Below are positions 1 through 64,000 of a stretch of 64,000 nucleotides of DNA, piece by piece. Numbering within the stretch: position 1 is the first letter of the stretch; each line of letters starts with the position of its first letter. This DNA comes from Thermodesulfobacteriota bacterium. Its GTDB lineage: Bacteria; Desulfobacterota_D; UBA1144; Nemesobacterales; CSP1-2. Where the stretch lies: the NCBI GenBank assembly GCA_035559815.1, contig DATMAT010000063.1:62001-126000 (forward strand). Direction: 5' to 3'. The notes under the pieces were generated by a model that was not told the origin of the DNA, did not search any database, and saw nothing but the letters and a program-made list of their open reading frames with translations. Position numbers and translations under genes: made by a program.

Positions 1-702
1 GACAATGAGTATTATTTCGTCGCTCTCTGCCACAAAAAAGTTCTTGGCAAAACCTATCTGCATGGTTTCAGATAGCTTCACTATCTTTCTAAGCTCTGCC
101 ACCCCTTTTTTAGGAACTACCGCATTACAATCCGGCCGGATATCGCTTTTGGTGTTTCTATCGACAAGTGAAAGCCTGTGGCCATCGGTAGCCACTAATC
201 TCAGACTCTTTTTACCGATCTTTTGAAAATAAATCCCGGCTAGATTCCTTCTGAGGTCATCAGGGGAAACAGCAAAAATGGTCTTATTTACCATATCGTC
301 AATAACAGAACTCTCGATAGAGAAAAGATGTTCAGAGGAAACCGATGGAATCGACGGGAAATCTTCGCTGGGTAGACCGGCTATTTTAAACATCGCCGAT
401 GACGTACTTAAGCGGGCCCAGTGGTTTCCGACTTCCTCGACTTCAACCTCGCCGTGCGGTATCTCCTTCACAATCTCGTAGAGCTTTTTCGCCGGTAAAG
501 CAATGCTGCCTGTCTTGGTAACTTCGGCATTGCACCAGGCGCACATGGTTGTTTCTAGGTCGGTAGCAGTAAGCCCTAGCTTATTCTTGGATGCATCGAC
601 CAAGACATGCGAGAGAACAGGCATGGTTGCCCTTCTTTCCGTGATTCCTTGAATTAGTCCAAGCCTTTCTGAAAATCTCGACGCATCTACTTTGAATTTC
701 AT
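1..702 (-). CDS. dnaN: DNA polymerase III beta subunit (sliding clamp), N-terminal part
   Basis: This is the 5' part of dnaN, cut off by the left window edge; 234 codons are visible. The translation begins MKFKVDASRFSERLGLIQG and continues with the clamp signatures VLSHVLVDAS, LTATDLET and LVATDGHRLSLV, which cover domain I and the start of domain II. The clamp encircles DNA and tethers the replicative polymerase. The ATG at 702 follows an AGAGGT ribosome-binding site. It lies downstream of dnaA on the same strand, the classical dnaA-dnaN order, with the origin candidate between them. The full protein should be about 370 residues, so roughly 135 are missing. Confidence 0.95.
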   Translation of the reverse strand, partial: MKFKVDASRFSERLGLIQGITERRATMPVLSHVLVDASKNKLGLTATDLETTMCAWCNAEVTKTGSIALPAKKLYEIVKEIPHGEVEVEEVGNHWARLSTSSAMFKIAGLPSEDFPSIPSVSSEHLFSIESSVIDDMVNKTIFAVSPDDLRRNLAGIYFQKIGKKSLRLVATDGHRLSLVDRNTKSDIRPDCNAVVPKKGVAELRKIVKLSETMQIGFAKNFFVAESDEIILIV

Positions 703-720
703 TTTTTCTACCTCTGCTGA

Positions 721-926
721 TTTAGCTATTATATTAAAAGATCGTAGTAGCAGTAGTAGTGGCTGTGATATTGTGGATAAGTATTTTAACCTGCCTATAT
801 CACGACATTTTTGGTGTTGATTAGCCTGTTGACAAGCTCATTATTGCATCCACATCCATCCACAGTTTTTTTACGCACAATTTCTTCCACAGTTTTTCCC
901 ACAGCTTTTTCCACGCATTATCCACT
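721..926. other. oriC: oriC candidate: DnaA boxes, DnaA-trio-like repeat and AT-rich stretch
   Basis: The dnaA-dnaN spacer holds a perfect DnaA box TGTGGATAA at 772-780 and a one-mismatch box TTATCCACT at 918-926, which overlaps the dnaA stop codon. Between them are at least five degenerate TCCACA-type 9-mers in the same orientation (846-854, 856-864, 883-891, 895-903, 907-915). To the left of the perfect box is TAGTAGCAGTAGTAG (745-759), followed by a short GC-richer TGGCTG. Further left is the AT-rich stretch 721-740. This order (AT-rich, TAG trios, GC spacer, TGTGGATAA) matches the basal unwinding system described for bacterial origins. Position and motifs are seen; origin function is inferred. 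Confidence 0.75.
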
Positions 927-2258
927 TCTCAAAGCCTCGATTTTTCTGGATACCAAATCTACTCTGCTCTTGAGGGTTGAGTTTTGGCCCATCTGTGTCT
1001 CTATTTTTCTGACGGCGTGGATTACCGTAGAGTGGTCTTTGCCGCCGAATTTTTCTCCTATCTCCGGGAAGGATGCCCCGGTATATCTTCTGGCTAGATA
1101 CATGGCAATTTGCCTAGGTTCGGCGATGTTTTTCTGTTTCCTCTCCGATTTTAAGTCTTGAATTTTAATCCCGAAGAAGTTAGCTACCTCTTTTTGGATG
1201 GACTCTATACTCAGTATTCTTCTACCCTGTTCCTTTATTATGTTTTTGAGCGCCTCTTTGGCCAGGTCTGTGTTGATTTCTGTGTTAAGGAGTCTGGTGT
1301 AGGCAATTATATTATTTAGGGTTCCTTCTAGTTCCCGGACGTTTGATGTAATGCTCTCGGCCAAGAATATGGCCACGTCGTTGGGAAGCGATACCCCAGC
1401 GGATTCGGCCCTGTTTTTGAGTATCGCCACCTTCGTTTCTATCTCCGGAGGTTGAATATCCGCTATCAATCCCCACTCAAACCTCGATTTCAGTCTTTCT
1501 TCCAGATAGGTCATGTCCTTAGGGGATTTATCACAAGTAATTACTATCTGCTTTTTTGATTCGTATAGCGTGTTGAAGGTATGGAAAAACTCCTCTTGAG
1601 TGCTTTCCTTACCAGCGATGAATTGTATGTCGTCTATCAGCAGTACATCGCAGCCGAACCGGTAAGTATTCCGAAAGTGCTCCATCTTGTTGGACTTGAT
1701 GCTGTTAATAACCTGGTTGGTGAAGTGTTCAGCGGATATGCAGCACACCCGGGCCATTCTGGACGTGTTCCTGAGTACGTAGTTACCGATGGCATTGATT
1801 AAATGGCTCTTCCCCAGGCCTACGCCGCCGTAAATAAAAAGTGGGTTGTAGATTTCTCCCGGCCTTCCGGCCACGGCAGTGGAAGCAGCGTGGGCAAATT
1901 GGTTGCTGGGTCCCACGATAAAGCGCTCAAAAACGTAATTCGGGTTAAGGATGCCGGTGAACAGGGCTTCCTTGTATGGTCCTCTCGGCGCCGAGTCTTC
2001 CTCTTCCTCCTGAGCCTGCACGGCCCCTGCGGCTTCCGATACAATCTTTACCTGGTATTTCCTCTGGTAAACCTCTTTTACCGTGTCGGTGATAAAATCC
2101 AGGTAATGGTTGTTTATCCAGTCAGTGTCGAATTGGCTATTGGCCTTTAGGGTAATAGAGTCTTCGTTTTGTGAGATTAATTTGAGAGGGGTAAACCAGA
2201 AAAGCACCTGGGGGTTCGACTTTTTCTTTATTCTTTCGAGCACATCCTCCCAGGCCAC
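918..2258 (-). CDS. dnaA: Chromosomal replication initiator DnaA
   Basis: DnaA binds DnaA boxes and melts the origin. With a GTG start at 2258 the product is 446 residues, the usual length. Domain I begins VAWEDVLERIKKKSNPQ; the linker is Glu-rich; the AAA+ domain has Walker A GGVGLGKS near residues 144-151 and Walker B LLIDDIQF; the C-terminal DNA-binding helix-turn-helix contains DHSTVIHAVRKIE near 411-423. The reading frame stays open to an ATG at 2552, but those 98 extra codons translate across two DnaA boxes and the -10 region of a likely promoter and resemble no DnaA domain. I therefore take the start at or near 2258. No good Shine-Dalgarno sits at normal distance from this GTG (AAGGAG is 18 nt upstream), so the exact start is uncertain. 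Confidence 0.95.
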   Translation of the reverse strand: MAWEDVLERIKKKSNPQVLFWFTPLKLISQNEDSITLKANSQFDTDWINNHYLDFITDTVKEVYQRKYQVKIVSEAAGAVQAQEEEEDSAPRGPYKEALFTGILNPNYVFERFIVGPSNQFAHAASTAVAGRPGEIYNPLFIYGGVGLGKSHLINAIGNYVLRNTSRMARVCCISAEHFTNQVINSIKSNKMEHFRNTYRFGCDVLLIDDIQFIAGKESTQEEFFHTFNTLYESKKQIVITCDKSPKDMTYLEERLKSRFEWGLIADIQPPEIETKVAILKNRAESAGVSLPNDVAIFLAESITSNVRELEGTLNNIIAYTRLLNTEINTDLAKEALKNIIKEQGRRILSIESIQKEVANFFGIKIQDLKSERKQKNIAEPRQIAMYLARRYTGASFPEIGEKFGGKDHSTVIHAVRKIETQMGQNSTLKSRVDLVSRKIEALRSG

Positions 2259-2463
2259 CTTCTCTAGCCTGTTTGTCTCCTTAGGGCTGTGGGATGTATG
2301 GCCCTGGGATAGTACTGGAGCTATAAAGCTTGTTTCTCCTTTTCCTGCGGGTTCTCCATACTGGTCAGAGAATAGGGACTTGAGATTGCGGCCTAATGTC
2401 ACCCTTTTGCTAGTAGCCAAGACTCTCCGAATCCTCCAAAACAGAAAACAACTCTTCCACAGC

Positions 2464-2484
2464 TTATCAACAGATTGTGGATAA
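2464..2484. promoter_or_regulatory. Inverted pair of DnaA boxes upstream of dnaA
   Basis: TTATCAACA (2464-2472, one mismatch) and TGTGGATAA (2476-2484, perfect) face each other across 3 bp. A weaker TCTTCCACA lies at 2454-2462. They sit about 200 bp upstream of the proposed dnaA start, in its leader. Such clusters serve dnaA autoregulation and, in bipartite origins, form the second origin lobe. Either role here is inference. Confidence 0.7.
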
Positions 2485-2535
2485 CTTTTTAAGGTAGATA
2501 GGTTGGTAAGCTTCCCCCCTAAGCTTGTGAATCTA

Positions 2536-2565
2536 AATCTAACAGATACCAAAAGAGATTGTCAA
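2536..2565 (-). promoter_or_regulatory. Putative sigma70 promoter of dnaA
   Basis: On the minus strand a perfect TTGACA (-35, 2565-2560) is followed after 18 bp by TAGATT (-10, 2541-2536, 4/6 matches). Transcription would start near 2529, upstream of the DnaA-box pair. The ATG at 2552 would then lie inside the promoter, which supports the shorter DnaA. The spacing is slightly long and the -10 is imperfect. Confidence 0.45.
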
Positions 2566-3158
2566 GGTCTATTTTTAAGTCCAATATTGGCAGGAGGTTA
2601 GGATGGTAGGGGCTGACTATTTTTGAATTTAAAAAGGAGCACATTGTAACATAGATGCTATTTAACTTACTGATATAATTGCAAAAAATCTATTTTGTTA
2701 TTTGAAAAATACCCAGATTTTGATTGAAACCCTTCGTTGTCGCAGTTATGGTTTCAGGTCAATTGCGAGGAACCCTTCAGCAGTCTCAGGGCAAACTCGT
2801 GACGAGGCAGTCCCTCTCCGGCACGTCATTGCGAGGGAGTCCTTTGGTAAACTCAGAGCCTGTCCTGAGCGGAGCGTAGGAATAAATTCCACGACCGAAG
2901 CAATCTAAATACGCGATTGCCACGCCGCCAAAAGACGGCGGCTCGCAATGACGGAATAAAATAGGATGAGGGGAATAAATGAAGGTGAGGCAGATTGCAA
3001 CATTGGGTATCAATGCGAGGACCCTGAGGAAAGCGAAGGAGATGAAGCAGCCCGTTGAAAGAAAGACGAGATTTCTTCGCTATAGCAATGACGAGGAGGA
3101 GGGATAGTGCCGGCGCCCACAATAACAAAGAGAGAAAAATTGCTAGTATCCTTCTGCG
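2566..3158. repeat. Gene-free stretch with dispersed CATTGCGAG/GCAATCT repeat
   Basis: No credible gene lies here. The left third (2600-2720) is AT-rich. The segment 2750-2955 is a dispersed repeat: a 55-bp core at 2852-2906 matches 22773-22827 in inverted orientation with one mismatch. A second block, 2917-2953, contains the hairpin CGCCGCCAAAAGACGGCGG and has a counterpart near 22900-22940. Short open frames through this area are translations of the repeat. Confidence 0.8.
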
Positions 3159-4496
3159 CTAAAAAACGTCCGAGTTCCTAGCCTGCCGCGCCTTTCTTTC
3201 GTCGACGAATTGTAGTAGAACAAGGCCTAGTATGAAGAATATGATGACAGAGAGAATGGAATTTCTGGCACTTCCGGTCATCTGGTTTATTCCAGCAAAC
3301 ACAAAAGGGCCCCAGATTGCGGAGAACTTGCTGAAAACGGTATAAAAACCATAAAACTCTGCGCTCGCTCTCTCCGGGATCATAGAGCCGTAGAACGAGC
3401 GGCTTAACGCTTGTGAGCCGCCCATCACCAGCCCGGCCATAACCCCGGCGGCAAAGAATTGGGCGGTCGTGTTAATGAAGTAGGCGTATACGACGATAAA
3501 CGACCAGAGCAGAAGTGTCGCCATAATCGTCTTTTTCGTGCCGGCAAGTTCTGCCAGCTTGCTGAACGCAATCGCCCCGACCGAGGCAACGGCCTGAATG
3601 ATGAGAACGGTGATGAGAAGGTGTGTAGTAGAGAGCTTGAGCTCTTCCTTCCCATAGATGGTGGCCATGTTGAGCACCGTCTGAATACCGTCGTTATACA
3701 GCATGAAGGAGAGAAGAAAGAGGACCAGGTGTCTAAACTTTCGGACGCGCCTTGTGGTTTCTATAAGCCTGGATAAACCGACGGCGGCGTATGCGGCAGG
3801 GATGAACCTAAAGCCCTCATAGCCTTTAGGAAGAGACCCGGGGCGGTTATCTTCGGTAAGGGCTTTTGCGGCAAATAATGTAAATCCGGCCCACCAGAGC
3901 CCGGCGCCAAGAATGCCGATCCTTACCGCTTGGGTTTGGGAAATCCCGAATATGTGATGAAAAGCAACGAGGCCGAAAGATAGGGCGAGCTGAAGCCCCC
4001 CGCCGACGTAGCCGTAGGAAAACCCCTTACCCGAGACCATGTCCATTTTCTCATCGGTGGCTATAACCGGTAGAAACGCATCGTAGAAGACGTTTGCGCC
4101 AATAAAGCAAATCTGAGCGATGACAAAAAATGTGAGTGTGCTCCACACATCCCCTGACTTTGAGAAGAAAAGTAATATGGTGAAGAGTGAGCCGGTGTAG
4201 GCTAAGAGTAGCAAAAAACGCTTTTTGGCGTTTGCAAAGTCGGCCACGGCGCCTAGGAGCGGTGCCAGGAGAAATGTGATGATAGCGGCTACGCCAATAG
4301 CAATTCCCCAGAGGGTGGTGGCTTTGTAGACCGTACCGCCGATACTTATCCCGTCGGGGCCGACAACGACTGAGGCAAAATAGACCGGTAAAAGTCCTAC
4401 GGCAACGGTCGTAGCGTATGCCGAGTTGGCCCAGTCGTACATACACCAGCCGAAAATCGTCTTGGGGTCGTTTTTAGGAGGATTTGGTTTGTTCAT
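3159..4496 (-). CDS. UMF1-type MFS transporter (Atg22-like)
   Basis: The protein has about 445 residues and twelve hydrophobic segments, placing it in the inner membrane. The N-terminus FGWCMYDWANSAYATTV is the hallmark of the UMF1/Atg22-like branch of the major facilitator superfamily, named after a vacuolar amino-acid effluxer; bacterial substrates are mostly unknown. The region GGSQALSRSFYGSMIPERASAEFYGFY is also typical of the branch (read it at about two thirds of the gene). I chose the ATG at 4496; a GTG at 4505 is equally open, and neither has a clear Shine-Dalgarno. It lies downstream of the acyl-ACP synthetase fusion on the same strand, separated by a palindromic repeat. The family call is secure; the substrate is unknown. 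Confidence 0.85.
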   Translation of the reverse strand: MNKPNPPKNDPKTIFGWCMYDWANSAYATTVAVGLLPVYFASVVVGPDGISIGGTVYKATTLWGIAIGVAAIITFLLAPLLGAVADFANAKKRFLLLLAYTGSLFTILLFFSKSGDVWSTLTFFVIAQICFIGANVFYDAFLPVIATDEKMDMVSGKGFSYGYVGGGLQLALSFGLVAFHHIFGISQTQAVRIGILGAGLWWAGFTLFAAKALTEDNRPGSLPKGYEGFRFIPAAYAAVGLSRLIETTRRVRKFRHLVLFLLSFMLYNDGIQTVLNMATIYGKEELKLSTTHLLITVLIIQAVASVGAIAFSKLAELAGTKKTIMATLLLWSFIVVYAYFINTTAQFFAAGVMAGLVMGGSQALSRSFYGSMIPERASAEFYGFYTVFSKFSAIWGPFVFAGINQMTGSARNSILSVIIFFILGLVLLQFVDERKARQARNSDVF

Positions 4497-4514
4497 TTTG
4501 AGCACTTAGCCGCG

Positions 4515-4604
4515 TACATACATGAGTTTAGTGAATAAGGCGATGCATGATACATGATGCAGGATAAAGATGTCATGAATCGTGCATCTTCCATCATTCA
4601 TCCT
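4515..4604. repeat. GATGCATGATAC-type palindromic repeat
   Basis: The spacer between the transporter and the synthetase fusion contains ATGCATGATACATGATGCAG and, after a short gap, CATGAATCGTGCATCTTCC, so it can fold into an imperfect hairpin. Related sequences occur at 19802-19856, near 46720-46800 and inside the element at 49296-49508. Confidence 0.65.
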
Positions 4605-7272
4605 GTTTTTTTTCAAGCCCCAGCACGGCTTCTTTCCATTTGTCCACCATATCTTGATAAAGGTTCTTCTTATTGTTGTTATCCTCTTTGGGTGGTGGCT
4701 TTATCGGGTCTCCCACGGTGATTCTAATCTTGGCAAACCGGAATTCCGGGTGAAGGTGGGAGAGCGTGTCTATGGCACCTTCTATGAGGATCGGCACTAT
4801 GGGTGCCCCGGTCTCCACGCTCAAGATTCCGGCTCCGAGCCGCGGAGGCATAATTGTACCGGTATTCGTTCTTCCCCCTTCAGGGAATATACATACTACC
4901 ATATCCCGCTTAAGCCCGGCGTAGCAAAGCCGGAGAGATTCGCCAAGCGTTTGACTGCTGCCGGTGAGGACTACGCGCGCCAGTTTGATAATCCATGAGA
5001 TAGGGGGCCTCCTAAAAAATTCGCCAAAAGCGAGGAACATAAGCCGGTCGAGCATCCGTCCGGGCATCAAGGCATAGATTAGAATCGGGTCGATGAAGCT
5101 CTGATGGTTTGGGCAGATAAGGACGGCACCTTCCCTGGGTATTTTATTTAGACCCTCGATTCTGATTCGAAAAGCGACTCTCAAAATGATAGATGTAATT
5201 AACTGAAGTGTTCTCACCAGTAAGCGTTTAACCAAGCCTCGATTGAGGTTAAAAACATCTTCTAGCGGCGGCGAAGGTGGAGTGTCAAACAGGTTCTTTA
5301 CCAATAAATCTTTTTCTTCTTCGATGTGGGTGTTAATCACTTCGTCCGGCCTGGCCTGCCTAACTTCTTCTATTAGGTTCAGCATATCGCCGATCGTACG
5401 CACTCTGGGTAATTCATCCTCTTTCAATTTAACCTCGAACTCTTTTTCCAGAAGAACGGTGACCTCGATTAGAGTGAGCGAGTCAAGCCCCAGGTCAATA
5501 GAGAGGTCTTGAGAGGGGTAAAAAGGTCCTTTGATATCCGCAATTTCTTGAAGCCTTTTAAGAAAACGGGCCGAGTACGGCGCCTCTAAGAGCGCTTTTT
5601 CTTCGGGAGAAAGGGGTATTTCTTCTTCTCTTGACAGGTACTTTTGGTCCCTCACTAACTTTTCAATCTCTCCTCTCTTTAGTTTTCCAAGCCTGGTTTT
5701 GGGGAGCTCATCGTAGAGGATCTGGAGTTCTGTAACCTGCATGTAGGAGGGTAGGCTAGACCCGGTGTTGGCCACTTCAGAACGTATTCGTTCGCGGGTA
5801 TTGAAAACTCCACGTGCGGCAATTTCTTTTTTCTCCGGCACCACTACCATCAAAAGTCCCCTTACTTCGCCATGGTCAGTTAGCGAGGGAAGGACGCAGA
5901 TTTCCTTCACCAGAGGGATCTTTTCGTAGTGCCTTTCCACGTCCTCGGGGTATATGTTTTTTCCCGAGGGAAGCACTATGACCTCCTTGGCTCTACCGAT
6001 AATGGTTATATTCCCTTTTGGGTCGACCATACCCAGGTCGCCGGTATGAAGCCATCCGTGCCTTAGCACCTCACCGGTAGCGGTTTCGTTCTTGTAGTAG
6101 CCTCTCATAACGTTGGGGCCGCGGACACATATCTCCCCGACGCCGTCCGGGCCTGGGGAATCTATTCGCACTTCGACCCCGGGCACGGGCCTCCCGGCGG
6201 TGCCGGGCATGGGGTTATTCGGACGGGTGATGGATATAACCGGTGATGTTTCGGTGAGTCCATAGCCCTCGAGAATGACAAATCCCAGGTTTAAGAAACG
6301 CTCGGATATACCGGCGTCAAGCTTAGCCCCGCCACTGGCGAAGAAACGAAGCTTTCTTCCGAAAGGTTCATGAATCTTTCTAAAAAATATACTTCCGAGC
6401 CGAAAACCGGTTTTCTCCCTGACCCATCTTGAGACCGCATAGAGAGACCAGAAAAGCATTCTCCATACTAAGCCCAGGGAATCGACCTTTCTGAAGATCT
6501 CCCGGTCGAGCAGGGCGAAGAGCTTTGGTACAGCGGGGAAGATGGTAACACCGGTTTCTCTCATTGCACTCAACAGGTCGGTGCTCTTTAGGGAGTAGGA
6601 AAAGGTAATCGTTGCCCCGGCAATCAGCGGAGCCAGAAACCCAACGGTGCAGGAAAAGACGTGATGAAGGGGTAGGATGTTGAGCACGTTGTCCTTGGAT
6701 GAGACCTTAATCTGGCTCAAGATGGCCTCGACATTGTTCAATATGTTTTTACAGGTAAGTTGAACACCCTTTGGAGACCCGGTAGTACCCGAAGTGAATA
6801 TTATGGACATCAGGTCATCCGGGTTTAGAGTAGCTGCTTTGAATCCGTTGGTCCGCTCCGCAAAGGAGCTCAGGGACTCGATTGAAATCAATCGAATTGG
6901 GGCTTTATCATTGGTAAGGAGCCTTGCCAGTTCATCGAGCTGTTTTTTATCTGCGATAACGGCCTTCGAATCCGAAAACTTCAACAGGGATAGAATGTCT
7001 TCCGAGTTTAGCTGTGCATCTAGCGGTATAACCACTCCTCCCAAGAGATGAATTGCCAGATAAGCTATTGCCCATCCCGGAGTATTTGTACCGTATAGCG
7101 AGATGTGGTCTCCCCGATTGAGACCTTGCTCTCGGAGTTGAGAAGCTGCCCGTAGACAAAGCCTCCTTAGCTCAAGGTAGGTAATCCGCTGGTAGCCGTC
7201 GGGGAGTTTTATTTGAAGAGCGGTCTTTTCCGGCTCTTTTTCTGCCCAATGATTAAGTTTTTCCGCAATCAT
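4594..7272 (-). CDS. Fused acyl-ACP synthetase, acyl carrier domain and 1-acylglycerol-3-phosphate acyltransferase
   Basis: This 892-residue protein joins three lipid modules. Residues 1 to about 545 are an AMP-forming acyl ligase with TSGTTGSPKG (160-169), EGYGLTETSP and LHTGDLG (408-414). Residues about 575-640 are an acyl-carrier domain with DLGLDSLTL; Ser598 would carry phosphopantetheine. Residues about 700-870 are a PlsC-type acyltransferase with NHQSFID, the HX4D motif at 723-728, and FPEGGRT. An activated fatty acid could pass to the internal carrier and then to lysophosphatidate. E. coli Aas has the same activities in the opposite order and no carrier domain. I start at ATG 7272, because the upstream open extension is translated from a repeat. 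A TetR gene lies just upstream on the same strand. Confidence 0.88.
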   Translation of the reverse strand: MIAEKLNHWAEKEPEKTALQIKLPDGYQRITYLELRRLCLRAASQLREQGLNRGDHISLYGTNTPGWAIAYLAIHLLGGVVIPLDAQLNSEDILSLLKFSDSKAVIADKKQLDELARLLTNDKAPIRLISIESLSSFAERTNGFKAATLNPDDLMSIIFTSGTTGSPKGVQLTCKNILNNVEAILSQIKVSSKDNVLNILPLHHVFSCTVGFLAPLIAGATITFSYSLKSTDLLSAMRETGVTIFPAVPKLFALLDREIFRKVDSLGLVWRMLFWSLYAVSRWVREKTGFRLGSIFFRKIHEPFGRKLRFFASGGAKLDAGISERFLNLGFVILEGYGLTETSPVISITRPNNPMPGTAGRPVPGVEVRIDSPGPDGVGEICVRGPNVMRGYYKNETATGEVLRHGWLHTGDLGMVDPKGNITIIGRAKEVIVLPSGKNIYPEDVERHYEKIPLVKEICVLPSLTDHGEVRGLLMVVVPEKKEIAARGVFNTRERIRSEVANTGSSLPSYMQVTELQILYDELPKTRLGKLKRGEIEKLVRDQKYLSREEEIPLSPEEKALLEAPYSARFLKRLQEIADIKGPFYPSQDLSIDLGLDSLTLIEVTVLLEKEFEVKLKEDELPRVRTIGDMLNLIEEVRQARPDEVINTHIEEEKDLLVKNLFDTPPSPPLEDVFNLNRGLVKRLLVRTLQLITSIILRVAFRIRIEGLNKIPREGAVLICPNHQSFIDPILIYALMPGRMLDRLMFLAFGEFFRRPPISWIIKLARVVLTGSSQTLGESLRLCYAGLKRDMVVCIFPEGGRTNTGTIMPPRLGAGILSVETGAPIVPILIEGAIDTLSHLHPEFRFAKIRITVGDPIKPPPKEDNNNKKNLYQDMVDKWKEAVLGLEKKQDE

Positions 7273-7289
7273 TTCATTTTTATTAGGTA

Positions 7290-7345
7290 ATGCATTTAAC
7301 CACAAAGCCTGTGTCGAGCTTAGTCGAGACAGCACAAAGACACTA
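7290..7345. repeat. TTAACCACAAAG-type intergenic repeat fragment
   Basis: The segment TTTAACCACAAAGCCTGTG followed by AGCACAAAGACACTAAGC is a member of the dispersed TTA(A/G)CCAC family also seen at 19764, 21080, 45178 and 49296. It underlies the spurious N-terminal extension of the synthetase fusion. Confidence 0.5.
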
Positions 7346-7457
7346 AGCAAAAATATAGTATATAAAAGTAAGTAGTCAGGATTCAGAATAAAATTTTATC
7401 TCCAGCATTCTGGTTTCTAACTCCTAACCTCTGCATTTCGTTTTAACCCCTTATTTC

Positions 7458-8057
7458 CTATTTGTGCCTTCCTGGTGATAAATTGACCTTTGAATTAAGA
7501 GCCCGGAGACTGGCTTCTACCACCTCTTTTGTCTTGCCACTCATTTTTCCCCTTAGTCTCCCGGTTGCTCTAAGCGTTGCCGGCTGAAGGACGATTCCCA
7601 GAAGGATCGAGGCGCTCAGTTCGGGGTCATGGATTTTAAACTCGCCGCTTTTAAATCCGGCTCTCACGAAATCGAACACCAGGTTATGAGGATTTAACTT
7701 TGGATTAAGCTTATCCTTCTGGGGAAAGTGATGCTCGGATAACAGTATAAATTTGAAGGTGATGGGGTCCTCGTCGAAGAAGGAATAGAAAAACTCGACT
7801 GCGGACTTTATACGCTCGGAGAATGTTCCGCCGCCTTGGAGAATAGACTTGAGCAGAGCACCGAATTTTTCCAGTTCGTTTTTGTAGAGAATGAGAGCCA
7901 TTTCCTCTTTACTGGTGTAATGGCGGTAAAGCGCGCCCTCCGAACACCTCGCCTCACTGGCTATGTCCTTAATGGTTACCTGGTTGATGCCCCTCGAAGC
8001 AAAGAGTCTTATCGCCGTTTTCTCGATGGATTCTAGTTTAGTGGTTGGCTTAGCCAT
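7458..8057 (-). CDS. TetR/AcrR-family transcriptional regulator
   Basis: The 199-residue protein starts MAKPTTKLESIEKTAIRLFA and has the TetR helix-turn-helix TIKDIASEARCSEGALYRHY near residues 28-47. The C-terminal ligand domain is helical and not assignable. An earlier ATG at 8093 lies inside a perfect operator-like palindrome, so the ATG at 8057 is preferred. The gene lies about 185 bp upstream of the acyl-ACP synthetase fusion on the same strand. TetR proteins next to acyl ligases often sense acyl-CoA and repress fatty-acid genes (for example FadR of Bacillus). Control of the lipid enzyme and of itself is therefore a reasonable inference. Confidence 0.88.
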   Translation of the reverse strand: MAKPTTKLESIEKTAIRLFASRGINQVTIKDIASEARCSEGALYRHYTSKEEMALILYKNELEKFGALLKSILQGGGTFSERIKSAVEFFYSFFDEDPITFKFILLSEHHFPQKDKLNPKLNPHNLVFDFVRAGFKSGEFKIHDPELSASILLGIVLQPATLRATGRLRGKMSGKTKEVVEASLRALNSKVNLSPGRHK

Positions 8058-8082
8058 TTTATACTGCCACTCTCGATATGAA

Positions 8083-8100
8083 TAAGTGAACATTCACTTA
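8083..8100. promoter_or_regulatory. Palindromic operator of the TetR regulator
   Basis: TAAGTGAACATTCACTTA is a perfect inverted repeat with 8-bp arms and a CA centre, placed 26 bp upstream of the TetR start codon. Its length, symmetry and TGAA...TTCA core resemble TetR-family operators such as those of fatty-acid FadR regulators. Autoregulation is inferred. Confidence 0.7.
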
Positions 8101-8753
8101 CTTATGCATTGTAATTTGTCCGGTGTAATTTGTCCAGTTTCCTTAATTAAGAATTTCCATTAGATTGCCAGGAGTTTTCTAGGGACGGGTGTTTAGACCA
8201 TTTTTCCCGTCACTTCAGCCCGGTAAGATAATTTCATATCTCATGGAAGGAGAAATCTTAGTGACGAAATATTTTTAGGATTCCTCATATTCATTCGGAA
8301 TGACAACGTTACAAAACGGAGAAAATCTTAATAACTTGATGAATCACTGCTTAAAATACCATCCTTCGATGGGACTCAGGATGAGCGGATGCTCATCTGC
8401 TGAAAAAGCTTTATGAAATAAAAAATACCCGTTCATTCTGAGCTCCGGTCCCCCGGTTAAACCGGGGAAGAATGAACACTTCCAGTCCTGCAGAGTTTAT
8501 TACTGCGCTAGAGTTTATACAGAGTGTAGTTTAGGTGCTTCAGGACAAGCTCTGAGCTGTGGTCCTCGGTTAAGTCGGTGGGGGCAGAGTTGGGACAGGT
8601 TCAAAATGACACCACGTATGGGATTCCTTCGCTAAGTTCACACTGGGTAAAATCCAGTGACTCCTCGCTGTGACTTCTTACACTACTTGAGCGGAGAAGT
8701 TCATCACCATAGGAGAGTATTGGCTTAAAGTAGTTGCTTGGAAGTTAGCTAAG
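8101..8753. repeat. Gene-free stretch with nested palindrome
   Basis: I find no credible gene in these 650 bp. A nested hairpin lies at 8431-8477: outer arms GTTCATTCT (8431-8439) and AGAATGAAC (8469-8477) enclose CCCCGGTT A AACCGGGG (8451-8467). Fragments related to other intergenic repeats (CAGGACAAGCTCTGAGC, TTCGCTAAGTTCACACTGG) follow. The segment reads like accumulated repeat debris rather than a lost gene. Confidence 0.6.
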
Positions 8754-9206
8754 CTAGGTTTTTTTCCTTCGACAGTCTCGGCAGATGCCGTTTAGTAATA
8801 TGGTGTAACCAAGCACCGTGTAATTAGCCAGCGTCTTTTTGGAGAAGTCTAGTTCTCCCAACGTGTGGTCGTAGTAATCTTCCACCTTCTTGCACTCGAC
8901 GCAAACCAAGTGATGGTGCGGTTCTAAGTTGGCATCGTAACGGGCGGCGTTATAAAGTATGTTTACTACAGATACAAGCCCCAGCTTCTCGAACGTTTCC
9001 AATGTCCTGTAGATAGTGGTGAGGGATATATTTGGGTAGTAGTTCCTTATTTTTTTGTAAATGGATTCGGCGCTGGGGTGTTGGTCGGTGTTGGCTAACT
9101 CCCGGTATATGGCTACCCTTTGAGGAGTCACTTTGATACCGAGCTCCTTGCATTGATCTATGAAATTGCTTACGCGTTTTTCGATAACTGCGCTATCCAG
9201 CCGCAT
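8754..9206 (-). CDS. Fur-family metal/peroxide-responsive repressor (PerR-like)
   Basis: This 150-residue protein has the Fur fold: the winged-helix part contains KVTPQRVAIYRELANTDQHPSAESIY and ISLTTIYRTLETFEKLGLV. The dimerisation part has the metal site ARYDANLEPHHHLVC and two CXXC pairs (CVEC and CRDC) for structural zinc. The short length and the RYD...PHHH pattern resemble PerR more than classical Fur, but the sensed signal cannot be fixed from sequence. A minus-strand TATAAT lies at 9232-9227, about 20 bp upstream of the ATG. The gene is monocistronic and divergent from eda. Confidence 0.88.
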   Translation of the reverse strand: MRLDSAVIEKRVSNFIDQCKELGIKVTPQRVAIYRELANTDQHPSAESIYKKIRNYYPNISLTTIYRTLETFEKLGLVSVVNILYNAARYDANLEPHHHLVCVECKKVEDYYDHTLGELDFSKKTLANYTVLGYTILLNGICRDCRRKKT

Positions 9207-9315
9207 CTCGGTAAACCCATGTATATATTATACTAGTTAAAACTAAATATCCAGTCCGGGAATTATGCTGAAGTACTTGAAAACTGGAGTATGAGTTAGT
9301 TAAGGTTATAAAGGC

Positions 9316-9936
9316 ATGGAGATGGGTTTGGTCGATTTAGTAAGAAGCTCTAAGGTTATCGCGGTAATACGTGCCGTGGGGCCGGAGACTGCGCTTCGGT
9401 CTGCCCAGGCTTGTATTGAGGGTGGGCTTAAGTTGATAGAGATAACTTTTTCCTTCTCCGGTGCAGATAAGGTCATTTCAGAATTGAGTAAAGGATACGA
9501 TGTGGTGGTTGGTGCCGGAACGGTGTTGAATATGGACATGGCCAGGGCTGCCGCTGCCGCAGGCGCGAATTTCATAGTCTCTCCACACACGGACAGGGAG
9601 CTTATCCATTACGCCAAATCGAGGGACTTGCTGGTTGTAGCCGGGGCTCTCACGTCCTCAGAGATAGTTAATGCATGGAGATTGGGAGCAGACATGGTCA
9701 AGATCTTCCCGGTTAAAGCTGTGGGTGGAGCATCCTATATAAGGGCCATAAAAGAACCTCTTCCCTTTGTAGAAGTTATGACTACGGGCGGAGTTACTTT
9801 GGAAAATTTTAAGGAATTTCTCGATGCCGGAGCGACGGCCGTCGGTCTCTCTAGTGCGCTCCTCGGAAAAAACGGCTCCTTTGAGCCCGAGATTATTTAC
9901 GAAAGGGCCAAACGGGTTACTCAGGAAATTAACTAA
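9316..9936 (+). CDS. eda: 2-keto-3-deoxy-6-phosphogluconate / 4-hydroxy-2-oxoglutarate aldolase
   Basis: This 206-residue class I aldolase cleaves KDPG to pyruvate and glyceraldehyde-3-phosphate (Entner-Doudoroff pathway) or acts on 4-hydroxy-2-oxoglutarate. Family motifs are VIAVIRAVGPETALR, LIEITFSF with the catalytic Glu, VGAGTVLN, and DMVKIFPVKAVGG with the Schiff-base Lys. An alternative ATG lies two codons in at 9322; AAGG about 10 nt upstream fits the first. glgA follows 37 bp later with its own strong ribosome-binding site, so the two are probably co-transcribed. No edd gene is in the window, so the pathway context is open. Confidence 0.93.
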   Translation: MEMGLVDLVRSSKVIAVIRAVGPETALRSAQACIEGGLKLIEITFSFSGADKVISELSKGYDVVVGAGTVLNMDMARAAAAAGANFIVSPHTDRELIHYAKSRDLLVVAGALTSSEIVNAWRLGADMVKIFPVKAVGGASYIRAIKEPLPFVEVMTTGGVTLENFKEFLDAGATAVGLSSALLGKNGSFEPEIIYERAKRVTQEIN

Positions 9937-9973
9937 GGTTTGATGAAAGGGTCAAAATTAGGAGGACTAGGTA

Positions 9974-11455
9974 ATGAAGGTGCTTTTTATCTCGCCGGAG
10001 ATGGAACCGCTGGCAAAAGTAGGCGGGCTTGCCGATGTAGTCGGCGCACTTCCCCGGGAACTCAAACGGTTGGGCTGTGACGTTAGAGTAGTTATTCCCT
10101 ATTATCAGCACGTTAAGGAAAACATCGATAAAATTGGGCTTAAGCCCAGGGAGTCAGGAAAGGAGGTGGTTGTAGCCATAGACTGGCTTCCTTTCAGGGG
10201 TAATGTCACCGAGGTCACCTTAGACCAGGTTACGGTCTATCTACTCGGCAATGACCGTCTCTTCGACCGTGAGTATATATACTCGACGCCAAAAGGGGAT
10301 TATCCGGATAATTATTTGCGGTTCGGATTTCTTTCCCTGGCGGCGCTGGAGACGGCAAGGGCGCTAGGCTTCAACCCGGATATAATACACTGCCACGACT
10401 GGCAAACGGCAATGGTTCCTATCTCCCTAAGGTGGAGAAAACATCTCCGGGACGACCCATTTTTCAAGGACGCAAGGATCGTTTTTACGATTCATAATAT
10501 CGCCTATCAGGGCTTATTCCCTAAGGAAATTTTGGATGAGTTTGGACTACCTTGGTATATATACACACCACAGGGGATTGAATTTTATGGGAAGGTGAAT
10601 CTGTTAAAGGGGGGCATAGCCTATTCTGACCTGGTCACCACGGTAAGCCCTACCTATGCTGAAGAGATAAAGACACCGCAATACGGGTATGGCCTCGACG
10701 GGGTTCTTAGATGGGTCTCCCAGAACTCCAACAGCCTAGTGGGGATCTTGAACGGGATAGATTACGAGCTCTGGAACCCGGAGAAGGATAAAGCGCTCTA
10801 TCTGAATTACGCCACCGGGGATATCGACGGCAGGCTCAAGAATAAATCCAAGCTCAAGGAGGAGCTCGGTCTCAATACAGACGAGTCGAAGCCGCTAATA
10901 GGAATGGTGTCTAGGCTGACCGAACAGAAGGGAATAGACTTGGTGGTAGAATCCCTTCGTCAAATCATAGACCTGGGCTTTCAACTGGCCATTCTCGGCA
11001 CTGGCGAGGAAAGATACGAACGGATGCTGGAGAATGCCAAGCAGGTACACAGAGAAAATGTGTCTTTTTCCTCAGGATTCAGCGATGAGTTGGCCAGGAG
11101 GATTTATGCCGGCTCAGACATGTTCCTCATGCCCTCTCGTTTCGAGCCGTGTGGTCTTGGGCAGATGATCGCCTTGCGGTATGGCAGTATCCCGGTAGTA
11201 AGGGGGACGGGCGGACTCTTGGATACCATAAGGGATTACAATGCCGATAAAGAAAAAGGGAATGGATTCGTATTCTATGAGTTTTCGAAGGTGAGTTTTC
11301 TCGATGCACTAGTGCGAGCTATTTCCGTATATGAGAATCGTAATGAGTGGATGGCACTGGTTAACAGGGCGATGAGAGAGGATTTCTCCTGGAAAAGGTC
11401 GAGTGAAAAGTATCTGGAGATGTATGAAAAGCTGGCCTCGAGAGAGCGTCAATAG
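9974..11455 (+). CDS. glgA: Glycogen synthase (ADP-glucose-type, GT5)
   Basis: This is a 493-residue GT5 glycosyltransferase that extends alpha-1,4-glucan from ADP-glucose (or UDP-glucose) in the cytoplasm. The N-terminus has KVGGLADVVGALPREL, the nucleotide-sugar-binding KXGGL motif; HCHDWQTAM and VSPTYAEEI follow. The C-terminal Rossmann half has MVSRLTEQKGIDL and SRFEPCGLGQMIALRYG, including the catalytic Glu region. The length is normal for the family. AGGAGG lies 8 nt upstream of the ATG. No branching enzyme or ADP-glucose pyrophosphorylase gene is present in the window. Confidence 0.95.
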   Translation: MKVLFISPEMEPLAKVGGLADVVGALPRELKRLGCDVRVVIPYYQHVKENIDKIGLKPRESGKEVVVAIDWLPFRGNVTEVTLDQVTVYLLGNDRLFDREYIYSTPKGDYPDNYLRFGFLSLAALETARALGFNPDIIHCHDWQTAMVPISLRWRKHLRDDPFFKDARIVFTIHNIAYQGLFPKEILDEFGLPWYIYTPQGIEFYGKVNLLKGGIAYSDLVTTVSPTYAEEIKTPQYGYGLDGVLRWVSQNSNSLVGILNGIDYELWNPEKDKALYLNYATGDIDGRLKNKSKLKEELGLNTDESKPLIGMVSRLTEQKGIDLVVESLRQIIDLGFQLAILGTGEERYERMLENAKQVHRENVSFSSGFSDELARRIYAGSDMFLMPSRFEPCGLGQMIALRYGSIPVVRGTGGLLDTIRDYNADKEKGNGFVFYEFSKVSFLDALVRAISVYENRNEWMALVNRAMREDFSWKRSSEKYLEMYEKLASRERQ

Positions 11456-11570
11456 TATAACCAACCGGATATTTTGGGTTCTTGGGTAAAGTTACACTGC
11501 TTGAAACCGTACCAGGGTCTCGCCGGTTTATATATTACGGTAAGATTATGGTAAGAGGGGTTCAAAGGAA

Positions 11571-12998
11571 ATGAAGAATAAAATATTAGTATTAGGATTG
11601 GCATTTGCACTGTTATTTGGAATGGGATTCAGAAATCGTGCCGAAGCGGATACCAAAGTTAGCTTCAGTGTATTCTTTGATGCCCTAGCCCCCTATGGCA
11701 ACTGGGTATTCGTTCCCGAATACGGATACGCCTGGTATCCGTATAGCGTTGGGTCGAGCTGGAGACCCTATAGCTACGGCCGGTGGTCGTGGTCTGATTA
11801 CGGTTGGATATGGATATCCGATGAGCCTTGGGGATGGGCTACCTATCATTACGGGAGGTGGGTCTTTGACGATTACTACGGCTGGTTATGGCTGCCGGGC
11901 ACGGTTTGGGCACCGGCTTGGGTTACCTGGTTTACCGGGCCGAGTTATATAGGATGGGCACCTCTTCCACCCGATTACGATTTTTTCTATTCCGACTACG
12001 GCTACTACGGCCACCCTTACAAACACCACCATCATCATCATTATCACTACCACCACCATTACATCAAACCAAGTCACTGTGTGTTCGTTCCTTCACACCA
12101 TTTCCTGCACCATAACGTGCATTCAGTGGCCTTAAGTCCCTCAAAAAACGTCACTATAATTAAGAATACAAATAAGGTGACAAACATAAAACTGGTGAAT
12201 AACAAGTTGGTGAACTATGGCCCCAGCGTCAGCCTGGTCGAGAAGAGCACCAGGGCGAAAATAAGAAAGGTAAACGTGGTGGATGGCGATTTGAGGGTTA
12301 TCCGAGGCGGCGCGAGTGTGAATAAACTGGAAGGCCGGGAATACCGGGTGTTTCGCCCAAAGATAGTTAAAGAGGGAAAGGAAGCACCCGTAATTAAAAA
12401 GGATATTAACGGGGGCACTGTACAGATAGACAAAAAAAGAGGAAATATTGCCCCTTATAAAGATCAAGAGAAGTCGTTGAAGAAGAAGGAAACCCTCCCG
12501 AGCAACCATTCATTCAAGGAGCCGGACGGCCAGGAATATAGAATAAATCCGGCTAAAAAGGGCAATTTATTGCAGACACACGGCCAGGAAAAGAGAATTC
12601 CCAAGAACAAAAAATCTATCGAACGAGATTATTCGAGAAAGCCGAGTATTAAAGCAGGGACTGCCTTTGTAGGCGAGAATAAGGCGATAACGGACCACGA
12701 TCACATCTATTCAAACGCTAGTTATCCGGCGTACAGAAAAGGGAAGAAAGATCCGATGAAAACCGGGGACCTAATAAGAGGTAAAAAGGTTGAGAAAGCC
12801 TCGTACAAGCCGGCTAAGTTTAACGAATCTAATGAATATAAAAGAGGGAATGTGAAGGACGATAGAGTCTATAAAAACGACATTAAAAAGAATTCAGAAA
12901 TGAACTGGAACTCGGAATCTCGCGGATACCAGCCTAGTAAGCGAACCTTCAACAATCAGGGTAGTCTTAGGAAGGGTCAAAGGGGTTTAAGACATTAG
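11571..12998 (+). CDS. Secreted YXWGXW-repeat (DUF6600-like) protein with His-rich and Lys-rich tail
   Basis: The 475-residue protein has a signal peptide (cleavage near AEA-DTKV, residue 26). The part around residues 35-140 is built of Trp/Tyr/Gly repeats such as APYGNWV, YSYGRWSWSDYGWIW, DEPWGWATYHYGRWV and YYGWLWLPG, typical of DUF6600 exported proteins. A His cluster follows (about twelve His within 20 residues near 150-172). The C-terminal 300 residues are Lys-rich, low in complexity and probably disordered. AAGGAA precedes the ATG. The function is unknown; the repeats suggest surface or envelope localisation, and the His cluster could bind metal. It is alone between glgA and an unknown gene. 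Confidence 0.85.
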   Translation: MKNKILVLGLAFALLFGMGFRNRAEADTKVSFSVFFDALAPYGNWVFVPEYGYAWYPYSVGSSWRPYSYGRWSWSDYGWIWISDEPWGWATYHYGRWVFDDYYGWLWLPGTVWAPAWVTWFTGPSYIGWAPLPPDYDFFYSDYGYYGHPYKHHHHHHYHYHHHYIKPSHCVFVPSHHFLHHNVHSVALSPSKNVTIIKNTNKVTNIKLVNNKLVNYGPSVSLVEKSTRAKIRKVNVVDGDLRVIRGGASVNKLEGREYRVFRPKIVKEGKEAPVIKKDINGGTVQIDKKRGNIAPYKDQEKSLKKKETLPSNHSFKEPDGQEYRINPAKKGNLLQTHGQEKRIPKNKKSIERDYSRKPSIKAGTAFVGENKAITDHDHIYSNASYPAYRKGKKDPMKTGDLIRGKKVEKASYKPAKFNESNEYKRGNVKDDRVYKNDIKKNSEMNWNSESRGYQPSKRTFNNQGSLRKGQRGLRH

Positions 12999-13021
12999 AG
13001 AGGTTATCTTTAAATTTATCA

Positions 13022-13049
13022 GTAGGGGTGCATGGCCATGCGCTCCTAC
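13022..13049. repeat. Hairpin GTAGGGGTGCATGG/CCATGCGCTCCTAC
   Basis: Two 14-nt arms with 12 pairing positions and no loop lie just downstream of the YXWGXW gene. The sequence resembles other short intergenic palindromes in the window (58766-58793). No T-tract follows, so it does not look like an intrinsic terminator. Confidence 0.5.
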
Positions 13050-13097
13050 AATTACCATGTAATTCCTTTACTCATCTCGTTCTGATATTATATTCCC

Positions 13098-13484
13098 ATG
13101 AATAGCCGGTCTCAGACCAGGAAGAAGATTCACCTGAGCGGCCTGGACGAATTTTTCGCAGACAACGTCCTCGGGAAAGAGGAAAAGCCGCTTAAATTTC
13201 TTATTCATAAAGACGGGGACCCGGGCTTTATATCCGCACTTCTTCTCGATACTGAAGAAGGTATGGAAAAAGAGGGTATAGATTTTGAGCTATCATCCTG
13301 CGAATGTGCCGGTCTTGAGGGCTTGGAGGTTTCCGATTTCCTCATAAAACCGGTCTTCACAAGCTCTGCATACGAGTTCTTCGATTTTGTGCTGCTGTTT
13401 TTAGACTCCTTTGAGTGTCTCGTGGATTTCACCGGGAATGCTTGGAAAATAAAAATTTTAAAGTCCACTGTCCATGAAAGATGA
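13098..13484 (+). CDS. Hypothetical 128-residue protein
   Basis: I do not recognise a family. The product is acidic overall, with a basic start (SRSQTRKKIHL) and a middle containing GDPGFISALLLDTEEG, SSCECAGLEGLEVSDFL and a C-terminal aromatic/hydrophobic stretch FFDFVLLFLDSFECLVDF. No signal peptide or clear membrane segment is visible. There is no Shine-Dalgarno; TATTAT lies a few bases upstream of the ATG, so the transcript may be nearly leaderless, or the frame may not be expressed. It lies downstream of the YXWGXW gene and faces the DUF4410-like gene tail to tail. Confidence 0.5.
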   Translation: MNSRSQTRKKIHLSGLDEFFADNVLGKEEKPLKFLIHKDGDPGFISALLLDTEEGMEKEGIDFELSSCECAGLEGLEVSDFLIKPVFTSSAYEFFDFVLLFLDSFECLVDFTGNAWKIKILKSTVHER

Positions 13485-13581
13485 TAAGGTTTCTTCACGA
13501 CCACACGTCTTAAACCTATCTTGGTTTTTAACTTTGAACCCAATCGGGTAGCTAGGCAATAATCTATCCAAAAGAGCAACA

Positions 13582-14106
13582 CTAAGGAGTGTAGTTGGCA
13601 TTGATGTATCGGACAATCTCGTCAGCCAGGCGTGAGTAGGCAAACGGTACTCCGCCGCTTACCGCTCCGGCCTTGGAGGTTCCTTCGAAAGTGGCCTCGG
13701 CTATAACCCTGTTGTCTCTCTTATCCAGAAAACGCACCTCCGCCGCAACCTTTACTGTCCTGACCGCTTGCTCGTACCATTCTTTGGGTTCGAGTTTGGT
13801 TATGGTCCCCTCCATAACCATGACCCCCTCGGTGACGTCTAAGGGAGAACGGCTGACGCCGACGAATGTCTGGTCTCTTTTTAGCTTGTCCGCAATTTCG
13901 TTGGGAATGCTCCAGAGGGAATCCGGGGGTACATAGGTAAGGGTCGTTTTAAAGTCCGGAATCTCGATAATCACGAACCTGGCCAGCCCCTCGGTGGGTG
14001 GCGCTGTCTGGTAGGTCCTCTGCGCCCCGCATGAAATAATGAAAATGACCGGTCCGAGCAAAAGGCAAAGTTGAAAGAAGGTAGATATAGAATTTTTTCT
14101 GTGCAT
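13582..14106 (-). CDS. DUF4410-like lipoprotein
   Basis: This 174-residue protein has a lipoprotein signal ending in FIISC, so it is probably anchored to the outer membrane. The mature part follows the DUF4410 pattern: FVIIEIPDFKTTLTYVPPDSL, IPNEIADKLK, VMVMEGTITKL, VKVAAEVRFLDKRDNRVIAEATFEG and a final YSRLADEIVRYINANY. A GGAGG site precedes the ATG. A divergent paralogue is encoded at 62625-63170 with the same order of blocks. The function of the family is unknown. Confidence 0.75.
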   Translation of the reverse strand: MHRKNSISTFFQLCLLLGPVIFIISCGAQRTYQTAPPTEGLARFVIIEIPDFKTTLTYVPPDSLWSIPNEIADKLKRDQTFVGVSRSPLDVTEGVMVMEGTITKLEPKEWYEQAVRTVKVAAEVRFLDKRDNRVIAEATFEGTSKAGAVSGGVPFAYSRLADEIVRYINANYTP

Positions 14107-14280
14107 ATTCTTCCTCCGTACCGAGTTTAGAAAATATTCTCGTAAATAGGTTTAAAGTCAATATTAAAATACCTCTTACATGCTGAAAAATAAAGAATTA
14201 TTAATGGTAGCAAAAATCACCGAGACTAAGTTAATTCGAGCAATTTTTAAGCTAGGCAGGATGGGTTTAACCAATATAAA

Positions 14281-15357
14281 TTAGAAGTGCTTGATGATTC
14301 TATAAAAGGTATCCCGCTGTGCCGGTTTGAACCCGGCCGTTCTTATCATTTGGATGAGTTCATCAATCGATGCTCGAAGTTTATTCTCGGCACAGCCGAG
14401 CACGTTTTCATCGTAGAGAGTACCCCCTAAGTCGCTCGCTCCATAGTGAAGGGAAATGGAACCCATCTTTTTACCCTGGGTAAACCAGGAGCCCTGAAGG
14501 TGGGTGAAGTTATCCAGATATATCCTGGAAACGGCAAGCACGCGTAGATATCTTTCTCCCCCTATTTCCTGGGGGAGTTTCTTCTCCAAGAATGTGTTTC
14601 TGGGTTTGAAAGTCCAGGGTATGAAAGCCAGAAACCCTCCGGTCTCATCCTGGAGGCTTCTAATCCTATCCAGGTGTTCGATTATGTCTTCGTCTTCCTC
14701 GAAATGGCCAAACATCATGGTGGCCGTGGTTTTGAACCCGGTTTGGTGAGCCTCCCTTGTAACCTTTATCCACTGGTCGGCGTCGATTTTGAGGGGGCTT
14801 ATTTTTTTTCTTACCCTGTTGCTCAATACCTCGGCGCCTCCTCCGGGTATGGTCCTCAGCCCGGCTTCCCAGAGCCTCTCCAGAACCTCTTTGGTGCTGA
14901 TTCCCGAATACTTCGCAATGGCACTTATCTCCGGGGCGGAAAAGGCGTGAAGGTGTAAATCTGGTATCTCTTCTCTCACCCGTCTCACTAGCTCTAGATA
15001 GTAGTCGAGCTTGATATCCGGGTTGTGACCGCCCTGAAGAAGAACGGTAGTAGCCCCGTTATGGAAGGATGTCTTCATAATCTGGAGTAGCTCGTCGATG
15101 GTGAGGGTGTATGCATCCGAGGCCCCGGCCGGTCTCCAGAAGGCGCAGAATAGGCACTCGGTGTCACAAACGTTTGTATAGTTTGGGTTAGTGTCGGCGA
15201 CAAAGGTAACGAATCCTTCCGGGTTGAATCTGGTTTTTACCATATCGGCCACCGCCCCAAGCTCGAGCAGGTCGGCCTGGCGAAGGAGTAGGAGCGCTTC
15301 GTCCGGAGTTAACCTTTCACTCCTTAAAACCTTGTTAAATATGGCTGGAACCTGCAT
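14281..15357 (-). CDS. mqnC: Cyclic dehypoxanthinyl futalosine synthase (radical SAM)
   Basis: MqnC is the radical SAM enzyme that cyclises dehypoxanthine futalosine in the futalosine route to menaquinone. The 358-residue product has NYTNVCDTECLFCAF, giving the CX3CX2C cluster site, TTVLLQGGHNPDIKLDYY, IPGGGAEVLS, TATMMFGHFEED and the MqnC-typical C-terminal GSWFTQGKKMGSISLHYGA region ending with ASDLGGT. MqnE would differ in this last region. No other mqn gene is in the window, so the pathway is scattered. Presence implies menaquinone-based respiration. The ribosome-binding site is weak (AAGAA). Confidence 0.9.
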   Translation of the reverse strand: MQVPAIFNKVLRSERLTPDEALLLLRQADLLELGAVADMVKTRFNPEGFVTFVADTNPNYTNVCDTECLFCAFWRPAGASDAYTLTIDELLQIMKTSFHNGATTVLLQGGHNPDIKLDYYLELVRRVREEIPDLHLHAFSAPEISAIAKYSGISTKEVLERLWEAGLRTIPGGGAEVLSNRVRKKISPLKIDADQWIKVTREAHQTGFKTTATMMFGHFEEDEDIIEHLDRIRSLQDETGGFLAFIPWTFKPRNTFLEKKLPQEIGGERYLRVLAVSRIYLDNFTHLQGSWFTQGKKMGSISLHYGASDLGGTLYDENVLGCAENKLRASIDELIQMIRTAGFKPAQRDTFYRIIKHF

Positions 15358-15509
15358 TTCTTTTTAATTCAACCTTATTAGGTAATCACTGTCAATCTTT
15401 ACTTTTTTAATAACCTGCTTTCCAACCGGCCCTCTTTCGGTCGCGGGTATATAGAACCACTCTGGTCTAAAATCATTGATATTGGCGAAATAGCGCTCCG
15501 ATAAAATAG

Positions 15510-15701
15510 TTATATCTTTCTCCAGAGCAGCCAAATAATGGCCGAAATCGCACCAAGAACGTAAAAGACGAGATACATGATAAACGCTGAGGCCGAAAAC
15601 TGCCAGAAGAGGAATTTAACATATATAGACTCGGCATTCTGGAAAAGCGCTATTACCACTATAAGTACTATCAGCATGACCACGATTGTTTTTGGTTTCA
15701 T
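15510..15701 (-). CDS. lapA: LapA-family (DUF1049) small membrane protein
   Basis: The 63-residue protein consists of two hydrophobic helices, KTIVVMLIVLIVVIALFQNA and FIMYLVFYVLGAISAIIWLL, separated by ESIYVKFLFWQFSAS. The FQNAESIYVKFLFW motif is characteristic of the LapA/YciS domain, which in E. coli works with LapB in controlling lipopolysaccharide synthesis. No lapB is nearby, so that role is only suggested. GGAG lies 12 nt upstream of the ATG. Confidence 0.75.
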   Translation of the reverse strand: MKPKTIVVMLIVLIVVIALFQNAESIYVKFLFWQFSASAFIMYLVFYVLGAISAIIWLLWRKI

Positions 15702-15806
15702 GATATCATCTCCATAGTTCTTTCCCGGTCAGGTTTTCCCCTATTATACAGATTTCGAGTGGAATCTCGAATTTGGATTATTCTGGATTAATTGAGGAAT
15801 ATATAG

Positions 15807-16430
15807 TTATACAGGAATAAAATCGGACATCTTTCTAATATGCCTTTCCACGTTGGCAAGATAGTCCAGTATGGCCAGGTAAACGGAAGAAGCCTTGGAT
15901 AAACAGGTGCCCTCGATCAAACGCTCCTGGTGGGCAAGGGCATATTCGTTGACCTTATCCTGAAACCCTATCCCCTCTTCCTTGATGTACCTTATCAGAA
16001 CCTTATTCTTGGTCTTCAAAGCATCACGCACGCATTCAAGAAGCTCTATGGCTTTGGCGAAAAGCGTGTTTACCTCTCTTATCGCTCTTTCGCTGAATAG
16101 CGTGCCTTCCTGATTCATGGTTCTTATACACCTTACCAGAAGCTCTATATTATCTCCTATTCTCTCAAAGTGGGCGGGGATAAAACTAAGCCCCTCTTTT
16201 ATTTCGGGCGTTGCGCCCCCTTTTGATACATTAGAGATGATTAGTTGTATCAACTCCTTTTCCTTGTTGTGTATTTGTCGTCCGAGCACCTCCGCTTGAT
16301 TTAATTTTTCCCGGTCATGCCGCCTAAAACCTTCCCAAGTCGCAGCCAGCATTTCCTTGGTCGAATCGCACATGGCGATAATTTCTTCTTCTAGATTCTT
16401 AGAGATTTCCACTGAGACATTTGTGGACAT
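15807..16430 (-). CDS. PhoU-domain protein
   Basis: This 207-residue helical protein carries the PhoU pattern twice: FIPAHFERIGDNIELLVRCI in the first half and YLAILDYLANVERHIRKMSDF in the second. PhoU proteins restrain phosphate uptake or bind metal clusters near Pst transporters; stand-alone copies also accompany Na/phosphate cotransporters. No pst, phoR or phoB genes are in the window, so the partner is unknown. GGGAGG lies 12 nt upstream of the ATG. Upstream on the same strand is the Memo-like gene, 119 bp away. Confidence 0.8.
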   Translation of the reverse strand: MSTNVSVEISKNLEEEIIAMCDSTKEMLAATWEGFRRHDREKLNQAEVLGRQIHNKEKELIQLIISNVSKGGATPEIKEGLSFIPAHFERIGDNIELLVRCIRTMNQEGTLFSERAIREVNTLFAKAIELLECVRDALKTKNKVLIRYIKEEGIGFQDKVNEYALAHQERLIEGTCLSKASSVYLAILDYLANVERHIRKMSDFIPV

Positions 16431-16549
16431 AGAATTATTTGCCTCCCCAATAAGGATTATAGCACCAAGATTATGCGTATGTAAATTTATTTTTTAGGTC
16501 GGAGGTGGTTGATCTTACGCCAGAATTGGTTTGATGCAACTCTGGAAAT

Positions 16550-17362
16550 CTAGTACACCGATACCGCCGCATAGCCTACGACCCGGATGTAATCACCGCT
16601 AACATCCCCTGAAGTGGCGTGTTTTAAGAGTTCGGCATTACGGGCACCAAGCTCTAGACATGCTAGAAGCATAACCGTTGCCGGAATGACGCCGCACATA
16701 GAAATGTTGTGCTTCGACGTGACGTCCAGTAGCCCTATAGGGTCTAATGAGGTCATTTTACCTATCGCCATCAAGTCTTTTTTCTCGGTCACTGTCTGTT
16801 CCTCGTAATGGTTTAGGTCGGAGCTGGCTAATATTAGAACATCTTCTCCCAATTCTGTGACGGAATCGGAAATTACCCTGGCCATGGTTTCACATTCGCC
16901 ATAGGTAAGGTGCATAAGCGTAATAGGGACAAAAATAAAATCGTCTTTAAGATACTGAAGAAAAGGTAATTGAACTTCAATCGAGTGCTCAAAAAGATGA
17001 GCGTAGGTCTCCCTTTCTACAAACTGGTGTTTTGACTGAATAAGAGAGCAAAGCTCGGAATCGACCTCTACGTCTCCAAGGGGTGTCTCCCAAAACCCAT
17101 CCGGGAACATAGATATTCGAGCACCGTATCCGGTGTGATTGGGAGAGAGGATGATGATTCTTCTGGGAATCTTTATTCGAGAATAAAGCTCTCCGGCGAC
17201 GCTGCCAGAATACATATATCCGGCGTGTGGAGAGACTGCTCCCAGGATTTTCTTCTTTTCTTCACCGGGTGAGTGTTTTACTAATTCGCCTAGCTCCTGG
17301 GTGAGTTCAGAGGGGTTTTCCTTGTAAAATCTTCCGGCTACGGCTGGTTTCCTCTTCACCAT
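16550..17362 (-). CDS. Memo-family protein (AmmeMemoRadiSam system protein B)
   Basis: The 270-residue product has family signatures RKPAVAGRFYKENPSEL, LGAVSPHAGYMYSGSVAG, IILSPNHTGYGA, EHSIEVQLPFLQYL, LASSDLNHYE and GDVSGDYIRVVGYAA. The conserved His residues match the metal-site positions of the Memo fold, which is related to extradiol dioxygenases. In many prokaryotes it works with AMMECR1 and a radical SAM protein, neither of which is present here. The biochemical role in bacteria is unsettled. GAGGTGTAAAA precedes the ATG. It diverges from the CDF exporter gene with a 74-bp spacer. Confidence 0.88.
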   Translation of the reverse strand: MVKRKPAVAGRFYKENPSELTQELGELVKHSPGEEKKKILGAVSPHAGYMYSGSVAGELYSRIKIPRRIIILSPNHTGYGARISMFPDGFWETPLGDVEVDSELCSLIQSKHQFVERETYAHLFEHSIEVQLPFLQYLKDDFIFVPITLMHLTYGECETMARVISDSVTELGEDVLILASSDLNHYEEQTVTEKKDLMAIGKMTSLDPIGLLDVTSKHNISMCGVIPATVMLLACLELGARNAELLKHATSGDVSGDYIRVVGYAAVSVY

Positions 17363-17436
17363 TTTTACACCTCGCCCCGGTTATTATTTTCCAGTTAAAG
17401 ATTGTAGCATAGACTTTTGACTCTTTTTTCCTGCGT

Positions 17437-18372
17437 ATGTATTTTTTTAAGGAAGTGGCTGAAGAAACTGGTAACAGAGACGACGTTATTTCGGGCAAGG
17501 ACTCCAGTGAAAAGAACACTCTGACCCTGGTGCTCTGCCTTACCGCGGGCTTTATGCTGGTAGAGATTGCGGCCGGATTATATACCGGAAGTCTGGCCTT
17601 ACTCTCCGATGCAGCACATATGTTCGTCGACGTTTTTGCTGTTTCTTTAGCGCTATTTGCCCTTTGGTTTTCTCTCAAGCCACCCACTTCTAAAAAAACC
17701 TTTGGGTTTTATAGAGCGGAGATACTGGCCGCCTTCCTGAATAGCTTACTTCTATTTGCAATTTCTATAGGGATATTTATGGAGGCGTACGAACGGCTCA
17801 GAGAACCCAGTGAGGTGAAAAGCCTGGTAATGACCGTGGTTGCGGCTATCGGGCTCTCCGTAAACCTGGTCGGAGTTTTTCTTCTTTCTAAGTTTCAAGG
17901 GAAAAGCTTGAATGCCCGTGGGGTGTTTTTCCACGTCCTGAGCGATGCTCTCGGCTCAGTCGGGGCAATAATAGCAGGCTTAATAATGCTAAAGACCAAA
18001 TGGTATTATGCCGACCCAATTACCAGTATTGTTATTTCTTTTTTGATATTGAGGGGTGCTTGGGGATTGTTTAGCGAATCTCTTCATATTCTTCTCGAAG
18101 GAACCCCTAAGGGAATTGACCTTAAGGCGGTTGAAAACGCTATTTGCTCGCATAGCGGTGTTTTGAGCGTGCATGACCTTCATGCCTGGTCACTTACCCA
18201 GGGTTTTGAGGCACTGAGTGCACATCTGGTTATAGAGGATATAAAACAAAGTGAGAGTCTCATCAAAGACATAAAGAGCCACTTGCATGATAAATTCAGG
18301 ATTAACCATGTAACCCTTCAATTGGAGACCGGAGAGTGTGAGACCGGGGAAAAGAACTGTTATGGGACATGA
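17437..18372 (+). CDS. CDF-family zinc/cadmium exporter
   Basis: This 311-residue inner-membrane protein has six transmembrane segments in the CDF pattern. The metal-site motifs are SDAAHMFVD in helix II and HVLSDALGS in helix V, the HXXXD combination of Zn/Cd-type members (CzcD/ZitB). The cytoplasmic C-terminal domain has VHDLHAWSLTQG, as in YiiP-like dimerisation domains. A His-rich loop is absent. It probably exports zinc or a similar divalent metal using the proton gradient. A GTG at 17455 is an alternative start with AAGGAA immediately upstream. Confidence 0.92.
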   Translation: MYFFKEVAEETGNRDDVISGKDSSEKNTLTLVLCLTAGFMLVEIAAGLYTGSLALLSDAAHMFVDVFAVSLALFALWFSLKPPTSKKTFGFYRAEILAAFLNSLLLFAISIGIFMEAYERLREPSEVKSLVMTVVAAIGLSVNLVGVFLLSKFQGKSLNARGVFFHVLSDALGSVGAIIAGLIMLKTKWYYADPITSIVISFLILRGAWGLFSESLHILLEGTPKGIDLKAVENAICSHSGVLSVHDLHAWSLTQGFEALSAHLVIEDIKQSESLIKDIKSHLHDKFRINHVTLQLETGECETGEKNCYGT

Positions 18373-18506
18373 AAATCATTATAGCTTTTGTGGTGGACGC
18401 ATAAATGCGTACTCACGGTTTGTTATGTTTTTATCATCGATAGCTGGTACAAGTTAGATTTAGGGACAGTTAGCGAAATGCTCTTTATGAGTAGATAACT
18501 ACCGGA

Positions 18507-19751
18507 CTAAGCCTCTTCCGATTCCCTGATAAGCTCCTTTGCGTATTTCTTCATATCCTCGGATATGTTTTTAAGCTCCGGTTTGGACCGGATGTATCTA
18601 TCTAGTGCATCCATTACGTCTGTCGTTCTTGATAGCTCTGACTGTCTAATGACCCTCTCCGGCTTCTCGAAGATTTTTTCTATCTTAACCGAGTAGGCTT
18701 CAGAAAGTGCTTCCCTGATCATCTTTTCGTTGATCCTGTCCTCAGGCCTTGATACTACACACCTCACCCTTATTACGGCGTCTTTGATGTCCTCTCTTGG
18801 CAGATGTTCCAGTACCTTGGCTTCGTCCATGTTTTCCACTTTTCCCTTGACTTCCACGGTGAGGAATCTTCTTGCCGGGGTTTCCACGAATTTAAAATCG
18901 CATCTCCAGCCGTTTTCATCTTTGAATATCTCGCCCAACACAAACCCCTTTTTTTCCTTCTCCTCTGTAAAATCGATTCTCTCTATGCTTCCGGAATAGA
19001 CAACCGGAGGGGTGCTATTTTCATTCAAATTCTGAAATTTGTGGATGTGTCCTAATGCCGCGTAGCTGAATACTGGGTTAGCCAGTTCCGTCCGGGGGAT
19101 CGAGGGCTCAGAGATAAGAAGCGTAGTAATTTCCGTCCCGGAGAGTTGAGCGTCTCTCACGGCCACATGGCCTAGAAATACAGTCGGAAGAGATTGGTCT
19201 AACCTATTAACAAAATCCCTGATTATGTTGATGAGTCTTTTTTCTATCTCTACCTGAAGGGCTTCCGGAGATAGGGATTTATATTCTTCTTTGGCAAGCA
19301 AAGTGCTCCTCCCGGCCCAGGGCAAGCATGCGACTTGAAGCCTTCCCTCCTTGATCGGAACGAACAAAATATCCGGCTTTCTAGCGACGTAAACGCCGTC
19401 GAGATTGATAGCCGGGAATATTTCTACTGCTGAAGTTTTTCCAAGAATAGCCGGGTAATCATGGTTGCCCAGCACTATTACCACTTTCGCCTCAATTTCG
19501 GAAACGAGCCTGACAATTCTTTTGGCGAACTCCGTTTCCTCAGTTGGATGAGGGTTTTCTCTGTGGAAAACATCCCCGGCTATCAAAACTAAATCGACGG
19601 ACTCCCTGATTGCAGCATCAACGACAAAATCTAAAGAACGGAGCACATCTTCAAAGCGGGTGTTCCATCCTGTAGCGGGATTGAGCCTTCCATGGGTCTC
19701 GATTCCGATATGGATGTCGGAGAGATGGATGAACTTGAGAGCGTTTCTCAA
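18507..19751 (-). CDS. sbcD: SbcD/Mre11-type exonuclease subunit
   Basis: The 414-residue metallophosphoesterase starts LKFIHLSDIHIG and has AGDVFHRENPHPTEE, VIVLGNHDYP, FLGHVAVRD and ALGHIHKFQ, the five phosphodiesterase motifs of SbcD/Mre11. It would process DNA ends and hairpins together with the SMC-like ATPase SbcC. No sbcC follows within the window; the 3' neighbour is the convergent CDF gene. The start is a TTG at 19751 without a clear ribosome-binding site. A large palindromic repeat lies directly upstream, the kind of structure SbcCD cleaves, though the adjacency may be coincidental. Confidence 0.88.
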   Translation of the reverse strand: MRNALKFIHLSDIHIGIETHGRLNPATGWNTRFEDVLRSLDFVVDAAIRESVDLVLIAGDVFHRENPHPTEETEFAKRIVRLVSEIEAKVVIVLGNHDYPAILGKTSAVEIFPAINLDGVYVARKPDILFVPIKEGRLQVACLPWAGRSTLLAKEEYKSLSPEALQVEIEKRLINIIRDFVNRLDQSLPTVFLGHVAVRDAQLSGTEITTLLISEPSIPRTELANPVFSYAALGHIHKFQNLNENSTPPVVYSGSIERIDFTEEKEKKGFVLGEIFKDENGWRCDFKFVETPARRFLTVEVKGKVENMDEAKVLEHLPREDIKDAVIRVRCVVSRPEDRINEKMIREALSEAYSVKIEKIFEKPERVIRQSELSRTTDVMDALDRYIRSKPELKNISEDMKKYAKELIRESEEA

Positions 19752-19763
19752 TTTTGTAAGTAT

Positions 19764-19910
19764 TTAGCCACTAATGAACACGAATTTATCGGGATAAAAC
19801 AATACAAGATGCATGATACAGGATGCAAGGTGAATCATGAATCATGCATCTTGTATCCCATTTATTTTCATTCGCATCTATTAGTGTCAATTCGTGGCTG
19901 AATAACTGGG
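19764..19910. repeat. TTAGCCAC... palindromic element with inner 16-bp inverted repeat
   Basis: The outer arms are TTAGCCACTAATGAACACGA (from 19764) and, inverted, GTGTCAATTCGTGGCTGAAT (ending near 19903). The inner arms ATACAAGATGCATGAT (19802-19817) and ATCATGCATCTTGTAT (19841-19856) are perfect complements. The whole spacer between sbcD and the aminotransferase gene is one foldable element. Relatives lie at 21080-21268 and 49296-49508. Confidence 0.85.
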
Positions 19911-19913
19911 GAA

Positions 19914-21053
19914 TTATTCCGCTCCCAGGACCTCCGACGCCTTTCTCGACCCGGCGCCGAAATCGAATTTGTATCCCAAGTCCTTGAGGACACACTCGAC
20001 TGCGGAGATAACGGCGATTATGTCGGCCCTGTCTATGAACCCCATGTGAGAGATCCTGAATATCTTTCCCTTGGCCTGGTCCTGGCCGCCGGCAACGGTC
20101 ATCCCGAATCGGTCTCTTAATCCGCTTATAATCTTTCCCGCGCCTATGTCCGGAGGCGACAAGGCAACGGTTAGAGCGGTGCTGGGAGAGCGCTTAGCGT
20201 ATAGCTCGAGGCCTATTGCTTCTATCGCTTCCCTAGTTCCTTGAGCGAGCAGCGCATGCCGCTTGTGCAATTTCTCAAGACCCTCTTCTTTAAACCTTCT
20301 CAGCACTTCGGCTAGACCGATTATAAGGGTTATGGCTGGTGTCCATGGAACGGTATTATCTTTTGCATCCTTAAGATACCTTTTGAAATCAAAATAAAAC
20401 TTGGGAAGGTTTGATCTCTCTCTAAACTTCCACGCCTTCTCGCTCATGGCTGCAAATGCCAGTCCCGGAGGCAGCATAAAGGCCTTTTGGGAACCGGCTA
20501 CGAGAACGTCTATTCCCCATTCATCAAACGGAAGCGGAAAGACGCCGACAGCGGTAATACCGTCAACTATCAGTACTACATCGTCTCTTTTCCTGGTAAT
20601 ATGGGCAATTTCCCTGGTAGGGTGCATTACGCCGGTCGATGTCTCGCTCGCTTGAATGAGCACCGCTCTGATTGAGGCGTCCTTTGCCAGAATATCTTCA
20701 ATCAGGTTGGGGTCAACTGCCTCTCCCCACTCCACTTTTATCTCTTCAACCTGGACGCCGAATGCTTGACAGATTTTGCCCCATCTTTCGCCGAACTTGC
20801 CGCCATTCACGACCAGTGCCTTGTCTCCACGGGATAGGGTATTTGCTACCGCACCTTCCATAGCTCCTGTACCAGAGGAGGCGAGAACGAAGACCTCTTC
20901 CTTTGTCCCGAATACGTACTTTAGCCCTTCTCTAACTTCGGCGAATAGCCGCTCAAACTCGGCAGTTCTATGGTGTATTATTGGCCTGGCCATCTCCAGG
21001 AGTATTTCGTCAGGAACCGGCACTGGACCGGGTGTAAATAGATACTTTTTCAC
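19914..21053 (-). CDS. Class V aminotransferase (alanine/serine-glyoxylate or serine-pyruvate type)
   Basis: The 379-residue PLP enzyme starts MKKYLFTPGPVPVPDEIL, as in serine-pyruvate and alanine-glyoxylate aminotransferases. HHRTAEFERLF, LASSGTGAMEGAV, VDGITAVGVFPLPFDEWGID and SQKAFMLPPGLAF, with the PLP-binding Lys, follow. It would use glyoxylate or pyruvate as amino acceptor; the exact substrate cannot be read off. In related genomes such genes often pair with serA, which is not seen here. The start is GTG at 21053 with GGGAG 8 nt upstream. Both flanks carry TTAGCCAC-type repeats. Confidence 0.88.
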   Translation of the reverse strand: MKKYLFTPGPVPVPDEILLEMARPIIHHRTAEFERLFAEVREGLKYVFGTKEEVFVLASSGTGAMEGAVANTLSRGDKALVVNGGKFGERWGKICQAFGVQVEEIKVEWGEAVDPNLIEDILAKDASIRAVLIQASETSTGVMHPTREIAHITRKRDDVVLIVDGITAVGVFPLPFDEWGIDVLVAGSQKAFMLPPGLAFAAMSEKAWKFRERSNLPKFYFDFKRYLKDAKDNTVPWTPAITLIIGLAEVLRRFKEEGLEKLHKRHALLAQGTREAIEAIGLELYAKRSPSTALTVALSPPDIGAGKIISGLRDRFGMTVAGGQDQAKGKIFRISHMGFIDRADIIAVISAVECVLKDLGYKFDFGAGSRKASEVLGAE

Positions 21054-21079
21054 TTCAATTCTCCCTTTGTATTAATAAT

Positions 21080-21268
21080 TTAGCCACAGATGAACACGGA
21101 TTTACACGAATAATCCTTATTGTTTGGATGTATGTGGGGAGTTACACGCTTATACGCCCATACTTCCCATACGTACATGTAATTGATCTCTTCATTCGTG
21201 CCTATTTATTTCCATTTCATCCACACTGCGGATGAAATACTGCGCGTGTCAATTTGTGGCTGAATAAT
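21080..21268. repeat. TTAGCCAC... palindromic element, second copy
   Basis: The left arm begins TTAGCCACAGATGAACACGG at 21080; the right part ends GTGTCAATTTGTGGCTGAAT near 21266. The segment from about 21191 to 21250, containing CATCCACACTGCGGATG, is nearly identical to about 49431-49490, so these two copies share recent ancestry. Confidence 0.8.
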
Positions 21269-21368
21269 GACAAAAACACTACCCAAAACTCTGGATAATT
21301 CAACTTGGTTTGCTTTTGTCGGTTTTGAACCTTATATTATTTTTAACCGAATTGGAGGGCCTAACTCA

Positions 21369-22491
21369 ATGTTTGGAGAGAATAAAGAAAAGATACAGGA
21401 CCTGAAGAAGAGACTAAGAATCCTTGGAGACTTTCTTTGACCTGCCTAAGAAGAGGTCACGCCTGGAAGAATTAGACACTATCATAGGTAAGCCCGATTT
21501 CTGGGACGACAACGAAAGGGCTCAGCAGTTATTAAAAGAGCAGTCCCAGACAAGAGCTTCTATAGACGAATGGGAAAAGTTATACCGAGACCTCGAAGAT
21601 ACCGAGGTGTTGGCGGAGCTTTCGCTGGAAGAAGAAGACGAAGAGACGGCCAAAGAGGCCCAGGCAAAGATAGCAGAGATCGAGGGGAAGGTAGAGAGTC
21701 TTGAATTCAAGAGGATACTGGGAGAGCCGGATGACGGGAGGAACGCTATAGTATCGATCAACGCCGGGGCCGGGGGAACCGAGGCTCAGGATTGGGCGGA
21801 GATGCTACTCCGGATGTATCTCCGTTATGGGGAGAGAAATGGATTTGAAATAGAAATGCTCGACCATCAACCCGGCGAAGAGGCCGGAATAAAAAGCGCC
21901 ACCTTCTTTGTCAAAGGCCCCTATGCCTATGGCTATCTGAAGGCGGAAAGCGGGGTACATCGCCTGGTCCGCATTTCTCCCTTTGATGCCAACAAGAGGA
22001 GGCACACCTCGTTTGCTTCTGTGTTTGTTTCTCCGGAGATAGACGAGGATATCCAGGTTGAAATTGACGAAAAGGATTTAAGGGTTGACACCTTTCGCGC
22101 AGGCGGCAAGGGCGGTCAGCACGTCAATAAAACCGACTCCGCTGTGAGGATAACCCATATCCCTACGGGGATAGTGGTAAGCTGCCAGAACGAGCGCTCC
22201 CAGCATCAAAACCGCGCCGTCGCCATGAAGGTGCTTAGAGCCAGGCTTTACGAGCTGGAGAAGGAGAAGCAAAAGGAAAAGATCGAGGAGCTTCAATCGG
22301 CCAAGAAGGAGATAGGGTGGGGGAGCCAGATTCGCTCCTATGTGCTTCATCCATACAGGATGATTAAGGATCACAGGACCGAATACCAGACGGGAAACGT
22401 AGAATCCGTCCTCGACGGCGACCTGAGCGAATTCATAAAGAGTTATCTCCTCTATTCCGCAGGAGATAAAACAAAGCCCAGTTCCAATTAA
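21369..22491 (+). CDS. prfB: Peptide chain release factor 2, read through a +1 programmed frameshift
   Basis: RF2 releases peptides at UGA and UAA. Translation starts at ATG 21369 and runs 23 codons (MFGENKEKIQDLKKRLRILG, then DFL) to an in-frame TGA at 21438-21440. A +1 slip on CTT then enters the long frame at DLPKKRSRLEEL. The main frame has the anticodon-like SPF tripeptide (RISPFDANKRR) and the GGQ motif in GGKGGQHVNKTDSAVR. Starting at an ATG after the shift would remove the conserved N-terminus, so the frameshifted reading is correct. The product is about 374 residues. Confidence 0.95.
21426..21441 (+). other. RF2 autoregulatory +1 frameshift signal
   Basis: GGAG (21426-21429) lies 5 nt upstream of CTT TGA C (21435-21441). 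CTTTGAC is the canonical RF2 slippage site; the internal Shine-Dalgarno is a little farther away than in E. coli. When RF2 is scarce, the ribosome pauses at TGA and slips +1 to make RF2. Confidence 0.93.
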
Positions 22492-23160
22492 TCTCTTCTG
22501 TAATATTGAGAGTGAGCATTTATTTAATTCCGCATTGTCTATCCAGATTATTGTAGTGGACGCATACATGCGTTCCTCATACTAACTCGATGAGTGCAAG
22601 CCAAGAAAGTCGAGCATATGTTTATCAACCTGTACTTTAAACGTAATTTATGTCCTTTAATACTGTAGAGACATGCCACGGCCTGTCTCTAAAAATTGGA
22701 CCAAATGTTTATAGCATATGAAACAGTTCAAATAACCGATGCAAAGACCAATAACCTAAACGTCTAAAAATGAGATTGCTGCGGTCGTGGAATTTATTCC
22801 TACGCTCCGCTCAGGACAGGCTCTGAGCTTGCAGAAGGACACCCTCGCAATGACGGGTAGGGCGAATATGAACTCTCACCAGGCACTGCTTATCATGCTC
22901 GTCATTGCCAGCCGCCTTCTTTTGGCGGCGTGGCAATCTCATATTTAGATTCCTTCGGTTCTACCCCTGCCCCCCCAAATCAATATCCCAAATCCCCGCG
23001 AAGCAGTCTCTATATTCTGACGGTTTTAATTCGTGTCCACTCGTGTCTATTAGAGTTAAGCTCCCTTCTTTAATTGGATTCTTTAACAACCGAGGTATAT
23101 TATATCCAGGCCTAACCCGGAAAGCCGTAAAGTGGCCAGTCGGCATGGAGGCAAAAAGCA
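22492..23160. repeat. Gene-free stretch with dispersed repeats
   Basis: No gene is supported in these 670 bp. GGACGCATACATGCGTTCC (22559-22577) is a compact hairpin also seen, interrupted, at 44444-44508. The block 22773-22827 is the inverted near-identical copy of 2852-2906. The block 22900-22940 contains CGCCTTCTTTTGGCGGCG and matches 2917-2953. The last 60 bp lead into nadK. Confidence 0.8.
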
Positions 23161-24030
23161 TTGAAAGTCGGCATCATAGGAAAGACCAATATAAGGAGGG
23201 TCTTCGAGCTTACTAGAGAGCTATGCGGCTGGCTTAAAGAGAGAAAGATCCAAGTTTATGTCGAAGAAGAGCTAGGCAGGGGTATAGGGCATCCTGATTC
23301 CGTTCCCAGCGCCGAACTGCCTGAATTTGTTGATGTAATTCTGGTATTCGGTGGAGACGGCACATTCCTTCGGGTCGCCCGCCTTGTTTGTAGATACGAC
23401 ATCCCGATATTAGGTGTGAATCTGGGCGGGTTAGGATTTCTCACCGAGCTTACAATGGACGAGCTTTATCCCATGATGGAGCGTATTATTTCTGGAGACT
23501 ATAACGTTGAAAAAAGGGATATGCTCAATGCCACGATTCACCGGGGAACCGATAGAATGGGGGACTATATCGTACTCAACGACATTGTGGTGAACAAGGG
23601 AGCAGTTGCCCGGATAGTCGACCTGGCCATATACATAAACGATTCTCACATAACTACCTTCAGAGCGGATGGCTTAATCCTGGCCACTCCTACAGGTTCT
23701 ACGGCTTACTCGCTCTCTGCGGGAGGCCCCATTGTTTACCCGACCCTGCCTCTTACGATAATTACTCCTATATGCCCTCACACCCTTTCCAACCGTCCCC
23801 TGGTTGTTTCGAGCGAGACCACCATAAGGGTCAAAGTTCTGACCGATACCCACGATGTTTACCTTACTCTCGACGGACAGGTGGGGGTTAACTTGAAGAT
23901 GGGGGATGTGATTGAGCTTAAAAAAGCTGATACTACGGTGAAGTTAATCAAGTCTCCTTTCCGGGATTACTTTACCATCCTCAAGACCAAACTTCTCTGG
24001 GGAGAGAGATATGCCAAGGTCGAAGGATGA
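23161..24030 (+). CDS. nadK: NAD kinase
   Basis: The 289-residue enzyme phosphorylates NAD to NADP with ATP or polyphosphate. Motifs are VFGGDGTFLRVAR (the GGDGT active site), LGVNLGGLGFLTE, LNDIVVNKG, FRADGLILATPTGSTAYSLS and SNRPLVV. The start is TTG at 23161 (protein KVGIIGKTNIRR); GGAGG lies 9 nt upstream. The last 20 bp overlap the next gene, an acidic small protein in another frame, suggesting coupled translation. Confidence 0.93.
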   Translation: MKVGIIGKTNIRRVFELTRELCGWLKERKIQVYVEEELGRGIGHPDSVPSAELPEFVDVILVFGGDGTFLRVARLVCRYDIPILGVNLGGLGFLTELTMDELYPMMERIISGDYNVEKRDMLNATIHRGTDRMGDYIVLNDIVVNKGAVARIVDLAIYINDSHITTFRADGLILATPTGSTAYSLSAGGPIVYPTLPLTIITPICPHTLSNRPLVVSSETTIRVKVLTDTHDVYLTLDGQVGVNLKMGDVIELKKADTTVKLIKSPFRDYFTILKTKLLWGERYAKVEG

Positions 24031-24379
24031 GCAATTTCTTCACGACTGGGTTATTAATAAGGTCAAGGAAAAGTACTCGAAGCTTTACAAAGAGGTGCAA
24101 ACAAATCCGGGAGAGGATAAGAATTATGAATTCAAGGGATCTTATCCTGATGTAGTATTTGTCAATTACGGCCAGGTTGTATTGATAGCCGAAGTAGAGA
24201 CTGAGAATACGATCAATGAAGAAGAGGTCAATGAGTGGAAAGAGCTATCTAGTCTCGGAGTTCAGCTTGTGCTTCTAGTCCCTAAAGAATTACAGAATAC
24301 GGCTCGGGATATATGCTGGAAGAACGGAATTGCCGCTAAGGTGAAAATTGGCTTCTTTGATGTGATGTTGAATGTTTAG
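24011..24379 (+). CDS. Small predicted PD-(D/E)XK-like nuclease
   Basis: The 122-residue protein begins MPRSKDEQFLHDWVINKVKE. The middle has GSYPDVVFVNYGQVVLIAEVET: a PD motif at 46-47, a beta hairpin, then E61-V-E63, the layout of a PD-(D/E)XK active site with Glu/Thr in place of the usual Lys. A helix and a VQLVLLVPKEL strand follow, as in that fold. The family assignment is inference from this pattern. It overlaps nadK by 20 bp, with GAGAGATATGCC at the start junction. No methylase or Cas-like partner is adjacent. Confidence 0.6.
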   Translation: MPRSKDEQFLHDWVINKVKEKYSKLYKEVQTNPGEDKNYEFKGSYPDVVFVNYGQVVLIAEVETENTINEEEVNEWKELSSLGVQLVLLVPKELQNTARDICWKNGIAAKVKIGFFDVMLNV

Positions 24380-24410
24380 AGATAATATCGGATTTAACCG
24401 TACATCTTTC

Positions 24411-24643
24411 CGTAATTGTCATTGGAGCGGCTTGTCCGGCGTAGCCTTTGGCAAAGCCAGAAGCACGGCAATCTCGTCTTTCTCTTTTCTGTCATTCCCT
24501 TTCCCCGGTTAAACCGTGGGATCAGCCGGGAATCCAGCCCTTACTTATTTTGATTTAAAGATATGGATTCCCGCTTACGCGGGAAGACAACAATATGACA
24601 GGTTGCCACGGTCGATTCTCTCCCTTGCGGTTGACAGCTAATC
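24411..24643. repeat. Intergenic repeat block downstream of the nuclease-like gene
   Basis: GTCATTGGAGCGGCTTG...GGCAATCTCGTC is another CATTG/CAATCTC element. CCCCGGTTAAACCGTGGGAT and GGATTCCCGCTTACGCGGGAA are short palindromes of types seen elsewhere. No gene is visible. Confidence 0.6.
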
Positions 24644-25570
24644 CTAACTTCCCAATACCGATCCATCTCTAATTCTTCTCCCCCTCAAAAACTCCTCAGC
24701 CTTTAATCTTTTTCCACCTTCGATTTGAAGCTCTAAAATATCAAGTGAATCATTTCCTGTTGCAACTCTTAAAATTCCAGAGTCGGATTTTATCACTTCT
24801 CCGGGGTTTCCGACGCCGTCGCTTACTCTTGCTTTGTATATTTTGAGAAGCTTCCCATCGAGGGTTGTGTATGCGCCGGGCCAGGGAAGGGTGCCGCGAA
24901 TCAAGTTTCTGACCTCCTCGGCCGATTTACTCCAGATTATCTTTCCGTCTTCTTTCTTAAGCATAGGAGCATAGGTGGCCTGTGAATGGTCTTGAGGAGT
25001 TGGATTGAGTCTTCCCTCTTTCAAGAGTTTTATAGTTTCAATCAGAAGCTCGGCTCCTATAAGAGAGAGCTTTTGGGATAAAGTTTCTCCGGTGTCTTCG
25101 TCTTCAATCGGGATTTCTTTCTTGAGAAGCATGTCGCCCGTGTCCATTCCCTCGTCCATCTTCATCGTGGTAATTCCGGTGACTTTTTCTCCTCTTATTA
25201 TCGCCCAGTTGATCGGTGCCGCGCCTCGGTATTTGGGAAGAATAGAAGCGTGAACGTTGATGCAACCGTGGGGAGGAAGGTCAAGTATATTCTTGGGTAG
25301 GATCTTCCCGTATGCGGCGACGCAGATCAGGTCGGGACTAAGCTTTTTAAGCTCGTTAAAAAACTCCTCGGTTTTTATCTTTTGTGGTTGTAATACTGGT
25401 ATGCCCTGTTTTTCGGCAATAACCTTGGTCGGAGGTGCAGTCACATCAAGTCCTCGTCCTTTGGGTTTATCCGGTTGGCAGACAACAGCTACAATTTCAT
25501 CTCCTGAATCGATCAAGGCTTGAAGTGAGGGCACCGCAAATTCCGGTGTTCCCATGAATATTATTTTCAT
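24644..25570 (-). CDS. fmt: Methionyl-tRNA formyltransferase
   Basis: The 308-residue enzyme formylates initiator Met-tRNA using 10-formyl-THF. Motifs are MKIIFMGTPEFAVPSLQAL, CQPDKPKGRG, VAAYGKILP, NVHASILPKYRGAAPINWAI with the catalytic Asn/His, and MDEGMDTGDML. The C-terminal OB-fold domain includes LPWPGAYTTLDG. The ATG at 25570 gives the standard N-terminus; an upstream in-frame ATG adds seven unlikely residues. def is not adjacent. rimO and the ClpX-like gene lie upstream on the same strand, separated by a palindromic hairpin. Confidence 0.95.
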   Translation of the reverse strand: MKIIFMGTPEFAVPSLQALIDSGDEIVAVVCQPDKPKGRGLDVTAPPTKVIAEKQGIPVLQPQKIKTEEFFNELKKLSPDLICVAAYGKILPKNILDLPPHGCINVHASILPKYRGAAPINWAIIRGEKVTGITTMKMDEGMDTGDMLLKKEIPIEDEDTGETLSQKLSLIGAELLIETIKLLKEGRLNPTPQDHSQATYAPMLKKEDGKIIWSKSAEEVRNLIRGTLPWPGAYTTLDGKLLKIYKARVSDGVGNPGEVIKSDSGILRVATGNDSLDILELQIEGGKRLKAEEFLRGRRIRDGSVLGS

Positions 25571-25696
25571 AGAAATGGAGTATATGGCCAAAATAAAAGG
25601 TATTCAACCGATTATTAACGACCAAGGAGCAAAGGTGTAAGATGAAACAGACAAGAATGTCTGTTCTACCCAATAACTGAGATTTTGATATGGTGG

Positions 25697-25716
25697 GTCA
25701 GACATTCATGTCTGAC
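25697..25716. repeat. Hairpin GTCAGACAT-TC-ATGTCTGAC
   Basis: A perfect 9-bp stem with a 2-nt loop lies directly downstream of rimO. A related ACAGACAAGAATGTCTGT occurs 50 bp away. There is no T-tract, so it is more likely a repeat than a classical terminator, although it could slow transcription toward fmt. Confidence 0.55.
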
Positions 25717-25720
25717 AGTC

Positions 25721-27049
25721 TCAGCCTACCACTTCCCCAAACAGGTCATAAATATCAGCGCCTGTAATCCTTATGTTAATAAGGTCACCGGTTTTGAGTT
25801 GCCTCTCTCTCTTCACATAAGTCACCCCATCGACTTCCGGTGCCTGAGAGGGGATCCTGGCTATGTAGTTTCCGTTTTCTGTGCCTTCGATGAAACCCTC
25901 GTATGTTTTTCCGATTAAAGCTTGGTTTTTCTTCAAGGAAACTTCGGATTGAACTTCGAGCAGTCTTTCATATCGGTCTTCCTTCACATCCTCGGGGATT
26001 TGCCCTGGCATCTCCCCCGCTTTTGTCCCTTCTTCCTGTGAGTACTTAAACGCCCCGGCTCTGTCGAACTCCGTCTCCTCGACAAAATCGAGAAGCTCAG
26101 CAAACTCTTCATCCGTTTCACCGGGGAATCCTACGATGAATGTGGTACGGAGTGCCAGGTTATCAACCTCGGTGCGGAGTTTTTGGATGATCTCTCTGAT
26201 GCGTGTGCTGGTAGTTTTTCTGTCCATGAGCTTCAGGATTCGGTCGTTTATGTGCTGAAGGGGCATGTCGATGTAGGGAAGGATTTTTTCTTCCTCGGCT
26301 ATCAGCTTGACCAGAGAATCGGTGAATCCCCAGGGATAGCAGTAATGGATTCTAATCCATTTTATCCCATCAACTTTTACCAGTTCTCGGAGCATGGACT
26401 CTAGATTAGTCCCGATATCCCTTCCGTAGCTGGTCATGTCCTGTGCAATAAGATTTATTTCTTTTATACCGAGAACGGAAAGATTCTTCGCCTCTTCAAC
26501 TATAGACTCAATCGGTCTACTTCTCATAAGCCCCCTCATCCTGGGAATTATGCAAAAGGAGCAGGTTCTGGAGCAGCCTTCCGAGACCTTTACATAAGCG
26601 GTGTGGGAAAGGGTCGTCAGAACCCTTGGTGTGTCCGGGTCATATATGGTGCCGGGAGGTGCTTTATAGAATTTTTTTATTCTCTCTTTCTTAAGAACCT
26701 CGCCGATTTTAAGAAGGTTGCCTGTGCCCCAGAATGAATCCACTTCCGGAAGCTCCCGACTAAGCTCTTCGGCGTATCTCTCCACCAGACAGCCGGTGAC
26801 GATCAACTTTTTACATCTTCCTTGGCGTTTATGCTCCGAAAGCTCGATTATGGTGTTTATGGATTCTTTCTTTGCGTCGCCGATAAATCCGCAGGTGTTC
26901 ACTATGAGCACATCTGCTTCTTCTTCGGAGGAGATTTCGTAGCCTGCATTCTTTAATGAACCGAGCATAAGCTCGCTATCGACGAGATTTTTGGAACATC
27001 CTAGGCTTACTATGGATACCTTCCGTGGTGAGCTTGTCGAATCCATCAT
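25721..27049 (-). CDS. rimO: Ribosomal protein S12 methylthiotransferase RimO
   Basis: RimO is a radical SAM methylthiotransferase that modifies an Asp of ribosomal protein S12. The 442-residue protein has the N-terminal MTTase domain with VSLGCSKNLVDSE, VNTCGFIGDAK and VTGCLVERY (three Cys for the auxiliary cluster). The radical SAM motif is EGCSRTCSFCIIPRMRG; HYCYPWG, MPLQHINDRIL and FIVGFPGETDEEF follow, then a C-terminal TRAM domain. The GCSKN and YPWG patterns favour RimO over MiaB. The ATGA overlap (27046-27049) with the upstream ClpX-like gene shows translational coupling. Confidence 0.95.
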   Translation of the reverse strand: MMDSTSSPRKVSIVSLGCSKNLVDSELMLGSLKNAGYEISSEEEADVLIVNTCGFIGDAKKESINTIIELSEHKRQGRCKKLIVTGCLVERYAEELSRELPEVDSFWGTGNLLKIGEVLKKERIKKFYKAPPGTIYDPDTPRVLTTLSHTAYVKVSEGCSRTCSFCIIPRMRGLMRSRPIESIVEEAKNLSVLGIKEINLIAQDMTSYGRDIGTNLESMLRELVKVDGIKWIRIHYCYPWGFTDSLVKLIAEEEKILPYIDMPLQHINDRILKLMDRKTTSTRIREIIQKLRTEVDNLALRTTFIVGFPGETDEEFAELLDFVEETEFDRAGAFKYSQEEGTKAGEMPGQIPEDVKEDRYERLLEVQSEVSLKKNQALIGKTYEGFIEGTENGNYIARIPSQAPEVDGVTYVKRERQLKTGDLINIRITGADIYDLFGEVVG

Positions 27050-28161
27050 GCCCGCTTCTTTACTATGTGGGAAACCTTGCCGGAGGAAACCGTCAATATA
27101 ACCTCACCTTCATCGCCCTTTCCGAATATTTCAAAGGCTACTTCCTCCAGATGCTTGGATATAAGGACATCAAGCCCCCTGGCGCCGGTTTGTCTCTTGA
27201 CGGCTTCTCTTATGATAAAATCTGCGACCCTTGGGTCTACCTGGAGTTTGAAACCTTCTTCCTCGAATTCCTTCTTGTATTTTTGGATCTTGAGGAAGAG
27301 TATCTCCTTCAGGGTGTCGTTATCGAGCGGGGCGAAGGGCACGATTCTGTTGAATCGGGCGATCAGTTCGGGAAGGAAGCCGAAAAGGTGAAATCTGGTT
27401 ATGTCATCGGCCTCTTCTTCGCTCAGTTTGTAGGCGATTGATTCTTCTCCGTCATTCTCCTCCAGCTTTTGCAGGAAACCCATCCCGCTTTTCTCAAACA
27501 GGTTCCTTATGCCGGAGAATGCACCCACGGAGAAGAATGTGATGTCTCTCGTGGAGATTAAAGCCCGGGGACCCCTACTAGAGAAACCGAAGTCGAGTGG
27601 TATCTGGATATCAGTACCCTCCAAAATTTTAAGAAGCTCTCTCTGGACGCCGTAGCCGGAAACGTCTTTTGTAGTCCCCTGTCCGGCAAACCGGGCGCTG
27701 CTGTAAGCCCCGGCTATTTTATCGAATTCGTCTAGCACCACTACACCGCACTCGGCTATATCAATGCTCTCGTTTGCGGCGTAGACCAGTTGTACCAGAA
27801 TATTTACTACGTCATCACCCACGTAGCCAGATTCGGTAAATTTGGTCATATCCACTATAATGAAGGGAAGTTTGAAGATTTCTCCAAAAAGGAGTTCGAT
27901 AAGATAAGTTTTGCCGCATCCGGTCGGACCCATTAGAATCGAGTTCGGCCTGGGTGGTAGTTCCGCCCGGGGATTCTTTTTAATGTGGAGGAGTTTTAAC
28001 CTTTTTACGTGTCGGTAAGCGGCGAGCGACACCGCTCTTCTGGCATTGGGTTGTCCTCGGTAACCGAGCCTTTCCAGTTCTTCGAATATTATTTTGGGAG
28101 AGTGAAGAGGGACAGACTGAATAAAGTCTTTGACGTAATACACTCTATCTCCTCTTCTCAT
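27046..28161 (-). CDS. ClpX-like AAA+ unfoldase lacking the zinc-binding domain
   Basis: The 371-residue ATPase has Walker A GPTGCGKT (78-85), ESGYVGDDVVN, Walker B VVVLDEFDKIA, FGFLPELIARFNRIVPF and sensor-2 RQTGARGLDVLI, all ClpX/HslU signatures. It lacks the four-Cys zinc finger of ClpX at the N-terminus. KSGMGFLQK sits where ClpX has its IGF loop for ClpP docking. The ATG at 28161 has GGAGG 9 nt upstream; a longer open frame to 28233 is not needed. No clpP is adjacent. The ATGA overlap with rimO suggests a shared role in translation or proteostasis, which is inference. Confidence 0.85.
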   Translation of the reverse strand: MRRGDRVYYVKDFIQSVPLHSPKIIFEELERLGYRGQPNARRAVSLAAYRHVKRLKLLHIKKNPRAELPPRPNSILMGPTGCGKTYLIELLFGEIFKLPFIIVDMTKFTESGYVGDDVVNILVQLVYAANESIDIAECGVVVLDEFDKIAGAYSSARFAGQGTTKDVSGYGVQRELLKILEGTDIQIPLDFGFSSRGPRALISTRDITFFSVGAFSGIRNLFEKSGMGFLQKLEENDGEESIAYKLSEEEADDITRFHLFGFLPELIARFNRIVPFAPLDNDTLKEILFLKIQKYKKEFEEEGFKLQVDPRVADFIIREAVKRQTGARGLDVLISKHLEEVAFEIFGKGDEGEVILTVSSGKVSHIVKKRA

Positions 28162-28377
28162 CTGGTGTAACCTCCGTGGAATTATTATTGTATAAATTAT
28201 ACTGGTTATTTTCAAGTGTATTTGCCGAATCATTCAAAATGAAGATATGATAGGCTGTTAACATTTAATAAAAGAGGTTTTGTCACACCTTGTTTTAGCA
28301 GGTCTCACTCTTGATTGTTGTTTTAAACATAGTTAAACTCTACTTCTGACTCAAAGCATATTGGGGAAGGAGGCTTA

Positions 28378-31300
28378 ATGGAACTTCTTGGGTTCCCACC
28401 AAAGCAGGGTCTCTATGATCCACAATTCGAGCGAGATTCCTGTGGTATAGGATTCATTGTAAACATTAAAGGGAGGAAATCTCATGAGATTGTGCATCAG
28501 GCGCTCACCATACTGGTAAACCTCAACCATCGCGGTGGTTGTGGCTGCGAACCAAATACCGGCGACGGTGGCGGTATCCTCATGCAGACGCCCCATAAAT
28601 TCTTGAGTAAGGTGTGCGCGGAGAACGGTATCGACCTACCAGAATATGGACGTTATGGGATAGGTATGGTGTATTTACCTCCCGACCCGGCTCTGAGACG
28701 AAGCTGTGAGGAACTTTTCGAGAAAATTATCGAGGAAGAAGGTCAACAGGTTCTGGGGTGGCGAACCGTACCCACGAACAATGTCTCTGTCGGAAAGACG
28801 GCTAGGTCCTGCGAGCCGTTCATACGCCAGGTTTTTATAAAGCGAAGCCCCCGGATCGAAGATGATATGGCCTTCGAGCGAAAGCTCTATGTTATTCGCA
28901 AACGCACTACCAAAGCCATACGCTACTCCGGAATGAATGGAGGAGCGTATTTTTACATTCCCAGCCTCTCTTACAAGACCATAGTTTACAAGGGGATGCT
29001 CACCGCAGAGCAGGTTGAGGAGTATTATCCAGACCTCCTAGATCCGAACATGGAGACGGCGCTTGCCCTGGTTCATTCACGATTCAGCACGAACACCTTT
29101 CCCAGTTGGGAGCGCTCGCACCCCTATCGTTATCTGATACATAACGGAGAGATAAATACCCTACGGGGAAATATAAACTGGATGCACACGCGGCAGGCCA
29201 TGTTTGAATCCACCCTATTTGGCGAGGACCTGCCCAAGGTACTTCCGGTCATTTTTCCGGACGGAAGCGACTCGGCGATGTTTGATAACTGTCTGGAGTT
29301 TCTTGTCCTGGCTGGAAGGTCCTTGCCCCATGCGGTAATGATGATGATCCCGGAGCCTTGGTCTAACCACGAGAGCATGAGTGATGAGAAGAAGGCGTTT
29401 TATGAGTATCACAGTTGCTTAATGGAACCCTGGGATGGACCCGCCTCGATTGCGTTCACCGACGGCATCAGGGTCGGCGCGGTATTGGATAGAAATGGGC
29501 TTCGTCCTTCTCGTTACTATGTCACAAAGGACGACCTGGTAATAATGGCTTCAGAGGTCGGTGTACTAGACGTACCCCCAGAGCGCGTGCTATACAAGGG
29601 ACGACTTCAGCCGGGCCGAATGTTCATGATTGACACCGAAGAGGGACGAATAGTGGATGACGAGGAGTTAAAGCATAGAATAGCTACCGAGCATCCTTAC
29701 CGGCTCTGGTTAAACGAACATTTGGTGTCACTCGAAGACTTACCTGAAGCACCTCATATCCCGGAGCATGATCACGAAACGGTGCTTCAGCGGCAACAGG
29801 CTTTCGGATACACATTTGAAGACTTGAGAATCATGATGGCGCCGATGGCAAAGGACGGGGTTGACCCGGTTGGGTCTATGGGAAACGACGTGCCGCTAGC
29901 CGTTCTTTCGGACAGGCCCCAGCTTCTTTACAATTATTTCAAGCAGTTGTTCGCTCAGGTAACCAACCCTCCAATTGACTCCATTCGTGAGGAGATAATC
30001 ACAGCGACGGAAACCACCATCGGCCCGGAAAGAAATCTCCTGGTGCCAGAACCGGAGAGCTGCCGTCAAATCAAGCTCAAAACGCCCATACTGACCAACG
30101 AAGAACTGGAAAAGCTTCGCCACGTCAACATTCCTGGATTCAGGTCTGTCACACTGCCGATCCTATTCAAGGTTTCAGAAGGGGGAAGAGGATTGGAAAA
30201 GGCTATGGACGAGCTTTACAGCCAGGCGGACCGGGCTATCTCCGAAGGAGCCAATATACTCATACTTTCTGACAAGGGGGTTGACCGTGAGAGCGCCCCA
30301 ATCCCGGCTTTACTGGCCGTATCCGGCCTTCATCATCACTTGATTCGAGAGGGAACCCGCACTAAGGTGGGGTTGGTGCTGGAATCCGGCGAGCCTAGAG
30401 AGGTGCATCATTTTTCCCTTCTAATTGGGTATGGCGTCGGAGCAATCAATCCTTACCTGGCTTATGAAACGTTAGATGATATGATCAGTGAGGGGATGCT
30501 TAAGGATATAACCTACGAAAAAGCGGTGGAGAAGTACATAAAGGCTACGGTAAAGGGAGTGGTCAAGGTGATGTCCAAGATGGGCATCTCCACGATTCAA
30601 AGCTACCGGGGTGCCCAGATATTTGAGGCAGTAGGACTGGACCAGAAATTCATAGACAAATATTTCACCTGGACCGCATCGCGGGTGGGAGGCGTGGGAA
30701 TCGATGTCATCGCCGAGGAGGCGCGCATGAGGCATGAGCGTGCATTCCCGGATCGGCCGGTTGATTGTAAGACGCTGGATGTAGGCGGGAAATACCAATG
30801 GCGGCATGATGGCGAGTACCATATGTTCAATCCACAGACGGTGCATAAGCTTCAGCGTGCTTGCCGTACCAACGACTACGAGGCATTTAAAGAGTATTCC
30901 GGGCTGGTGAATAATCACAACAAAAAGCTCAGTACCTTGCGGGGGTTACTAGAGTTTAAGTTCGCAGATAAACCAATCCCCATCCAGGAAGTCGAGCCTG
31001 TCGAATCGATAGTCAAAAGATTCAAAACTGGGGCTATATCCTATGGGGCTATCAGTCTGGAAGCCCATGAAGCTCTAGCGATTGCAATGAACCGTATCGG
31101 TGGAAAGAGCAACACGGGAGAGGGAGGGGAAGATCCTTCTCGCTTTATACCGGATGTTAATGGTGATTCTCGCAATAGTGCGATAAAACAGGTCGCATCC
31201 GGGAGATTTGGTGTCACCAGTCAATACCTGGTCAATGCAAAAGAAATTCAGATAAAAATGGCGCAGGGCGCAAAGCCGGGTGAAGGAGGACAACTCCCCG

Positions 31301-32976
31301 GAGCGAAGGTTTATCCTTGGATCGCTAAGGTACGATTCTCCGTCCCGGGTGTGGGATTGATTTCACCTCCTCCCCATCACGATATCTATTCAATCGAGGA
31401 TTTGGCAGAATTAATCCATGACCTAAAGAATGCTAATCCAGGGGCTCGAATCAGTGTAAAGCTGGTGTCCGAGGTAGGTGTGGGCACTATCGCTGCGGGA
31501 GTGGCGAAGGGTCATGCGGATGTTGTGTTAATTAGCGGATATGAGGGTGGAACTGGTGCATCACCTCAGACTAGTATCCATCACGCCGGACTTCCCTTGG
31601 AGCTAGGACTGGCAGAAACTCATCAGACACTTTTACTGAATGACCTGAGAAGCCGGATTGTGGTAGAGGCCGATGGTCAGCTTAAGACCGGTCGAGATGT
31701 TGTGGTTGCAGCACTACTTGGAGCAGAGGAATTTGGATTTGCAACAGCACCTCTTATTGCATTGGGCTGCATCATGATGCGTGTCTGTCATCTAGATACT
31801 TGCCCCGTCGGTGTGGCCACTCAGAATCCGGAACTCCGAAAGAAATTCCAGGGAGACCCAGCACATGTGGTGAATTTCATGCATTTCATCGCCCAGGAGA
31901 TGAGAGAACTGATGGCCAAGCTTGGATTCCGTACGGTCAACGAGATGATAGGACGAACAGACAAGTTGGAGGTTAAAAAGGCCGTAGACCACTGGAAGGC
32001 TAAGGGCCTGGATTTTTCAGCTATTCTTTATCAACCCGATGTGCCGCCGGAGGTGGGAAGATACTGCCAGATTCCCCAAGACCACGGGCTCGAAAAAGCG
32101 CTGGACAATCTGGTGCTTCTAGACCTCTGTAAACCTGCCCTGGAGAGACGCGAGCCGGTAGAAGCAATACTTCCTATTCACAATACTAACCGGGTGGTAG
32201 GAACCATATTGGGAAGCGAACTTACCAAGCGTTATGGTGCGGAGGGACTTCCGGAGGATACGATTCGGCTCCACTTCCGCGGGTCGGCAGGACAGAGCTT
32301 TGGGGCTTTTATACCACGAGGTATCACACTAACCCTCGAGGGTGATTCCAACGACTACATCGGAAAGGGGCTTTGCGGGGGTAAGATCATCGTCTATCCC
32401 CCCAAAGGCTCGACATTCGTTCCCGAGGAAAACATAATCATCGGCAATGTGGCGTTTTACGGCGCTACGTCTGGCGAAGCCTATATTAGAGGCATGGCCG
32501 GGGAAAGATTCTGTGTGCGTAATAGCGGTGTGAAAGCAGTAGTGGAAGCGGTAGGGGACCACGGGTGTGAATACATGACTGGAGGACTGGTCGTAGTGTT
32601 GGGTCCGACCGGGAGGAATTTTGCAGCGGGTATGTCCGGTGGTGTTGCTTACGTGCTCGACGAAACCGACGACTTCGACCGGCGATGTAACAAAGAGATG
32701 GTTTATCTTGAGCGGCTGGAAGATGTAAAGGAGATCGAGGAGATAAGGGAGCTTATACGTAAGCACGCTGATTATACTAGGAGTAGCCGGGCTCGAAACT
32801 TATTAGCGATTTGGGATGAGGTGGTACCAAAGTTTGTAAAGGTAATGCCTAGAGATTATAAACGTATGCTTCAGGCAATGAAGCGGGTTCAGGAAGCGGG
32901 CTTGAGCGGCGAGGAAGCAGTCATGGCCGCCTTCGAGGAGAATAAGCGCGACCTGGCCCGAGTCAGCGGAAACTAG
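28378..32976 (+). CDS. gltB: Glutamate synthase, large (alpha) subunit
   Basis: This 1532-residue subunit releases ammonia from glutamine and makes glutamate from 2-oxoglutarate. The N-terminal 21 residues are a propeptide; Cys22 in [11 protein letters not shown] is the amidotransferase nucleophile. The order is glutaminase domain, central domain, FMN-binding domain ([36 protein letters not shown]), 3Fe-4S site [15 protein letters not shown], and a C-terminal beta-helix with repeated G-X-G blocks. The length is typical. AAGGAGG precedes the ATG by 4 nt. gltD follows after about 170 bp. Confidence 0.97.
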
Positions 32977-33145
32977 GTTGCCATAAGCGATTTGCACTTT
33001 CGGTCTCGATTCAGGATAAGCAAATCGCACCCTCTATTCAGCTAACTGGTTCACAGGTCAGTGGTTGACAGGGACACGGAGTTATAGAACAATATCTCGG
33101 TGTTCCCGATAGGGTATTGGCTACAATAACTCGAGAGAAAATGAA

Positions 33146-34630
33146 ATGGGTAAGCCTACCGGATTCTTAGAATATACACGCGAACTCCCTGAGGAGCGTT
33201 CCCCAGCCGAGCGGGTTCGTGATTGGGGCGAGTTTCATCAACACTTCCCTGATGAAAAACTCAAGGTGCAGGGGGCACGGTGTATGGATTGTGGGGTGCC
33301 ATTTTGCCATACCGGGATCATATTAGAGGGCATGACCTCGGGCTGTCCCGTAAATAACCTCATTCCTGAATGGAATGACCTGGTATACCGCGGGCTTTGG
33401 AGAGAAGCGCTAGAACGGTTACATAAGACCAACAATTTCCCCGAGTTTACCGGCCGGATCTGTCCCGCCCCCTGCGAGGCAGCTTGTGTTCTCGGAATCA
33501 ACGAGCCTCCGGTTACGATCAAAGCTATAGAATGTGCTATAATCGATAAGGGATTTGAAGAAGGATGGGTGGTTCCGGAGCCGCCTCCTGTGCGTACGGG
33601 TAAAAAAGTAGCCGTGGTTGGTTCTGGTCCAGCCGGGCTGGCATGCGCCGCCCAGCTCAACAAGGCAGGGCATTGGGTGACCGTATTCGAGCGTGACGAC
33701 CGAATCGGGGGTCTACTCATGTATGGCATACCCAATCCCCACCTGGACAAGAAAGTGGTTCAGCGCCGGATAAACCTGATGGTAGAAGAAGGGGTCGAGT
33801 TTGTTACTGGTATAGAAGTAGGTAAGAACTATCCTTCTGACATGCTGCTCAAGGAATTTGATGCCGTCGTCCTTTGTTGTGGAGCCACTAAACCGCGGGA
33901 CCTGCCTATCGAGGGTAGAAATCTCCAGGGTATTCATTTTGCGATGGAGTTCCTCCGGGCCAACACGAAGAGTTTACTCGACAGCAATCTTATGGACGGA
34001 AAATATATATCGGCAAAGGACAAGGACGTAATCATCCTGGGCGGAGGCGATACGGGTACGGACTGCGTCGCAACGGCGATGCGGCACGGGTGCAGGAGCC
34101 TCTTGCAATTTGAAATACTTCCTAAGCCCCCTCTTAGTCGTGCCCCGGATAACCCCTGGCCTCAGTGGCCCAGGGTGTATAAGCTAGACTACGGGCAAGA
34201 AGAGGCCGCCGCCATATTCGGACAGGATCCCAGAAAGTACCGGGTTTTGACCAAAAGGTTCGTAGGGGATGAAAGAGGCCAGGTCAAAGAATTACACACC
34301 ATACGGGTAGATTGGCAAAAGGGCGACAATGGCCGTCCAGTGCTTAAAGAAATCCCCGGGACTGAAAAGGTTTGGCCGGCACAGCTTGTGCTATTAGCCC
34401 TGGGCTTCCTTGGGCCCGAGGACACAATTCTTGAGCAACTGGGTATTGACAGGGATGAGCGCTCGAACGCCAAGGCCGAGCATGGCAAGTTTGCTACGAA
34501 CGTGGAAGGTGTTTTCGTAGCTGGAGACATGCGCCGTGGCCAGAGCCTTGTAGTGTGGGCCATAAACGAGGGGCGAGGAGCTGCTCGTGAATGCGACCGA
34601 TATCTAATGGGTTCAACCAACCTGCCTTAA
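33146..34630 (+). CDS. gltD: Glutamate synthase, small (beta) subunit
   Basis: The 494-residue subunit feeds electrons from NADPH to GltB. The N-terminal part has [28 protein letters not shown] and [10 protein letters not shown], the Cys sets for two 4Fe-4S clusters. FAD binding is [13 protein letters not shown]; the NADPH motif is [35 protein letters not shown] closes the FAD domain. Length and order match GltD rather than stand-alone homologues. gltBD together form the ammonium-assimilation enzyme. The first sulfatase-fold gene begins 27 bp after the stop. Confidence 0.97.
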
Positions 34631-34657
34631 AATAGACCGAAAACCACTCATTTTTGC

Positions 34658-36583
34658 ATGAGGGGGGTTGAATTGTCCTACATCTTTAGTAATACCGCAA
34701 TACTCCTGTTAGTTGCTCAAGGGGTGTTGATATCCACTTTTGCCTTTTCCTTTCCAGCAAATAATAAGGGATCAAACCAATGTGCATTCAAGTTTAAAAT
34801 AGCCGTATTTGTGGCCATAAGCCTTGGACTTTTATTCGGGATTTTGAAGGCTATGGCCTTTGTTATCTCCAATAATTACCTGCAGTACGGGATGTATTAT
34901 ATATCGCTTCGTTCTTTGGTATCGAGCGTTGATAAGTGTGTGTTGATCCCTTTGGGAACGACAGTGCTCTTTTTCATAGGGCTTTATGCTATGAAAGCCC
35001 TTCTCCGGTTTACTGGTTTAAGTAAGAGAACCGGCGATGTAATCGTATATGGAATAGCACCCTCGGCATCGGTATTTATCATTGGAGGTTATTTGATAAA
35101 CAGGAAGTATCTTCCAGGGTTTTTTGATTTAAAGAGCATTGTTGCAAACCTCATATGGGCCACGGTTTGTGTGGTTCTGGTCTGGGTGCTTGGGCTGTTA
35201 ATTGTAAAAGTATCCCATAAGAAGATTAATTTCCCTGGGAAAATGTATGGCGCTAGAACCTTGATCTGTCTGGTGAGTTTGGTTGCGATGCTTAACCTGG
35301 CTTACTTTGTCTATTCACGGTCTGCTAAGTCAGACCGTCCTAATCTTATTCTCATCTCCATCGATACTTTGAGGGCGGATCATCTAAGCTGCTATGGCTA
35401 CGAACGTAACACCAGCCCCAACATCGATCGCTTTGCTCGGGATGGAGTTTTATTCACGAATACTATTGCCCAGTCCTCATGGACGCTGCCCTCGCATATG
35501 TCCATGTTGACAGGACACTACCCGACCGGTCATGGTGTTTTATCCAAACACAACAAGCTAAGTGATGGGCATTTGACTATTGCCGAAATACTACAAAACG
35601 CCGGATATGAGACTGCCGCTATTACCGATAGAGTCTACTTGAGTCAGGGGTATGGCTATCAGGGTTTTGACTTTTATCACGACAAGGGTTGTTTAAAGTG
35701 CCGGGGCGCAATTAAAAAAACTTACAAAAGGGCAGTTAAATGGTTGAGAAAGGGCCATTCCAGGCCTTTTTTCCTTTTCCTGCACACCTATCAAGTCCAC
35801 GCTCCGTATGACCCTTTACCCGGTTACGATATCTATAGCGATAAGAGCTATCGGGGCATTACGTATGGATACGTTAAGTATGCTCATTACAACAAAATTC
35901 ATGACCAAATGACTTTAGAGGATTTTCTGTATTTAATCGACAAGTATGACGGTGAGATCTACTATACAGACTTTTTCCTCGGAAAGCTGTTCCAGAAACT
36001 GAAAGATTTGGGGTTATACGACGATAGTATAATCGTCCTTACATCTGACCATGGAGAAAATTTTTTGGACCATAAGGCCTACAATGTGGGTCATGGCGAA
36101 CTATACGACGAAATAGTCAAAGTGCCGTTGATTATCAAAGCCCCTTCGTTTCCTAAAAATCAAGTTATCGAGGCCCAGGTCGAGAGCATAGATATCATGC
36201 CCACCGTGCTCGAACTCCTGGATATATCTATTCCAGTCAGGGTTGATGGGGAGAGTTTAGTTGAATTGGTCAGAATAGGATCATACGACGGCGTGTTCGC
36301 CTTCAGCCAAACAGACCATGAATATAAAATGATCAGGAGTAAAGATTGGAAGCTATTACAGCGATCCCAGAGCGAATTCGAACTATTTGATCTCATAAAA
36401 GATCCCAAGGAACAACTAAATATCTTTGCCCAAGAGACCGAAGTGGTCAAGTCGTTATTTGAAGCACTTAATATTTGGTCCGACACCCAGAAACAGCTAT
36501 CCAAGTCAAATTCCACGGATAACAAAATCGAGCTGGATAAGGAACTAACCGACCAGCTAAAGGCTCTCGGCTATATCAACTAA
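34658..36583 (+). CDS. Membrane-anchored sulfatase-fold enzyme, Thr-nucleophile type (copy 1)
   Basis: The first 220 of 641 residues contain about six hydrophobic segments; the rest is a periplasmic-type alkaline-phosphatase/sulfatase domain. It starts LILISIDTLRADHLSCYGY (metal-binding Asp), followed by SSWTLPSHMSMLTG, LTSDHGENFLDH and a YKMIRSKDWKLL tail. In sulfatases the nucleophile site reads CXPSR with Cys turned into formylglycine; here Thr takes that place and His replaces Arg. Thr is the nucleophile in LtaS- and EptA-type phosphotransferases, which share the membrane-plus-domain layout. A phosphotransferase or phosphodiesterase is therefore more likely than a sulfatase. The substrate is unknown. 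Confidence 0.82.
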   Translation: MRGVELSYIFSNTAILLLVAQGVLISTFAFSFPANNKGSNQCAFKFKIAVFVAISLGLLFGILKAMAFVISNNYLQYGMYYISLRSLVSSVDKCVLIPLGTTVLFFIGLYAMKALLRFTGLSKRTGDVIVYGIAPSASVFIIGGYLINRKYLPGFFDLKSIVANLIWATVCVVLVWVLGLLIVKVSHKKINFPGKMYGARTLICLVSLVAMLNLAYFVYSRSAKSDRPNLILISIDTLRADHLSCYGYERNTSPNIDRFARDGVLFTNTIAQSSWTLPSHMSMLTGHYPTGHGVLSKHNKLSDGHLTIAEILQNAGYETAAITDRVYLSQGYGYQGFDFYHDKGCLKCRGAIKKTYKRAVKWLRKGHSRPFFLFLHTYQVHAPYDPLPGYDIYSDKSYRGITYGYVKYAHYNKIHDQMTLEDFLYLIDKYDGEIYYTDFFLGKLFQKLKDLGLYDDSIIVLTSDHGENFLDHKAYNVGHGELYDEIVKVPLIIKAPSFPKNQVIEAQVESIDIMPTVLELLDISIPVRVDGESLVELVRIGSYDGVFAFSQTDHEYKMIRSKDWKLLQRSQSEFELFDLIKDPKEQLNIFAQETEVVKSLFEALNIWSDTQKQLSKSNSTDNKIELDKELTDQLKALGYIN

Positions 36584-36729
36584 TTTGGATTAACATTATT
36601 TTCCGGTTTTACGGTTCGAGGCAGCCTTTACCCGGGCTGATTTGTGGTCTTGGAACCGCTACTACGGGTTTTTAATGTGCCCTGATTAGAGTTGTTAAAA
36701 ATTAAATCGGTTAAAGCCGGCAACAAGAG

Positions 36730-38544
36730 ATGAAATTTGAAAATATAAGCCAATACGAGACCAAATTCGTTGTTGCTCTTTTGTTGGCAGGTGTGTTGGG
36801 ATTTCTACTTGGGGTCATAAAGAGCATAGATTTCATTGTTGCTAATGGGTACCTGGGGCAGGGGATGTATTATTTAGCCGTTTATTGGTTTACCTCGATC
36901 ATCAACAAATACTTGTTTATTGCATTGATGGTTGGACTGTTTGTTTTGGTTGTTCTGGTCGTGGTACTGGCTTTTCTTAACTTCAGCGGCATTGATAGAA
37001 AACATAGCAATCTAATCATCGACGGAATAATTCCGGCATTATTGCTTTTTATTATAGCTGGGTATTGGATAAATAAGCGGTACCTACCTGGATTTTATGA
37101 GTTAAAGAGTATAGTTGGAAACGCTCTATGGCTTCTTACCAGTGTGTTTGTGGGATGGCTAATCTTGAAGATATCTCGGACCAAATTTAGCGCTTGTCTA
37201 AAAATACAAAACCTCAAGATTCTAGTTGTCATATTTTGCTTAGTTATTGGCCTGAATTTGGGCCGCTATTTGTATTTTCAGTCTTTGGATAAGGGTAGGC
37301 CTAGTGTAATACTAATTTCTATAGATACGCTTAGAGCAGACCATATCAGTTGCTATGGTTACAGCCGTAATACCAGTCCTAACATAGACCGCTTTGCAGA
37401 AGGTGGTGTTCTATTTTTAAACACCATTGCCCAATCCTCGTGGACATTGCCCTCACATATGTCCATGCTGACTGGCCTCTATCCATCCGGCCATGGTGTA
37501 TTGTCGACAGATAAGAAGCTTAGCGATGGACAATCGACTCTTGGAGAATTGCTACAAAACGTCGGGTATGAGACTGCCGCTATTACGGACGGTGGCAACG
37601 TGAATCACAGGTTTGGCTACCAAGGGTTTGATTTCTTTGATGATAAACCGGTGCAAACCTGGGGTAGCATAGAAGTGACCTACACAAAAGCGGTTAATTG
37701 GTTAAGAAAGAACAATTCGAACCCCTTTTTTCTTTTCCTGCATACCTACCAAGTCCACGCTCCCTATAGCCCTTCACCTCAATATGATGTTTATAGTGAC
37801 AAAAGCTATCGAGGCATGTTGGAGGAAACGGAGAAAAAAGTGGCAACCGACTATCATAGTATTCAAGACAAAATGAAAGAAGAAGATTATGTTTATTTAA
37901 TTGATAAGTACGACGGCGATATCTATTATACCGACGATTTCCTGGGAAAGCTGTTCGAGGAACTGAGGGATCTAGGACTCTATGACAGCAGTATTATCAT
38001 TCTCACCTCAGACCACGGGGAAAATTTTTTAGACCATAAGGCTCTTGAAATTGGTCATTTTGAGCTTTACGACGAAGTTATTAGAGTGCCGCTGATTATA
38101 AAAGCTCCCGCGTTTCCCCAGAGCCGTATTGTTGATGCGCAGGTGGAGAGCATAGACATTATGCCAACGGTACTCGAGCTTCTGGGCCTTCCTGTTCCAG
38201 CAGGAATAGACGGCGATAGTTTGGTTGAAGTAGCGAAGAAGGGGTCATATGACAGCGCTTTTGCATTCAGCGAAAAAGACCATGAATATAAAATGATCAG
38301 GAGTAAGGATTGGAAGCTATTACACCGGTCCCAAAGCCATCTGGAATTATATGATCTTATTAATGACCCCAGGGAGCAGATTAACCTTTTTGATGAGAAG
38401 CTGGAAATTGGCAAATCCCTATTTGTAGAGCTTCAGGCTTGGATGGATGCCCAGGCAGAAAAGTCCAACGTCATCTCTGCAGATAAAATAAAGATCGACG
38501 ATGAGTTAACCGAACAATTAAAAGCTCTAGGCTATGTGAATTAA
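36730..38544 (+). CDS. Membrane-anchored sulfatase-fold enzyme, Thr-nucleophile type (copy 2)
   Basis: This 604-residue paralogue of the preceding gene shares the layout: about five N-terminal membrane helices, then VILISIDTLRADHISCYGY, SSWTLPSHMSMLTG, HTYQVHAPYSPSP, LTSDHGENFLDHKA and KMIRSKDWKLLHRSQ. The catalytic halves are closely similar, while the membrane parts differ more and this copy is shorter at the start. Both end in (L)TxQLKALGY(I/V)N. The tandem arrangement points to local duplication. The 146-bp spacer holds no obvious promoter. As in copy 1, Thr stands at the nucleophile position. Confidence 0.82.
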   Translation: MKFENISQYETKFVVALLLAGVLGFLLGVIKSIDFIVANGYLGQGMYYLAVYWFTSIINKYLFIALMVGLFVLVVLVVVLAFLNFSGIDRKHSNLIIDGIIPALLLFIIAGYWINKRYLPGFYELKSIVGNALWLLTSVFVGWLILKISRTKFSACLKIQNLKILVVIFCLVIGLNLGRYLYFQSLDKGRPSVILISIDTLRADHISCYGYSRNTSPNIDRFAEGGVLFLNTIAQSSWTLPSHMSMLTGLYPSGHGVLSTDKKLSDGQSTLGELLQNVGYETAAITDGGNVNHRFGYQGFDFFDDKPVQTWGSIEVTYTKAVNWLRKNNSNPFFLFLHTYQVHAPYSPSPQYDVYSDKSYRGMLEETEKKVATDYHSIQDKMKEEDYVYLIDKYDGDIYYTDDFLGKLFEELRDLGLYDSSIIILTSDHGENFLDHKALEIGHFELYDEVIRVPLIIKAPAFPQSRIVDAQVESIDIMPTVLELLGLPVPAGIDGDSLVEVAKKGSYDSAFAFSEKDHEYKMIRSKDWKLLHRSQSHLELYDLINDPREQINLFDEKLEIGKSLFVELQAWMDAQAEKSNVISADKIKIDDELTEQLKALGYVN

Positions 38545-38581
38545 CTTTATGTCGAAATAGTATAGGTAAAATTGGGTCAAG

Positions 38582-39616
38582 CTAATTTGCAATCAGTCCT
38601 CTTCCCCTTACGTACTTCGGGCGGGAGGTAGAATAGGGGTTTAGGTCGAGCCCCGAGTAATCCCCCTCAGCTAGCTTATAAAACCCAAGCGCCCCCACCA
38701 TTGCCGCATTGTCGGTGCAATATTTGGGGGAGGGAATATAAAAGGAAATCCCTTCATTCTCAAACCTATCTTTAGCCAGTTCTCTCAAGCGGGAGTTGCA
38801 GGCAACCCCTCCGGCAATAACTACCGCTCTTACCTGGTGTAGTTTCGTAGCGGCCAGGGTTTTTTCTACCAGGGTCTCGACTATGGCTTCCTGGTAGCTG
38901 GCGCAGATATTCTTAAGCTTTATTCCATCGGGAGCAGGGTTTTTCTTGAGGTAGTAGACGAGTGCAGTCTTTAAACCGCTGAAGCTGAAATCAAAGGACG
39001 AAGATGTTAAGAAAGGTCGAGGGAATGAAATAGCTTTCCGGTCTCCCTCTTTTGAGAGTCTGTCAATCTCTACACCGCCCGGATAGCTTAAGCCGAGAAG
39101 TTTGGCTGCCTTGTCAAACGCCTCGCCGGCTGCATCGTCCCTGGTTTTCCCCATTAATTTGATATCGGTATGGTTATTGACCAGGTATAGACTGGTATGC
39201 CCCCCTGAAACCACAAGGCCTATGAACGGAAAAGGAACGTCGTACTCCAGGTGAATGGCGGCCAGATGAGACTCAAGGTGGTCTACGCCGATGAGGGGAA
39301 CCTCGAGGGAGAAGGCCATTGCTTTTGCCGTTGAAACCCCAACCATAAGGCATCCGACCAGGCCCGGCCCGCGTGTTACAGAAATACCTTCGATCTCTGA
39401 GAGCGATACTCCGGCGTCGGAAAGGGCTTTTTCCAGTACGGGAATTATGTTCTCGACATGCTTTCTCGAAGCGAGTTCTGGTACCACCCCACCGTATTTT
39501 TTATGGATTTCAACCTGAGAAGACACCACGCTGGAGAGCGCAGTCTTACCGTCTTTGATGACCGCTACCGCCGTCTCATCGCAAGAGGATTCTATACCCA
39601 GTATAAGGGATGGCAC
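38582..39616 (-). CDS. tsaD: tRNA threonylcarbamoyladenosine transferase TsaD
   Basis: TsaD transfers the threonylcarbamoyl group to A37 of ANN-decoding tRNAs together with TsaB, TsaC and TsaE. The 344-residue protein has LGIESSCDETAVAV, YGGVVPELASRKHVENI, the metal-binding HLESHLAA, LVVSGGHTSLY, GEAFDKAAKLLGL and VAGGVACNSRLRE-like IAGGVACNSRLRE. The length is standard. The start is GTG at 39616. It faces the second sulfatase-fold gene tail to tail and diverges from the Phe-rich gene. Confidence 0.96.
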   Translation of the reverse strand: MPSLILGIESSCDETAVAVIKDGKTALSSVVSSQVEIHKKYGGVVPELASRKHVENIIPVLEKALSDAGVSLSEIEGISVTRGPGLVGCLMVGVSTAKAMAFSLEVPLIGVDHLESHLAAIHLEYDVPFPFIGLVVSGGHTSLYLVNNHTDIKLMGKTRDDAAGEAFDKAAKLLGLSYPGGVEIDRLSKEGDRKAISFPRPFLTSSSFDFSFSGLKTALVYYLKKNPAPDGIKLKNICASYQEAIVETLVEKTLAATKLHQVRAVVIAGGVACNSRLRELAKDRFENEGISFYIPSPKYCTDNAAMVGALGFYKLAEGDYSGLDLNPYSTSRPKYVRGRGLIAN

Positions 39617-39777
39617 GGTGGTTTATTTTACTGGATTGTTTTGTGTGTGCAAGATTAGGGCCATCCTGAATCGCTTCTTCGAGTCTATGGGATTTAGTAA
39701 AGTAAACGCGGGGTAAATTGTAATTATTATTGTTTAATCGGATCGATAAAAACAATTTGGGTTTGTTATATCAGATT

Positions 39778-39786
39778 TGTTATAAT
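39778..39786 (+). promoter_or_regulatory. Extended -10 promoter element upstream of the Phe-rich protein gene
   Basis: TGTTATAAT combines a TG extension with a perfect TATAAT, 47 bp before the ATG at 39833. No convincing -35 box is seen at 17 +/- 1 bp. GGAGTGGTGAGCGG lies just before the start codon. Confidence 0.5.
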
Positions 39787-39832
39787 ATGGTGTAGTAGGG
39801 AGCTAATTACTAGTTTAAGGAGTGGTGAGCGG

Positions 39833-41158
39833 ATGGGAATACTAAGATTAAGCCTGATAATATTCATTTCAATTGTATTACTTCCTGTTTTGTCCCAAGC
39901 GCAAAATTTCCGGGGAGGTGGAACAAGAAGCGGATTTGGCAAGACCGGTTTCGGGGCCAGGGGTTTTACTGCCGGCAGTTCCGGCTACAGTTTGAGAGGA
40001 GGATTCAATAGAAGCTCATTCTCGACTAATAGAGCAGCCGGATTAAGGAATGGGGGCCTCGGTAGCAGCTTGGTCAAGCACCCGGGTTTTTCTAATACCA
40101 ACAGGACTACTTTCGGCAGGGGGTCAAGCTTAACGCGTTCCACCACCCTTAGCAACACCCTCACAAATCAAAAACAGAACCTGATTAACTCAGGGGTGAT
40201 GCCCAGGAAATCTTATAATGGCTTGTCCAGCGGTTCTACTTACAGGACGTCCGCTAAAAATAACCTTGATTACAATAATAAAATAGGTACGGGTGGAGGA
40301 GATGGTAACCAATTAATAAGCAATGTGGGCTCAACTTTCGAGAGAAACGAAGTAACTACCGGTTTTATTAATAGCAAAGGACCGGTTTTTAAATCGGGTT
40401 CGAGTTTAAACAGCACCACCGCTCCCATAAGAACTAGAAATTTTACTAATACCTCTTCTTCCAGTATTACTCCAATCACCGTGGAAGAAATAGGCACGGC
40501 TCCAGGTGTAGTTTCTGACTCCTCTACCAGGACAGAGATAGCTCACTGGGTTGATAAAAAAAGCGGGGTCAGACACTTCTCCAATAACATCAGCTCGTAT
40601 CGAGACGGCAGAGAAACGATAACCTTTGTCGGCGGAAAAAAGGTAGTTTCCAAAATCGGCAGATTAAAATCAGGTGATTCCCTGGTGGACGGTAGTGAGG
40701 GTTTTGGAGATGCTATTACATTTACCAAGACGGCGACAAAACCGGCAATCAAGCAATTCGGTAAAGAAACAGGCTCTAATAACGGGCTGAGATACACCAC
40801 CTCGGAGCCTGCCAAAAAATATCATCATAAGCCGCATCATAGGGATTTTGACCACCACCGTCATCGCCACCATCACGATACCATAAATTTTTTCTTCTTT
40901 TTCAACCCGTTCTTCACTTTCCCAACCTCCACTTTTTTCTTCGGGTTTAACCCTTTTGTGTTCAAGGCGCTTGTGCTATCACCCTTTGCCTTTCGTCCTT
41001 TTTTCTTTCCTTTCGCCTTCTTCACTTTCCATCCTATAGTTCCGTCTCCTTTCCTATTCAATACTTTTGTATGTCCAAATCTATTCTTCCCTTCATTTTG
41101 TAATCCGTTCGCTTTCGGGTCACCCTTTTTCTTTGACCAGTTCTCATCCTTCTTTTGA
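39833..41158 (+). CDS. Secreted low-complexity protein with His-rich linker and Phe/Pro-rich C-terminus
   Basis: The 441-residue product has a signal peptide (cleavage after SQA-QN, residue 24). Residues 25-220 are Gly/Ser/Asn/Arg-rich with repeated GFG, GRGS and RSS units. Residues near 235-270 (EIAHWVDKKSGVRHFSNNI) resemble the DUF4124-type domain found in exported proteins. A His cluster (HHRHRHHHD) follows. The last 90 residues are about one third Phe, in blocks such as FFFFFNPFFTFPTSTFFFGF. I know no family with this tail. Codon use stays regular to the stop and antisense frames are weaker, so it seems a real gene. An insoluble or membrane-inserting tail is inferred. Confidence 0.7.
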   Translation: MGILRLSLIIFISIVLLPVLSQAQNFRGGGTRSGFGKTGFGARGFTAGSSGYSLRGGFNRSSFSTNRAAGLRNGGLGSSLVKHPGFSNTNRTTFGRGSSLTRSTTLSNTLTNQKQNLINSGVMPRKSYNGLSSGSTYRTSAKNNLDYNNKIGTGGGDGNQLISNVGSTFERNEVTTGFINSKGPVFKSGSSLNSTTAPIRTRNFTNTSSSSITPITVEEIGTAPGVVSDSSTRTEIAHWVDKKSGVRHFSNNISSYRDGRETITFVGGKKVVSKIGRLKSGDSLVDGSEGFGDAITFTKTATKPAIKQFGKETGSNNGLRYTTSEPAKKYHHKPHHRDFDHHRHRHHHDTINFFFFFNPFFTFPTSTFFFGFNPFVFKALVLSPFAFRPFFFPFAFFTFHPIVPSPFLFNTFVCPNLFFPSFCNPFAFGSPFFFDQFSSFF

Positions 41159-41374
41159 TGGTTGGTTCAGTTAGTTGATTATAAGTAACTCGGTAATCAT
41201 TCATGGTAGGTGCCAGCCCGGCTCGCATAGGGTCGGCGGTGTTTGGGTAGTGAACAAGCCTGCCTTGAGCCATGCCAAAGGGTCGAAGGGCCTGTCCTGA
41301 GCGGGTCGCCAATTTAATCGGGGAAGGGATGGTTCTCTTGCCGATGACCAACGCGGGGGGCATATATGTTATTC

Positions 41375-41402
41375 TTGACAATCAAAGGGGATTTGGTACA
41401 TT
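41375..41402 (+). promoter_or_regulatory. Putative promoter of rplM-rpsI
   Basis: TTGACA (41375-41380) is followed after 16 bp by TACATT (41397-41402; 4/6 match), 34 bp before the rplM start. Spacing and location fit a sigma70 promoter. Confidence 0.55.
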
Positions 41403-41435
41403 GTTCATTCAACCAAAAAGCTAGGAATAGGTAAA

Positions 41436-41864
41436 ATGAAGACATACATGGCCAGGAATGAGGATATAGAGAGGAAATGGTATTTGATTGACGCTAGTGG
41501 AAGGACAGTAGGCCGGATTGCCACTAAGATTGCAAAAATTCTGAGAGGGAAGGACAAACCAGGGTTTACACCACATGCGGATACCGGAGATTTCGTTATA
41601 GTAATCAATGCGGACAAGGTAAATTTCACCGGGAAAAAGTGGACTCAGAAAACCTATTACTGGCACACGCCTTATCCGGGTGGACTTAAGTCAATTACCG
41701 CGGAGAAGCTGTTTAAAGATAAGCCGGAAGAGATACTGAAAAAAGCGGTATGGGGAATGCTTCCCAAAAGCAAGTGGCAAAACAGGCTGATAACCAGGCT
41801 AAAGATATATTCTGGCAGCGAGCATCCTCATGAAGCCCAAAAACCAGAGGCGTTGGAGGTTTAA
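41436..41864 (+). CDS. rplM: Ribosomal protein L13
   Basis: The 142-residue product has the L13 signatures KTYMARNEDIERKWYLIDAS, GRTVGRIATKIAKILRGK, DFVIVINADKVNFTGKKW and AVWGMLPKSKWQ. L13 is an early-assembling 50S protein. AGGAATAGGTAAA precedes the ATG. rpsI follows after 8 bp, the conserved L13-S9 pair. Confidence 0.98.
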   Translation: MKTYMARNEDIERKWYLIDASGRTVGRIATKIAKILRGKDKPGFTPHADTGDFVIVINADKVNFTGKKWTQKTYYWHTPYPGGLKSITAEKLFKDKPEEILKKAVWGMLPKSKWQNRLITRLKIYSGSEHPHEAQKPEALEV

Positions 41865-41872
41865 GAGTAGCA

Positions 41873-42265
41873 ATGGCTGATGTTACATATTATGGAACAG
41901 GAAGGCGAAAGACATCGATAGCGAAGGTGTGGTTACGCGATGGTGGGGGCAAAATCTCCATAAACGACAAGCCGGTTGAATCGTATTTCCCCCGCGAAAC
42001 ATGGAGAATAAGGGCGCTTGAGGCACTTAAGTTAACCCAGACATTGAATAAGTATGACGTTTTCGTGGATGTGAGCGGAGGCGGGCTAACCGGGCAATCG
42101 GATGCCGTAAGGCACGGGCTGGCCAGAGCCCTTCTGCGGGTGAGCGATTCGTTCAAAAAGACGCTTAAGAGCGCCGGCCTTCTAACCCGCGACCCCAGAA
42201 TGGTGGAAAGCAAAAAATACGGAAAGAGAAAGGCCAGAAGAGGCCAGCAGTTCTCGAAGAGGTAA
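41873..42265 (+). CDS. rpsI: Ribosomal protein S9
   Basis: The 130-residue 30S protein has YYGTGRRKTSIAKVWLR, GGGLTGQSDAVRHGLARALL, DPRMVESKKYGKRKARRG and the invariant C-terminal FSKR that reaches the ribosomal P site. It is co-transcribed with rplM. Confidence 0.98.
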   Translation: MADVTYYGTGRRKTSIAKVWLRDGGGKISINDKPVESYFPRETWRIRALEALKLTQTLNKYDVFVDVSGGGLTGQSDAVRHGLARALLRVSDSFKKTLKSAGLLTRDPRMVESKKYGKRKARRGQQFSKR

Positions 42266-42339
42266 TATCCACTGGGGTCTGGGGGAGCAATCTAGTCTGT
42301 TCAGAGCAGAGTCGAAGGAAGAGGAAGTCAGGGAATCAC

Positions 42340-43695
42340 TTGCCTAACAAAACCAGAAAAACAGTCAAAAGAAAAGCGAGGATCGTTCCGCCCAGTGGCC
42401 GGCTGGGAGTGTTACTTCCGGGGATAGGTGGTGCGGTTAGTACTACGTTCATTGCCGGCGTTGAAGCCATAAAAAGGGGGCTCGGCAAGCCCATCGGCTC
42501 CCTTACCCAAATGGGTACTATCCGGCTGGGCAAGAGGACCGAGAAAAGATTCCCTCTCATAAAGGATTTCATTCCACTGGTTAACCCGGACGCCCTGGTG
42601 TTCGGCGGCTGGGATATATTCTCTGAGAATTGTTACGATGCCGCCCTCAAAGCTGGGGTACTGGATAAAAATCTCCTCGATGAGTTAAAAGACGTACTCT
42701 ACTATACCGAGCCTATGCCCGCTGTTTTTGATAGAAGGTACGTCAAAAACCTGAACGGCAAGCATCTCAAGTCCGGGAAAACAAAGATGGACCTTGCCGA
42801 GCAGCTCATGGACGACATCATCAATTTCAAGAGTGAAAACCAGCTCGACCGTTTGGTTATGGTGTGGTGTGGAAGCACCGAGGTGTATATAAAGCCTTCC
42901 GAGGTTCATAGCTCTATAAAGAAGTTTGAGGACGGTCTGAAAGACAACCACCCGGAGATTTCGCCAAGCATGATATATGCCTATGCGGCGATTCAGTGCG
43001 GCGTGCCCTATGCAAACGGCGCTCCTAATCTTTCGGTTGATTTTCCGGCGCTGATGAGCTTGGCGCAAAAGAAAAAGGTGCCAATCGCCGGGAAGGATTT
43101 TAAGACCGGCCAGACCCTTATGAAGACAATAATCGCTCCCGGCCTCAAGGCCAGGATGATCGGGCTTAACGGCTGGTTCTCTACCAACATTCTGGGCAAC
43201 AGGGACGGCGAGGTCTTGGACGACCCTTATTCTTTCAAGACTAAAGAGGAAAGCAAGCTAAGCGTCCTCGAATATATATTCCAGCCGGACTTGTATCCGG
43301 ACCTCTACTCTGACTACTACCACAAAGTTAGGATCAATTACTACCCTCCCAGGGGAGATGCCAAAGAAGCCTGGGACAACATCGACATATTCGGATGGCT
43401 CGGCTATCCGATGCAGATTAAGGTTAACTTCCTCTGTCGTGACAGCATACTGGCGGCCCCAATTGTTCTCGACCTGGTTCTCTTTCTGGACTTAGCGGAA
43501 AGGGCCGGTTTGTACGGCATTCAGGAGTGGCTCTCCTTCTATTTCAAGAGCCCGATGCATGGAGAGGGTCTATACCCGGAACACGACCTTTTCATCCAGC
43601 TTATGAAGCTTAAAAACACCCTCCGTTACCTCAAGGGCGAAGAGCTTATTACCCACCTGGGATTGGATTATTACGATTATTACACCCCGGAGTGA
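42340..43695 (+). CDS. Inositol-3-phosphate synthase
   Basis: This 451-residue enzyme converts glucose-6-phosphate to inositol-3-phosphate with NAD. The N-terminal Rossmann motif is VLLPGIGGAVSTTFIAG; VFGGWDIFSENCYDAAL, CGVPYANGAPNLSVDFPAL, IAGKDFKTGQTLMKTIIAPGL and LGWFSTNILGN-like LNGWFSTNILGNRDG follow, all typical of the family. In bacteria the product feeds phosphatidylinositol-type lipids, inositol-phosphate solutes or mycothiol-like thiols. The start is a TTG at 42340 with AGGAAG about 12 nt upstream. It lies 74 bp after rpsI, likely on the same transcript. No second inositol gene is in view. Confidence 0.92.
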   Translation: MPNKTRKTVKRKARIVPPSGRLGVLLPGIGGAVSTTFIAGVEAIKRGLGKPIGSLTQMGTIRLGKRTEKRFPLIKDFIPLVNPDALVFGGWDIFSENCYDAALKAGVLDKNLLDELKDVLYYTEPMPAVFDRRYVKNLNGKHLKSGKTKMDLAEQLMDDIINFKSENQLDRLVMVWCGSTEVYIKPSEVHSSIKKFEDGLKDNHPEISPSMIYAYAAIQCGVPYANGAPNLSVDFPALMSLAQKKKVPIAGKDFKTGQTLMKTIIAPGLKARMIGLNGWFSTNILGNRDGEVLDDPYSFKTKEESKLSVLEYIFQPDLYPDLYSDYYHKVRINYYPPRGDAKEAWDNIDIFGWLGYPMQIKVNFLCRDSILAAPIVLDLVLFLDLAERAGLYGIQEWLSFYFKSPMHGEGLYPEHDLFIQLMKLKNTLRYLKGEELITHLGLDYYDYYTPE

Positions 43696-43751
43696 TTTTT
43701 GATCAAAAAAAAGCGAGTGTACGTCTAGCGATCTAGCAGCCGAGTGCATTA

Positions 43752-44136
43752 TCAAGTCTTTTCTATGATATGGGCACGAAGCCAATCAGTGAGCTCGTCT
43801 CGCCCCAACGCGCCAGACGCTACTTGAAGAATGATTTTCTCTTGCTCATATATAGAGGCGGATATCTCAAAGCCATTCAAGACAAGAAAGACTTCCATTG
43901 CAGCATGGCCAGCACGTTTGTTGCCATTGATGAAGGGATGGTTTTTAATGATTGAATAGCCCAGAGCCGAGGCCTTTTCGACAATTGTGGGGTAAATCTT
44001 CACCGCCAAAAGTCATACGCGGCTGAATGAGGGCCGACTCTAAAGCGCCTAAATTATGGATGCCTACAGCGCCTCCAGACTGGTGCAATATCTGAACATA
44101 AAGTTCCAGCATTTCGCCGAGAGTAATATAGCGCAT
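43752..44136 (-). pseudogene. doc: Doc/Fic toxin gene with single-base frameshift
   Basis: The first part reads MRYITLGEMLELYVQILHQS...PRMTFGGEDL from ATG 44136. The Doc sequence then continues in another frame as YPTIVEKASALGYSIIKNHP and on through the intact Fic motif HPFINGNKRA to KT at 43752. One missing base around 43990-43996 (GATTTACCCC instead of, for example, GATTTATACCC-type reading) separates the halves. Doc is an AMP-transferase-fold kinase that inactivates EF-Tu. Each half is otherwise undamaged, so the break is recent or a sequence error. The antitoxin gene overlaps its start by TAATG. Confidence 0.85.
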
Positions 44137-44333
44137 TAAGCCAACCGTCTGTAGAGTTCAGCATTCTTTTTGAGAACATGCTCTACAGCGAGTCGAAAGG
44201 AATCTTCAGGACGGGCGAGCAGATCTTCAATGCTTATAGACACTAACTCTTCCGGCGTTAGATTAAAGCGGGCAGCCATTTCTTTTAGTTTTAGCAAACG
44301 GTCATCGGGAATTGCGATCGTAAGGTTGGTCAT
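44136..44333 (-). CDS. Small antitoxin-like DNA-binding protein paired with Doc
   Basis: The 65-residue protein MTNLTIAIPDDRLLKLKEMA... has a strand-helix-helix pattern typical of ribbon-helix-helix antitoxins (TIAIPDDRLLKLKEMAARFNLTPEELV), with a C-terminal helix that could cap the toxin. It precedes doc with a 1-bp TAATG overlap, the usual order for a type II toxin-antitoxin pair. GGTGAG lies upstream of the ATG. The family is not certain. Confidence 0.75.
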   Translation of the reverse strand: MTNLTIAIPDDRLLKLKEMAARFNLTPEELVSISIEDLLARPEDSFRLAVEHVLKKNAELYRRLA

Positions 44334-44443
44334 AGTCTCACCGTATGTTTTGGATTAAGATAAGATTACCATCCGATTAGATGAACTACTAGAAGTTCTC
44401 TACATACCGCTTACGAAATTAAAGAAACCCTTTGTTTCGTAGT

Positions 44444-44508
44444 GAACGCATATACTTCGACGGAGTTTATCCTGAGGAGTCGAAGGGCTCAGTACGGGTA
44501 TGCGTTCC
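44444..44508. repeat. Nested palindrome: ACGCATA hairpin interrupted by CTTCGAC element
   Basis: GAACGCATA (44444-44452) and TATGCGTTC (44499-44507) are complementary arms, as in the compact GGACGCATACATGCGTTCC at 22559-22577. Their loop contains a second inverted pair, CTTCGAC (44455-44461) and GTCGAAG (44479-44485). It looks like one repeat inserted in another. Confidence 0.65.
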
Positions 44509-44549
44509 TTACATTATTTCAATCAAATTTGGGGACATTTTAGTTGAAT

Positions 44550-44580
44550 GAGTTAATTTCTAATATGGAGAAATTAACTC
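44550..44580. other. 12-bp hairpin downstream of the atp operon
   Basis: GAGTTAATTTCT (44550-44561) and AGAAATTAACTC (44569-44580) form a perfect stem with a 7-nt loop, 40 bp after the atpC stop. No T-tract follows on the minus strand, so a terminator or 3'-end-stabilising role is only possible. Confidence 0.5.
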
Positions 44581-44619
44581 AGCAAGGACGTTCTACGGGA
44601 TTAAAAGTAGGCTCTATTT

Positions 44620-45021
44620 TTATTCCTTGATACCTGCTTTTAACTGTGCCAGTCTCAGTTTCTTGTTTATCTCTTTTAATTCTCTGGTCTTACCGCTGAA
44701 GCTCTTAAGCTCTTCTAGCAGGGCCTCGGCCTCTCTTTGCGCAGCTTCGGAATCTACAAACCTGGGGTCTTCGACGTTATCGGTGAGGACGGTGACCTTG
44801 TCGTCTCTGACCTCGGAAAGACCACCCCAAACTATAAACCTTCTTTCAGTTCCATCCTTCCTGTACTTAAGCTCACCGGGCATAAGAAGGGTGATAAAAG
44901 GGACATGCCCGGGAAGGACTCCGAACTCTCCCAACTCTCCGGGCGCTATGACTTCATCCACCTCTTCGCTTATTACTACCCTTGATGGGGTGATCACTTT
45001 GAGTTCCAGTCTTTCCGCCAA
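44620..45021 (-). CDS. atpC: ATP synthase F1 epsilon subunit
   Basis: This 133-residue subunit couples rotation and inhibits hydrolysis. The beta-sandwich has ERLELKVITPSRVVI, VDEVIAPGELGEFGVLPGHVPF and ELKYRKDGTERRFIVWGG, followed by a two-helix C-terminal hairpin. The start is TTG at 45021 with GGGAG 7 nt upstream. It is the last gene of the operon and is separated from atpD by 250 bp of repeats. Confidence 0.95.
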   Translation of the reverse strand: MAERLELKVITPSRVVISEEVDEVIAPGELGEFGVLPGHVPFITLLMPGELKYRKDGTERRFIVWGGLSEVRDDKVTVLTDNVEDPRFVDSEAAQREAEALLEELKSFSGKTRELKEINKKLRLAQLKAGIKE

Positions 45022-45272
45022 TTCTTTTCTCCCTTCGGAATTTCCTTCCCCCTTGTGGGGGAGGATTAAGGTGGGGGGATTATTTACCCCCTATCCCGAC
45101 CTTTTATTTCCATATGATGCACACTTCGTATACCGCACCCCCGCAGGGGGGAGAGGAAACGGCATTTTCAAGTTTAACTTTAGCCACGGAGGGCACAGAG
45201 TACAAAGAGATAAAAATTTAAAAATTTGATTCAATTAATTCTCGCCAGCTTCTGTGTTCTCTGTGGTTAATC
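45022..45272. repeat. Repeat-filled spacer between atpD and atpC
   Basis: It holds TTAGCCACGGAGGGCACAGA (from 45179) and, inverted, TTCTGTGTTCTCTGTGGTTA (to about 45270), an imperfect palindrome of the TTA(A/G)CCAC family. TTCCCCCTTGTGGGGGAGG and CACCCCCGCAGGGGGGAG are further short palindromes. No gene lies here. Confidence 0.7.
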
Positions 45273-46802
<1,530 letters not shown>

Positions 46803-47687
46803 TTAATCGGTGTCTCCTTTTCTTAATGCCTCGGTTCCGTTTACAATGTCCATTAGTTCCTTGGTAATGATTGCCTGTCTGGTCTTGTTGAATAAAAGGG
46901 TGAGTCTCCTTATCACATCCTCGGCGTTCCGAGTAGCATTTTCCATGGCTGTCATCCGCGCCCCGTGCTCGCTGGTTATCGATTCAAGAACAGCTCTCTC
47001 CAGGCGCACCTCGACGTATTTGGGTAAAACATACTTGAGCACATCCTCTCTTTCCGGCTCGTAGATATAGTCAATAGCAGCGGAATCTTTGTCTCCGGTT
47101 TCATCCCGCTCGATGGGAAGTAGCCTTTCAAAGGTAAGGACCTGGGAAAGCGCTGATTTGAAGTAATTATAAACCAGGACTACCTCGTCGCTTTCGCCCT
47201 TGGTGAATTCCTTCACCAAATTAGGGGCAATCTCACCGGCTATTTGACTGAAATTTCTTTCGTTTATACCGATGTAACTACCTGCAACCTGAACCTTTCG
47301 CTTGGCGAAATGATCCCGGCCCCTCCTTCCCAGAAAGCTGAATACGACCTGTTCGTACACCTTCGCTTCCGTGACCAGGTATGTTTCGATTTTACGGATG
47401 AGGTTGCTGTTAAAGCTTCCGCATAGACCCCGGTCCGAGGTCATGAACACCAGATGAAGCTTCTTTCTCTCTTCGGGGTTTCTAAGAAGAGGATGCCACT
47501 TTGAGTCGCATTTTGTAGCCAAGCTCCTGGCAATCTCTTGGAATGCGTTGGAATAGGGACGGTAGTTAATAAGAAGTCCCTGAGCACGCTGAAGCTTGAC
47601 CGCGGAGATCAGCTTCATCGCACTCATAATCCTTCGGGTTCCCTTGACACTGCTTATCTTTCCTCTTATTTGTCTCAGACTGGGCAT
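46803..47687 (-). CDS. atpG: ATP synthase F1 gamma subunit
   Basis: This 294-residue central shaft has the N-terminal PSLRQIRGKISSVKGTRRIM and the C-terminal ESITSEHGARMTAMENATRN, the family signature; FMTSDRGLCGSFNSNLIRK is the conserved middle. GGAGAGC precedes the ATG. It is 54 bp downstream of atpA. Confidence 0.97.
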   Translation of the reverse strand: MPSLRQIRGKISSVKGTRRIMSAMKLISAVKLQRAQGLLINYRPYSNAFQEIARSLATKCDSKWHPLLRNPEERKKLHLVFMTSDRGLCGSFNSNLIRKIETYLVTEAKVYEQVVFSFLGRRGRDHFAKRKVQVAGSYIGINERNFSQIAGEIAPNLVKEFTKGESDEVVLVYNYFKSALSQVLTFERLLPIERDETGDKDSAAIDYIYEPEREDVLKYVLPKYVEVRLERAVLESITSEHGARMTAMENATRNAEDVIRRLTLLFNKTRQAIITKELMDIVNGTEALRKGDTD

Positions 47688-47741
47688 GTGCTCTCCGTAT
47701 TTATCATATGTAGGGGCGACCCGCTCTGTCGCCCTATCGTT

Positions 47742-49259
47742 CTATGCCAGTTCTCCTAGCTTTTCTTCAAGCTCATCAAGAGCCTTCCTTATCTTCTGAG
47801 CTAGGTCATCCGAAATGTCCTTTTTGGTTTTTATTTCGTCGAGGAGGTTTTGATATTTTGCCTCGAAGAAGACGTAGAGTTCTTTCTCGTATTTTTTAAC
47901 CGCTTCTGTTGGATATCTGTCAACATATCCGTTGGTGACGGCGAATATCAGGAGCACCTGTTTCTCCACCGGTAGCGGCTGGTACTGGTCTTGCTTCAGA
48001 GCCTCAACCAGCCTGCTTCCTCTGGCAAGCTGGGCTTGGGTGACCTTATCCAGGTCTGAGGCGAACTGGGCAAAGGCCTCTACCTCTCTATACTGGGCCA
48101 GTTCGAGCCTCAGCCTTCCGGCAACCCGCTTCATCGCCCGGATCTGCGCGGAGCCGCCGACTCGGGAAACGGAGAGGCCGACGTTAATAGCGGGCCTCAC
48201 GCCAGCATAGAAGAGGTCGCTTTCGAGATAGATCTGACCGTCGGTGATGGATATAACGTTCGTGGGTATGTACGCGGAAACGTCTCCGGCCTGTGTCTCG
48301 ATTATGGGAAGGGCGGTTAATGACCCGCCGCCCTCTTCATCTCTCATCTTTGCCGCTCGCTCTAGTAGCCGAGAGTGAAGATAGAATACATCGCCCGGGT
48401 AAGCCTCTCGTCCGGGGGGGCGTCTTAAGAGCAGGGAAAGTTGTCGGTATGCCCAGGCGTGTTTTGTCAGGTCATCGTAAATTACCAGGGCGTGCCTGCC
48501 GGTGTCCCGGAAGTATTCACCGAGAGCGCATCCGGCATAGGGGGCGATGAATTGAAATGGTGCCGGGTCGCTGGCCGTAGCGGCTACGACGGTGGTATAG
48601 TCCATAGCTCCGAACTCTTTTAATTTATCTACCACCTGGGCCACGGTTGACTGCTTCTGGCCTATGGCTACGTAGATGCAGTAGACGTCCTGGTCCCTCT
48701 GGTTAATAATGGTATCGATAGCGATGGCGGTTTTTCCGGTCTGGCGGTCCCCCAGAATCAACTCTCTCTGTCCCCTTCCTATGGGGATCATCCCGTCGAT
48801 GGATTTGATTCCGGTCTGAAGCGGCTCACGAACGGGCTGACGAAAAACTACGCCCGGTGCTTTTATCTCGATCTTTCTGTACTCATCCGTTTTGACCTCA
48901 CCCTTGCCGTCTATGGGCTGCCCCAGGGAGTTAACCACTCTTCCTCTCATGTCATTTCCCACAGGCACTTCGGCGATACGGCCCGTTCTCTTCACTATGT
49001 CCCCTTCGTGGACGTGTGTGTCTTCGCCGAATATAGCTATACCCACGTTGTCCTCTTCCAGGTTTAAAACGAGGCCCATGACCCCGCTCTGGAATTCCAC
49101 CAGCTCGCCGGCCATAGCCTGGTCCAGTCCGTAGGCGCGGGCAATACCGTCGCCAACCGAGATCAGGGTCCCCACCTCAGCCGTCTCGATCTTCTGCTCG
49201 AATCCTTTGATTCTGTTTCTTAAAATCTCGCCGATTTCTTCTATCCTTAGTCCTTCCAT
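47742..49259 (-). CDS. atpA: ATP synthase F1 alpha subunit
   Basis: The 505-residue nucleotide-binding subunit begins [20 protein letters not shown] and has [20 protein letters not shown] with the P-loop, [36 protein letters not shown] and [21 protein letters not shown] lies 12 nt upstream of the ATG. A 256-bp repeat element separates it from atpH. Confidence 0.98.
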
Positions 49260-49295
49260 CTTTTCACCGACTCCTTCTTTAGAATTCTTTATTTA

Positions 49296-49508
49296 TTAGC
49301 CACTAATGAACACGAATATGCACAAAAAACGATCCAAGACTTAGTAGTGAGCTCAGTCGAGCGATGCATGATTCATAAAGTCATGTTTATCATGCGTCTT
49401 GCATCGTGCATCTTCTATCCTACTTATATTCATTCGTGCCTATTTATTTCCATTTCATCCACACTGCGGATGAAATACTGCTCGTGTCAGTGTCAATTCG
49501 TGGCTGAA
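49296..49508. repeat. TTAGCCAC... palindromic element inside the atp operon
   Basis: The left arm is TTAGCCACTAATGAACACGA (from 49296); the right part ends GTGTCAATTCGTGGCTGAAA. An internal block of GATGCATGATTCATAAAG and TTGCATCGTGCATC forms an inner hairpin. About 60 bp (from ATTCATTCGTGCCTATT) are nearly identical to 21191-21250. The element occupies almost the whole atpH-atpA spacer. Confidence 0.85.
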
Positions 49509-49515
49509 AAAGTGT

Positions 49516-50058
49516 TCAGGTTACGGAGAGGATATGGCGTATTCTCTCCAGTTGATTTTTAACGCTCCCGTCAAACACCCTATCCTCAACCTTTGCTACT
49601 ATTCCCCCTATTATTGATGGATCGATCTTTATGATGACCTCAACGTCTTTCTTAGTTAGCCTCTTGAGAACTTCCTTAATTCTATTCAGGTCTGACTCCG
49701 AAGGGCTTGAAGCGGTGGTTATCTCTGCTCTGACTTTGCCAGATGCTTTTCTGAGTTTGCTCATGAAGGGCTCTTCGGACTTGACGAGGGCCTTGAGTTT
49801 TCCAAGCTCGATTACCAAGGCTATGAAATTTATGGTTAGTTTATCAAAGCCTGTTCTCTCTCCAATATCATCAGCTATAGCTTTTTTCTCGGCCAGATCA
49901 TAAACCGGGCTCGCCAGTATGCTTTTGACCTGTTCCTGGTCGTGATTGATCTTGAAAAATGCCTCCAGGTCGGCCGTGACTTTTTCGAGCTTCCCTTCGT
50001 CCTTTGCTGACTGGATGAGCGCCTCGGTTAAATCCCTAAGTGTTGCTACTGATGCCAT
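49516..50058 (-). CDS. atpH: ATP synthase F1 delta subunit
   Basis: The 180-residue peripheral-stalk subunit has the six-helix N-domain (LRDLTEALIQSAKDEGKLE, VKSILASPVYDLAEKKAI) and C-terminal DVEVIIKIDPSIIGGIVAKV with the conserved DPSIIGG. It overlaps atpF by 13 bp and has GAGGAAGAGGGAAA before the ATG. Length and order are normal. Confidence 0.95.
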   Translation of the reverse strand: MASVATLRDLTEALIQSAKDEGKLEKVTADLEAFFKINHDQEQVKSILASPVYDLAEKKAIADDIGERTGFDKLTINFIALVIELGKLKALVKSEEPFMSKLRKASGKVRAEITTASSPSESDLNRIKEVLKRLTKKDVEVIIKIDPSIIGGIVAKVEDRVFDGSVKNQLERIRHILSVT

Positions 50059-50594
50059 TTTCCCTCTTCCTCTACCTTTTTAATAAAGTCCTCCATGAAA
50101 CGTCTCTCATCAGAGTCCTTAAAATTTTGCTTTATTATACTTTCGGCAAGTTCGACAGCCAGCGAAGCGGCTTCGGCCTGTATCTCCCTCCTGGCCTTGG
50201 CTGTTTCCAGCTTTATGGTCTCCCTAGCTTCTTCCCCTATCTTCTGGGAAACAGCTTGGGCTTGTCTCACTATTTCTTCCCTTTCCACCTCCCCTTCTTT
50301 GCGAAGCGTCTCCTCTAGGGATTTAATCTCATCTTCCATCTTGCTGATCTTCTCGGAATATTCCTGGTACTTTTTTCTGGCTTCTTCTATGGTCTTTCTG
50401 GCTTCCTCTATCTCATTTCCAATAATACCTCTTCTCTCGACCATAAAATTCCTTATGGGGTCTTTAAGATAATAGGCGAGCACCGCGAGCAGTATTATCA
50501 AATTCACCGTGTGTTCGCCCACAAAGGTCCAGTTAAAACCCTGTCCCTTTTCGGTGGCGGTTATGATTACGAGCCTTAAAAAGTCTAAATTCAC
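50046..50594 (-). CDS. atpF: ATP synthase F0 subunit b
   Basis: The 182-residue protein has one N-terminal membrane helix (HTVNLIILLAVLAYYL) followed by DPIRNFMVERRGIIGNEIEE and a long Glu/Lys/Arg coiled coil, the peripheral stalk. The start is GTG at 50594 with AAGGAGG upstream. It works as a heterodimer with the b'-like subunit encoded 5 bp upstream. Confidence 0.95.
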   Translation of the reverse strand: MNLDFLRLVIITATEKGQGFNWTFVGEHTVNLIILLAVLAYYLKDPIRNFMVERRGIIGNEIEEARKTIEEARKKYQEYSEKISKMEDEIKSLEETLRKEGEVEREEIVRQAQAVSQKIGEEARETIKLETAKARREIQAEAASLAVELAESIIKQNFKDSDERRFMEDFIKKVEEEGKWHQ

Positions 50595-50599
50595 AAAAA

Positions 50600-51094
50600 C
50601 TATACCTCCTTGCCCAGAATACGTGAAGCCATGTCCCGGGCGATTGTCTCTACATCGGACCGGATTTTCCCTTTAATCTCACTCGTTTCTAACTCGAGCT
50701 TATGCTTGGCTTCTTCCAATAGCGCCTGGGCTTCCTCCCGTGCCTTTTTTATCATCTCCTCATGCAGGACCTGCGCTTGACGCCTGGTCTCGTTTCTTTC
50801 TTCCAAGGCACGGGCCCGTGCTTCATTTAGTTTAGAATTGTATTCCTCTATTATCTGGCCTACCTTTTCTTCGAGCTTTTTGGCTTCCTCGATCGTCCCG
50901 GTGGTAAGCTGTTCTCTCTTATCTACAAGCCCGAGAAGGGGCTTAAAAAGTAGCGAATTCAGTATGAATATAGAGGCTAAGAATATAACCATCTGAATTA
51001 CAACGGTTTTATCCACGCTTAATATATCCTCGGCAGCATTGGCCTGGTGGATAGACAGGATGACGGTTATCAGGGTAAGGGCTAGGGTTTTCAC
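50600..51094 (-). CDS. atpF': ATP synthase F0 subunit b'
   Basis: The 164-residue second b-type subunit has a signal-like start KTLALTLITVILSIHQANA, then the membrane anchor VVIQMVIFLASIFILNSLLF and FKPLLGLVDKREQLT leading to a coiled coil. The presence of b and b' together is usual in deltaproteobacteria and cyanobacteria. The start GTG at 51094 overlaps the antiporter stop as GTGA; GGAGG lies upstream. Confidence 0.93.
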   Translation of the reverse strand: MKTLALTLITVILSIHQANAAEDILSVDKTVVIQMVIFLASIFILNSLLFKPLLGLVDKREQLTTGTIEEAKKLEEKVGQIIEEYNSKLNEARARALEERNETRRQAQVLHEEMIKKAREEAQALLEEAKHKLELETSEIKGKIRSDVETIARDMASRILGKEV

Positions 51095-52392
51095 TTGCTG
51101 TGACCTCCCGAAGTCTTGACCTCGGCTTCCAAAGGTTCCACTTCACCGTAAGAAAAAGCCATCTTAAGGAGCGGAGGAGCGATGAAGGTGGTGAGCATCA
51201 CCATTACTGTTATAGCTGAAAATAGCCTCGTGTCAAAAACACCGGATATAAGCCCCATCTGGGCGAAGATAAGCCCTACTTCACCCCGGGGAATCATGCC
51301 CACCCCGATAACGATCTTCTTTATGTCTTTTTTATAAACCGCCCAGCCGCTCACCACTTTACCGGCCACAGCCACGACGAAGAGCACCAAGGCGATGAGG
51401 AGAATGGGGATATTCTCTTCGATGAATGGGTTGAATACGCGTACATCCACGGCGGCGCCTACCATTATAAAAAAAATCGGGGTGAAAAAGTCGGATACCG
51501 GCTTAATGCGCTCTTCGACCAGTTTGAACTGGTTTATCCTTGCCAGCACCAGGCCGGCGGCAAAGGCGCCCACTATAGGGGCGAGTCCCACTAATTTTGC
51601 CAGGTAGGCGAAGATGAAAGCAAAGGAGAGAGCGCTTAGGAGAAGCACGCCGCGGACGCGCATTTTGTCGACCAGGTCGAATAATCTTCGAGAAGCCAGG
51701 TTACCTATTAAAATAGCGATAAAAAGAAATCCAAATGCCTTTAGCGTTATTATGACCACATTGACAGCCGAGATACCGCCTTCCGCTCCTTCTTTGGTTG
51801 CTTGAATGAGGCCGCTTACCACGGCCAATATTATTAAGCCCAATACGTCGTCGATCACCGCCGCGCCCAGCACTATCCTGGCCTCCTCGCTCTGGAGGCG
51901 ATTCATATCCGAGAGCACCCGGGCCGTGATTCCCACACTGGTTGCGGTAAGGGTGGCTCCGGCGGTTATGGCTATTAGTGTAGTAAAAGCGGGGTTAATA
52001 TTCCCGATGAGACCAAATTTCTCGAATGCCATCACACTTACAAAGCCGAGAAAAAAAGGAACAGCCACGCCGACCACTGCTACCATAGTGGAGGCGATTC
52101 CCACTCGGATCAGGTCCTTCAGGTTTGTCTCTAGCCCGATTTCAAAGAGTAGAATAGCCACCCCGACCTCGGCAAGGAGATGAAATGTCTCGTAACCGGG
52201 CTGCCCGGCCACCGACGGCACTATGGCCAGGACGCTCCCTCCAAGAACGACCCCGGCAAGTAGCTCTCCTAATACAGCAGGCTGCTTTATGCGCTCTGCC
52301 AACTCTCCAAATGCTTTTGATGCAATAAGAACTAAGGCCAGGGCAAGGAGAAGCCTTTCAACTGAAAACCCGCCTACTTCTTCAACCGTCAT
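51091..52392 (-). CDS. CPA2-family cation:proton antiporter
   Basis: This 433-residue protein has about 12 membrane helices. FELAERIKQPAVLGELLAG-like GELAERIKQPAVLGELLAG, LLAEVGVAILLFEIGLET, TLTATSVGITARVL and VLGAAVIDDVLGLIIL (the Asp-Asp ion site) are CPA2/KefB-NapA signatures; GMIPRGEVGLIFAQ follows. The regulatory domain of KefB is absent. Its stop overlaps the start of atpF', so it is the first visible gene of the ATPase operon. Exchange of Na or K for protons is inferred. Confidence 0.92.
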   Translation of the reverse strand: MTVEEVGGFSVERLLLALALVLIASKAFGELAERIKQPAVLGELLAGVVLGGSVLAIVPSVAGQPGYETFHLLAEVGVAILLFEIGLETNLKDLIRVGIASTMVAVVGVAVPFFLGFVSVMAFEKFGLIGNINPAFTTLIAITAGATLTATSVGITARVLSDMNRLQSEEARIVLGAAVIDDVLGLIILAVVSGLIQATKEGAEGGISAVNVVIITLKAFGFLFIAILIGNLASRRLFDLVDKMRVRGVLLLSALSFAFIFAYLAKLVGLAPIVGAFAAGLVLARINQFKLVEERIKPVSDFFTPIFFIMVGAAVDVRVFNPFIEENIPILLIALVLFVVAVAGKVVSGWAVYKKDIKKIVIGVGMIPRGEVGLIFAQMGLISGVFDTRLFSAITVMVMLTTFIAPPLLKMAFSYGEVEPLEAEVKTSGGHSK

Positions 52393-52622
52393 TTACGATT
52401 AGAGTATCCTTAGGATAGAAAATCTAAAAAGAAAACTCAAGTTTTTAACATGAAAACCCAGAGCTGTCAAACCGACCAAGGGCTCTTAGAATTATTAATT
52501 TGAGGTATGTTTAAAGCTACTTTATAATAGCAAGACGAGAAAAGGATTTCATTTCCAGTACCGTTTCTCCTGGTCCTCTTTGTCATGAACGAAACCCCCT
52601 CATGACCGGTACTTAGGCTATT

Positions 52623-54370
52623 ATGGAAGACTCACACAAAGACCCCGGCCCCGTTTCTCATTCTATCAAGAATTCAATTTATTCGTTTTTCTCCAATGAG
52701 TACACGTCTTTTATAATCATAGCCATTTTTATTGGATTTTTTGCCGGGCTGGCGAACTTTGCCTTCGTAGAAGTCTATCGCTATATATAAAAGAGTAATT
52801 CTGCCTTTTTGGGGCTCTCCCTACGTAATAATTCCGGTGTTAAGCGGCGGCGTGCTGCTCGTTGTTCTCTCCTTCCTTTTCCATGACGAGGTTATCGGCT
52901 ACGGCTTTCCAAAGTTTTTAGAAAAAATAAACCTGAGGGGCGGCATACTAAGACCCAAGGAAACAATAGCCAAGGCGCTAGGCTCCTGTGTGACCCTGGG
53001 GTTTGGGGGGTCAGCAGGTCAGGAGGGCCCGATTGCCCAGCTAGGGGGCGCAGTAGGCAGCTTTATAGGGCAGATATTCAAGGTTTCGAGGGGTAAGATA
53101 CGTGTATTTGTGGCCTGCGGGTTTGCTGCAGGGATAGCGGCAACCTTTAACGCTCCGGTGGCCGGCGTACTCTTTGCCGAGGAAATTGCCCTTCTTAGGG
53201 ATTTCAAGGTCGGGAGCTTTCTCCCGATCGTAATATCCTCGGCGGTCGGCACAGTCGTTTCCCACGCTTTAAGGGGAAACGAGCCTGTATTCCGGGTACC
53301 GCCCTATGAGTTTGTGAATATCAACGAGCTTTTCTTTTATGCCGCATTCGGGGTGCTCTTAGGGGTTTTTGCGTCCGGGTTTATCAAGCTTTTTTTGCTG
53401 GCTGAGGAGAGGTTTTCCAGATTTAAAACCCCATTCCCGGTTAAAGCCGCTTCTGGGAGGATTAATAGTCGGCTTTATGGCGATATTTTTCCCCTATGTT
53501 CTTGGAAACGGCTACGACCAAGTGGAGAAGGCCCTTCAAGACCAGCTTCCCCTTTTGGTGATATTGGGATTAATTATCCTAAAGCCCTTGGCCACATCAA
53601 TAACCCTCGGATCCGGATGGCCTGGAGGGATATTTGCACCCGCTATTTTTATAGGGGCTGTGGCCGGAAACGCATTCGGAAAGTTGGTCGATTTTATACT
53701 GTCGAGGCCGGTGTCCTTAAGCAGTGCATACGCAACGGTTGGGATGGGCACCTTTCTTGCGGCGGTGACCCAGGCACCTCTCACTTCCATATTTCTGATA
53801 TTCGAGATGACTCAAAACTATAAGGTGGTTATCCCCATAATGATTAGCTCGGTCCTGGGGAGCGTGGTGTCTCGGCTTATCGTGGGGGGCTCGCTTGAGA
53901 GCCTAGAACTGAGTAAAGCGGGGATAAACATCGAGGAAGAGATGGAGGGTCGCATTATACATTTAATCCAGGCTAAAGATATAATGACCGGTGACGTGGA
54001 AACTATACCCGAGGGGATGACCCTTCGAAAACTGATAGAGTATATTCCCCAGAGCCATTACACCACTTTCCCGCTCGTGGATGAGAAAGGGAATCTTACG
54101 GGCATAATCTCGATACAGGATTTTAGAGGGTGGATATTCGAGGAATGAATCAGGGACCTGGTTGTGGTGAAGGAACTGGCCACCTTGAACGTCATAACAG
54201 TAACGCCTGAAGATACGCTCTATAAGGTTTTTAAGAAGTGGGAGAAGAAGCCTGTGGAGATTCTTCCGGTGGTCGAGTCAAGTAGTTCTAAAAAGATTGT
54301 GGGTGTGCTTTCCCGAAAAGATGTAATCGCCGCCTACAATAAAGCCCTATCAAAGAAAACACTTGATTAG
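52623..54370 (+). pseudogene. ClC-type chloride channel with two CBS domains, decayed
   Basis: The conceptual protein starts MEDSHKDPGPVSHS and breaks off at TAA 52788-52790 after VYRYI. It continues in a second frame with SGGVLLVVLSF, GSAGQEGPIAQLGG (gating Glu) and FNAPVAGVLFAEE. One extra G near 53446 moves it to a third frame with KPLLGGLIVGFMA, GSGWPGGIFAPAIF and a first CBS domain. An in-frame TGA at 54146-54148 follows FEE, and the second CBS domain (VVVKELATLNVITVTPEDT) continues behind it. Three independent lesions make one sequencing error unlikely. It diverges from the antiporter. Confidence 0.9.
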
Positions 54371-54413
54371 GATTTAGAATCTCTTTCCAAGAAATCTAGG
54401 AATTGCGATTCTT

Positions 54414-54460
54414 AGTAAACTTACTACTATGTCTTGACATAGTGAACTTACTTGTATAAT
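54414..54460 (+). promoter_or_regulatory. Promoter with palindromic operator and direct repeats of the R-M-like island
   Basis: TTGACA (54434-54439) and TATAAT (54455-54460) are both perfect, 15 bp apart. The -35 box sits on the palindrome CTATGTC TT GACATAG (54427-54442). Flanking it are direct repeats AGTAAACTTACT (54414-54425) and AGTGAACTTACT (54441-54452), 11/12 identical. The ATG of the first gene is only 13 bp past the -10, so the message is nearly leaderless. This layout fits tight autorepression; the regulator is probably the small protein that follows. Confidence 0.75.
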
Positions 54461-54472
54461 ATTAGATCAATC

Positions 54473-54670
54473 ATGAAAAAGACCTTTCCTCTACAGCTAA
54501 CCCCTGAAATGCATCGAAGAATGAAGCATGCATCATTTGATGCTGATGAGACTTTACACGAATGGATTCTCAAGGCTATAGAACTTCGACTCGAATCCTA
54601 TGAACGAAAGAATAGGAGGCATAATGGTAGCAACCAACAACGCAAAGCTTCGACAAAAGAAAACAAATAG
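54473..54670 (+). CDS. Small ribbon-helix-helix-like regulator
   Basis: From ATG 54473 the 65-residue product reads [20 protein letters not shown], then [20 protein letters not shown]. This is a beta strand and two helices as in Arc/MetJ-type DNA-binding proteins; the tail is basic. A longer start at 54452 lies inside the -10 box and is rejected. The end overlaps the methyltransferase gene by 47 bp, so the two are translationally linked. A control-protein role for the island is inferred from position and operator. Confidence 0.65.
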
Positions 54671-55424
54671 GGTTGCCAGGGGAGTTACCACCAACGAATT
54701 GATCTTTTCAGCTCATGTGGGTACAAATGACGAGGTATTTCCACAAATTCTATGCCTTTATGTGCCAAAGGGCAGTAAAGTAGCTGATGTTACATTCGGC
54801 AAAGGGGTATTTTGGAAGCGAGTCAACTCAAAAGATTATGACTTTTATCCATCAGATATTAAGGACGGAATCGATTGTAGAGAATTACCATATGACAATA
54901 ATAGTTTTGATGCTGTAGTTTTTGACCCCCCTTACATGCATACACCCGGCGGAACCGCTCATAATGGTCATCAGAATTATGAGGATTACTATAAGAATAA
55001 TTGGAGCAGCAATTCAACCAAAAAGTATCATGAGGCAGTACTCGACCTTTATTTCACTGCCGCGAATGAGGCATGGAGGATTCTCCGTGGGGATGGAGTC
55101 TATATAATCAAGTGTCAAGATGAGGTTTGCGCCAACCGACAAAGACTTACTCATGTGGAAATCATAAATGAGTTAACACGAAAAGGCTTCGTAGTTGAGG
55201 ATTTATTCGTTGTTGTTAGAAGGAATAAGCCCGGAGTAAGTCGGGTCCTAAAGCAAGTTCACGCTCGCAAAAACCATTCTTATTTCTTGGTCTTTAGGAA
55301 GGCGATGAAATCAAAGTATCAACCTCAAGGAAGAACTCACCAAATGGCCTTACACTTAAAGGAGGGAAAACCTCATTCAGTCGTGCATAAGAAGCGGGGA
55401 CGTCGAGATAATAAATACGCTTAA
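54624..55424 (+). CDS. Predicted DNA methyltransferase (DPPY type)
   Basis: The 266-residue protein has a SAM-binding motif [12 protein letters not shown] (55-65) and catalytic DPPY (101-104, [11 protein letters not shown]), then [20 protein letters not shown] and [10 protein letters not shown]. Motif I precedes DPPY, as in alpha/gamma-type amino-methyltransferases making N6-methyladenine or N4-methylcytosine. The C-terminus is basic. AGGAGG at 54614-54619 fixes the start at 54624. The 3' 131 bp overlap the convergent nuclease gene antisense. Low GC relative to neighbours suggests transfer. Confidence 0.8.
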
Positions 55425-56163
55425 GTTGCGCAATGTGCATCTGATAAATTCGCCACTGGTCCGGTAGGCATATTTCAATAACTTCTCTTTTCTTAGTATC
55501 AGTCTTTGTTTCTGCAAGAATTACCGGAGTTCCGAGAAATCTGCCTGTGCCATAGACACCATCGAGAACCCGTTGGTGTGCCCATACTTGGATAACACGC
55601 TCACGCGTGGATGTTTTGATCGGAAGGTGAAATTTAGCTTGATTAGGGCCTAGATCGAAAACATAATCTGTTGGCAAGTTTGTATTCATGTCAAGATTTA
55701 GTACAGGTAATCGAGTAATCGGATTAACTCCAAGGCGGGCTGCAAAAAGATGACCAATTAAATACTCGAAAAAAGTACCAGGAGTTTTTTGATCACCAGA
55801 TTTTGTAAGATCGATCGCAGCAGAAAAACTTATCGCCAAGCAATATATGACATTTGATATTCTTTTGACGGAAAGCGAACTAAAATCGCCGGTTCTAAGA
55901 GCGCGTAATAGGGCAAACCAGTCGTCAATTGATGGGTTGTATAGTGTGTTGTTTATGGCTCTGCTAATCTTGTTTTTATATTGAAAGGCGAAGTATTTTT
56001 TACCTGGTATTTTAGAGTTAAGCTCGCAGCGTTTAAAACTATCCAAAAATTTAGTCGATTCAATAAAAATGTCGGTTAATACATCGCTAACCCTGGTAGA
56101 TTTGATATCTTTTATGAGATTTTTTTGAATTTGTCGATATAAATCTTCTATCTTCTTTGACAT
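55294..56163 (-). CDS. Predicted type II restriction endonuclease
   Basis: The 289-residue protein has [17 protein letters not shown] (Glu133), PTDYVFDLG (Asp166) and [20 protein letters not shown] with Lys183. This E...D...K layout with KTSTRER is typical of PD-(D/E)XK restriction enzymes. [20 protein letters not shown] follows. I cannot name the recognition site. No Shine-Dalgarno is visible. It converges on the methyltransferase gene with a 131-bp overlap of coding ends. AT-rich composition matches the methyltransferase rather than the core genes. Confidence 0.7.
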
Positions 56164-56308
56164 TTATTTCTAAAAATCGCTAGATAATTAAATTTCATAT
56201 TATCATAAACAGTTATAGTTATCGATTTGGCAAGTTATATGTTGAGGTCAAGTCTCGATATAGGCATTAGTAGGATTTAAGCATAAGGACCTGTAGTGAC
56301 TTATTAGG

Positions 56309-57580
56309 CTAACTTGCTTCCTCCTTGCAGCCACCCTCTTTGAGAATCTTCTCGATCTCGTATCCGGCGGCGATGCTGGCGATGCGCGAGATCAGTTGAT
56401 AGGCGGGTGGAAAGAACCTATCACATTCTTTATTCCGGCAAGCTTCTTTGTCTTCGAAAGAGATGCAGGAGAATTCCATGCCCTTGGCGTTTAAGTTATC
56501 GAATTCACTTTTTCCCCTGTTTATCCGTAGAAAACCCCCCGCCACCTTAGCTTCGATAAGATAAACAACCGGTTCTCCTACAATGTTATCCTTAAACCGG
56601 AGTGTGGTGGGTATTCCCTCCTGGATTACCACGTCCCTTACCGGCTTCCCGCTTTTGGACACCCTCATACGCTTTCTTCCCTCGGCGTTGAGCGTCCTTA
56701 TCTCTTCTCCACTGGGAACGCTTATCACCGCCATCCCATAGGTGCCCGAATTACTTTTCACGAATACGAATGGTTTTTCCTTGATTCCCCTCTTTTCATG
56801 TTCTTTCCTGAGTTTTTCAAGCATCATGTCTAAGGATGAAGCTACTCTCTCCCGGTCTTCCGGGTTGTCAAAATCAACGTCTATCTCCGGCATGGTTTCT
56901 ATGGAGATTATCCAAGGGTCGATCTCCAGTATTTGGGCAAGCTCTTTAGCCAGCTTGTTGTAAAACTCAAAGTGAATGTTTTTCCTCCTGGTGTGCCATC
57001 CTATCTCTACCGGCGGCTCCACCGGCTGTATTATGTCCTTGAGGATTTTCGGGCATTTCGACGAGAAGTCGTTATTGATCAGAAGCAGATCCGGGACAAA
57101 CCCGGAGATAAAGACCTTGTGTCTCTCCATTTTCGCTTTGAAGCCGATAACTTCCTGGCCGCTCGCTGTATCGAATTTCACTTCTTCTTGGTATAGCTCG
57201 TCGCTTACCAGTCCTACACCGACCTTATATCCCACGCTTTCCAGGATCCCTTTCAGCACGTGGATGTTTTCCCAGTAATGAAGGTTCCTGGTATGAAGCT
57301 CCGGGATTATGAGTATCTTTTTCACCCGGGGATACTTGCGAAGGAAATAGTCGTGAAAGAGGCTGGCGGTGCGCTCTCTAAAGATCGGGCAAAGGTTGTT
57401 AAACCCGGCCGGAAATATGTTCGTATCGACCGGTGTGATTTTGTGCCCGGAGACCCGGAGGTCAACCGAAGTATAGAGCGGAACGATAATTCTCTGGCAG
57501 TGCCCCTCTATCCATTCTTCTATCTGGTTACTTTTTGCGTCGATGCTTTGATTGACCTTGTCCAGAAATTCCATAACCAT
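56309..57580 (-). CDS. gshA: Glutamate-cysteine ligase, GshA type of PF08886
   Basis: This 423-residue protein matches, from memory of the family, the Acidithiobacillus-type glutamate-cysteine ligase that makes gamma-glutamylcysteine for glutathione. Blocks recalled are YTSVDLRVSGHKITPVDTN, FPAGFNNL, IPELHTRNLHYWENI, LLINNDFSS, EIGWHTRRKNIHFEFYN, PFVFVKSNSGTYGMAV, VIQEGIP, GEPVVYLIEAKVAGGFLRIN and LNAKGMEFSCISF. The fold is ATP-grasp-like. The ATG at 57580 abuts the stop of the RDD gene; GAGGGAATAA precedes it. gshB is not in the window. Confidence 0.85.
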   Translation of the reverse strand: MVMEFLDKVNQSIDAKSNQIEEWIEGHCQRIIVPLYTSVDLRVSGHKITPVDTNIFPAGFNNLCPIFRERTASLFHDYFLRKYPRVKKILIIPELHTRNLHYWENIHVLKGILESVGYKVGVGLVSDELYQEEVKFDTASGQEVIGFKAKMERHKVFISGFVPDLLLINNDFSSKCPKILKDIIQPVEPPVEIGWHTRRKNIHFEFYNKLAKELAQILEIDPWIISIETMPEIDVDFDNPEDRERVASSLDMMLEKLRKEHEKRGIKEKPFVFVKSNSGTYGMAVISVPSGEEIRTLNAEGRKRMRVSKSGKPVRDVVIQEGIPTTLRFKDNIVGEPVVYLIEAKVAGGFLRINRGKSEFDNLNAKGMEFSCISFEDKEACRNKECDRFFPPAYQLISRIASIAAGYEIEKILKEGGCKEEAS

Positions 57581-58264
57581 TTATTCCCTCACCACATATG
57601 TTCCGGCGAATTTATCGTGCCAGGTTTGGCCCTTTTGGTCGAAAAGGGCCCAGATGAACCCGATAAAAAGGAAAATAGTGGATACGATATAGCCGACCCA
57701 CCTTATAAAAGATTCCCTTAATCCGATCGATTCTCCGTCTTCCCGGATGACCCGAATTCCCAAGACCATTTTACCAATAGTTCTTCCCCCGAACCCCTGG
57801 AGGAAAACGAAGTAGGTAGAGCTCAGGAATAGCAAAACCAGATAAACGGTCATCACCAGGTTAATAAAACCGGCAAAGCCCGTTTCTACGTCGCTGTCGG
57901 CGAAGTATAGCCCGGCCGCCAGAGTGACGGTGGTAATGCCGAAGAGTATTATTAAGTCGATTAAAAACGCCGCCCCTCTCGAGGCAAATCCGGCCAAGTC
58001 GAGGTCGAGTATTTCTTCCTCCACTGGAGATTCTGTAGGCTCGGCGAAAAGGGTCTCGTAACTAGGAGATGTAAAAAGTGGCGGCTGTTGTATGCTATCG
58101 TCGATAGTTTCCTCCTTTTGTCGTCTAGCAGTCTTCTCCCTGCCTGATTCCAGGGCATGTTCGTAGATGGTTTTATATCTCGGTTTTACATTCAGGGTGC
58201 GACCACATTTCTTGCAACTCTCAGCGTAATCAAATGTATGGTAACCGCATTTTGGGCACTTCAT
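57581..58264 (-). CDS. Zinc-ribbon RDD-family membrane protein
   Basis: From ATG 58264 the product has 227 residues. It starts MKCPKCGYHTFDYAESCKKC, a CXXC...CXXC zinc ribbon, then has a polar linker and a C-terminal RDD domain with ASRGAAFLIDLIIL, GRTIGKMVLGIRVI, RESFIRWVGYIVSTIFLF and WHDKFAGTYVV (three or four membrane helices). The function of RDD proteins is largely unknown; some act as ion transporters. Its stop abuts the gshA start, so they form a two-gene operon. Confidence 0.85.
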   Translation of the reverse strand: MKCPKCGYHTFDYAESCKKCGRTLNVKPRYKTIYEHALESGREKTARRQKEETIDDSIQQPPLFTSPSYETLFAEPTESPVEEEILDLDLAGFASRGAAFLIDLIILFGITTVTLAAGLYFADSDVETGFAGFINLVMTVYLVLLFLSSTYFVFLQGFGGRTIGKMVLGIRVIREDGESIGLRESFIRWVGYIVSTIFLFIGFIWALFDQKGQTWHDKFAGTYVVRE

Positions 58265-58306
58265 CTTTTTTACTGACTGAGAAGTATAACCTAGTGAAAA
58301 TGGCAA

Positions 58307-58851
58307 TTAAAGAATTAGTATGAGCCCAAATCATATATGTTCAAATGACATATGAAAGCTTCTAGAAATGGGATTGCTTCGGTCGTGGAATTTATCCCTT
58401 CGGTCCGGTCACCCTTCGTCTCCGCTCAGGGTGAAGGGATGTTACTGTGAGCTTTATCCTCCTTCTTCATGGTGAGCCTTTCGGCTACGCTTAAGATAAA
58501 CTCAGTTGAACCATGAGCCCTTCGATAAACTGACGAAGGACTTCCTCGCAATCCACACCTAAAGGTATCCCGACTCTCAACTCTCACTACTCGCGATTAC
58601 CTACCCTTCCCGTCATTGCGAGCGTTGTGGTTCCCGGAAGTCCCTCCCTCTTCATCGCTACCCCAGATCCCGCGAAGCAATCTCTTAGTTTGGACAAGTC
58701 GAGATGGGTATTACAAAAAAGTCCTGCTTAATTGACTCGATTATCGACGTATATCGATTTTACTGGTAGGGGCAATTCACCAATTGCCCCTACTCTCGAA
58801 AAGTTAAACTAGCTAAGGTGGCAGATAAACTAGGTATAGAAAAGTGAGTTA
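58307..58851. repeat. Gene-free stretch with dispersed repeats
   Basis: No gene is supported. GGATTGCTTCGGTCGTGGAA (from 58371) is a third copy of the 2852/22773 repeat family, here diverging after 25 bp. CCGTCATTGCGAGCGTTG (58609 on) and GCGAAGCAATCTC form another CATTGCGAG/GCAATCTC element. GTAGGGGCAATT (58766-58777), loop CACC, AATTGCCCCTAC (58782-58793) is a perfect 12-bp hairpin. Confidence 0.8.
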
Positions 58852-59841
58852 TCAGGATTCTCCGGCCAAGCTCGCCTCTATAGCCGCCTTTAGGCCCTCT
58901 GCATTAGCTCCGGGCACCGGCATACCGTTGACGATAAAGGTAGGGGTCGAGTTCACCCCGACGGACTGACCCTCCTTAATCTCGCTCTGAACCCGGCTAG
59001 CAATTTCCTGGGAGCTGAAGCAGGCCTCGAACTTTCCCTGGTCTAGCCCTACTTCTTTGGCGTAGGTTTTGAATTGCTCCTTTGATTTTTCCACTGTGAT
59101 CTCTTTTTGCTTCTCAAACACCTTATCGTGAAACTCCCAGAAATTGTCGTTTCCCTGCTGATAAGCACATACCGATGCTATGGCTGCGTCCATGGCCCAA
59201 GGGTGGTTGGGCAGTGGGAACTGTTTAAAAACGAGCTTCACCTTACCCTTATACTGTTCTAAGATTTGCGGAAGCATATCCGTGGCCCTTTTGCAGAACG
59301 GACACTGAAAGTCCGAATACTCGACAATAGTAACCTTTGCCTCTTCCTCCCCTTTAATCGGGACGTCTTTTAGAGAAATCTTTTTCATGGTCTCTTCGAG
59401 AGGATTTACCGTAGAATCAACCAACTCGCCCAGTATCAGATACTTTCCGTCTTTACTCATGAGGACAGGAAGGGGTTGACGTCCGAAAGGCAGCTCCCCC
59501 GTCTTTATGTCGGCCACCTGGGTATCCTTAAACTTTGTAGTGTCTATCGGCTCTCCCAGGATCACGTATCTGCCGTCCTGGCTGACCATGAAAGGGATGT
59601 CGGCGTTGCCCCTGCTCGTTTGTATATCAAAGCGCCCTTTTCTGAATCCTTTGATCGGGCTTTGTTCGTAGCCGCTTATTTGTATTTTAGCATCCGCGGG
59701 CAGGCGCGCCCCCAATCTCCTCTTTATGAAGAGTTCGAGTTTTTTAGACTCCTCCGGCGATACCTTCTGGGCGAATACCTGGGTATCCACGGCGAAAAGC
59801 GATAAAAGTAGAAAGGCTATACTTAAATGTCTTAAGCTCAT
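58852..59841 (-). CDS. Periplasmic DsbA-like thiol-disulfide oxidoreductase with DsbC-like N-terminal domain
   Basis: The 329-residue protein has a signal peptide (cleavage near VFA-QKV, residue 24). The N-terminal domain has two similar halves, VSQDGRYVILGEPID (87-101) and MSKDGKYLILGELVD (128-142), like the DsbC dimerisation domain. The C-terminal thioredoxin domain has the active site CPFC (180-183) and cis-Pro STPTF. It probably forms or shuffles disulfides in exported proteins. AAGGAGG precedes the ATG. A stand-alone copy of the N-terminal domain is encoded directly upstream. Confidence 0.88.
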   Translation of the reverse strand: MSLRHLSIAFLLLSLFAVDTQVFAQKVSPEESKKLELFIKRRLGARLPADAKIQISGYEQSPIKGFRKGRFDIQTSRGNADIPFMVSQDGRYVILGEPIDTTKFKDTQVADIKTGELPFGRQPLPVLMSKDGKYLILGELVDSTVNPLEETMKKISLKDVPIKGEEEAKVTIVEYSDFQCPFCKRATDMLPQILEQYKGKVKLVFKQFPLPNHPWAMDAAIASVCAYQQGNDNFWEFHDKVFEKQKEITVEKSKEQFKTYAKEVGLDQGKFEACFSSQEIASRVQSEIKEGQSVGVNSTPTFIVNGMPVPGANAEGLKAAIEASLAGES

Positions 59842-59885
59842 TTCTTTCCTCCTTGGAATTTTATTTTGTTTTGGAATTTTGACAA

Positions 59886-60335
59886 TTAATTAGGTGTACT
59901 GGCTTTAAAGTCGATTAATTCCCCAAGCATGAGGTATCTCCCATCTGCGCTCATCAACACTGGAATTTGCTGACGTCCTATGGGTATTGCCCCCTTCTTC
60001 AGTCCTCCCACCCCGGTATCGGTAAAGGTTTTTGTGTCTATCGACTCGGCGATGATTATGTACCTGCCGTCCTGGCTAATGAGGAACGGAATGTTTCCGG
60101 ATTTACCGGAAGCCTCGATCACAAAATCCCCCTTTTTAAAGCCGTTAATAGGGCTTTCCTGGTATCCGTTTACTGAAATCTTGGCATCTTTGGGCATCTT
60201 TGTGTCCAGGGTTTTCCGGAAAAAGGCTTCAAGCCTTTTGGCTTCTTCGCCCGGTATTGTCTCGGCGTCCGCCTTAACTCCGGACAGCAAAACGGCAAAA
60301 CTAAAAAGCATTATAAGCGCTAAAATTATCCTCAT
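59886..60335 (-). CDS. Stand-alone DsbC-like N-terminal domain protein
   Basis: The 149-residue exported protein (signal peptide RIILALIMLFSFAVLLSGVK) matches the first 150 residues of the neighbouring DsbA-like protein: EEAKRLEAFFRKTLDTKMP, SQDGRYIIIAESID and MSADGRYLMLGELID. It has no thioredoxin domain and no Cys pair. The ATG at 60335 with GAGGGTTGAATCA upstream is preferred to 60350. It probably arose by partial duplication and might form mixed dimers with its partner; this is inference. Confidence 0.8.
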   Translation of the reverse strand: MRIILALIMLFSFAVLLSGVKADAETIPGEEAKRLEAFFRKTLDTKMPKDAKISVNGYQESPINGFKKGDFVIEASGKSGNIPFLISQDGRYIIIAESIDTKTFTDTGVGGLKKGAIPIGRQQIPVLMSADGRYLMLGELIDFKASTPN

Positions 60336-60423
60336 TGATTCAACCCTCAAATTTATAAGCTTAAACTATACCACTGATGCTATGGAAATCAAAAGATTTA
60401 AATAAACGTATTGGAAAATCCTT

Positions 60424-61731
60424 TCACCTTTTACCGGTTTTAGAGAACACCCTATCGAAGATATAATCAACGCTTTTTAAATCATTGGACAGGTCAAAGC
60501 ACTCCTCTACCTCCTCAGGAGACATAAAATTCCGGATGTTTTGGTCATTCAAGAGTAATTGCTTAAAGTTCTCCTTTCTTTCCCAGCTTCTCATGGCGTT
60601 TTTCTGCACCAGCTCATAAGCTTCCTCCCGGGTTAGCCCTTTGTCCACCAGTTTAAGAAGCACCTTCTGGGAGAAAATAAGACCACCGGTAAGCCAGATG
60701 TTCTTTTCCATGTTTTCGGGATAAATATTCAGGGATTCGAGCACATGTTTTAGCCTATCCAGCATGAAGTCTACCAGGATATTGGCATCGGGCCCTATTA
60801 CCCTCTCCACGGAGGAGTGGCTTATGTCCCGTTCATGCCAGAGGGCTATGTTTTCGAGCGCGGATAGGGCATAAGAACGTACTAACCTGGAGAGGCCGCA
60901 GAGGTTCTCCGAAAGTATAGGGTTTCTCTTATGGGGCATGGCCGATGAACCCTTCTGCCCTTCGGTAAAAGGCTCTTCCAGCTCCAACACCTCGGTTCTT
61001 TGAAAGTGCCTGATCTGGAGGGCTATCTTCTCGATTGTCGAGGCTATGATAGAAAGCGTGAGGAAATACTCGGCGTGTATATCCCGCTGGACTATCTGGG
61101 TAGAAATCTTGGCCGGTTTGAGTCCGAGGAGCTGGCAAACTTCTTCCTCGACAAGGGGTGTGATGTTTGCGAAGGTTCCCACCGCTCCTGAAATCTTCCC
61201 CACGCTTATAACCTCCCGTGCCCTTTCCATCCTGTCCAAGTTCCTTTTCATTTCGTCGTACCAGAGGGCAAATACCAGACCCAAGGTAGTCGGCTCTGCA
61301 TGGATCCCATGTGTCCTGCCAATCATGGGAGTGTGTTTATACTTAAAGGCCAGTTCCTTTAGAACTTTGATCACTCCTTTTATATCATCGATTATTATGT
61401 CTCCCGAATCTCTCAGTTGCAGTGCAAAAGCGGTATCCAGAACGTCAGAGGACGTAAGTCCAAGGTGGATATATCGCGCTTCGTTCCCTACATGCTCGGA
61501 CACTGCGGTGAGAAAGGCTATCAGGTCGTGCTTCAAGGTCCTCTCGAGTTCGTTGATGCGCTCTAAATCAAATCTCGCACTTTTTTTAATTTTTTCTAAA
61601 GCGTCGAGTGGTATTCTGCCTAGTTTTGCCCAAGCCTCGCACGCGGCGATCTCCACCCTTAGCCAGTTTTCATACTTGGCCTGGTCGCTCCAGATCTTTG
61701 ACATTTCTGGTCGTGAATATCTGGAAATCAA
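60424..61731 (-). CDS. purB: Adenylosuccinate lyase
   Basis: The 435-residue enzyme acts twice in purine synthesis, splitting SAICAR and adenylosuccinate. Family motifs are ISRYSRPEMSKIWSD, HEADIS-like HDLIAFLTAVSEH, HLGLTSSDVLDTA, GRTHGIHAEPTTLG and the signature SSAMPHKRNPILSENL. The length is standard for the bacterial short form. The start is TTG at 61731, overlapping the upstream hydrolase stop as TTGA; GGAGAGG lies 10 nt upstream. Confidence 0.97.
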   Translation of the reverse strand: MISRYSRPEMSKIWSDQAKYENWLRVEIAACEAWAKLGRIPLDALEKIKKSARFDLERINELERTLKHDLIAFLTAVSEHVGNEARYIHLGLTSSDVLDTAFALQLRDSGDIIIDDIKGVIKVLKELAFKYKHTPMIGRTHGIHAEPTTLGLVFALWYDEMKRNLDRMERAREVISVGKISGAVGTFANITPLVEEEVCQLLGLKPAKISTQIVQRDIHAEYFLTLSIIASTIEKIALQIRHFQRTEVLELEEPFTEGQKGSSAMPHKRNPILSENLCGLSRLVRSYALSALENIALWHERDISHSSVERVIGPDANILVDFMLDRLKHVLESLNIYPENMEKNIWLTGGLIFSQKVLLKLVDKGLTREEAYELVQKNAMRSWERKENFKQLLLNDQNIRNFMSPEEVEECFDLSNDLKSVDYIFDRVFSKTGKR

Positions 61732-62480
61732 ATCCTTATAACCTCTCCCCGGGTTTTTCTTGGGGCTACTGAGAGCATTACATCAACCGCCCCGTTACCG
61801 GACAGTGTGGATGAAGCGGCTTGAAGGGCGATGTTAGGCCTGTTGTTTACCTCGCTAAGGTGAGCGAGTATGACATGGGATAGTCCGTCGTGTATCAGGT
61901 TTTTGAGTAGTCCGGCCGCCTCGGTGTTCGAGAGATGGCCCAGGCGGCTCTTTATTCTCTGCTTTAAATCCCAGGGATAGGAGCTGTAAAGGAGCATTCT
62001 CTCGTCGTGATTAAACTCTAGTAAAAGGAGATCCGACCCCTTTAACCTCTCTCTGACCAATGAAGTTACAGACCCGATATCGGTTACTATACCCAACTTT
62101 TTATGGTCTGTCTCGACGGTGAATCCCACCGGGTCTAGGGCGTCGTGCGGGACCGGGAATGAAGAGATTAAAAGGTCATTCAAAGAGAAGGGGGAACCGG
62201 CCTCGAATTCCCTTAGGTCTTTGACTTTATCCTTCCAGATAGACACTGTGGCCGAGGCTACATAAACTGGCTTCTCGATGAAGGGAAGCGCCACAGCGTG
62301 GTCGGTATGCTCGTGTGTGATAATTACTGCATCGATATCGGACATCTTTAGGTCTAGGGTGTCGAGCCTCGCTATAATCTGTTTGAGGCTTATACCGGCG
62401 TCCACAAGAATACTGGTCTTCTCCGTGGCAACCAGAAGACAGTTCCCCGAGCTACCGCTGGCGAGAGTGCATATTATCAT
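61728..62480 (-). CDS. MBL-fold metallohydrolase (YycJ/WalJ type)
   Basis: The 250-residue protein begins MIICTLASGSSGNCLLVATE, the YycJ/WalJ hallmark, with THEHTDH as the zinc-binding HXHXDH motif. PVPHDALDPVGFTVE, ILVDAG, LEFNHDERML and GHLSN...HVILAHLSEVNN follow. Relatives are proposed exonucleases linked to DNA replication and cell-wall signalling. AGGACTG precedes the ATG. It is translationally coupled to purB by overlap. Confidence 0.9.
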   Translation of the reverse strand: MIICTLASGSSGNCLLVATEKTSILVDAGISLKQIIARLDTLDLKMSDIDAVIITHEHTDHAVALPFIEKPVYVASATVSIWKDKVKDLREFEAGSPFSLNDLLISSFPVPHDALDPVGFTVETDHKKLGIVTDIGSVTSLVRERLKGSDLLLLEFNHDERMLLYSSYPWDLKQRIKSRLGHLSNTEAAGLLKNLIHDGLSHVILAHLSEVNNRPNIALQAASSTLSGNGAVDVMLSVAPRKTRGEVIRI

Positions 62481-62624
62481 CAGTCCTGGCGAGGCCTTTA
62501 CGGATAGTAGTATGAGTGGACTGAACTCTACTTGTCAACCCTGTCCATTGCGCTGTCCATGGCGCACTTTAGTTAATTTAAAATTCGTATAAAATTATGG
62601 CTAATAATAAAAAGGAGGATAAAT

Positions 62625-63170
62625 ATGATACGCTCGGAGTTAAAGGCGGGTTTAGTACCTGTTTTAATATTGTTTTTTTTCATATTTAACGCCTGTGCAC
62701 CAACTAATACAATCATCTATAAACAGCCGGAAGGCGCCGTTACCGGGTATGATACCATCGAGATTCCCAACTTCGATAAGACCGATAAGGAGTGGGTTCC
62801 TTATGATTCTTATACGGAGATTCCGGATATGCTGGCGGAAAGGCTGAGGAGCACGAACCAATTCAGAGAAATCATCCGCTCGGAATCCGACGACACATCC
62901 TCGAACCGGGTTCTTCTGGTGAGAGGCACTGTGACCGGGTTCAAACGGGGCTGCAAGTTCTGTGAGTGGTTTTCACTCGGGATTAACGATAAGGGAAAGG
63001 GCTCTGTGTCGGTGTGGGTAAAGTTAATTGATAAAGCTACCGGCAATACCATAACCGATGCCGGCATAGAGGGAAGGGCTACAAAGCCGGGATATGGAAA
63101 AAGCAGATATGTCCGGGTCGTGGATGAGATAGTGAACCTTATAGAGAATGCGAACGGAAAAAAATCATAA
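62625..63170 (+). CDS. DUF4410-like lipoprotein, second copy
   Basis: This 181-residue protein has a lipobox FIFNAC and shares block order with the product of 13582-14106: DTIEIPNFDKTDKEWVPYDS, IPDMLAERLRS, VLLVRGTVTGF, SVWVKLIDKATGNTITDAGIEG and RVVDEIVNLIENAN. Two extra Cys (CKFCEW) mark this copy. AAAGGAGG precedes the ATG. An outer-membrane location is likely; the role is unknown. Confidence 0.75.
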   Translation: MIRSELKAGLVPVLILFFFIFNACAPTNTIIYKQPEGAVTGYDTIEIPNFDKTDKEWVPYDSYTEIPDMLAERLRSTNQFREIIRSESDDTSSNRVLLVRGTVTGFKRGCKFCEWFSLGINDKGKGSVSVWVKLIDKATGNTITDAGIEGRATKPGYGKSRYVRVVDEIVNLIENANGKKS

Positions 63171-63396
63171 GAAATTAGGTTAAAAATAAAATTACCCTAT
63201 CGCCTTTGCCATACCGGTTTGTAGTCGTTATCTATTAGGCCCAGTAACAGGATGAAGGAAAATGGCTAATCGAAGATTTCAGAACGGGAACGGAATTAGA
63301 AGGACAGATGGATGTGGCTCAAACAATCGGGACCGAGCTAAAACCTAATACTTAACATTACTTCGAGCAAAGGGTAGGGAAAGGGGAGAGGTAGCT

Positions 63397-64000
63397 ATGA
63401 AACTTAAAATTATTTTATCGGTCTTTACGGCAGCTCTTGGCTTTTGCATAACATACCCTTTTTACAACGTTATAACTGCGTCGGCGGTGGGGGTGGCTTT
63501 CGGGGCTGTGGCCGTGGTGGTTTTATGGGGGCTCGAACCACGGTTCGGTACTCTTCCCACGAAATCAATAATCGGAGGGGCGATAGGGGCAGGTGTGGCC
63601 TCTCTCTCATTCCTGGCGTTCAAGGAGATGATAGAGGTTTTCGATATTCCGAGCTATGCAATACCCTATATAAATTTGATAGTGTTCATAGCCCTTTTTT
63701 ATCTGGGAATAACGTTGGGGATAAAAAACGGTTTTGAAGTGGATCAATCAGCCAGAAAACCCACCCCAAGGAGTGAGTACGCCAATCCTAAGATACTCGA
63801 CACCAGTGTGATCATAGATGGGAGGATAGCAGACGTCGCCGAGGCCGGGTTTATCGAGGGGGTGATGATAGTACCCAAGTTCATAATCAAGGAACTCCAG
63901 TACATCGCCGATTCCCCAGAACCGATAAAACGGGTGAGGGGAAGAAGAGGGCTCGACGTGCTCAAGCGTATGCAGCAGGACATACCTAATGTCGTAGTTA
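63397..64000 (+). CDS. PIN/TRAM-domain protein (YacL-like), 3' truncated by the window
   Basis: The first 201 residues are visible. About four hydrophobic segments (KLKIILSVFTAALGFCITYP, VGVAFGAVAVVVLWGL, IIGGAIGAGVASLSFLAF, INLIVFIALFYLGITLGI) lead into a PIN-type nuclease domain. That domain has LDTSVIIDGRIADVAEAGFI and MIVPKFIIKELQYIADS, with catalytic Asp and Glu, and RGLDVLKRMQ. A C-terminal TRAM domain is expected beyond the edge. GGGAGAGG precedes the ATG at 63397. Substrate unknown; the family is predicted RNase. Confidence 0.88.
   Translation, partial: MKLKIILSVFTAALGFCITYPFYNVITASAVGVAFGAVAVVVLWGLEPRFGTLPTKSIIGGAIGAGVASLSFLAFKEMIEVFDIPSYAIPYINLIVFIALFYLGITLGIKNGFEVDQSARKPTPRSEYANPKILDTSVIIDGRIADVAEAGFIEGVMIVPKFIIKELQYIADSPEPIKRVRGRRGLDVLKRMQQDIPNVVV

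Follow-up and report, generated by a model that had tools for sequence, protein, structure and literature searches.

When two enzymes with opposing jobs are encoded by the same base pairs, is the overlap real, and does selection keep it? This question is raised by a stretch of 64,000 nucleotides from a Thermodesulfobacteriota bacterium (the window), in which a putative DNA methyltransferase gene and a putative nuclease gene converge. It is rare for two established bacterial genes to overlap at length in antisense, and such cases are often annotation errors: a survey of convergent overlaps of more than 60 bp assigned 124 of 178 to misannotation, and of the 54 that were left, most were conserved in very close species only (PMC2478687). 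A preliminary description had reported a small regulator-like gene (+), the methyltransferase (+), and the nuclease (-) at this place, and all three open reading frames are there, inside 54473-56163. The coding sequence that the two enzyme genes share on opposite strands (55294-55424) is exactly 131 bp, as had been claimed, if both stop codons are counted. We consider it highly probable that these genes form a mobile type II restriction-modification (R-M) system, with a Kpn2I-type nuclease, an amino-methyltransferase, and a probable ribbon-helix-helix (RHH) protein, and that the antisense overlap is kept by selection.

The nuclease gene (55294..56163, -) encodes a protein of 289 amino acids that matches Kpn2I (6EKR; E 6.4e-31) and the PADLOC model REase_II (PDLC03502; E 2.7e-31). 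The preliminary description had staked the nuclease on an endonuclease fold, and the predicted structure has one: the AlphaFold2 model has a mean pLDDT of 91.9, and Foldseek matches it to 6EKR with E 6.5e-19 and a TM score of 0.80. E133, D166 (55666..55668), K183, and R187-E188-R189 (K183 through R189 are at 55597..55617) are unchanged in 16 homologues and align with the same elements of Kpn2I, including the catalytic aspartate and the K...RER motif. In the CCGG family (PMC6344858), these elements make up a permuted active site, PD...K...(D/E), and recognise the CCGG core. The third active-site position is His196 in all 16 homologues, while Kpn2I has Gln; this variation has not been described for the CCGG family. 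By sequence and model, the protein is a CCGG-family endonuclease related to Kpn2I, and we predict that it cleaves DNA. We looked for a phage origin of the nuclease, but there was no match in phage records and none in our nuclease scan of viral contigs. One contig from a viral collection (L017:2651-8196), which was reached via its methyltransferase, contains a methyltransferase gene and a nuclease gene that converge, with one IS1595-type transposase gene on either side.

The methyltransferase gene (54624..55424, +) encodes 266 amino acids, including a C-terminal tail that is antisense to the nuclease gene. Its start is probably the ATG at 54624, which has an AGGAGG-type ribosome site, rather than 54600, and with this start the regulator gene also overlaps the methyltransferase gene, by 47 bp on the same strand. 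The protein matches phrog_24333 (E 2.9e-62) and Pfam N6_N4_Mtase (E 9e-7). Its motifs are in the order X-I-...-IV-V-..., with a GxG-type motif I before DPPY and a DLYF-type motif V after it; DPPY itself (catalytic motif IV, 54924..54935, +) is invariant in an alignment of 17 proteins. M.NruI and M.Sbo13I belong to a gamma-order subgroup with DPPY (PMC2890505). The window's methyltransferase is 55% identical, over 223 amino acids, to an enzyme from the Shigella plasmid pSB13; the strain, and the size of 5.4 kb that PMC2890505 gives for the plasmid, lead us to infer that pSB13 carries Sbo13I. By sequence, then, the window's enzyme is a member of the M.NruI/M.Sbo13I gamma subgroup. The structure model covers only the core, with low confidence, and the tail is predicted to be disordered.

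A 15-residue block after DPPY is common to the methyltransferases that lie beside Kpn2I-like nucleases (L013 has S for T, and L017 has S for the second T), and it differs in the pSB13 enzyme and in several phage-contig homologues. This region (54939..55007, +, for which 13 residues are quoted) is probably a target-reading segment, and we expect the specificity of the window's methyltransferase to differ from the TCGCGA of the NruI and Sbo13I systems.

Which site would the nuclease cut? We predict T^CCGGA, and the methyltransferase would shield this site by methylating an amino group, at N6 of adenine or N4 of cytosine. L025 carries Kpn2I itself, with a C5 methyltransferase, and the nucleases of L011 and L014, which are closer to the window's, adjoin C5 methyltransferases that are 55-58% identical to the partner of Kpn2I. 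The simplest reading would be that this group of nucleases cuts TCCGGA and that one branch swapped a C5 methyltransferase for an amino-methyltransferase, or the reverse. It seems less likely, but is a serious alternative, that the system has another specificity; for example, the CCGG core could lie in another site, or the methyltransferase could have a wider target, such as TCNNGA. The window's nuclease shares only some 29% identity with plasmid enzymes of the Kpn2I kind, and the same subgroup of methyltransferases also serves TCGCGA systems (PMC2890505). On the other hand, the RER motif is invariant, the C5 methyltransferases that accompany related nucleases closely resemble the partner of Kpn2I, and only the methyltransferases that adjoin Kpn2I-like nucleases share the block after DPPY. 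We looked for avoidance of TCCGGA in 408 kb of genome G000, and the ratio of 0.94 is neither an under-representation nor a footprint, so it lends no independent support to the predicted site. In the same 408 kb, the palindrome with the strongest avoidance was CAGCTG (7 sites versus 45 expected, or 0.16 of expectation), which suggests long-standing PvuII-like restriction pressure that is unrelated to the module.

The small gene before the methyltransferase (54473..54670, +) encodes a probable RHH regulator of 65 amino acids. Its match to Pfam RHH_10 (E 0.01) is below the curated cutoff; the relative from L002 reaches E 4e-4, and seven homologues are found in the same place at other loci. It is RHH-like and not an HTH (XRE-type) controller as in C-protein R-M systems. 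Upstream of it is a promoter-like TTGACA-N17-TAATAT (54434..54462, +), and the pattern T(T/G)GAC(A/T)-N17-TAA recurs 36-50 bp upstream of the RHH start in all eight loci with the gene (0.05-0.25% of shuffles per locus, for a pattern that was picked by eye on the same sequences as were scored). Could the small protein be a remnant of an unrelated toxin-antitoxin system, with no role in regulating the module? The weakness of the Pfam match would allow this, and HicB-like antitoxin profiles also match it weakly. However, the small gene precedes and overlaps the methyltransferase gene at eight loci from several phyla, the promoter-like element upstream of it is conserved, and there is no adjoining toxin gene at the window's locus, so we think that this explanation is improbable.

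If the small protein is a regulator, then it probably binds its own promoter and limits synthesis of the methyltransferase, with which it would form one operon, and the nuclease would be driven by a separate promoter of its own. This proposal is by analogy to Kpn2I, where C.Kpn2I represses the methyltransferase and the nuclease has a weak independent promoter (PMC6237814). We saw no operator that the RHH promoter would share with the stretch upstream of the nuclease gene, so we place the regulator on its own operon only. We also considered an 18-bp perfect inverted repeat, ACTATGTC-TT-GACATAGT (54426..54443), which spans the -35 element, as a possible operator. An equally good repeat was found in 22 of 500 shuffles for the window's locus. 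Across the loci, only L009 has a strong version of it, the window has a modest one, and the others lack it, so we rejected it as a conserved operator.

The preliminary description had suggested acquisition by transfer on the grounds of AT-rich content, and this view is borne out by an empty site in a relative and by a patchy distribution. The G+C content of 54473-56163 is 0.399, as compared to 0.471 for the whole window, which puts it in the lowest 0.6% of 1.7-kb stretches. The flanking genes, for a ClC channel and a GshA-type protein, are 1965 bp apart in the window, but they are 30 bp apart in an alignment to the flanks in G005 (L072), a relative from the same family. The module (~1.94 kb) is thus a clean insertion between the 3' ends of these genes, and from this alignment its approximate bounds are 54355..56318. 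Only 1 of 58 genomes from the window's phylum has the nuclease, namely the window's own genome. On these grounds, the module was acquired horizontally.

The neighbouring gene has an oddity of its own. The ClC-channel/CBS gene (52623-54370, +) has to be read in three frames, one after another, and there is an additional TGA at 54146. The main frame change is in the same place in the window and in L072 of G005, at a run of T's (T7 in the window and T8 in G005), although the halves of the gene stay well conserved, with 78% protein identity in the second half. This could reflect transcript slippage, decay, or a sequencing error.

The three genes are linked elsewhere as well, which the preliminary description had named beforehand as a test of the module. 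Verrucomicrobiota, Nitrospirota, Spirochaetota, and one unassigned metagenome-assembled genome also have an RHH-like gene together with a methyltransferase gene and a convergent nuclease gene. Among the 15 loci that we found, 10 have the linked nuclease-methyltransferase module, and in the others the nuclease is paired with a C5 methyltransferase. Instead of an RHH gene, L010 and L015 carry a stand-alone XRE-type gene that precedes the nuclease. In L052 (2339-3400) and L053 (2335-3387), where a Kpn2I-like nuclease gene again converges on the methyltransferase gene, a methyltransferase of this kind has an XRE-type HTH domain fused to its N-terminus, so that one protein holds both the regulator and the methylase. 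Both the type of methylase (C5 or amino) and the type of regulator (RHH, XRE, or XRE fusion) have been exchanged around one family of nucleases. The module is rare: when we sampled phyla for more loci, we found them in 2 of 388 and 4 of 396 genomes. Most of the loci are from metagenome-assembled genomes, and L006 and L008 carry frame breaks that could be real decay or sequencing error. Three of the C5 loci also have a Vsr-like mismatch endonuclease gene, as read from sequence (L011:4916-5341, L014:7865-8485, and L015:7810-8220). A Vsr-type endonuclease is expected beside 5-methylcytosine systems.

The deep overlap is a property of one part of this family. At six loci (the window, L002-L005, and L007), the two genes overlap by 92, 131, or 179 bp, always in one shared frame that sets the third positions of nuclease codons opposite the second positions of methyltransferase codons; in relatives outside this group, the overlaps are 9-50 bp. 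The nuclease tree places the deep-overlap loci in a single group (support 92/92), and the methyltransferase tree does so weakly (78/62). Because the length varies, a constraint common to all six loci can extend no further than the first 92 bp. In L008 (6640-6900), as compared to the nearly identical L004, a frame break of single-base type lies in the overlap region, where it disrupts the nuclease frame and at once leaves the methyltransferase tail shorter.

An ordinary R-M system whose methyltransferase happened to lose its stop codon could also give an overlap, and this overlap would have no function. To ask how often the antisense frame would be open by chance, we kept the nuclease protein, redrew its synonymous codons, and checked if the frame was open for at least 88 bp. 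For the deep-overlap nucleases, it was open in 7-21% of recodings, so a single overlap is no great surprise and an origin by stop loss is easy, but retention needs selection. Neutral read-through would also fit with the varying ends of the overlap, with the predicted disorder of the tail, and with related methyltransferases that manage without a tail. It does not fit with the synonymous sites: among the six deep-overlap loci, which is a small sample, the identity of the nuclease's fourfold sites is 0.643 inside the overlap and 0.303 outside (p = 1.6e-4), while for the same columns in relatives without the deep overlap it is 0.357 versus 0.254 (p = 0.18). Similarly, the tail peptides are 53% identical, versus 27% as predicted by synonymous recoding of the nuclease (z = 10.6). 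The recoding ignores shared ancestry, but 17 upstream control blocks carry the same ancestry and show a small effect (z from -1.6 to 3.2). The profile of identity along the nuclease points the same way: most of the gene is at about 0.4, and identity rises to 0.51 at residues 246-259, 0.72 at residues 260-275, and 0.67 at residues 276-289, with the rise beginning near the minimal end of the methyltransferase. These results already disfavour a functionless read-through, to which we give little credence. Six homologous loci with a shared overlap, and with synonymous-site conservation confined to it, are far beyond chance, and the comparison across bacterial phyla indicates that selection keeps the shared stretch. 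In one clade, the methyltransferase thus carries a 3' extension of roughly 30-60 codons that is overprinted on the antisense strand of the nuclease gene and is retained by selection.

What is selected? The overlap might be kept as a nucleic-acid element, for antisense pairing or for a terminator or promoter inside it, and not for the tail peptide. If both transcripts are full length, then their 3' ends would be complementary over at least 131 nt. Antisense control has precedents in EcoRI and Eco29kI, and a 3' overlap of 123 bp acts in bsrG/SR4 (PMC3874152). However, sites that resemble terminators (between the converging genes) or promoters are no more frequent than by chance, and a search for an Rfam element gave no match. 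Also, third positions of the nuclease differ less in the overlap (0.387 versus 0.642) and other positions change little. The extra conservation is thus mainly at nuclease third positions, which are methyltransferase second positions; this is peptide-like and leans towards a constraint on the tail, even though the tail is predicted to be disordered, but it does not settle the question. A nucleic-acid element is possible, but we do not favour it over the tail peptide. Basic charge, which we considered as a conserved trait of the tail, shows no excess over the recoding expectation. Overall, we infer that the benefit lies in a useful methyltransferase tail, in damping of the convergent transcripts, or in the linked fate of the two genes. 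The preliminary description had seen the antisense transcripts as a way to balance methylase and nuclease, and by analogy this could be control at the RNA level. In a fuller version of this idea, the overlap would be a selected device that ties the nuclease to the methylase: the complementary ends would damp the messages, indels would strike both genes, and the nuclease would be hard to keep without the end of the methylase gene. We put this forward only tentatively.

Both kinds of enzyme are already known, and the departure from known systems is the deep and conserved antisense coding overlap between cognate R and M genes. Kpn2I (T^CCGGA; 6EKR; PMC6237814, PMC6344858) resembles the window's system in its homologous nuclease, with a permuted active site and the RER motif, in its convergent R and M genes (which overlap by 17 bp on L025), and in its separate regulator, but it has a C5 methyltransferase and an HTH C-protein that is divergent from the methyltransferase, whereas the window has an amino-methyltransferase, an RHH protein in the operon, and a 131-bp overlap. 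NruI and Sbo13I (TCGCGA; PMC2890505) share the gamma-subgroup methyltransferase with DPPY and a nuclease on the opposite strand, but their nucleases are unrelated (PD-X21-EVK) and the segment after DPPY is different; their R and M genes overlap by 6 bp on pSB13 and are separated by a gap in NruI. In EcoRI and Eco29kI (PMC3874152), as in the window, antisense transcription could affect the balance of nuclease and methyltransferase, but there the R and M genes are co-directional and the antisense RNAs arise from reverse promoters within the nuclease gene, while in the window the mRNAs themselves are predicted to be complementary. As compared to the long overlaps that were surveyed in PMC2478687, the window's overlap also exceeds 60 bp, but it is conserved across phyla with constraint at synonymous sites. 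Our literature search, with subscription papers and REBASE outside its scope, found no report of a deep, conserved antisense R-M overlap.

Here, the same stretch of code serves two known enzymes that work against each other, several phyla have this arrangement, and the tests at synonymous sites point to selection on it. This gives a compact and testable system in which to study how cutting and protection are balanced when an R-M module enters a new host, and how overprinting gives rise to a protein tail.
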